Shown here piece by piece: positions 1-64,000 of a stretch of DNA of 64,000 nt (positions are counted from its first letter, which is position 1; each line of letters starts with the position of its first letter). The position numbers were made by a program, and so were the translations under genes. A model generated the notes under the pieces. It worked only from the letters and a program-made list of their open reading frames with translations, searched no databases and was not told the DNA's origin. The stretch is from Trichobilharzia regenti. Lineage: Eukaryota > Platyhelminthes > Trematoda > Strigeidida > Schistosomatidae. The stretch spans positions 172,731,509-172,795,508 of the forward strand of contig OX235262.1 of assembly GCA_944472135.2 (NCBI GenBank). The letters are read 5' to 3'.

Positions 1-89
1 GACAGAATGAATCCCTCAACATTAACTGTCACATTCTGATAATGATGATGATGACGTCACTGTCTCCTCCTGGTTTTGTTCACATCCAG

Positions 90-215
90 ATACTTTGATT
101 GGATTAAACAAGACAAACAATACTGGTCAGCGATTCCTGAATTCGCAGTATCTCCAATCGGTAACAGAATGTTGTGGGACTATGTGCATGAAGCGGTCAA
201 ATCTTTGAAAACTGG
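90..215 (+). CDS. Gene A exon (fifth from 3' end): M1 C-terminal domain
   Basis: Acceptor 'cacatccag' precedes 90 and donor 'gtgagt' follows 215. The 126 nt read without stop from YFDWIKQDKQYW to GNRMLWDYVHEAVKSLKTG, starting with one base and ending with two bases of split codons, which fits both neighbours. The mirror exon in arm 2 has one extra A in a homopolymer. Confidence 0.85.
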
Positions 216-3200
216 GTGAGTTGAGCTTGAGATGTATTTTGAATTTACCTTATAATTTATCCATGACATTTAATAGAACAAACGATCTGTCATTCACTTA
301 TGACATTTGCATTTTCCCTGTTGATTCGTACATTTTTATTCATATTTTTATGACATTTTGTCTGACTATTGTTGAGCGTGACTACGTGACTCAACCCTAA
401 GATGACATCAGTGGAGTAGAAACAATATTATCAGAAAGCCACTCATATAACGTCTGGTGAGTTTGTAAGGTGGACTCTGCAACAAAATAAAGTAATCATT
501 CCAGTTGAATAATTTTGAATGGGCGAACCATATAGGAGAGAAATTTTTCTGATGTTATTAGTGTTGATATTCCGAATCTTCTTCTTTATAATGACTGTGG
601 AAGATTTCCATTCTGACTGTGGGCTGATGAATTCCTGCCTTGCCTTTCCGATGTAGAATTTGATGTTCTTAAACTTGTCAACCATAGTTGAGAAGATCAT
701 TCCTTCAAATTCCTTCTGTCAATGGTGATTGTTGGTTGCTATTGTTTTAGAGTGGTTCTTTATCTTCATCACCTCCTATTCCACTATGTTTACTTGAACT
801 CCTGTCTTTGCTGCTAGCCCCTATCGTCAACTTGTTGGTTTCCGCCTGTAGATCTCCAAAACAAAGATCAGAAAAATCATGCGCGAAACCCAGATCTTCT
901 AGAATCTTCTTATCCATGCAATATATTCCTGTCTTCTCACTCTGAAGCACAGTGAATAATCTAGTTCACAACAATTCGGAATATCATCGGGGATAGTAGT
1001 GGGCAGCCTTGTCTAACTCATGTGAGTTTTCCGTTGTGAATCAGTTGACAGGTGGCATCATCATAAAACTGTTGAATGAAACTGAAGCAGGTTCAGTGTA
1101 CTCTGTAGTGCAGAAGTAGTTTCAGAATAACTTCGTGGTCAACTCTTTTGAAGACTTTTTCAAGTCGGATGAAGCTGAATATGGAGATCCGACTGCCATT
1201 CTTCTATGCTCTGTTCGATGATGAGGCGTGGCGTACTATGGAACACTCAGCATCCGTTCTCCTCAACTTATAATCTACTCATTTATGCATGCAAATTGCA
1301 AAACATTAGATGGAAAATTACCAAGACTAGAGTCAGCAACATAAAATTAGTAACTGCATTACTCATTGTATGGAAAATTTATAAGTCATGAAGCACTGGT
1401 TGGCAGTAGCACTGTTGGGGTCAAGCTATAATAGACGACATATTTACCGTCTAAGTATTGCCATTTATATCTCACACTTTCGGTTTCTGCGTCGTTCAGT
1501 ACATCGGTCCCAATAATTTTTCCGTGTATGTCAGTGAAGCCAGTAACCTCGATATTGCTACATAGAAAATATTTCATTTGAACTACCTGTCATCGGGTTA
1601 ATAAACCTTTAAGATTTTATGAGTTTCCATACAAAAGTGTTCCTGACATCCGAGTTTTAGTTTTATACAAATGCCTCAAGATATAAGGAATACTCTGACG
1701 AGTTTATAACTGAGTGAAAACACTCTAATAAAATGTCCAGATGTACACATTTTGGACATACACATTGAAAGCACAATAAAGGGGAATATAGCCGACTCCT
1801 TTCTACATACTTTCACAACATCTTTCTAAGCAAATTGTGAAGGTATATCTGAGTAATGACTGGTGTTTAAAAAGAGGAATCCTCAGTGACAGATGACTGG
1901 AACTAATTAACTCATAATTACTAAACGTAATATATTCAACTGTAGCTGATTATACTGCGGAAATGTTTCAATAAGTGACCTCTAGTTAATTAAATGTAGA
2001 ATATTTAACCTAATGATCAAAACCTGTATGGAAGTTGATTAAATCGAATTAGTTCTAACAAATGATTCGTCTATTTCTTTTACAGCATGGAAAATTCAAC
2101 ACGTTCCCCAACTGATATGTGAGTTCTATCACCATTGATTTCCATTGCATTAAGAATTCAAACCAACTGTTAAATTTCATTCTCAGAAATTCATTTAACT
2201 TGTGTGAGATTCCTCCTTGAACAACTTTGCTGTTCTGCAAATTACTTTGGTATTCATACAGTGATGACTGTACTATGTCTGGAAGTGCGCCAGTCTAGAT
2301 TTTGGATAAGCTAACGGCTTTCCTCTTCTTGGCAGGAAAGGTGATTTTCGGTGTGTCATATGAATTTATGTTTATGCTAATTATCCACAAGGAGAAGTAA
2401 TCACCGTCATTGTTTGTTCTATGGATGTAACGCAGTACATAAATTGAAACTTTGAAATATCATGAACATGAAAGTGTTGTTTAAATGAAATCTGCAATTG
2501 CGGTTGACAGCCTTATTTGGAATCTGTTTGTTGCTAGTAATAATCATTGGGAAACTCACGGAAACCGTCGAAGTAAAGGCAGGAGTAATACGAGGCCGGC
2601 TGGCTGCTAAAAATCTCCAATGATTTTCCTGATTTCGGTAGACTGCATAACGCGACAGACAGCGAGGCACGAGAAGACAAGCATAAAATGGACCCACACA
2701 AAATACTTGGAGGTTCTGGATTTCACTGACAATATGTGCCTGATTTCACATAAAATAGAAGATATGCAAATGAAAAGCAACAAGTTGGGAGAAGAAGTAT
2801 CGAAGATAGAACTCCAAGTGAACAAAGGGAGGACAGATGTGACGAAGATTCCTGGCCGACGGCAACAACAACAGGCAACAATCAGCACAAATGGGAAGAA
2901 TCTGAAAGAATCGACCTCCTTTACCTATCTGCGAAGCACCGCTTCAACTATAGGCGGACGGAACTGATGAGGATATCAAAGCGAGGATCGGGAAAACAAG
3001 GCAAGTCTGTGTGTAGATCAACAGCACTCAGCATCAAAAATAAGATCCAGATTTCCAACTCCATTGTGAAGTCGGTGCTACTTTGTGTATCAGAGACTGG
3101 GCGCGTCACAAAGAGCACTTCAAACAAACTACAGACTTTCGTCTACAGCCATCTTTGCTGAATACTCAAGATCAAATGGCCAGAAATGATCAGCAACAGG

Positions 3201-5224
3201 AAGAGATTTCTGGCAATGAGCGAACCAACCAGGGACCAATTGTGCAGCAAATATGCAGGAAGAAATGGAGGTGGATTGGCCATAGTTTGAGAAAACCATC
3301 AAGTGACATCACACTCCAGACTTTCTCTTTCTCGAGTGGAACCCGAAAAGGAAGCTTTGAGTTGGTCGTCATTGTAAGGGTGACATGGAGTGGAGGAGGT
3401 GATGTGAAGAGGAGATGAAAGTATGTGGTCAGACGTGGAGCCAGCTGAAAACGTTGGCAGAGGACCGAATGCAATTGAGACGTGAGGATGAAGCCCTATT
3501 TTCCTCTCGGAACCAAAGCAGATAATAGTGTGATGAGAGCAGGCTGCTAGCCAATTGGTAGACATTAATTTACGTCAATGTCTAGGTCACCAATATTGGC
3601 TGTGAGAAAATATGAACAAGGCTGATTCAACAACCAATCACAGCAGACTTAACGTGGGCAAATAAGATTCGCAGATATATGGCTTAACTTTTCGAGAAAC
3701 CAGAAACAACCAATCAGAAGACTGTGTTTGTCTGCTTGAATAAGCGATAATAATGTACATGAAATATATACAAATACTTGCTGACTTCCGTAATAAAGCG
3801 ATCTGTTGCCGGCCCTTGTCTTCTGTTGTTACAATAGTAATAATACTGGTAATAATTAATGTGTAACCTAAAAGACAGTTAAATCGCTTACACTGTGTTA
3901 GCATAATTAACTTTATCGCTTTTAATTTCACCTTTACAATGTTGACTTTCACACGCTTTTCTTTTTCAGTGATGAATTCACCAAAGAAGTGATCCAGAGT
4001 CTTTCTAATCCATATTACAGCTTGAATAACAGAAATGATGGGGAAGAGGTGAGTCTGATTTCAACATGATAATTTTCACTGTTCTTCAACACACTACTTG
4101 TAAAATACAGTGTGCATGTGTTAGAAAATAAAATTTAGTATGAATGTGTTGATACGTATAAATATGTGTTCAGTACAGTAACTCGCATATAACATTGACT
4201 GACGACTGCAATATATATATATATATATATATACCACGAATTGATAGAAGTTGGAATTCATGGTCTGGTCGTCGTATCAGGATCCAGTGGCTAAATGGGT
4301 TATGGAGTAGCTTTGTGACCTGAAGGTCCTGGGTTCGAACCCCAGTAAGTGCCTACAGATGTGGGTGAGCATTCCTAAAGAGTATCAGACTTGAATGGAA
4401 CAGCTGTGCCTGTTGGTTCAGTGGTTCTGAAACCGATGAAATGGGGATCTGTGCAGAAATGATTTATCTTGCCATGACGCAGAGAAACACAAATTAATTG
4501 ACATCACAGCCAGTGACGCTACTTGTTTGTGGTCCGAATAATTTAGGTCCACTAATATAGGAGGTGTTCAACATGAACTGTTGCTAGATCTTGAACTTTT
4601 CCCTGTGGGATGCAATCATGCTCCTCTGGTTACATCAAGTGGAGTTTGTCCTTGACATTTAGAGTTGAAAATAGCAACTACAAAGTACTCCGTGAAACTC
4701 GTATATTTTGAATAGTCGCACTAATTTTAGGTTGTTTGAAAACTATTTCACACCAGTCAGGTGGAACTATGATTAAGTATTCTAATATTGGAAATCAAAG
4801 TTAAAGTTCAAATGAATTTCCATAAATCTGCTTAACCCACACTAGAATGCACAAATAAAATGAAGTGAGAAGTGGTTTAATGCGAATGTTTGTTTGAGCG
4901 ACAAAATGCCAAGGTAACTTCAATTCACTCATCTCTTTGCAATGATTATACGTATGAGTGCCTACAATGAGTTGTGTTGGAAAAGTGATCCATTTAATAT
5001 TAATGTATTTCTGTGTATTATTTCAGATCAACATGACTGATATGAGATCATACTTAAGTACCACAGTGCCTGAACAAAATATTCTCCTCACATAAAGTTC
5101 GATTTATTTATGCGAATAATTATAAGCTACTTAATTACGTGGATAGTAGCTATTGCAATTCGGGCGATTATTTTTGATTCCCCATGAATGAATGTAACTG
5201 GTTCTGCTGTCAAAAATCTTATCT

Positions 5225-5281
<57 letters not shown>

Positions 5282-7074
5282 CTTGAGAAGTCGTCAAAGG
5301 TAACTTGTATGAATGTAGGTGATCACCTGGAGTGTTGTGGAAAAGGAACATTTTAATAATGTCCTCTGAATGGCACCCATAGTATAATAATGCCTGGTGC
5401 ATATGATTTGCTGATGTATAGTGACACGGAAGACGGGAAGTATCTTACATTTTTAAACCTTGGTAATAGCAGAAGGTGAACCGGTTGTAGTCTTGGATCG
5501 TGAGTGGTTAAATTACACTTCATCCTCATCAAATTAGTCCAGAAATCTTGTGGTTTTTGTGAGGTTATTATTATTATATCCTTTAATTCCTAGAGGAACA
5601 TAGGGCTTCAGCTGTGCATATCCATTGCCTTCTGTAATGTGCCAACTTTTTCACCCCGCTCCAAGTCTACCCACATGTTTTCATCTCCTCTTCACATGAC
5701 CTCCTCTAAGTCAACCTTGCACTGACGACCAACTCGCCGCTTCCCTTTTGGGTTCCACTCGAGTGATGGCCTGGTGGGTGATGTCACTTGATGGTTTCCT
5801 CAGCGTATGGTCAGTCCATCTCCATTTCTTCCTGCCTATTTGTTTCACAATCGGTTCCTGCTGTGTTGGTTCGCTTATTGCCAGAGATCCCTGTTGCTGA
5901 TCTTTTCTGGCCGGCCATCTAATCTTGAGTAGTATTGAGCGAAGAAAACTGTTAATGAAGGTCTGTAGTTTGTTTGAGATGCTCTTTATGACGCACCAAG
6001 TCTTTGATCCATCCGTATAGTAGCACTGACTTCACATTGGAGTTGAAAATCCGGATGTTATTTTTGATTCTGAGTGCTGTTCGCCTCCACACAGACTTCA
6101 GTGTAATGAAAGCTTGTCTTGCTTTCCCGATTTTCTGTGCTTTGATATCCTCGTCAGTTCTACCGCCTATAGTTGAAACGATGCTTCCCGGGTAGGTAGG
6201 TAAAGGAGGTTGTTTCTTTCATTTTCCTCCCATTTATGCTGGTTGTTGCCTGTCTTTGTTGCTGTTGGTGTTGGCCAGTAATCTTCATCACCTCTGTTTT
6301 ATCTATGTTCACTTGAAGTGAGGTAGTGGGAGGCAGTCAGCAGGAAGCCTTGGGCCTTGGTTTCGTGCTTGTCATACGGTTGAATTCTATCTACGCCAAA
6401 AGAAGAATGACACACATGACACTATTTACTGCCTAGTTTCCAGACAAAGTATCCATTACAGTCTCACAGAAGATCAATCACGATAATGAATGGCTCAATA
6501 GTAGTGGTAATGTCTTTGATTGAAGAAGTGGGTGTCCGTAGTTATACCCTAACGATCCAAACTACCCCGTGCTAGCAAGTCAGCTAGCATGGTGACCAAA
6601 TTGCACACTTAACTGATAGAATTTAGTCTGCATGAAACGTAGAACAGGACAACAGAGGAAATTAGCCAGTGCCTGGTGTTTAATCAGAAATCTTACAGTT
6701 ATTGTATTGGTGTGCATCAGGACTGAATAAATAGTATTAGTGGACGACAATTATACATACTCACAACATACTCACCTACAAGTGACACCTGAATACATGC
6801 GCCTTCATTTCATTACTGTAGAGATTTTTAGATATTCTTCTTCGAAACATGTTTTTCATAACTGTAAACATGAACATAACACATCTCATTTCCTTTACAG
6901 ATACTGAGAACAGAGGCTGATTGGCTACAGTTACCACAGAATCATACACTCAAAGGGGAACTGAAGAACTTGCTAACTACCTCGAAGCGAAATTTGAAAT
7001 GGCTTGACACCCACCTCCAGACAATTGTACAATGGTTGAAAGAAAACGTTCCTCGTACAGCACAAGAGGTCTAG
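90..7074 (+). CDS. M1 aminopeptidase gene A, last five exons (arm 1 copy, 5' partial)
   Basis: Membrane or secreted zinc aminopeptidases of the M1 family remove N-terminal residues from peptides; the C-terminal ERAP1_C-like helical domain encoded here closes over the active site. Exons read by splice sites and phase: 90-215, 2086-2118, 3970-4048, then either 5027-5095 or 6901-7074 as last exon. The first exon contains a block (PIGNRMLWDYVHEAV) resembling the conserved G-R-x-L-A-W-D-F region of ERAP1_C domains. The gene starts upstream of the window; the mirror copy in arm 2 carries six more upstream exons and confirms the family. Introns hold RTE, SINE and solo-LTR insertions. Confidence 0.85.
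216..442 (+). other. Gene A intron, nothing recognised
   Basis: AT-rich intron sequence with no coding or repeat signature that I recognise. Confidence 0.4.
443..1210 (-). mobile_element. RTE-type (SR2-like) non-LTR fragment, broken
   Basis: On the minus strand, the translation in broken frames follows the order of RTE reverse transcriptase: an S-V-x-H-E-V segment, the HNGKLT stretch, then GFAHDFSDL, which corresponds to the F-A-D-D catalytic block with the second Asp lost, then the E-T-N-K-L region. Several frames and stops interrupt it, so it is a dead fragment in a gene A intron. Mirror copy at 46075-46850. Confidence 0.65.
1386..1577 (-). other. Unidentified 63-codon ORF in gene A intron
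   Basis: An open stretch of 63 codons with uneven, protein-like composition (VTGFTDIHGKII, DGKYVVYYSLTP). The second segment loosely resembles Ig/filamin-type repeat strands (D-G-x-Y-x-V-x-Y). It is also open in arm 2 (45702-45893, two residue changes). Because the arms may be alleles, conservation says little. It may be an old gene fragment or chance. Confidence 0.2.
1578..2085 (+). other. Gene A intron, nothing recognised
   Basis: AT-rich, no ORF or repeat that I recognise; it ends in the splice acceptor of the micro-exon. Confidence 0.4.
2086..2118 (+). CDS. Gene A 33-nt micro-exon
   Basis: Polypyrimidine plus 'tacag' precedes it and 'gtgagt' follows. It keeps the phase (one base in, two bases out) and encodes MENSTRSPTD. 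It is too short to see by ORF length; support comes from splice sites and from exact phase agreement with both neighbours. Confidence 0.7.
2548..3524 (+). mobile_element. RTE-type (SR2-like) 3' fragment, plus strand
   Basis: Frames at 2620-2967, 2967-3161 and 3083-3418 follow the last third of an RTE reverse transcriptase: ETVEVKAG, LEVLDFTDNMCLISHKI (catalytic F-A-D-D changed to FTDN), the K-V-N-x-x-K-T region, then RKKWRWIGHSLRKPSSDIT near the C-terminus. It ends in the family tail 'gaagccctattttcctctc'. Stops and the lost catalytic Asp show it is inactive. Mirror copy 43755-44735. Confidence 0.8.
3529..3833 (+). mobile_element. Solo LTR (TGTGATG...GTTACA) with 4-bp target duplication ATAG
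   Basis: The 305-bp unit starts TG and ends CA and is flanked on both sides by ATAG. Near the 3' end a TATA-like 'gataataatg' and an AATAAA lie in the order expected of U3-R-U5, which sets the orientation. The same family occurs at 22480, 54120 and 54791, each with its own 4-bp duplication, and mirrored at 43446. No internal retrotransposon sequence remains. Confidence 0.85.
3970..4048 (+). CDS. Gene A third-from-last exon
   Basis: Acceptor 'ctttttcag', donor 'gtgagt'. The 79 nt read DEFTKEVIQSLSNPYYSL and end in phase 0, which allows either of two downstream last exons to be joined in frame. Confidence 0.8.
4211..4233. repeat. (TA)n microsatellite
   Basis: About 11 TA units, also present in arm 2 near 43043-43068. 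Confidence 0.9.
4270..4500 (+). mobile_element. tRNA-headed SINE (SM-alpha-like family), old copy
   Basis: Box A-like 'agtggctaaatggg' and a perfect box B 'ggttcgaacccc' sit at tRNA spacing. The downstream body aligns by eye with the dimer at 25183, but the hammerhead core is eroded. It lies in a gene A intron. Mirror copy about 42785-43002, minus. Confidence 0.7.
4501..5026 (+). other. Gene A intron, nothing recognised
   Basis: AT-rich intron. No repeat or coding signal recognised apart from the splice acceptor at its end. Confidence 0.4.
5027..5095 (+). CDS. Gene A candidate alternative last exon (short)
   Basis: Acceptor 'gtattatttcag' is followed by 22 codons and TAA (INMTDMRSYLSTTVPEQ and onwards). 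The phase fits the exon ending at 4048. The arm 2 copy (42180-42248) keeps length and frame. If used, the protein ends about 35 residues earlier than with the exon at 6901. It could also be a cryptic exon; transcript data would decide. Confidence 0.5.
   Translation: MNMTDMRSYLSTTVPEQNILLT
5228..5278. repeat. (TA)n microsatellite, about 25 units
   Basis: A pure TA run in arm 1. The mirrored locus near 42036-42048 is only about a dozen bases, so the two arms differ in length here. Confidence 0.9.
5585..6330 (-). mobile_element. RTE-type 3' fragment, minus strand
   Basis: Read on the minus strand it gives the RTE C-terminal region (a K-x-x-W-R-W-I-x-H block followed by L-R-x-P-S-S-D-I-T) and the tail 'agccctatgttcctctagg' followed by ATA-rich sequence. 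Frames are broken. Mirror copy 40980-41735. Confidence 0.75.
6310..6700. repeat. Dispersed repeat R, fragment
   Basis: Shares segments such as 'cttggtttcgtgcttgt' and 'aactgatagaatt' with copies near 18205, 40610 and 56325. I do not recognise the family. It carries no coding region I can support. Confidence 0.5.
6901..7074 (+). CDS. Gene A last exon with stop codon
   Basis: Acceptor 'tttcctttacag', 174 nt, 57 codons then TAG. It ends in HLQTIVQWLKENVPRTAQEV, the amphipathic helix and W-L pattern usual at the end of ERAP1_C domains (N-x-x-W x7-9 E/I..WL). It joins in frame to the exon ending at 4048 if 5027-5095 is skipped. Confidence 0.8.
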   Translation: MLRTEADWLQLPQNHTLKGELKNLLTTSKRNLKWLDTHLQTIVQWLKENVPRTAQEV

Positions 7075-7744
7075 AAATGTTACTCAGTGTGGAGAAAATC
7101 GTCTCTGATTCCTATCTGAACTATATAACGTGAATCGAAATTCGGCTGTTCCCAAGATCTCTTTTAACTAATTTTTTATTTGAGTTTCAGGAGTTTTTAT
7201 TTTTACATATTTCACTAGTGATATTTCCCCGTGAACGCTGTAACAATTCAAAAGTTTTAATTCATGTGTTTCTCCTGATTGAATATTCAAGGTGCAATTC
7301 CTTTCTCTTTGTGTTAACTAATAGATACTCCTTTTGATATTGAATGAATTTGAGTTTGATGGAGGGAGGAATGCTCACTATTGTAAGTCACTTGTAATCC
7401 AGATGCTTGAAAACTGTCCTTACGTCGTCTTTTCGGTTATGCATTGTAAAAAATGGTGTGGTTTAAGGTCAACAGTAGGAATACATGTTGTTGCGGAAAG
7501 ATGATGTGCAGACTGTATGAGAGAAAATAAGCAGAAATACTAACACGGAGTTAAAAAGTTGATTTTATACAAAAGGATTTAAAAAAACGATCCTTATGAT
7601 AAGATGCGTAATATAATTATAATGAACTATGATTGTGAACAAATTAGAATGAATTCCTTGAAATATCTTTCGCAGAAGGTATGTTCCTTCAAGTGAATAA
7701 GAGAGAAGATGGTTGGGGGTGAATTGTGTTTAACTGGTCCTAGC
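7075..7744. other. 3' flank of gene A, nothing recognised
   Basis: Presumed 3' UTR and intergenic sequence after the TAG. AT-rich, with no ORF or repeat recognised. The mirror is 39550-40227. Confidence 0.4.
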
Positions 7745-7749
7745 ACAAT

Positions 7750-7990
7750 TTACCAAGTGTCGGTGAATTAGTGGTAAAAAATTGGTCAACCACTCAAATG
7801 GTCCGGGATTCAATCCCAGGCCGACAAGGCACTCGCAAGCCTCACTTAGTTGGTAGTATGCTTGGCAAAGAGAGAAAGACTAGGAATCTTACCTGGTATA
7901 AATAAAACCACTGCTACTGAAATTTCATAGCTCTATCTTAAAGCCGTATGTTCCACTGGGAACACAAAGGGATAAAATGAATAATAAAAT
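7750..7990 (+). mobile_element. Chimeric SINE: tRNA-like head with RTE-type tail
   Basis: Box A-like 'tagtggtaaaaaattgg' and box B-like 'gggattcaatccc' lie at the start. The 3' end is 'ccgtatgttccactgggaac' followed by AT-rich simple sequence, the same tail as the RTE elements here. A shared tail is the usual sign that a SINE is copied by the partner LINE's reverse transcriptase. Mirror copy about 39333-39545. Confidence 0.7.
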
Positions 7991-8370
7991 AATGAGTATA
8001 CTTCAGCGTTGAACTAACCATCAGGTTATTTTCTCAAGATTTTTCAATAAGGACCTCATAAATTCATACAACTATGTGTACGACCAAACGTTTCCCTAAC
8101 TGGATGTTGCGAAAAGATTCATGGAGACACGGGGAATGCGAGAGATCGTTTCCCTCCAGAAATATGTATGGCCTTAAGCATTTAGTTGGGATTACTTATT
8201 TACCTCTGAAGTGTGCACGTGTAACAGACAGAGCAACAGTCCCAAACAGATAGTGGAATCAAGACATCAGCTGAGCAGAGAACGTACATTCATCACAAGA
8301 TGAAATTTTAGAGTGAGTGGATACAGTTTTGAACTCCACTAGTATTTTCCACTTTTGCTATTGTTAAGAT
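7991..8370. other. Intergenic spacer, nothing recognised
   Basis: No ORF or repeat recognised between the SINE and the gypsy terminal repeat. Confidence 0.4.
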
Positions 8371-8519
8371 TTTAAATGTAGACAGTCTTGACATTCGCGA
8401 ATTGTACGGAGTATACTAACGCCGTGCTAGTGACTTCTTCGAGGACTAAAGAATATTCGATTACTTGTGGATTGTAGGGTACGCTCAGCTCTAGGCTAAT
8501 AGGATTACCTTCCAAGTAA

Positions 8520-9687
8520 GCCGGTCGATGCTGACGGTGTCTTCGCGGCGCTCTTTGTCTAAGAAAAAGGATTTATCCATACGTTTAATTAGGTTATACG
8601 GTCCGTCGTATGGTGGATCCAGAGGTCGACGCACAGAGTCACGACGAACAAATACATGTGAAGAAGTTTTTAAACACGGGTGAACAAAGACATCAATGGA
8701 CTGTTGACAAAGGGGAGCAAGTTAAACTGAACGAATTGCGTTTGTAAGCCTGCTGACGTATGAAGCGTGATCTACCGCTAGTGGTAAGCTCGAGGGAGAA
8801 ACAAATTCACCAGGCGGTAGTAAAACCAGCATCGGTTTTCAGGGTGTTTTGTATCCCTAGGAGAACTAAAGGAAGGAATTCAGTCCAATGGGTATTGTTT
8901 GCAGCTGACAAACCAGCTTTCAGCTGTCTGTGTAGACGTTCTATCATACCATTTGCTTGAGGATGGTAGGCTGTTGTTCGGAAACGCATGTAACCTATGA
9001 TTTTAGTCAGGGAGAAGAATAAGCAGCTTTCGAATTGCCGCCCGCGGTTGATTGTTATGGAGGATGGGCGATCCATCTCTCCACGAAGACGCGTGTGACT
9101 GTTTCAGCAGATACGTCCTTGAGGGGTCCTACTTTAGGTCATCATGTGAGGCGATCGATGCAAGTCAGAATATAGGTATATCCATGGGGTTCAGGAAGGG
9201 GTCCAACCAAATCTATATGGACGTGTTCGAAACGAGCGTCAGGGAGAAGAAAGATGCCAAGTGGGCTTTTGGTGTGTCTTATCACCTTGCACTTTTGACA
9301 AGCTAAGCACTTGTGTACCCATTCCCTTACTTCTTTATTCATGCCAGGCCAACAAAACCAACTAGTTACGAGCTTGACAGTAGTTCGAATACCTGGGTGA
9401 GATGAGCCATGCAACATATTCAAGACGTTACGGTGATAACCTTCAGGCACAATGGGGCGAGGAGTTTTAGTGGAGATGTCGCATAGGATAGTATCTCTTC
9501 CCATACCTAAGTGTTTCTCGGCTAATTTCATTTTTGTTTTCGACAACTCATGCTGAAGCTCGGTATCTTCTTTTTGAAGACGAACCAGTCTTACAAGGTC
9601 TATGCCGTCGATTCGGGTGAGGGAACAAACGCGTGACAAGGCATCTGCCACAGTGTTGTTCACTCCGGATACATGGCGACTATCCAC
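8520..9687 (-). pseudogene. pol: Gypsy pol: integrase (arm 1)
   Basis: The HHCC zinc domain is intact (HGSSHPGIRT...WVHKCLACQKC). The first catalytic Asp is in HIDLVGPLP. The second is lost (TINRGRQFES; arm 2 keeps TIDRG). The Glu is in NGMIERLHRQ. A frameshift separates the part at 8807-9076. A GPY/F-like end (PYDGPYNLIKR) follows near 8570-8620. Confidence 0.8.
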
Positions 9688-9717
9688 TGTAAACTGTGAA
9701 ACGTAATCTAGTTATCG

Positions 9718-10569
9718 TTATTCCCTAGGTGAATACTTATCTGAGGTTGAGTTCAGAGAGTACGTTAAAGGTTTGTGATCAGTGAAAATTATGAATTCAC
9801 GACCCTCCACTGAATGGCGAAAATGACGTACAGCACAGTACATAGCCAGAAGTTCTCTGCCGAATGTGCTGTACCTCGTTTCAGCTAATTGAAGGCGCCT
9901 CGAGAAAAAGGCGAGTGGTTGCCACTGTTTGTTAACTAGCTGTTGTTGAACTGCGCTGACTGCAGTGTCTGATGCATCAACCGAGATAATTAACAGTGCC
10001 GTTGGATCCTGATATATTAGAAGTGTGGTAGCCGCAATAGCTTTTTTAACTTGAGTAAAAGCATTTCGGGAATGTGCGTCGAGTTCTATAGACTTGTTAT
10101 TCCCTCGAAGGAGGTCTGTCAATGGCTGAATCAGAGAGGTACAGTTGGGAATAAATCGTCGGTAATAACTTATCAAGCCGTTAAAATTGCGGAGACATTT
10201 CACTGTCTGTGGCTCTGAAAAGTTCAGTATCGCCTCGACTTTAGTAGCCAGTGGATGAATGCCCTTGCAGTAGCCGAGAAAGTCGAGTGAGTCAATGGCT
10301 ATCTGATACGTTTGAATATTGATGGTAACACCATGTTGGCGTAATCTTTCCATTGCCAGGTCCAAGTGCCTAAGGTGAGTTTCCTTGTCTGGATTGGCAA
10401 TGAGGAAGTCGTCTAAGTATGTGTATACAAAGTTGAGACCGCGAAATACTTCACCGATGAAGTGTTGGAATGTTTGGGCTGCATTCCTGAAACCAAATGG
10501 CATACATAGAAATTCAAAAGGTTCGAAAGACGTAATGATAGCCGTTTTCGGAATATCTTCTCGTGCCAT
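9718..10569 (-). CDS. pol: Gypsy pol: reverse transcriptase and RNase H (arm 1)
   Basis: RT shows MPFGFRNAAQTFQ and the catalytic YLDDFLIA. RNase H shows DASDTAVSAV and TDHKPLTY. A stop after YSPRE, shared with arm 2, separates it from integrase. Function: copies element RNA to DNA and removes the RNA strand. Confidence 0.9.
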   Translation of the reverse strand: MAREDIPKTAIITSFEPFEFLCMPFGFRNAAQTFQHFIGEVFRGLNFVYTYLDDFLIANPDKETHLRHLDLAMERLRQHGVTINIQTYQIAIDSLDFLGYCKGIHPLATKVEAILNFSEPQTVKCLRNFNGLISYYRRFIPNCTSLIQPLTDLLRGNNKSIELDAHSRNAFTQVKKAIAATTLLIYQDPTALLIISVDASDTAVSAVQQQLVNKQWQPLAFFSRRLQLAETRYSTFGRELLAMYCAVRHFRHSVEGREFIIFTDHKPLTYSLNSTSDKYSPRE

Positions 10570-10637
10570 CGAGATTTGGTTTTACGCTTTAATCAAGTCG
10601 ATTTTAGAGAATATAGCCGCGCCAGATAAAGTCTCCG

Positions 10638-11389
<752 letters not shown>

Positions 11390-11390
<1 letters not shown>

Positions 11391-11503
11391 TAACGCGTGC
11401 TAGCGGGATAGTTTTCCGCAGACTTTGAGACATTTCCGAAGTTACAAAGTTTGTGGAAACATTCCGCTTCCTGGCCATAAATATTGTGGTACCAGCACCA
11501 GTC
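11390..11503 (-). CDS. CHCC Gag zinc knuckle in a shifted frame (arm 1)
   Basis: This frame begins just after gag and reads CWYHNIYGQEAECFHKLC: C-x2-H-x8-C-x4-C. The order C-H-C-C, instead of the usual CCHC, is the hallmark of the CsRn1/Kabuki clade. It is offset +1 from gag after A6-CCC-TGA and overlaps the start of the pol frame by -1. Confidence 0.7.
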
Positions 11504-11552
11504 AGGGTTTTTTCAGAGAACGCGGCTTGGACTTAGATCGACCAGGTGAGTT

Positions 11553-12218
11553 TCACCGTTGAGGGGATTTCGGACGACGGTAAGAGAAATCACAAGGCAT
11601 TGTTGACCTAAACATCTGCTGGATGGAATTGCATAACTCTATCACTGTAGTATCCTTATCTGAAGTGTGTTTCACCACCGAGCATATTTCAGGAACTGAC
11701 CGTTTAGTTATTTCTAGAATCTTATCTACAGAAATAGCTAAGTCATTCTTAATAACACCCTGAGGTGTCACAAGTACAGTCTGCATGGACTGTGGCAGCT
11801 TGGATAAGAAGAGTTCTCTGAAAAGTCCTTCATCGAACTGACTTTGGCCAACAACTTCTCTCATTCTTGTCAGCATGCTCATGGCTGACTGATCCCATAG
11901 CTTGATATTACGAAATAATTCGTCCAGACGTTGTCGATCCGTGAGTACGTTTCTCCTGAGGAGGGATGCTTTGAGCAACTCGTAAGAGTTACTTACCTCG
12001 GGACTCGACATCTGTGCAGTTACACACTTGCTGAATTCCCGCGGTAGGGCGTGAATAGCTGCGTGGAACTTTAAACGTTGGTCGGTTATCCCATGCTCAC
12101 AAAAATCAGATTCAGCTATCTGAAACCACGTTTCAGCATTATCTGGCCAGCATGGTACGAGCTGAGTGGTTTCGGCAGTTGAGCGAATACGAATGACCTT
12201 GGGACTAGGATCACTCAT
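11553..12218 (-). CDS. gag: Gypsy Gag (arm 1)
   Basis: A 221-codon frame from ATG with the capsid-like segment PYWPDN-type (here PCWPDNAETWFQ), followed by the basic KSPQR region and a TGA that is CGA in arm 2. The capsid fold assembles the retrotransposon particle. The CHCC knuckle that should follow is in another frame (11390-11503). Confidence 0.8.
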   Translation of the reverse strand: MSDPSPKVIRIRSTAETTQLVPCWPDNAETWFQIAESDFCEHGITDQRLKFHAAIHALPREFSKCVTAQMSSPEVSNSYELLKASLLRRNVLTDRQRLDELFRNIKLWDQSAMSMLTRMREVVGQSQFDEGLFRELFLSKLPQSMQTVLVTPQGVIKNDLAISVDKILEITKRSVPEICSVVKHTSDKDTTVIELCNSIQQMFRSTMPCDFSYRRPKSPQR

Positions 12219-12310
12219 GACGAAATGTTTGCGATTACAATATAGTACAAGAACATATACAAAAGGAACGAACTCACCGGGTTTATCTGCGTATTAAGTG
12301 AAGATGGAGT

Positions 12311-12328
12311 TCGCGGTTGGGCTCACCA
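12311..12328 (-). promoter_or_regulatory. Primer-binding site, tRNA-Trp-like
   Basis: On the minus strand it reads TGGTGAGCCCAACCGC directly after the terminal repeat. It resembles the 3' end of tRNA-Trp, the primer used by the CsRn1 clade. Identified by recalled pattern, not by search. Confidence 0.65.
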
Positions 12329-12377
12329 GTTTAGAGGTTGACGGTATTGACTTTCGCGAATTGTGCGGAGTATACTA

Positions 12378-13529
12378 CGCAAAATCTTATACCAACAACT
12401 TCTATAGTATTCGTTTTACATGGACCAAAGGCAATGCAAAAGACCTGAGTTGATTGTCAAAACTACGAGATATATTTCGGGACCAAATCGTGGACTGAAG
12501 CGGAAGCTAAGCTGGTTAGTGATCGTGCACGCAAATGACACGAGGATGCTTGATCGGAAGCCTTCACCTAAACAAGTCGACTTAAACACTTAGGGTCAGC
12601 ATCCAAAGTTCACTGATGATTTTGGGGAATTATTTACCGCTACAAGATCATAAAATTGTTTTACTTCGTGTGGCAGATAATTAACTCCACAATCTCTCCC
12701 TCGAGGAGAGAAAATGAAACATCAATTAGTAATTGTCTATATAAGTGTGTAATAATTATTTGTAATAGTAAATAGTATTTCACAATGACCGAATCACAGT
12801 AGATCAACCAACAACACAGAGAGGGATGAATTTATGAATTTGTATTTGGCGGAATTATTTTGCAATTCACATAACAAATATTAACAAACAACAATGAGTA
12901 TTTAAACATACAGAATACAGTAATAGTAATAATAATACAGTAATTGTCAATCACCACAAAGTTTTCGTTTTGTTACACGTGTATGAGGTGACACATTTGT
13001 GTAATTTCTGTGGAAGAGCACGCATAACTGAGAGGAACGTGGCATATTGACTAGGTTGTCCTATATTCATGGAAGTCAGCTTCAGCTTACGGAAACCGTG
13101 TCTCTCTATTTTTTGGCGAATGTTTCATGAGCTGAACTGGTATGTTAGCCAGTATGTGACCTACGCGTTTTTATGTCTGGTCATACACGAAAACAACGGC
13201 TTAAAAAGCGGTAAACCTATTCGAAGAAACTCACAGAAGTGAAGTGAATGTTGGTTACGTGCTTATCAGTTTGAAGTAGGAGGAAGGTATCGACGACAAG
13301 AGAGGATGCCCAACCATTCGACTCAGACAATGTAGGTCTGAACTCAGTTTGGATGACGAGGCTGTGTAGTAGTAATTTTGGAGAACTGTATACTACTGCA
13401 ACGAGAAATATTCCTCAGACTCTAAGGGAATATTAAATTACTTACTGTCTAACTACAGTCTGTATCATTGAAATCAAAATCAAGTTCAATTTAAAATCTC
13501 TGTGAAGTGTATAAGGAGTATCCATTTGT
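12378..13529. other. Intergenic spacer between gypsy and RTE fragment
   Basis: Probably includes the rest of the 5' LTR: a TATAA-like 'ctatagtattcg' sits just beyond the 48-bp repeat, and arm 2 has TATAAAA there. The rest is AT-rich with no recognised feature. Confidence 0.4.
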
Positions 13530-13722
13530 TTTTACAATATATTGTAAGCCACTCGTTACGTTCCGAGTGGAACATAGGACGTCAACGGCACAGTCGTTCT
13601 GCACGTGGTTATCTGCCACCACTTTCAACCGTCTCCGTGACTGCCAAAAGACTTTCATTCCCTCTACATATGATTTTCTTCTCACCTACTCCTCACTTGG
13701 ATTCCTCTTAATGACCTAGCGT
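13530..13722 (-). mobile_element. RTE-type 3' end fragment
   Basis: Minus strand reads through a C-terminal segment ending in VDVLCSTRNVTS, from the family tail 'cctatgttccactcggaac'. Only the last 190 bp remain. Mirror 33600-33775. Confidence 0.6.
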
Positions 13723-14790
13723 GTTGTATTACTTCAAGATCTCCTCAGTGTATGCCTAATAAATCGCCATTTCCTTTCAGCCTTCTCGGTGAATGTCAAA
13801 ATATGTTTGTTAAACCATGCTATGGAATTAGTGATAATCACAGCACCATTTTAGAGGAAGAAAACTTCAGAGGACATGAATCAATTTAAATGCAGGATGT
13901 TAGTCAAATGTGTTGATGATAATAACAATGAACGAAAAATCCTCGTTTTCGCTCTGTATTGCAACAAGATCATCTGGGTGGGGGTTACCAGCTATGAAGT
14001 GAAGCACTACACAGTAACATGAAATGAGAATATCGCGGTATGGTTTAGTTCGATTCACAAGGTACAAACAAATGAGAAACAACTTAAACATTCATTCTTT
14101 TACTGCCACATTTTGATTCTCTACTTAGAGTAAATGTATTTATTATACAGACAGAAATTTTCCGAATTCTATTCACAAAGGTTTCTTCACCACTGTGCGC
14201 ATATACTGTTTCTCTGTTGTCATCAGATCACAGTGCTAGAATGTGTCACTTGCTCTACTCTAACGGCTTTGTTTGTTCTCCTGTTTTATCGACTAAGATA
14301 TACCGAATTGTCTAGTTTCAACGCTACGCTACTCCTTTTTTGTTTAGTGAGTAATTTTTTAGAAAGAAGTCGAGGTTAACCTTGAAAATTTACTAGAAAT
14401 TAACAAAATCAGATCGAAATGGCCAATTGACACGCAGTCAGCAGACTGTGTAGTTATGAAAATCATAGAATTGTCATCTTGATTTATTCTACGAAGTTTA
14501 TCTTCTTGATAGAGGTCAGTCAGTCAGTCAATAAAACTGTTTATGATTATGCACGTAAAATAGTCTAGATTATAAAAACTTGAGTTCATTATGTACAAGT
14601 GTCAGCAATGTCACATGCTCACAGATTTATTCTAACTAGTTGCCTTGATTTCACTTTATTACAAAACTACAGCAATGGATTGATGTGTACTTGTTTTAAA
14701 GAACAGATTTATGAGGGAGATATGATGAAGAAAGTACTGATGATTTGTCGGATTACAGCTTTTATGTCACCAATGAATAATATTGAAGTT
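13723..14790. other. Intergenic spacer, nothing recognised
   Basis: Several short ORFs occur but none resembles a known family. AT-rich. Mirror 32530-33600. Confidence 0.4.
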
Positions 14791-14794
14791 ACTA

Positions 14795-15045
<251 letters not shown>

Positions 15046-15184
15046 TGAAAGTGAGGGAAAAGAGGACTGGAAAATCCGAGTATATCTACAGAGCAGGACA
15101 TACATTCAGCTGTAGGTGGTCAGATTACTGTGGAGAAATGACCTTATTTCATTTTCAACATTTATTCTCAAATTGTCAGGTGTA

Positions 15185-15400
15185 AGTTTGTAGGGATTTT
15201 ATTTGTGAAAAGTCCGATCACGGTTTGATGTCAGTTAGGGAAGCAGAGAAAAAACCAGGGATTACTGGAAAGCTGGTCAATACTGGTTTGGGAACCCATG
15301 GAAATAGAACACAGGACCTTCTGGTCACACGGTCAAGCTTGTTGACCATTTTACTATTCCAGCCGAATCCAATGGCTTGTAAGTATGGGTTGTACTCGAG
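15185..15400 (-). mobile_element. SM-alpha-like SINE, old copy
   Basis: On the minus strand: tRNA-like head ('accagaaggtcctgtgttc'), then the body seen in the 25183 dimer ('aactgacatca', 'ctttccagtaatccc'). The hammerhead core has decayed. Mirror 31925-32135. Confidence 0.65.
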
Positions 15401-15429
15401 AGTGACCTCAACTAACCGCAGTAACTAAA

Positions 15430-17388
15430 GCCTTCTCCTCTGAATACCCTTAGGAATACTCGTTGTAGCGTGTAAGTGCTGCTTAACGATCGAGCTCAAA
15501 GTAAGTAGGCTTGAGACTGGGTAGTGTGTTCTGATGAGAGCCGTGTTTAAGACAGATGAAATATCAACTTAAATAAATAATGAGATTGTTGTACAATTTA
15601 TCTAACGCCTCGGCTGGGTAGTAAACTCGAAGAGTGCGCTGAATGGTTTATAATCGTATCTAATGAGGGTGTCAAAGCCAGCCAGCCAGCAGCCAGGATC
15701 TGAAATCAGTTTGGGAATCTGGTGCTGTCAGCATAAATTCAGATTTCCAACGCTAATCTGAAGTTATTTCTTCTATATGTTTGTAGAGACTTCATGTGAC
15801 TGAAAACGTATTGGCAACAAGCTACTTCATACTTTGACCAACAGCTGACTATCTACTCTGGCTCTATGTTAGAGATCAAATCGCCTACCTTAGCGGGTCA
15901 GCCAATCGAAAGAAAATCGCAATTGACTAATCTGATTCATCAAACTACCAGTCTGCCAAAGCAGTTAACAAGAAATCGGTTGGTTTGAACTAATTCAGAA
16001 CCCTCAGCTGAGTCAAACAGGGTACACCACTGATGAACTTAGTCTCAAACGAGTAAAACGGTCGGTCTTCGTTGTTTGGATCAACTAGATCTGGTGAGGA
16101 AGTACTACTGGTTGATGTAGGTAGTAGTATGTGTAGCGTCACAATTATATCAGATTTTCTGTGAAAATCATGTTTGCCCTTAATACAGAACTCTCAGTCA
16201 GAGTAATCTCTTCCGGAATATTTACACTCTGTGTAGAATACTATTCATCGATAGCATACAGTACGACTCGATGTCATTTGATCTGAAACAACATCGGATT
16301 CTCTACGAATCGTTTCCTTCATTTTCTTTTCAAAGTACGCACAGCAATAGGTTGAAAGTCAACTAAACATTTTCACGAGTTCATGTTGTAATCCGGATAC
16401 ATAATTTGAAGATAAAAAGTACACGAAGAGGAGGAGAGAAGTGAATGCAGTTTCACTAAATGGAAATTTTGGTAGCCATTGGTTTAAGCAGGCAGATCTA
16501 GAATTCAGCATACTTGTAGTTATCACTTGATTGGACATAGGGACAGAGGAGAATTCACTCCGACATGAATGAATATTCGTAGTCCCACTGTGGGATGATG
16601 CTTAATCACAAAGGGTATAGAAAACAAAAAGGAAAACAACATAAAATTAGAAAGATGTTTGAGTAATATGTAAGATGACCTGTTCCACCGACAAAATGGT
16701 CGATAAAGATATGTTAAAGTGGAAGAAATCTAAAAGAAATTACAAGAAACTAAGTCCATGGTAGATGGATGGAATGAGATGACTAGACAAGCTTCTTTTT
16801 AAACACAGAACTCTGGCTTCCTGTGTTAAAATAGGCTTGACAGCATACAAGAAAATAAGGACAACAAATCATAACAGTAAGACACATAGATCATTTCAAA
16901 GACTGAAGGGCTCTAAACATTTCATAAAAAAAAAAAAAAAAAAAAAAATGAAAACCACACCTGAAACTTTGTTTTCATTTGTAATTATGTATGATGAAGG
17001 AAGGAGGTTTTTGTTCTCTGTGTGTGGACAGAACTACATCGAAGTGTAATTATGTCTCTTAACTTACTGATACGCGAATTAACAGACAAACAAACAAACT
17101 GAATCAATTGTAATTAAAAAAGGGTTGAAAGTTGTTCACGAATCGTGACTGTAATATATGGATTATAAATATTTTAATCTATATTGTGACACATGATTGA
17201 TTAAATTGTGCTTACAATATGACACGTGCAATGTGTTACAATGTGCTCCAATTTATTCATGCACTAATGACCTAAGTGATACTACAAGGCGAAAATATCT
17301 TTGAATGCATTTCGCTTATTTGAACTATTTATCATCAAACATGAGATGAACTATCACGCAATAATGTTACTTCCTTATTTGAGAAGAC
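15430..17388. other. Upstream region of gene B
   Basis: About 2 kb without coding or recognised repeats. 16926-16948 is an A-run that replaces 22 unique bases present in arm 2. The core promoter lies at the right end. Confidence 0.4.
16926..16948 (+). other. Masked bases written as A (22 nt)
   Basis: Arm 2 has 22 mixed bases (near 30372-30393) between the same flanks where arm 1 has A only. One of the 23 A is the first base of the right flank. Confidence 0.85.
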
Positions 17389-17395
17389 TATAAAA
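17389..17395 (+). promoter_or_regulatory. TATA box of aminopeptidase gene B
   Basis: TATAAAA, 94 bp upstream of the ATG at 17483; transcription would start near 17415-17425. It is conserved in arm 2 (29921-29927, minus). Confidence 0.6.
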
Positions 17396-17482
17396 GCCTG
17401 ACTGTTTGAATTGTTTTCACTGTCAGCTAATAATCATTTGAGTAGCTTTTCTGAAGGATTGATATTTTCAGATTTTCAAAGA

Positions 17483-17599
17483 ATGTCTTTGAAAGTGTTG
17501 TTAACGACAGTCTACTTGGTTCTCATCTTTCTATGGACCGATCAAGTACAACGACTGGTATTCACAGCCTTCGTTATTATGGCTACAATGCACCAATGG
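17483..17599 (+). CDS. Gene B exon 1: signal peptide
   Basis: [18 protein letters not shown] is a hydrophobic N-terminal signal. Compared with arm 2 (118 nt) one base is missing near 'caagtacaacg', which shifts the frame; with arm 2's reading the exon ends in phase 1 and joins exon 2. Donor GTTAGT. Confidence 0.75.
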
Positions 17600-20500
17600 G
17601 TTAGTTAGTAAAGTGTTATTCATCTTTGCATATATGATGATATGGTTTAGCATTCATTAATGTATGCAATGTTATGTAATTGGAAAAAATCGATTATTTT
17701 AGTAATTCTGTGTTTAATTTGTTACTTAATGACATTGAACTCTTTCCTGCTTACTAACAGCAAATATGCATGTCTTTCTTATTTATTCCATTTGACGATG
17801 AACTGTCAAACAGGATTAATAAACTGTCTCCCCCGTTTTTATTCAAGAGATTCCTAGTGAGGTTAGATTTTATTACAAGTCGCCATCCATTAAACCACGC
17901 TTTACTTATGAAAGGAGATGGTCATGTCAAATTCGTTTATGAATTAATACAAGAACCTATTATAGTTGTCCCACGGTAACTTTTATCGGGTTATCTATCT
18001 ATGCTCGCTTAGTAAAGCCTAGTCAATCCATACATTTCTTTTAAAGACAATCTTACAGGTCGTGGTTTAGATTTTCATGTCAAGCATTCATATTCATGAC
18101 CAGCAGATATTTACTATCCGTATTCATTAGTTCTTGGTTATAATTTACCTTCTAAGGTAGGGATGAAAGTGTTTTCGAAAATAAACAAGTAGATGAAAGA
18201 GGTTAGATGAATGAAGGCAATCGGCAAGCCTTTGACCTAGGTTTCGCGCTAGTTGACACTCAACAGTCAGCAAGGCGTATCTGCAGTCACCATGAAGGAG
18301 CTCATGTCCCTTTTGTGGTTCAAAAGTGCGTCAGCCAATACCGTTTGCAGTTAGCGGATGTTACCACAGCGCTATTCAGGATTGCGATTGACCTCCATAC
18401 TGTAGGACTGCACGAAACAGGGAACTAGACTTATCACAATAGTTACTAGTGCCCAATCGAAGATGAAAGAAGTATTTTATCGATTTACCTTAAGGACATG
18501 CTTCTCTCTTCAATTCGACATCCAGTAAGACTCAGCATATGCGCACGCCTACAATGTTTCTACCCTATTCAACCCAAATCCTTCGAATGTGTTATTTGGA
18601 ATTTAAGGCTAATTTACTCCTTATTTTCATAGATAATTCCCCCCTCCCCCACATATTAGACTACTCCGTGTATTCAGACTGATTTGAGATTTTCTCTCGG
18701 AAAATTACCACACGTGGGGATCACTTAGAAGGATACCAATACTGTAACTGATTTCTAACACAATCGAAATATTCACCCAAATTGAACTGTTGTCATATTT
18801 TTCAGAGGTTGAACGCAGATATGATGCAGATTTATTTTTGAAGGGAACAGAAACCTCACCGAATAATATCACTGGGGTGACGACAAACGAAGCAGTTAAC
18901 AAATCATCAAGAATATACGGTTACCACAAACTGTATTTCCACGCTTCTATGATCTACAGCTTCAAGTTCACATTCATGGAAATGCAGACAGTAAAGACTT
19001 CTATTTCAATGGATCTGTCACCATAGAGATTCAGTGTTTAGCAGCAACTGCAGAAATCTTTATTCATGCTTATCCTAATCTTAATGTCAGTATGGATCAA
19101 ATCAAAGTGAGCGATTTGATATCAAGGGAAGTTTATTTTTGTTTTTTGTTACTTTTACAACTGTAAAATGATTCGTTGTTCCCTGTTGATTTCAGTCGTA
19201 TCCCTTTTCATTGTTCATGCTTCTCAATTAGGCTATGACGGTAACATTCGTTATGTATGAAGTTGTCGTCCATGCTGGACTCAATAGTCGTCAGTTGACA
19301 ATAACACGTCACTTATTAATTCTGGTCATCCAAGTATTCACAATAAATGCTTTTGGCAAGTCTCACACACTGCAGCCCGGTGACTTATTCCTGAAAGCTG
19401 CTTGTAACCATGCAATGAATTATGGATTACTTTTGTTTGATTAGATTGCCATGAGATCACTTAAATTATTGGAATTACACACATTCTGAGCTTAAACTCT
19501 AAACTCATATTACTACTCGTAAGTGAAGTCCATCTAACATTTTTCTGTGTATGCGAAGCTGTTAGTGCAGTAATAATTCATTGAAGGAATAATCTGCCTT
19601 ACACAGTGTTTATATCGTAGATAGAATAAACTTATCTTTCTACGACAAAGGGAAGTGGAGTGGAGACAGAAAGGAACCTTATAGTTTCAGCTCTTTGCAG
19701 ATTGAATTAAGGACTGGTAAATTTGCAGGAGTTGTTTTTAACAAATTTCCGTCTACTATATCCCCCTTGATTGAGTCATATTTGAGGGATTTGAAACTGA
19801 ACTTATCTGAATGTTAACCTTTCGACAATGTCATGAAATAGTTCAGGAGTGAACCGTCTGAATTGAGTGTAAAGTTGCACTGATCAGAATCGCCAATATT
19901 TCTCAGTGTGCTAACAAGAACAAAGCTCCGATCAAAGGCTTCGTGTTTGATTAGAACTTCAAGTCAAACACTGGCCTTTCTCTATAGATTAACCTCGTGC
20001 AGTTTACTGTTCCCCAATTAATCGTTACTTTTACAAACAATATTCAGAGATGAATACATAAAATTCTATGCTTTACAATTATTAATGAAATGTACTCAGT
20101 TGAAATTCCAATTTTAGTCTACTTCATTCATTCTCAGATCTTCATTCCTTTAATGATGAACAACAGACTTTGTTGAGTTTTTACTGGGTAAATTCAAATT
20201 ATACTCAATGTTAAATGACAGATACCCACATCAAGTAATTAAAATGTGGGCGACGATGTGCAGTAGTCTTTTTTCTATGAATAACTCAGTGTGACTCACT
20301 TTCACGACTCCCCTCCATCTTGTCTCGTTTTGTATAGATATTTTCAGACGATAAGGAAGATTCAAAGAAGACGGAAATTCCAATACAGACGATATCCTAC
20401 GATAAAGGCGCTGAATGGTACCATATACAGTTAAAAGATGCACTACAGCCCAATGCAAGTTATAAACTGATATTTGATCAATTTAATTCTTCACTAAACT

Positions 20501-23500
20501 ACGAACCGCTAGGATTTTATCTGAGTCGGTATGCAGAAAATGGAACCTATATAAGTAAGTACTTTTATTCGAGATATTTAATAATCATCGGACTATTTGA
20601 TTTGAGTCTCTGTTGAATATTTTAACTTAGTTCAGCTCATAGTGACGTTCCCCATTTGGATGAGTTTCAAAGCAAACCTTATCATTCATAGAATAATGTG
20701 AAGTTATACGCCACTAGAGTACTCGGATTCTATTCCTATATTAAGCGCGATTCATAATGTACAGAGTGGGAGAGTGCCAGTAGTGCACTGACAGATTTTA
20801 CTCTGTCTTTCACACATGAACAAAGAAGGTGTGACTAGAACTTCATAACTCTTTACGGCTTAATTACCTACCATAATAAAACTTTGTTTCATAGTATGTG
20901 TTAACACAGTGCGGAAATTCCCAACGTGTTTAGTTCCACAATATTTCGTCTTCGTACAGGATTTACACATAAGGTAGTAATCCGAAGTTTATCATGTGAA
21001 GTAGTGTTGTTGTATATGAAGACAGGGTCAATTCTGCATATTTTGTCTTCGTTTGCCTCAAGAAATGCACATGTCCATGAGTTGGTGTAACACTCCTCTG
21101 ATATAAGTGCATGATTAAAATGCAGAAGACATTAAGCAACATCTCGATGAATGAATATTCTGGTAGCCCATCAATTTTAGCAGGCCGTCGCCCCGAACAC
21201 AAATATCATCTTCTTAATGCAAACGTCAGCTTGAAACAGCATCATATTCTATCGAATTTTAATCTGATGTTCAGTAAAATCTATGGAGATGTTCAAGACA
21301 GAGTAATTTAATTTGAGTCTGTTGAGTATCAATCAGTTATTTCATATTTCCAAAATTTTAGCATCATTTTTCATTCACATCACTGTCCATCTCATCCCAC
21401 TTGAATTTAGCAGTTGGATTATTTTTCAAAAATTCTAATGAAGTGTAACTATCACTTAGTGTTATTACTGTCAGTATCTTCTCAGGATTGCCAACCTTCA
21501 AAATGAAAACTAATTTTAAGAACGTCACTGACCAATTTTTCGAAATTTACTCCTCGTATTTCTCATGTCAAGCAGTAATCCAGATATACTGGAGAAGATT
21601 TGTGGCCCATGTTGATACTTTGGTGTAGTAGCATTCTCTGAGCTGGTCTCAATGGCTACATTGTCTAAGAGGTCGTCTTGTAATTGAGAGGTGCTGGTTT
21701 CGAATCCCGTTGGGTGTACACTGCTACTCACACTAGATCAAGCAGCGAATAATCGTGAGTATTACTGAAAGTCGGTAAACTAGGTTGAAACATCTATCAT
21801 CATACACTGTAGTTGGTTGTTAGTATTTTGTTGAATGATTCAGTGACGTGATTAATATTATTATTATTACTATTGTTCCCTTGGGTTCCAAGTTGAACAT
21901 ATGCACATTTCCACTTCTATTTTCTGCTTTCCTGTTTGGCTGGGCCCACGATTGCCCGTAACATGTCATCTCCTCCCCCAACTCATACAATCTCTTCCAT
22001 GTCACCCTCGCACCAACTACACACTCGTCGCTTCCCATTGGGATTGCACTCGATTGATGGCCTGAATTGAGCGCGATGTCATTCGACGGTCTCCTCAACG
22101 TGCGTCCGATCAATCCATCTCCATTTTCTTCTAAATATTTGTTGATCGATAGGTGCTTGATTAATTTGTCGGCGGCCGGCGTTTCGTGTTATTAATTCTT
22201 CCTGGACATCTCATCTCCAGTATAGAGCAGTTGTTGACAAAAGTCTGCAAACCGTTGGCAAATGCTTTTCGGTGATGTGAAGCAAAATGAAAATTCGTCT
22301 ATTTCCGATCAATCAGATACTAGAAAAGTGATAAATGGATGATGCCTGCCTGCCTTTCATTCTTGCAATGAAAACGCTACTCTTGTTGACAGTGAGTGAC
22401 ATATACATGATAGATCAATGGGACTCATGTCTTATTACCAGATCATTCAAAAAGGCACACACTGGAGACTGTTTCATGTGTAGTGAGAGCAGGCTGCTAG
22501 CCAATTGGTAGACATTAATTTACGTCAATGTCTAGGTCACTAATATTGGCTGTGAGAAAATACGGACAAGACTGAGTCAACAACCAATCACGGCAGACTT
22601 AACGTGGGCAAATATGATTCGCAGATATATGGCTTAACTTTCCGAGAAGCCAGTCACCTTGAGCAAGAAACAAACAATCAGAAGACTGTGTTTGTCTGCT
22701 TGAATGAGCTATAATAATGTGCATGAAATATAAGTAAATACGTGCTGATTTCCGTAATAAAATTATCTGTTGCCGGCCCTTGTCTTCCGTTGTTACACAT
22801 GTATCTGAAGTAACCGGAAAAGCAGTGAAAATCAATGTCTCGGTTTTTAGTCCGAATAAATCATAATTTAAATTTGCAAACTGACTAAGTTTCGTGAAAT
22901 TATACACTCACACTCCCCAGGTAAGTACGTAAAATTAAATCTAACCACAGATTTCCAGGAAAATCCGATTATTGAATCTGCACAGACTCGAAGATATGTT
23001 AGTGGTCGTATATGTTAACAGCGTCTAATGTAAATATCCTGTTCTTGTCAATGCAAACACATTTTACAAAGACACAGTAGTGGTTCATAATTGATTGCTA
23101 ATTCATGACGCAATTAAGTAGTATGTTTTCCCCCAAAGCAATCTAAGTGTCACAATAAATCAATAAATTAGGAAAAAGTAGCTAAACACCTGCGGTATCT
23201 TTGTCACATTCGATAGGAATATCTTTTGGAAGCCTACTTCAAATTCAACATGTTCAGCATGTTTGCATTGGGAATACATCTTGATTCAACAGAACATGAC
23301 TGAGATTGTTACTGAGATTTTCCTTGAATTTTCGAAACAACTTTATTCCTTCAATTTGTATTACGATTTGTTTATCGTGATGTGCTCATTTCTCAGCCTC
23401 TCTCTGTCTCTCTGTCTCCTTTCCTAACTGGTTATACACTAAAATTCACTTGACATTTTCACGTTAACACACCAACGTGTATGCTGAGGTATTTTGTAAT

Positions 23501-23704
23501 TATCATGAATTGCTCACTTTATTGCTCCCCTCTATCTTATGTAAAAGTGAGTAGAATAATTAACATCGAATCATTCACATACACTTTCAATTAACTCGAG
23601 GTACATCGTATTTATTTCAGGTACTTAGCAAGCACACAGTTTGAGCCAACATATGCAAGACGTGTATTTCCTTGTTGGGATGAACCTGGATTTAAGGCCG
23701 TGTT
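17483..23704 (+). CDS. M1 aminopeptidase gene B, exons 1-4, truncated by gap (arm 1)
   Basis: Exons: 17483-17599 (signal peptide), 18806-19106, 20338-20558, 23621-23704 (cut by N). They encode the M1 N-terminal beta-sandwich domain up to the conserved TQFEPT..RR.FPCWDEP.FKA block that begins the catalytic domain. The product is predicted to be secreted or membrane-bound. Gene B follows gene A in the same direction, so this is a tandem pair of M1 genes. The arm 1 copy has single-base deletions in exons 1 and 2 where arm 2 is intact, probably sequencing errors in homopolymers. Confidence 0.88.
17743..18195 (+). pseudogene. Unidentified intronless pseudogene-like stretch in gene B intron 1
   Basis: One frame stays protein-like for about 150 codons, interrupted by a few stops: [19 protein letters not shown], then [19 protein letters not shown], then [13 protein letters not shown] and [17 protein letters not shown]. 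Arm 2 lacks one of the stops. It looks like a decayed retrocopy or gene fragment. I cannot name the parent. Confidence 0.4.
18205..18460. repeat. Dispersed repeat R copy
   Basis: Shares 'gacctaggtttcgcgctagt' and neighbouring segments with 56325-56545 and 28870-29110. An open frame of 73 codons inside is shared by copies but shows no known domain. Confidence 0.55.
18806..19106 (+). CDS. Gene B exon 2: M1 N-terminal domain
   Basis: Acceptor 'atttttcag', donor 'gtgagc'. It encodes the linker ([16 protein letters not shown], with an N-glycosylation sequon) and the start of the M1 N-domain; [20 protein letters not shown] is visible in arm 2. Arm 1 lost one A near 18908, shifting the frame. Confidence 0.85.
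19107..20337 (+). other. Gene B intron 2
   Basis: AT-rich intron without a recognised element; it is mirrored in arm 2 at 27015-28208. Confidence 0.4.
20338..20558 (+). CDS. Gene B exon 3: M1 N-terminal domain
   Basis: Acceptor 'ttttgtatag'; the exon begins [11 protein letters not shown] and contains [12 protein letters not shown] and [13 protein letters not shown], typical of M1 N-domains (L-x-x-F..G..GFY-S-Y). The phase requires the donor at 20559 (GTACTT). The better donor at 20555 (GTAAGT) would break the frame because of a TA insertion absent from arm 2. Confidence 0.85.
20559..21640 (+). other. Gene B intron 3, first part
   Basis: No recognised element. The empty target site of the arm 2 SINE dimer lies near 21340 ('tttcatatttcc'). 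Confidence 0.5.
21640..21790 (+). mobile_element. SM-alpha-like SINE, internally deleted
   Basis: Box A-like 'caatggctacattg' and box B 'ggtttcgaatccc' are present. Compared with arm 2 (24600-24905), the region holding the ribozyme relic is missing. Confidence 0.65.
21860..22270 (-). mobile_element. RTE-type 3' fragment
   Basis: Minus strand reads [20 protein letters not shown] and the K-W-R-W-I-D block, the C-terminus of the RTE reverse transcriptase. It is the mirror of 24205-24545, the innermost matching part of the duplication. Confidence 0.75.
22480..22797 (+). mobile_element. Solo LTR with 4-bp target duplication CATG
   Basis: 318 bp, TGTAGTG...GTTACA, flanked by CATG on both sides. 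Same family and orientation as 3529-3833, in gene B intron 3. No mirror copy because arm 2 starts further in. Confidence 0.85.
22798..23620 (+). other. Gene B intron 3, last part
   Basis: AT-rich with a short CT-rich stretch near 23399-23425; no element recognised. Confidence 0.4.
23621..23704 (+). CDS. Gene B exon 4 (partial): conserved M1 block
   Basis: Acceptor 'tttatttcag'. The exon reads [20 protein letters not shown] and continues EPGFKAV into the gap. T-Q-F-E-P-T-x-A-R-R-x-F-P-C-x-D-E-P is one of the most conserved M1 segments, so the family call is firm. No copy exists in arm 2. Confidence 0.92.
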
Positions 23705-24204
23705 NNNNNNNNNNNNNNNNNNNNNNNNNNNNNNNNNNNNNNNNNNNNNNNNNNNNNNNNNNNNNNNNNNNNNNNNNNNNNNNNNNNNNNNNNNNNNNNN
23801 NNNNNNNNNNNNNNNNNNNNNNNNNNNNNNNNNNNNNNNNNNNNNNNNNNNNNNNNNNNNNNNNNNNNNNNNNNNNNNNNNNNNNNNNNNNNNNNNNNNN
23901 NNNNNNNNNNNNNNNNNNNNNNNNNNNNNNNNNNNNNNNNNNNNNNNNNNNNNNNNNNNNNNNNNNNNNNNNNNNNNNNNNNNNNNNNNNNNNNNNNNNN
24001 NNNNNNNNNNNNNNNNNNNNNNNNNNNNNNNNNNNNNNNNNNNNNNNNNNNNNNNNNNNNNNNNNNNNNNNNNNNNNNNNNNNNNNNNNNNNNNNNNNNN
24101 NNNNNNNNNNNNNNNNNNNNNNNNNNNNNNNNNNNNNNNNNNNNNNNNNNNNNNNNNNNNNNNNNNNNNNNNNNNNNNNNNNNNNNNNNNNNNNNNNNNN
24201 NNNN
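23705..24204. other. Assembly gap of exactly 500 N
   Basis: The run is exactly 500 N, a placeholder length used by scaffolders rather than a measured size. It cuts aminopeptidase gene B in the middle of an M1 exon on the left. On the right it starts inside an RTE fragment that matches arm 1 at 22211, so about 1.5 kb of arm 1 has no mirror copy. Confidence 0.98.
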
Positions 24205-24545
24205 ATGTCCAGGAAGAATTAATAACACGAAACGCCGGCCGTCGACAAACTAACCAAGCACCTATCGATCAACAAATATTTAGAAGAAAATGGAGATGGA
24301 TTGACCGGACGCTCGTTGAGGAGACCGTCGAATGACATCGCGCTCAATTCAGGCCATCAATCGAGTGGAATCCCAATGGGAAGCGACGAGTGTGTAGTCG
24401 GTGCGAGGGTGACATGGAAGAGATCGTATGAGTTGGGAGAGGAGATGACATGTTACGGGCAATCGTGAGCCCAGCCAAACAGGAAATCAGAAAATAGAAG
24501 TGGAAATGTGTATTTGAAGCCCTATGTTCCACTTGGAACCCAACC
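24205..24545 (+). mobile_element. RTE-type 3' fragment (arm 2)
   Basis: Begins at the gap with the [10 protein letters not shown] region and ends in 'gaagccctatgttccacttg'. Mirror of 21860-22211. Confidence 0.75.
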
Positions 24546-24599
24546 TAGTTTACTGACTTTCAGTGATGCTCACGATTATTCGCTGCTTGATCTAGTGTG

Positions 24600-24905
24600 A
24601 TCAGCATTATTATAAAGCCGTTATTTTCATTTCCTCTAGTTCGTTTATTTTAAATACCGACATTTTGGAGAGAAAATCACCTACTGAAGATCTTATTACA
24701 CGCTGAAGTGTCTACCATATTACTGATTACTGATTTTTGGGTGTAGTTGTGCTCTATGAGGTGAGTATTGCACAACTGTTTCCTCTTAGTCTGCGACTCT
24801 TCGGCAGTGTACACCCAACAGGATTCGAAACCAGCACCTCTCAATTACAAGACGACCTCTTAGACAATGTAGCCATTGAGACCAGCTCAGAGAATGCTAC
24901 TACAC
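24600..24905 (-). mobile_element. SM-alpha-like SINE with decayed hammerhead
   Basis: Minus strand carries box B 'ggtttcgaatcc' and a ribozyme relic around 24760-24816: the core is CCGAAGA instead of CTGANGA, GAAAC is kept, and stem I is partly kept. The arm 1 copy lacks this part. Confidence 0.65.
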
Positions 24906-25429
24906 CAAAGTATCAACATGGGCCACAAATCTTCTCCAGTATATCTGGATAACTGCTTGACATGAGAAATACGACGAGTAAATTTCGAAAAATTGGTCAG
25001 TGACGTTCTTAAAATTAGTTTTCATTTTGAAGGTTGGCAAATCTGAGAAGACACTGACAGTAATAACACTAAATGACAGTTACACTTCATTAGAATTTTT
25101 GAAAAATAATCCAACTGATAAATTCAAGTGGGATGAGATGGATAGTGATGTGAATGAAAAATGATGCTAAAATTTTGGAAATCTGATGCTCACTAGTGAC
25201 TGGCCCTATTCAGGCAGTTAACCTGGGGTTCTAGTGGGAAGCCGTGACCAGTAGGGTACAGCAGGTTGAAGATGAGGCAGTAACTCATCGAAGAAGACAT
25301 TGCGAAGTGGTCGCGCTATGTCGTGAACTGGCAGAAGTTAGAATTCAAGGACCATTGGATCGGGTCCCAGTGGCTCAATGGTCTACGAGCTCGCCTTGTA
25401 ACCAGAAGGTCCTGGGTTCGAATCCCGGT

Positions 25430-25485
25430 GGGTGCGTACTGCTGAGGAGTCCCAAACTAGGACGAAACAGCTGTCCAGTACTCCC
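25430..25485 (+). ncRNA. Hammerhead ribozyme, type I, copy 1
   Basis: Stem I GTACTG (25436-25441) pairs with CAGTAC (25476-25481), with an outer GGG/CCC beyond an internal loop. Core CTGAGGA fits CUGANGA, position 7 being free. Stem II is GTCC (25449-25452) with GGAC (25460-25463) around CAAACTA. GAAA is at 25464-25467. Stem III ACAG/CTGT has no loop. Predicted cleavage follows C25475. Minimal stem III is typical of the schistosome SM-alpha ribozyme, which works best as a dimer. Confidence 0.9.
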
Positions 25486-25830
25486 AGGTTTTCCAGTGGT
25501 TCTCTAACTGATGTCAGCTCATGATTAAATCCTCCATGCAATCAAACAAAATCCCTACAACAAACCAATACTTAAAAATTCATCTGATGCTCACTAGTGA
25601 CTGGCCCTATTCAGGCAGTTAACCTGGGGTTCTAGTGGGAAGCCGTGACCAGTAGGGTACAGCAGGTTGAAGATGAGGCAGTAACTCATCGAAGAAGACA
25701 TTGCGAAGTGGTCGCGCTATGTCGTGAACTGGCAGAAGTTAGAATTCAAGGACCATTGGATCGGGTCCCAGTGGCTCAATGGTCTACGAGCTCGCCTTGT
25801 AACCAGAAGGTCCTGGGTTCGAATCCCGGT

Positions 25831-25886
25831 GGGTGCGTACTGCTGAGGAGTCCCAAACTAGGACGAAACAGCTGTCCAGTACTCCC
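25831..25886 (+). ncRNA. Hammerhead ribozyme, type I, copy 2
   Basis: Same elements as copy 1, exactly 401 bp downstream; predicted cleavage after C25876. Both ribozymes in one transcript could pair through their palindromic stem III sequences. Confidence 0.9.
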
Positions 25887-26799
25887 AGGTTTTCCAGTGG
25901 TTCTCTAACTGATGTCAGCTCATGATTAAATCCTCCATGCAATCAAACAAAATCCCTACAACAAACCAATACTTAAAAATATGAAATAACTGATTGATAC
26001 TCAACAGACTCAAATTAAATTACTCTGTCTTGAACATCTCCATAGATTTTACTGAACATCAGAAAGCTTTCGATTAAAATATGATGCTGTTTCAAGCTGA
26101 CGTTTGCATTAAGAAGATGATATTTGTGTTTGAGGCAGCGGCCTGCTAAAATTGATGGGCTACAAGAATATTCATTCATCGAGATGTTGCTTAAAGTCTT
26201 CTGCATTTTAATCATGCAGTTATATCAGAGTAGTGTTACACCAACTCATGGACATATTCAATCGCCTTTCAACAGAACATTGTGCATTTCTTGAGGCAAA
26301 CGAAGACAAAATATGCAGAATTGACCCTGTCTTCATATACAACAACACTACGTCACATGATATACTTCGGATTACTACCTTATGTGTAAATCCTGTACGA
26401 AGACGAAATATTGTGGAACTAAACACGTTGGAAATTTCCGCACTGTGTTAACACATCGTATGAAACAAAGGTTTATTATGGTAGGTAATTAAGCCGTAAA
26501 GAGTTAAGAAGTTCTAGTCACACCTTCTTTGTTCATGTGTGAAAGACAGAGTAAAATCTGTCAGTGGACTACTGGCACTCTCCCACTCTGTACACTATGA
26601 ATAGCGCTTAATATAGGAATCGGATCCGAGTGCGCTAGTGACGTATAACTTCACATTATTCTATGAATGATAAGGTTTGCTTTGAAACTCGTCCAAATGG
26701 GAACGTCAGTATGAGCTGAACTAAGTTAAAATATTCAACAGAGGACTCAAATCAAATTAGTTCCGATGATCATTAAATATCTCGAATAAAAGTACTTAC

Positions 26800-27014
26800 T
26801 TATAAGTTCCATTTTCTGCATATCGACTCAGATAAAATCCTACCGGTTCGTAGTTTAGTGAAGAATTAAATTGACCAAATATCAGTTTATAACTTGCATT
26901 GGGTTGTAGTGCATCTTTTAACTGTATGTGGTACCACTCAGCATCTTTATCGTAGGATATTGTCTGGATTGGAATTTCCGTCTTCTTTGAATCTTCCTTA
27001 TCGTCTGAAAATAT
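26800..27014 (-). CDS. Gene B exon 3 (arm 2)
   Basis: 215 nt, phase 0 in and phase 2 out, ending in ENGTY plus AA before GTAAGT. This joins in frame to the [10 protein letters not shown] exon seen only in arm 1. Confidence 0.85.
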
Positions 27015-29833
27015 CTATACAAGTTGAAACAAGATGGTGGGGAGTCGTAAAAGTGAGTCAAACTGAATTATTCATAGAAAAGAGACTACTGCACATCGTC
27101 ACCCACATTTCAATTACTTGATGTGAGTGTTCATCATTTAACATTCAGCCTTATTTGAGTTTAACGGGTAAAAGCTCAACAAAGGATGTTGTTCATCATT
27201 AAACGAATGAAAATCTGAGAATGAATGAAGTAGACTAAAATTAGAATTTCAACTGAGTACATTTCTTTAATGTTTTCAAAGCATAGAATTCCATGTATTC
27301 ATCCTTCAATATCGTTTGCAAAGTGTTGAATAATTGGTGGACAGTAAACTCCACAATGTTAATCTATAAGGGAAAGGTCAGTGTTTGACATGAAGGTACT
27401 ATCAAGCACTAATCCTTTTATCGAAGCTTTTATCTTGTTCAGTGTTGCAGCCTTACATCCAGTTCAGATGGCTTACTTTTGAAATATTTCATGACATTGT
27501 CGAAAGGTTAACATTCAGATAAGTTCAGTTTCAAATCCCTCAAATATGACTTAATCAAGGGGGATATAGTAGACGGAAATTTGTTAAAAACAACTCCTGA
27601 AAATTTACCAGTCCTTAATTCAACCTGCAAAGAGCTGAAACTATAAGGTTCCTTTCTGTCTCCACTCCACTTCCCTTTGTCGTAGAAAGATAAGTTTATT
27701 CTTTCTACGATATAAACACTGTGTAAGGCAGATTATTCATTCAATGAATTACTACTGCACTAACAGCTTCCATACACAGAAAAATGTTAGATGGACTTCA
27801 CTTACGAGTAGTAATATGAGTTTAGAGTTTAAGCTCAGAATGTGATCTCATGGCAATATAATCAAACAAAAGTAATCCATAATTCACTGCATGGTTACAA
27901 GAAGCTTTCAGGAATAAGTCATCAGGCTGCAGTGTATAGGGCCTCCAAAAGCATTAACTGTGAATACTTGGATGACTATAATTGATAAGTGACGTGTTAT
28001 TGTCAACTGACGACTATTTAGTCCAACATGGACGACAACTTCATATATAATGAGTGTTACTGTCATAGCTTAAATGAGAAACACCAACAATGAAAACGAA
28101 GTATGACAGTACTTCTGTCGTGAAATCAACAGGTAACAACGAATCATCTTACAGTCACACAGATCAAAGAAAACCAGAATAAACTTCCGTATACATCGAA
28201 TCACTCACTTTGATTTGATCCCTACTGACATTAAGATTGGGATAAGCATGAATAAAGAGTTCTGCAGTTGCTGCTAAACACTGAATCTCTATGGTGACAG
28301 ATCCATTAAAATAGGAGTCTTTAGTATCTGCATTTCCATGAATGTGAACTTGAAGCTGTAGATCATAGAAGCGTGGAAATACAGTTTGTGGTAACCGTAT
28401 ATTCTTTGATGATTTGTTAACTGCTTCGTTTGTCGTCACCCCAGTGATATTATTCGGTGAGGTTTCTGTCCCTTCAAAAATAAATCTGCATCATATCTGC
28501 GTTCAACCTCTGAAAAATATGACAACAGTTCAATTTGAGTAAATATTTCGATTGTGTTAGAAATCAGTCACAGTATTGGTATCCTTCTAAGTGATCCCCA
28601 CGTGTGGTAATTTTCCGAGAGAAAATCTCAAATCAGTCTGAATACACGGAGTAGTCTAATATGTGGGGGAGGGCGGAATTATCTATGAAAATAAGTCGTA
28701 AATTAGCCTTAAATTCCAAATAACACATTCGAAGGATTTGGGTTGAATAGGGTAGAAACATTGTAGGCGTGCGCATATGCTGAGTCTTACTGGATGTCGA
28801 ATTGAAAAGAGAAGCATGTCCTTAAGGTAAATCGATAAAATACTTCTTTCATCTTTGATTGGGCACTAGTAACTATTGTGATAAGTCTAGTTCCCTGTTT
28901 CGTGCAGTCCTACAGTATGGAGGTCAATCGCAATCCTGAATAGCGCTGTGGTAACATCCGCTAACTGCAAACGGTATTGGCTGACGCACTTTTGAACCAC
29001 AAAAGGGACATGAGCTCCTTCATGGTGACTGCAGATACGCCTTGCTGACTGTTGAGTGTCAACTAGCGCGAAACCTAGGTCAAAGGCTTGCCGATTGCCT
29101 TCATTCATCTAACCTCTTTCATCTATTTGTTTATTTTCGAAAACACTTTCATCCCTACCTTAGAAGGTAAATTATAACCAAGAACTGATGAATACGGATA
29201 GTAAATATCTGCTGGTCATGAATATGAATGCTTGACATGAAAATCTAAACCTCGACCTGTAAGATTGTCTTTAAAAGAAATGTATGGATTGACTAGGCTT
29301 TTCTAAGCGAGCATAGATAGATAATCCGATAAAAGTTACCGTGGGACAACTATAATAGGTTCTTGTATTAATTCATAAACGAATTTGACATGACCATCTC
29401 CTTTCATAAGTAAAGCGTCGTTTAATGGATGGTGACTTGTAATAAAATCTAACCTCACTAGGAATCTCTTGAATGAAAACGGGGGAGACAGTTTATTAAT
29501 CCTGTTTGACAGTTCATCGTCAAATGGAATAAATAAGAAAGACATGCATATTTGCTGTTAGTAAGCAGGAAAGAGTTCAGCGTCATTAAATAACAAATTA
29601 AACACAGAATTACTAAAATAATCGATTTTTTCCAATTACATAACATTAAAAATACAAATGAATGCTAAATCATATCATCATATATGCAAAGATGAATAAC
29701 ACTTTACTAACTAACCCATTGGTGCATTGTAGCCATAATAACGAAGGCTGTGAATACCAGTCGATGTCACTTGATTGTTCCACAGAAAGACGAAAACCAA
29801 ATAGACTGTCGTTAACAACACTTTCAAAGACAT
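26800..29833 (-). CDS. M1 aminopeptidase gene B, exons 1-3 (arm 2 copy, 3' partial)
   Basis: Exons 29716-29833, 28209-28509 and 26800-27014 on the minus strand. Exon 1 is full length here (118 nt, phase 1). Exon 2 has lost one A in 'gaaggga', while it retains the base missing from arm 1. Exon 3 has the good GTAAGT donor in the correct phase. Together the arms show a sound gene whose frame breaks are each confined to one arm. Exon 4 falls in the gap. Confidence 0.88.
28209..28509 (-). CDS. Gene B exon 2 (arm 2)
   Basis: Encodes [20 protein letters not shown] and the [17 protein letters not shown] segment of the M1 N-domain. A one-base deletion near 28473 breaks the frame upstream of residue 60. 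Confidence 0.85.
28870..29110. repeat. Dispersed repeat R copy (arm 2)
   Basis: Mirror of 18205-18460. Confidence 0.55.
29120..29590 (-). pseudogene. Unidentified pseudogene-like stretch (arm 2)
   Basis: Mirror of 17743-18195 with the same frame. One of the arm 1 stops reads as Lys here, but others are shared, so decay began before the arms diverged. Confidence 0.4.
29716..29833 (-). CDS. Gene B exon 1 (arm 2): signal peptide
   Basis: [18 protein letters not shown], then [14 protein letters not shown], ending in phase 1 at GTTAGT, which fits exon 2. This is the correct reading of exon 1. Confidence 0.8.
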
Positions 29834-29920
29834 TCTTTGAAAATCTGAAAATATCAATCCTTCAGAAAAGCTACTCAAATGATTATTAGCTGACAGCGAA
29901 AACAATTCAAACAGTCAGGC

Positions 29921-29927
29921 TTTTATA
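29921..29927 (-). promoter_or_regulatory. TATA box of gene B (arm 2)
   Basis: TATAAAA on the minus strand, same spacing to the ATG as in arm 1. Confidence 0.6.
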
Positions 29928-29933
29928 GTCTTC

Positions 29934-31924
29934 TCAAATAAGGAAGTAGCACTATTGCGTGATAGTTCATCTCATGTTCGATGATGAATAGTTCAAATAA
30001 GCGAAATGCATTCAAAGATATTTTTGCCTTGTAGTATCACTTAGGTCATTAGTGCATGAATAAATTGGAGCACATTGTAACACATTGCACGTGTCATATT
30101 GTAAACACAATTTAATCAATCATGTGTCACAATATAGATTAAAATATTTATAATCCATATATTACAGTCATGATTCGTGAACAACTTTCAACCCTTTTTT
30201 AATTACAATTGATTCAGTTTGCTTCTTTGTCTGTTAATTCGCGTATCAGTAAGTTAAGAGACATAATTACACTTCGATGTAGTTGTATTCACACACACAG
30301 AGAACACAAACCTCCTTCCTCCATTATACATAATTACAAATGAAGACGAAGTTTCAGGTGTGGTTTTCATGGCTAGAAATGTATATTTTCATATGAAATG
30401 TTTAGAGCCCTTCAGTCTTTGAGATGATCTATGTGTCTTACTGTTATGATTTGTTGTCCTTATTTTCTTGTATGCTGTCAAGCCTATTTTAACAGAGGAA
30501 GCCAGAGTTCTATGGTTGAAAAAGAAGCTTGTCTAGTCATCTCATTCCATCCATCTACCATGGACTTAGTTTCTTGTAATTTCTTTTAGATTTCTTCCAC
30601 TTTAACATATCTTTATCGACCATTTTGTCGGTGGAACAGGTCATCTTACATATTACTCAAACATCTTTCTAATTTTATGTTGTTTTCCTTTTTGTTTTCT
30701 ATACCCTTTGTGATTAAGCATCATCCCACAGTGGGACTACGGATATTCATTCATGTCGGAGTGAATTCTCCTCTGTCCCTATGTCCAATCAAGTGATAAC
30801 TACAAGTATGCTGAATTCTAGATCTGCCTGCTTAAACCAATGGCTACCAAAATTTCCATTTAGTGAAACTGCATTCACTTCTCTCCTCCTCTTCGTGTAC
30901 TTTTTATCTTCAAATTATGTATCCGGATTACAACATGAACTCGTGAAAATGTTTAGTTGACTTTCAACCTATTGCTGTGCGTACTTTGAAAAGAAAATGA
31001 AGGAAACGATTCGTAGAGAATCCGATGTTGTTTCAGATCAAATGACATCGAGTCGTCCTGTATGCTATCGATGAATAGTATTCTACACAGAGTGTAAATA
31101 TTCCGGAAGAGATTACTCTGACTGAGAGTTCTGTATTAAGGGTAAACATGATTTTCAAAGAAAATCTGATATAATTGTGACGCTACACATACTACTACCT
31201 ACATCAACCAGTAGTACTTCCTCACCAGATCTAGTTGATCCAAACAACGAAGACCGACCGTTTTACTCGTTTGAGACTAAGTTCATCAGTGGTGTACCCT
31301 GTTTGACTCAGCTGAGGGTTCTGAATTAGTTCAAACCAACCGATTTCTTGTTAACTGCTTTGACAGACTGGTAGTTTGATGAATCAGATTAGTCAATTGC
31401 GATTTCCTTTCGATTGGCTGACCCGCTACGGTAGGCGATTTGATCTCTGACATAGAGCCAGAGTAGATAGTCAGCTGTTGGTCAAAGTATCAAGTAGCTT
31501 GTTGCCAATACGTTTTCAGTCACATGAAGTCTCTACAAACATATAGAAGAAATAACTTCAGATTAGCGTTGGAAATCTGAATTTATGCTGACAGCACCAG
31601 ATTCCCAAACTGACTGGAAAAAAAAACTGGCTGGCTGGCTTTGACACCCTCATTAGATACGATTATAAACCATTCAGCGCACTCTTCGAGCTTACTACCC
31701 AGCCGAGGCGTTAGATAAATTGTACAACATTCTCATTATTTATTTAAGTTGATATTTCATCTGTCTTAAACACAGCTCTCATCAGAACACACTACCCAGT
31801 CTCAAGCCTACTTACTTTGAGCTCGATCGTTAAGCAGCACTTACACGCTACAACGAGTATTCCTAAGGGTATTCACAGGAGAAGGCTTTAGTTACTGCGG
31901 TTAGTTGAGGTCAATCTCGAGTAC
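29934..31924. other. Upstream region of gene B (arm 2)
   Basis: Mirror of 15400-17388, with real sequence where arm 1 has the 22-A mask. No feature recognised. Confidence 0.4.
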
Positions 31925-32135
31925 AACCCATACTTACAAGCCATTGGATTCGGCTGGAATAGTAAAATGGTCAACAAGCTTGACCGTGTGACCAGAAGGT
32001 CCTGTGTTCGATTTCCGTGGGTTCCCAAACCAGTATTGACCAGCTTTCCAGTAATCCCTGGTTTTTTCTCTGCTTCCCTAACTGACATCAAACCGTGATC
32101 GGACTTTTCACAAATGAAATCCCTACAAACTTACA
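31925..32135 (+). mobile_element. SM-alpha-like SINE, old copy (arm 2)
   Basis: Mirror of 15185-15400; tRNA-like head and body visible, ribozyme core lost. Confidence 0.65.
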
Positions 32136-32279
32136 CCTGACAATTTGAGAATAAATGTTGAAAATGAAATAAGGTCATTTCTCCACAGTAATCTGACCAC
32201 CTACAGCTGAATGTGTGTCCTGCTCTGTAGATATACTCGGAATTTCCAGTCCTCCTTACCCTCACTTTAACCTTGTTTT

Positions 32280-32522
<243 letters not shown>

Positions 32523-33599
32523 AATTAGTAACTTCAATATTATTCATTGGTGACATAAAAGCTGTAATCCGACAAATCATCAGTACTTTCTTCATCATAT
32601 CTCCCTCATAAATCTGTTCTTTAAAACAAGTACACATCAATCCAGTGCTGTAGTTTTGTAATAAAGCGAAATCAAAGCAACTAGTCAGAATAAATCTGTG
32701 AGCATGTGACATTGCTGACCCTTGTACATAATGAACTCAAGTTTTCATAATCTAGACTATTTTACGTGCATAATCATAAACAGTTTTATTGACTGACTGA
32801 CTGACCTCTATCAAGAAGATAAACTTCGTAGAATAAATCAAGATGACAATTCTATGATTTTCATAACTACACAGTCTGTTGACTGCGTGTCAATTAGCCA
32901 TTTCGACATGATTTTGTTAATTTCTAGTAAATTTTCAAGGTTAACCTCGACTTCTTTCTAAAAAATTACTCAGTAAACAAAAAAGGAGTAGCGTAGCGTT
33001 GAAACTAGACAATTCGGTATATCTTAGTCGATAAAACAGGAGAACAAACAAAGCCGTTAGAGTAGAGCAAGTGACACATTCTAGCACTGTGATCTGATGA
33101 CAACAGAGAAACAGTATATGCGCACAGTGGTGAAGAAACCTTTGTGAATAGAATTCGGAAAATTTCTGTCTGTATAATAAATACATTTACTCTAAGTACA
33201 GAATCAAAATGTGGCAGTAAAAGAATGAATGTTTAAGTTGTTTCTCATTTGTTTGTACCTTGTGAATCGAACTAAACCATACCGCGATATTCTCATTTCA
33301 TGTTACTGTGTAGTGCTTCGCTTCATAGCTGGTAACCCCCATCCAGATGATCTTGTTGCAATACAGAGCGAAAACGGGGATTTTTCGTTCATTGTTATTA
33401 TCATCAACACATTTGACTAACATCCTGCATTTAAATTGATTCATGTCCTCTGAAGTTTTCTTCCTCTAAAATGGTGCTGTGATTATCACTAATTCCATAG
33501 CATGGTTTAACAAACATATTTTGGCATTCACCGAGAAGGCTGAAAGGAAATGGCGATTTATTAGGCATACACTGAGGAGATCTTGAAGTAATACAACAC
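32523..33599. other. Intergenic spacer (arm 2)
   Basis: Mirror of 13723-14790, nothing recognised. Confidence 0.4.
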
Positions 33600-33775
33600 G
33601 CTAGGTCATTAAGAGGAATCCAAGTGAGGAGTAGGTGAGAAGAAAATCATATGTAGAGGGAATGAAAGTCTTTTGGCAGTCACGGAGACGGTTGAAAGTG
33701 GTGGCAGATAACCACGTGCAAAACGACTGTGCCGTTGACGTTCTATGTTCCACTCGGAACGTAACGAGTGGCTTA
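33600..33775 (+). mobile_element. RTE-type 3' end fragment (arm 2)
   Basis: Mirror of 13530-13722, ending in the 'ctatgttccactcggaac' tail. Confidence 0.6.
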
Positions 33776-34918
33776 TAATATATTGTAAAAACAAATGAAT
33801 ATTCCTTATTCACTTCACAGAGATTTTAAATTGAACTTGATTTTGATTTCAATGATACAGACTGTAGTTAGATAGTAAGTAATTTAATATTCCCTTAGAG
33901 TCTGAGGAATATTTCTCGTTGCAGTGGTATACAGTTCTCCAAAATTACTACTACACAGCCTCGTCATCCAAACTGAGTTCAGACCTTCATTGTCTGAGTC
34001 GAATGGTTGAGCATCCTCTCTTGTCGTCGATACCTTCCTCCTCCTTCAAACTGATAAGCACGTAACCAACATTCACTTCACTTCTGTGAGTTTCTTCGAA
34101 TAGGCTTACCGCTTTTTAAGCCGTTGTTCTCGTGTATGACCAGACATCAAAACGCATAGGTCACATACTGACTAACATACCAGTTCAGCTCATGAAACAT
34201 TCGCCAGAAAATAGAAAGACACGGTTTCCGTAAGCTGAAGCTGACTTCCATGAATATAGGACAACCTAGTCAACATGCCACATTCCTCTCAGTTATGCGT
34301 GCTCTTCCACAGAAATTACACAAATGTGTCACCTCATACACGTGTAACAAAACTAAAACTTTGTTTTGATTGACAATTACTGCATTATTATTACTATTAA
34401 TTATTACTATTACTGTATTGTTTAAATACTCACTGTTGTTTGTTAATATTTGTTATGTGAATTGCAAAATAATTCCGCCAAATACAAATTCATAAATTCA
34501 TCCCTCTCTGTGTTGTTGGTTGATCTACTGTGATTCGGTCATTGTGAAATACTATTTACTATTACAAATAATTATTACACACTTGTATAGATAATTACTA
34601 ACTGATGTTTCATTTTCTCTCCTCGAGGGAGAGATTGTGGAGTTAATTATCTGCCACACGAAGTAAAACAATTTTAAGATCTTGTAGCGGTAAATAATTC
34701 CCCAAAATCATCAGTGAACTTTGGATGCTGACCCTAAGTGTTTAAGTCGACTTGTTTAAGTGAAGGCTTCCGATCAAGCATCCTCGTGTCATTTGCGTGC
34801 ACGATCACTAGCCAGCTTAGCTTCCGCTTCAGTCCACGATTTGGTCCCGAAATATATCTCGTAGTTTTGACAATCAACTCTGGTCTTTTGCATTGCTTTT
34901 GGTCCATGTAAAACGAAT
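33776..34918. other. Spacer and probable upstream part of gypsy 5' LTR (arm 2)
   Basis: No ORF supported. The right end approaches the LTR promoter. Confidence 0.4.
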
Positions 34919-34926
34919 ACTATAAA
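34919..34926 (+). promoter_or_regulatory. Probable LTR TATA box
   Basis: CTATAAAA just upstream of the 48-bp terminal repeat of the gypsy element, a fitting place for the LTR promoter. Confidence 0.4.
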
Positions 34927-34998
34927 AGTTGTTGGTATAATATTTTGCGTAGTATACTCTGTACAATTCGCGAACGTCAATACCGTCAACCTCTAAAC

Positions 34999-35016
34999 TG
35001 GTGAGCCCAACCGCAA
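34999..35016 (+). promoter_or_regulatory. Primer-binding site, tRNA-Trp-like (arm 2)
   Basis: TGGTGAGCCCAACCGCAA starts one base after the terminal repeat; it resembles the 3' end of tRNA-Trp. Confidence 0.65.
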
Positions 35017-35109
35017 ACTCCATCTTCGCTTAATACGCAGATAAACCCGGTGAGTTCGTTCCTTTTGTATATGTTCTTGTACTATATTGTAATCGATATT
35101 CATTTCGTC

Positions 35110-35826
35110 ATGATTGATCATAGCCCCAAGGTCATTCGTATTCGCTCAACTGCCAGAACAATTCGGCTCACACCATATTGGCCAGATAATGAGGAAACGT
35201 GGTTTCAGATAGCTGAGTCTGATTTTAGTGAGCACGGGATAACCGATCAACGTTCAAAGTTCCACGCAGCTATTCATGCCCTACCGCGGGAATTCAGCAA
35301 GTGTGTAACTGTACAGATGTCGAGTCCCGAGGTAAGTAACTCGTACGAGTTGCTCAAAGCATCCCTCCTCAGGAGAAACGTACTCACGGATCGACAACGT
35401 CTGGACGAATTATTTCGTAATACCAAGTTATGGGACCAGTCAACCGTGAGCATGCTGACAAGAATGAGAGAGGTTGTTGGCCAAAGTCAGTTCGATGAAG
35501 GACTTTTCAGAGAACTCTTCTTATCCAAGCTGCCACAGTCCGTGCAGACTGTACTTGTGACACCTCAGGGTGTTATTAAGAATGACTTAGCTATTTCTGT
35601 AGATAAGATTCTAGAAATAACTAAACGGTCAGTTCCTGAAATATGCTCGGTGGTGAAACACACTTCAGATAAGGATACTGCAGTGATAGAGTTATGCAAT
35701 TCCATCCAGCAGATGTTTAGGTCAACCATGCCCTGTGATTACTCTTACCGTCGTCCGAAATCCCCTCAACGGCGAAACTCACCTGGTCGATCTAAGTCCA
35801 AGCCACGTTCTCTGAAAAAACCCTGA
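35110..35826 (+). CDS. gag: Gypsy Gag (arm 2)
   Basis: Open from ATG 35110 to TGA 35824-35826, including the basic tail (RRNSPGRSKSKPRSLKKP) that is cut by a stop in arm 1. The capsid-like region PYWPDNEETWFQIAESDF matches the retrotransposon gag pattern. Confidence 0.85.
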   Translation: MIDHSPKVIRIRSTARTIRLTPYWPDNEETWFQIAESDFSEHGITDQRSKFHAAIHALPREFSKCVTVQMSSPEVSNSYELLKASLLRRNVLTDRQRLDELFRNTKLWDQSTVSMLTRMREVVGQSQFDEGLFRELFLSKLPQSVQTVLVTPQGVIKNDLAISVDKILEITKRSVPEICSVVKHTSDKDTAVIELCNSIQQMFRSTMPCDYSYRRPKSPQRRNSPGRSKSKPRSLKKP

Positions 35827-35938
35827 CTGGTGCTGGTACCACAATGTTTATCGCAAGGAAGCGAAATGTTTCCATAAACTTTGTAACTTCGGAAATGTCT
35901 CAAAGTCTGTGGGAAACTATCCCGCTAGCACGCGTTAG
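35825..35938 (+). CDS. CHCC Gag knuckle in +1 frame (arm 2)
   Basis: Follows gag after A6-CCC-TGA; it reads CWYHNVYRKEAKCFHKLC and stops at 35936. Same C-x2-H-x8-C-x4-C spacing as arm 1. Confidence 0.7.
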   Translation, partial: DWCWYHNVYRKEAKCFHKLCNFGNVSKSVGNYPASTR

Positions 35939-36255
35939 TGGCAACCACCGTCGGTGGCACTAGCCGCCTACTTTGCACCCATGATGTGATCAGCCAGACT
36001 CGATATTTAGTCGACACAGGAGCCGAAGTCAGCTTCCTTCCTGCCACGGCAGTAGATCGACAGAAGGAACCCACCTTCAACTTACAGGCTGCAAATGGAA
36101 AACCGATCGCAACTTTTAGTAGGAAATACGTTCACCTGAACGTAGGTTCACGCAAAATAATTCAATGGACTTTCCTTCCCACTGACGTCACAATGCCCAT
36201 CGTTGACACGGACCTACTGACACGGACCTACTTAATCATCATGATTTACTCGTAG
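35938..36255 (+). CDS. pol: Gypsy pol: aspartic protease (arm 2)
   Basis: Active-site motif RYLVDTGAEVSFLPAT. The frame is broken near 36215-36228 by a 14-bp tandem duplication (gacacggacctact twice), after which pol resumes in another frame. Confidence 0.85.
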   Translation: MATTVGGTSRLLCTHDVISQTRYLVDTGAEVSFLPATAVDRQKEPTFNLQAANGKPIATFSRKYVHLNVGSRKIIQWTFLPTDVTMPIVDTDLLTRTYLIIMIYS

Positions 36256-36329
36256 ACGTCCGTCGAAAACGACTGATTGACAATACTAATAGTCTGTCTA
36301 TCAAAGGCATCACCTACATAGACCCCAGC

Positions 36330-37622
36330 TTGTCACTAGTCAAGATTGAAGCAATACTTGATCCAAATTTTCAACCGATTTTTTATAAATATCCACAACC
36401 TAATTGCCCGTCTAACGATCTACCGTGCATAACCAGCAATGTTATGCACCGTATCATAACCTCAGGACAGCCCGTGACATCTAGAGCACGACGACTTGCT
36501 CCTGACAAACTAAGAATCGCTAGAAATGAGTTCAACAATATGCTCACCCTTGGCATCATTCGACCATCGAATAGCTCATGGGCATCCCCATTGCATATGG
36601 TACCGAAAAAGGATAGCAACGATTGGCTACCCACTGGTGATTACCGGCGAGTGAATGCCAAAACAACCCCTGATTGCTATCCATTCCCTCATATAAACGA
36701 CTTTACGGCGACTTTATCTGGCGCGGCTATATTCTCTAAAATCGACTTCATTAAAGCGTATAACCAAATCCCGATTGCACGAGAAGATATTCCGAAAACG
36801 GCTATCATTACGTCTTTCGGACCTTTTGAATTTCTACGTATGCCATTTGGTTTCCGGAATGCAGCCCAAACATTCCAACACTTCATCGGTGAAGTATTTC
36901 GCGGTCTCAACTTTGTATACACATACTTAGACGACTTCCTCATTGCCAGTCCAGACAAGGAAACTCACCTTAGGCACTTGGACCTGGCAATGGAACGATT
37001 ACGCCAACATGGTGTTACCATCAATATTCAAAAGTATCAGATAGCCATTGACTCACTCGACTTTCTCGGCTACTGCAAGGGCATTCATCCACTGGCTACT
37101 AAAGTCGAGGAGATACTGAACTTTCCAGAGCCACAGACAGTGAAAATTCTCCGCACTTTTAACGGCTTTATAAGTTATTACCGACGATTTATTCCCAACT
37201 GTACCTCTCTGATTCAGCAATTGACAGACCTTCGAGGGAATAACAAGTCTATAGAACTCGATGCACCTTCCCGAAATGCTTTTACTCAGGTTAAAAAAGC
37301 TATTGCGGCTACCACACTTCTAATATATCAGGATCCAACGGCACCATTAAGTATCTCGGTTGATGCATCAGACACTGCAGTCGGCGCAGTTCAACAACAG
37401 CTAGTTAACAAAGACTGGCAACCACTCACCTTTTTCTCGGGGTACCTTCAATTAGCTGAAACGAGGTGCAGCACATTCGGCAGAGAACCTCTGGCTATGT
37501 ACTGTGCCATACGTCATTTTCGCCATTCAGTGGAGGGTCGTGAGTTCATAATTTTTACTGATCACAAACCTTTAACGAACTCTCTGAACTCAACCTCAGA
37601 TAAGTATTCACCTAGGGAATAA
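36330..37622 (+). CDS. pol: Gypsy pol: reverse transcriptase and RNase H (arm 2)
   Basis: 430 codons open: FQPIFYKYPQPNCPS, VPKKDSNDWLPTGDYR, MPFGFRNAAQTFQHF, catalytic YLDDFLIAS, then RNase H with DASDTAVGAV and TDHKPLT. It ends at the TAA after YSPRE shared with arm 1. Confidence 0.92.
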   Translation: MSLVKIEAILDPNFQPIFYKYPQPNCPSNDLPCITSNVMHRIITSGQPVTSRARRLAPDKLRIARNEFNNMLTLGIIRPSNSSWASPLHMVPKKDSNDWLPTGDYRRVNAKTTPDCYPFPHINDFTATLSGAAIFSKIDFIKAYNQIPIAREDIPKTAIITSFGPFEFLRMPFGFRNAAQTFQHFIGEVFRGLNFVYTYLDDFLIASPDKETHLRHLDLAMERLRQHGVTINIQKYQIAIDSLDFLGYCKGIHPLATKVEEILNFPEPQTVKILRTFNGFISYYRRFIPNCTSLIQQLTDLRGNNKSIELDAPSRNAFTQVKKAIAATTLLIYQDPTAPLSISVDASDTAVGAVQQQLVNKDWQPLTFFSGYLQLAETRCSTFGREPLAMYCAIRHFRHSVEGREFIIFTDHKPLTNSLNSTSDKYSPRE

Positions 37623-37652
37623 CGACAACTAGATTACGTTCCACAGTTTACA

Positions 37653-38811
37653 TTGGATTGTTGCCATGTATCCGGAGTGAACAACACTGTGGCAGATGCC
37701 TTGTCGCGCGTTTGTTCCCTCACCCAAATCGACAGCATAAACCTTGTAAGACTGGTTCGTCTTCAAAAAGAAGATACCGAGCTTCAGCATGAGCTGTCGA
37801 AAACAAAAATGAAATTAGCCGAGAAACCCTTAAGTATGGGAAGAGATACTATCCTATGCGACATTTCCACTAGTACTCCTCGCCCCATTGTGCCTGAAGG
37901 TTATCACCGTAACGTCTTGAATATGTGGCATGGCTCATCTCACCCAGGTATTCGAACTACTATCAAGCTCGTAACTAGAAGTAAGGGAATGGGCACACAC
38001 GTGCTTAGCTTGCAAGGTGATAAGACACACCAAAAGCCCACTTGGCACCTTTCTTCTCCCTGACGCTCGTTTCGAACACGTCCATATAGATTTGGTTGGA
38101 CTCCTTCCTGAACCCCATGGATATACCTATATTTCGACTTGCATCGATCGATTCACACGATGGCCGGAAGCAGTAACCATCAAGGACGTATCTGTTGAAA
38201 CAGTCACACGCGTCTTCGTGGAGAGATGGATCGCCCATCCTCCATAACAATCGACCGCGGGCGGCAATTCGAAAGCTGCTTATTCTTCTCCCTGACTAAA
38301 ATCATAGGTTACATGCGTTTCCGAACAACAGCCTACCATCCTCAAGCAAATGGTATGATAGAACGTCTACACAGACAGTCGAAAGCTGGTTTGTCAGCTG
38401 CAAACAATACCCATTGGACTGAATTCCTTCCGTTAGTTCTCCTAGTGATACGAAACACCCTGAAAACCGATGCTGGTTTTACTACCGCCTGGTGAATTTG
38501 TTTCTCCCTTGAGCTTCCCACTAGCGGTAGATCACGCTTCATACGTCAGCAGGCTTACAAACGCAATGCGTTCAGTTAAACCTGCTCCCCTTTGTCAACA
38601 GTCCATTGATGTCTTTGTTCACCCGTGTTTAAAAGCTTCTTCACATGTATTTGTTCGTCGTGACTCTGTGCGTCGACCTCTGGAACCACCATACGACGGA
38701 CCATATAACCTAATTAAACGTATGGATAAATCCTTTTTCTTAGACAAAAGGCGCAGCGAAGACACCGTCAGCATCGACCGGCTTACTTGGAAGGTAATCC
38801 TATTAGCCTAG
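37653..38811 (+). pseudogene. pol: Gypsy pol: integrase in four broken frames (arm 2)
   Basis: Starts with VSGVNNTVADALSRV. The zinc-binding region is damaged by a deletion near 37977. Catalytic residues appear in HIDLVGLLP, TIDRGRQFES and NGMIERLHRQ, in separate frames (38017-38247, 38226-38495). The last frame (38470-38811) ends in the GPY/F-like PYDGPYNLIKR and a stop. Confidence 0.85.
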
Positions 38812-38931
38812 AGCTGAGCGTACCCAACAATCCACAAGTAATCGAATATTCTTTAGTCGTCGAAGAAGTTACTAGCACGGCGTTAGTATACTCCGTACAA
38901 TTCGCGAACGTCAAGACTGTCTACCTCTAAA

Positions 38932-39332
38932 ATCTTAACAATAACAAAAGTGGCAAATACTAGTGGAGTTCAAAACTGTATCCACTCACTCTAAAATTTC
39001 ATCTTGTGATGAATGTACGTTCTCTGCCCAGCTGATGTCCTGTTTTCATTATCTGTTTGGGACTGTTGCTCTGTCTGTTACACGTGCATACTTCAGAGGT
39101 AAATAAGTAATCCCTACTTAGTGCTTAAGGCCATACATATTTCTGGAGGGCAACGATCTCTCGCATCTCCCATGTCTCCATGAATTATTTCGCAACATCC
39201 AGTTAGGGAAACGTTTGGTCGTACACATAGTTGTATGAATTTATGAGGTCATTATTGAAAAATCTTGAGAAAATAACCTGATGGTTAGCTCAACGCTGAA
39301 GTATACTTATTATTTTATTATTTATTTCATCC
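38932..39332. other. Intergenic spacer (arm 2)
   Basis: Mirror of 7991-8370, nothing recognised. Confidence 0.4.
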
Positions 39333-39545
39333 CTTTGTGTTCCCAGTGGAACATACGGCTTCAAGAGAGAGCTATGAAATTTCAGTAGCAGTGGTTTTAT
39401 TTATACCAGGTAAGATTCCTAGTCTTTCTCTCTTTGCCAAGCATATTACCAACTAAGTGAGGTTTGCGAGTGCCTTGTTGGCCTGGGATTGAATCCCGGA
39501 CCATTTGAGTGGTTGACCAATTTTTTACCACTAATTCACCGACAC
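39333..39545 (-). mobile_element. Chimeric SINE, tRNA-like head and RTE tail (arm 2)
   Basis: Mirror of 7750-7990. Confidence 0.7.
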
Positions 39546-40227
39546 TTGGTAAATTGTGCTAGGACCAGTTAAACACAATTCACCCCCACCAGTCTTCTCT
39601 CTAATTCACTTGAAGGAACATAACTTATAATAAAGATATTTCAAGGAATTCATTCTAATTTGTTCACAATCATAGTTTATTATAATTATATTACGCATCT
39701 TATCATAAGGATAGTTTTTTTAAATCCTTTTGTATAAAATCAACTTTTTAACTCCGTGTTAGTATTTCTGCTTATTTTCTCTCATACAGTCTGCACATCA
39801 TCTTTCCGCAACAACATGTATTCCTACTGTTGACCTTAAACCACACCATTTTTTACAATGCATAACCGAAAAGACGACGTTAGGACAGTTTTCAAGCATC
39901 TGGATTACAAGTGACTTACAACAGTGAGCATTCCTCCCTCCATCAAACTCAAATTCATTCCATATCAAAAGGAGTATCTATTAGTTAACACAAAGAGAAA
40001 GGAATTGCACCTCGAATATTTAATCAAGAGAAACACATTAATTAAAACTTTTGAATTGTTACAGCGTTCACGGAGAAATATCACTAGTGAAATATGTAAA
40101 AATAAAAACTCCTGAAACTCAAATGAAAAATTAGTTAAAAGAGATCTTGGGAACAGCCGAATTTCGATTCACGTTATATAGTTCAAATAGGAATCAGGGA
40201 CGATTTTCTCCACAGTGAGTAACATTT
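39546..40227. other. 3' flank of gene A (arm 2)
   Basis: Mirror of 7075-7744, nothing recognised. Confidence 0.4.
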
Positions 40228-62519
<22,292 letters not shown>

Positions 62520-63640
62520 CTAAAATTTCAAAACTAGATCTCATAACAGTGGAACTGTACACGTATTTTCAATCATAAGAGCCTAATGCAGTATAGTATT
62601 TAAGAAAATGGTTACTTTCAGCGTGTTCATTGGAATTGTATTTTATGAGTGAATTCCAAACAGTTCCTAGGGTAGCTTACCTCTTTCTGATATCAAAGTA
62701 GTATAACACCAATAAATAGAAATAATCGCCGAATAATTGATTTGCCAAACTACACTTCAATTCTTGATTTAATTGAGATAGGACAGAAAATGCGAATAAT
62801 TCTAAATTTAGTGAAATGAAACACCTTTTGGATGTAGTGTTAATCACTACAGTAACATCTCACACATTACTGGCATATTGATTCAAGTATTCATGGATTA
62901 TAATTCATGACAATGTTACCACAATCTAGTTTTACTCTAAGCATGAAAGCGAATATGATATCTAAACGTAATCCTCTAATTTCCATTCTGGTGTCTCACG
63001 ATCAACTACTTTTTTTGAGGAGACTTTCACTAGCATAAAATACACCACGAACCATTAATTGCTCAAATAGAAATACGTTCCACAATAGTTTGATGGTGAC
63101 TGGCATATAAATTCATGGAATGGATATCATCTTATTATTCAACGCTTCAGTTGAATGTAGGCGGTGCGCTTCCATCGGAACGATGGGCTACAAATAGAAT
63201 GAAATGCTCATCTTCGATTCCCCTGGTAGGCTGCTCTAATTTAGGCATGATCGACTAAATCTCATGCATCTATATTATCAGATTTATTGATAAATAGTTC
63301 ATCCCTGATCCAGACAATGCAAGAGATCTCTAATGAAGTAAAAGTTCGATCCAGATATTTGTTTCAGTTGATTTTTATGTATGTGGATACAGTAATCTTA
63401 CGTGAATTCCAATAAATTGTAGATGACAGACAGCTGTTCTAGCTTGTTCTACGCACTGCAAAGTTTAATTATGCCCACAAAAGCTGCAACAATCTGGTAT
63501 TATGATGATTAATTATGAGGAACAAATCCACTAAATTATGAAAACAGTAACCACTATCATCCTTAGTAACTTTCTATAAGTTTCTCTGTATGAGTTACTT
63601 TTGCCCATACACCTCGTCATTTTATGAATAACTTCAACCG
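62520..63640 (-). other. Gene A intron
   Basis: A short tRNA-like or repeat piece may lie near 63150-63240 ('cttcgattcccctggtagg'); otherwise nothing recognised. Confidence 0.3.
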
Positions 63641-64000
63641 GATAAGGCTGGATTCAGGAGGAACAAGTCATGCATCGATCAAATTGCAACACTACGATTA
63701 TCATTGAAAAGAGCTTGGAATGACAGTCAGCTCTCTATCTCACTCAATCTCATTGACTTTGAGAAGGCCTTCAACAGCGTCGATCGAGAGGTAATTTGGA
63801 AGCTACTTCGCTACTGTAGAGTACCGCCAACAATTATACACCTCGTCCAACACTTGCACGACAATGCTGCATGACAAGTAATCCACAATGAGAAACTTAC
63901 GGAATCCTTCGAAGTGAAGACGGGAGTAAGACAAGCTGGCTAGCTGCCTTCTATCTCCAATGGTTGCCCTGATTTCGGTAGACTGAATAAGAGACAGATT
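63640..64000 (+). mobile_element. RTE-type reverse transcriptase fragment, runs off the window
   Basis: Plus strand reads SCIDQIATLRLSLKRAWNDS, LIDFEKAFNSVDREVIWKLL (RT motif A, F-x-K-A-F-D-S/N-V-D-R) and EKLTESFEVKTGVRQAG, with two stops. The most recognisable 5' RT segment of the RTE family here. Confidence 0.85.

Follow-up and report, generated by a model that had tools for sequence, protein, structure and literature searches.

The stretch of DNA analysed here, 64,000 nucleotides in length (the window), carries at 25183-25980 two identical hammerhead-bearing units arranged head to tail, and this raises the question of how both came to occupy the same site: together, copied perhaps from an RNA circle, or one after the other. 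On the current view, what jumps in a retrozyme is a DNA copy, several units long, of a small RNA circle and, in the literature covered, the step from circle to genome has the standing of a model. A site that is available in both filled and empty form is informative here, given that it supplies the length of the insert, the positions of its edges and the bases at its joints, and can therefore separate copying of a circle from template jumping and from later duplication. Comparison of such a pair within the window favours, on balance, a 798-bp insertion of two identical tRNA-like, SINE-like hammerhead units that most likely arose by one retrotransposition event, as a dimer of the retrozyme type.

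Results

The filled and the empty site

Positions 1-47276 of the window form an inverted repeat whose arms, each some 22-23 kb long, are ~4% divergent. A gap of 500 N (23705-24204) lies near its axis, 1 kb from the dimer, and given that homology between the arms begins at the first base past this gap, the arms may represent two haplotypes that were scaffolded head to head, or else form a true palindrome. A chain of five pieces (>88% identity, in order, among the 10 pieces over 150 bp listed) gives a divergence of 3.7%, or 807 mismatches in 21639 aligned bases. A second alignment gives 4.2% (917 in 21828); the 12% found in its first segment (104 in 868) is too high because of a stretch, 260 versus 156 bp long (24544-24803 and 21725-21880), that scarcely aligns between the arms. 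Homopolymer stretches (141/141 and 149/135 bp) lie outside both counts.

In the left arm the site is empty: 21335-21362, on the minus strand, reads GCTAAAATTTTGGAAATATGAAATAACT and contains a single AAAT (21346-21349). Relative to this sequence the right arm holds exactly 798 extra bases between two copies of AAAT, at 25179-25182 and 25977-25980 of the plus strand, and this insertion (25183-25980, +) is absent from the other arm. Among the eight indels of at least 15 bp listed between the arms it alone exceeds 50 bp; the next in size, of 48 and 43 bp, both fall inside the one poorly aligned stretch. A deletion between AAAT repeats in the left arm, instead of an insertion in the right, is possible but less simple. 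A segmental duplication that included flanking sequence was rejected, since the array begins and ends precisely at the break in the empty site.

The initial annotation had described two identical units with a 401-bp period, and this description holds, with unit 2 amended to 397 bp. Tandem Repeats Finder, run on the 64-kb window, reports one array with a 401-bp period at 25181-25980, with 100% matches and no indels, and direct comparison of 25183-25579 with 25584-25980 finds 397 of 397 positions identical. When the boundaries are placed by comparison with the empty site in the opposite arm, unit 1 occupies 401 bp (25183-25583, +) and ends in TCAT, which forms the inner junction (25580-25583), and unit 2 occupies 397 bp (25584-25980, +), being four bases shorter because the TCAT that closes unit 1 is missing at its outer end. 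The spacing between the two 397-bp repeats is accordingly 4 bp, and the GC content of unit 1 is 48.9%, below 50%. The inner joint reads CTTAAAAAT-TCAT-CTGATG (joint AAAAATTCATCTG), the left outer edge AAAT-CTGATG and the right outer edge CTTAAAAAT-ATGAAAT; the TC or TCAT of the inner junction is found at neither outer edge. The edge repeat, AAAT, is at most 4 bp long, and a 4-bp match at the edges has a chance of ~0.005 at this base composition. The left AAAT may be a target-site duplication or a priming match; should the right AAAT be a copy of the target site, the end of unit 2 moves to 25976.

Hammerheads, Pol III boxes and the tRNA-like domain

A type I hammerhead is present at 25436-25481 (+) in unit 1 and at 25837-25882 (+) in unit 2, with predicted cleavage after 25475 and 25876 respectively. 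Both match RF00163 at 53.5 bits, where the gathering score is 34, and with E = 4e-11 over the whole window these matches are far beyond chance. The consensus hammerhead that had been claimed for each unit is thus borne out in all its named parts, namely the core CTGAGGA, stem II GTCC/GGAC, GAAA, stem I GTACTG/CAGTAC and a palindromic stem III region (ACAGCTGT), and the two cut sites proposed with it agree with the motif. The Pol III boxes that had been assigned to each unit are likewise found, an A-box-like sequence at 25371-25383 (+) and a B box, GGTTCGAATCC, at 25415-25425 (+), both repeated 401 bp on (25772-25784 and 25816-25826). A tRNA-like domain occupies 25363-25435 (+) in unit 1 (RF00005 match at 25364-25436; copy at 25764-25836) and the hammerhead follows directly 3' of it. 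Given that its RF00005 score of 19.6 bits falls under the cut-off of 29, this region is taken to be a decayed tRNA; ARAGORN called no tRNA. The units thereby combine a tRNA-related Pol III region with an adjacent type I hammerhead, as Smα-type elements do. Just 3' of the hammerhead lies TTTT (25489-25492, +; copy at 25890-25893), a possible Pol III stop.

A strict motif scan of the window found hammerheads in the two units only. Rfam matches with E up to 5 add two that are below the cut-off, one of 25.4 bits in a remnant at 24765-24810 and a weak one of 20.6 bits at 56343-56408.

Older copies and the age of the insertion

The dimer units aside, the window contains eight matches to the family, starting at 4238, 15350, 21645, 24883, 31966, 43037, 49634 and 57603, and as three pairs among these are one locus seen in both arms, they represent five independent older copies. 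None of the eight reaches the Rfam hammerhead cut-off and none includes the first 144 bp counted from 25181, so that the 5' third of the unit is unconfirmed by copies in the window. Towards the other end, the copy at 15350 extends into the tail, and similarity in a further piece (49567-49621, E = 0.33) continues as far as CCAATACTT, close to the 3' end of the insertion. Judged from these sequences, the dimer is a young member of an older family. One locus of older copies, present in both arms at 15188-15350 (-) and 31966-32085 (+), has lost the first part of the hammerhead and kept its flanks. Searches for relatives elsewhere gave no match in viral contigs and none in genome contigs, a result that says nothing about flukes, as these collections are described as holding viruses, bacteria and archaea.

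The recent insertion proposed in the initial annotation is supported by the empty counterpart in the other arm and by the absence of differences between the units, against ~4% between the arms. Had the units shared the age of the arms, their 397 positions should show ~15 differences, and the probability of finding zero is 3e-7, an estimate that assumes similar rates and no homogenisation through gene conversion or assembly polishing. The simplest reading is that the insertion came late relative to the divergence of the arms.

Predicted folding

The predicted 401-nt RNA between both cuts (25476-25876, +) was folded as a circle, and 58% of its bases are predicted to pair, compared with a mean of 61% for 100 shuffles, at an energy z-score of -2.5. 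The predicted fold of the monomer therefore falls short of the pairing of >70% that is reported for retrozyme RNAs in the accessible part of PMC4918200. The 46-nt hammerhead motif is predicted to favour an alternative fold by 5.9 kcal/mol, or by 6.8 kcal/mol with longer flanks. Given that the Rfam hammerhead consensus, used as a control, also favours an alternative fold, by 5.0 kcal/mol, this preference tells little of whether a competing fold blocks the ribozyme, a reading that was set aside.

Discussion

Origin of the tandem dimer

A transcript that ran across both units would be expected to cut itself after 25475 and 25876 and to free the 401-nt RNA, whose ends would likely be joined by a host ligase to give a circle. 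The reverse transcriptase of an autonomous element, possibly Penelope-like, could then begin at the AAAT end and copy this circle almost twice (2 x 401 minus 4), and the resulting copy would be inserted, AAAT being either a duplication of the target site or a short stretch of pairing from which the nicked target primed synthesis. One late insertion of a dimer fits the published retrozyme model, in which, as far as the accessible text sets it out, the RNA cuts itself, is circularised and is then reverse-transcribed through more than a single turn (PMC7761336). That the insert is the footprint of a reverse transcriptase that made nearly two turns of a circular hammerhead RNA of 401 nt is suggested tentatively, as a reading that could well be wrong, on the basis of a length of 2 x 401 minus 4, ends that lie 4 nt apart on the circle and the survival of the empty site. 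If it is true, the ends of the element would be set by the priming position on the circle and not by the ends of the transcript, and blood flukes would have a SINE family of tRNA origin that spreads via RNA circles.

The edges of the insertion bear on what was copied. They correspond to unit positions 1 and 397, whereas the hammerhead cuts after unit position 293, ~100 nt away; it is therefore improbable that a linear self-cut monomer was copied directly, and the template was likely either circular or an uncut multimer, unless a template jump linked two uncut RNAs. By our own arithmetic, a random 5' stop on a circle would fall within 4 nt of the start ~2% of the time, and hence the stop must have been defined or the template linear.

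Template jumping is a behaviour of non-LTR enzymes, and this raises the possibility that target-primed reverse transcription jumped between two linear, uncut RNAs, with the bases at the joint untemplated and no circle involved. Such a jump would likewise account for insertion in one step, the extra bases at the joint and the abutting ends. It nevertheless seems unlikely on two counts: two uncut RNAs would be required although each bears a high-scoring self-cutting motif, and these RNAs would have to start ~170-180 nt upstream of the point, close to the A box, at which Pol III would be expected to start. A single copy may have been inserted and later doubled by a tandem duplication at the DNA level, with 2-4 bp of filler at the new joint, which would yield identical units and the same outer edges and would not require an RNA circle. 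Given that TC or TCAT is absent from both outer edges, however, the filler becomes a necessity, whereas insertion of the dimer in one step needs none, and this argues against simple later duplication of a single copy. In addition, both edges of the array are the element's own insertion edges. Later duplication is accordingly regarded as improbable.

The copy number could also be an error of assembly, the true site holding one unit or a longer array, and it is the case that the number of units rests on an assembly with visible flaws. The 500-N gap lies 1 kb away, and the plus strand contains four A-runs of 117-139 bases (10978-11113, 14852-14990, 32334-32467 and 47493-47609). The run at 10978 occupies the place of 149 bp of ordinary sequence in the other arm, and those at 14852 and 32334 lie at matching points of the inverted arms, yet both read A; all four look like assembly artefacts. 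The identity of the units may, moreover, stem from polishing. Against this, both outer edges match the empty site exactly and the inner joint is unlike either edge, its TCAT not being expected from an error, so that a miscounted array is thought quite unlikely. There is as little probability in an ordinary Pol III SINE, with no part played by RNA circles, whose short transcript (~25355-25492) merely has its 3' end trimmed by the hammerhead: the internal A and B boxes, the TTTT just after the hammerhead and the predicted pairing of the 401-nt RNA, which is not raised, would all suit it, but the short transcript would be without the first ~170 and the last ~85 nt of the unit, and both were inserted twice.

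Insertion of the dimer in one step from a retrozyme-like RNA must itself be reconciled with how that RNA would be transcribed. At the TTTT after the first hammerhead, Pol III could terminate without reaching unit 2. Two Peptidase_M1_N pieces, 18921-19103 (24.0 bits, just under the cut-off of 25.8) and 23595-23702 (41.6 bits), likely exon pieces of an M1-family aminopeptidase, bracket the left-arm site, and the dimer site apparently sits in an intron of this gene. As the right-arm counterpart of the first piece lies on the minus strand near 28376, the dimer is apparently antisense to the aminopeptidase gene, and from this position the host mRNA would carry the wrong strand of the element. Taken together, the TTTT and the antisense position mean that a dimer transcript would need read-through of TTTT or another start.

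Relation to known elements

The comparisons that follow are drawn from the accessible portions of the papers cited. Animal retrozymes are described as tandem type I hammerhead repeats, from dimers upward, with platyhelminths named among their carriers; their RNA circles have been demonstrated in coral, mussel and axolotl (PMC7229834). The dimer resembles these metazoan non-LTR retrozymes in having a type I hammerhead in each unit, no LTR and a GC content below 50%, and its 401 and 397 bp, head to tail, fall within the 150-450 bp given for such tandem units. It departs from them in several respects. Their target-site duplications, when present, are typically longer than 4 bp (PMC7229834), whereas the edge repeat here is at most 4 bp; no promoters are described for them in the available text of PMC7761336, whereas Pol III-type boxes are present here; a TTTT just after the ribozyme is a further departure from the animal retrozymes described; and their self-pairing is higher than the 58% predicted here, their circles having been shown, where a circle here is a prediction. 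That the dimer works like a metazoan non-LTR retrozyme is thus suggested at the level of resemblance. The initial annotation had proposed a candidate retrozyme producing small circular RNA, and of this the likeness to published tandem dimers stands, whereas the TTTT, the 58% pairing and the short edge repeat weigh against its simplest version.

Among schistosome elements, Smα and Sjα (Ferbeyre 1998, Laha 2000), known here via later papers, likewise join a type I hammerhead to a tRNA-related, SINE-like region. Schistosoma mansoni has >38000 hammerhead hits and a tRNA-Gln-derived SINE (PMC2770079), and schistosome repeats with a tRNA are mentioned, and a putative S. mansoni retrozyme RNA drawn, in PMC4918200. 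The hammerheads of W elements are active and the Smα-like W36.2 unit is 335 bp long (PMC8490949), as against 401 bp for the unit here, a comparison made by description and likely across genera.

An LTR-type element was also considered. Plant LTR retrozymes resemble the dimer in their hammerhead dimers and 4-bp target-site duplications, and a filled/empty pair has been shown for a citrus retrozyme; their hammerheads, however, are of type III and stand in LTRs around a central region with a primer site and a polypurine tract (PMC4918200), which has no counterpart here, the copies being 4 bp apart. Helenus elements, which are non-autonomous LTR elements of animals, share tRNA-like sequence in direct repeats and 4-bp duplications, but their internal region also holds a primer site and a polypurine tract (PMC10886601), where only 4 bp separate the repeats of the dimer. 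As the internal region is lacking, an LTR-type element of either sort was rejected.

A literature search, conducted mostly among papers outside subscription, found no paper on a hammerhead in Trichobilharzia and, for hammerhead ribozyme, retrotransposon and empty site in combination, work on giant transposons only. The kind of element is already published, as schistosome hammerhead SINEs and animal retrozymes; what is new is the filled/empty pair for an animal dimer, in what is probably a schistosomatid fluke close to Trichobilharzia, to judge by the best matches of two retroelement remnants in the window. Extending the comparison to every copy within a single fluke genome would make an inexpensive test.

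Other elements in the window

A reverse transcriptase remnant is present at 58346-59326 (-), with a best match of 91% to a Trichobilharzia szidati protein and a GIY-YIG match of 20.7 bits, just under the cut-off of 22.6. From the arrangement of reverse transcriptase and GIY-YIG, it is presumably Penelope-like. Penelope-like elements have been proposed as partners, according to the accessible part of PMC7761336, and the presence of this remnant in the window counts in favour of a retrozyme-type origin for the dimer. Each arm of the inverted repeat also contains the remnant of a Ty3-like retrotransposon, at 9142-12293 (-) and 35005-37622 (+), with matches to reverse transcriptase, RNase H and an integrase zinc finger; the best match is to Trichobilharzia regenti at 85%, and that to T. 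szidati reaches 85% over 63% of the query.
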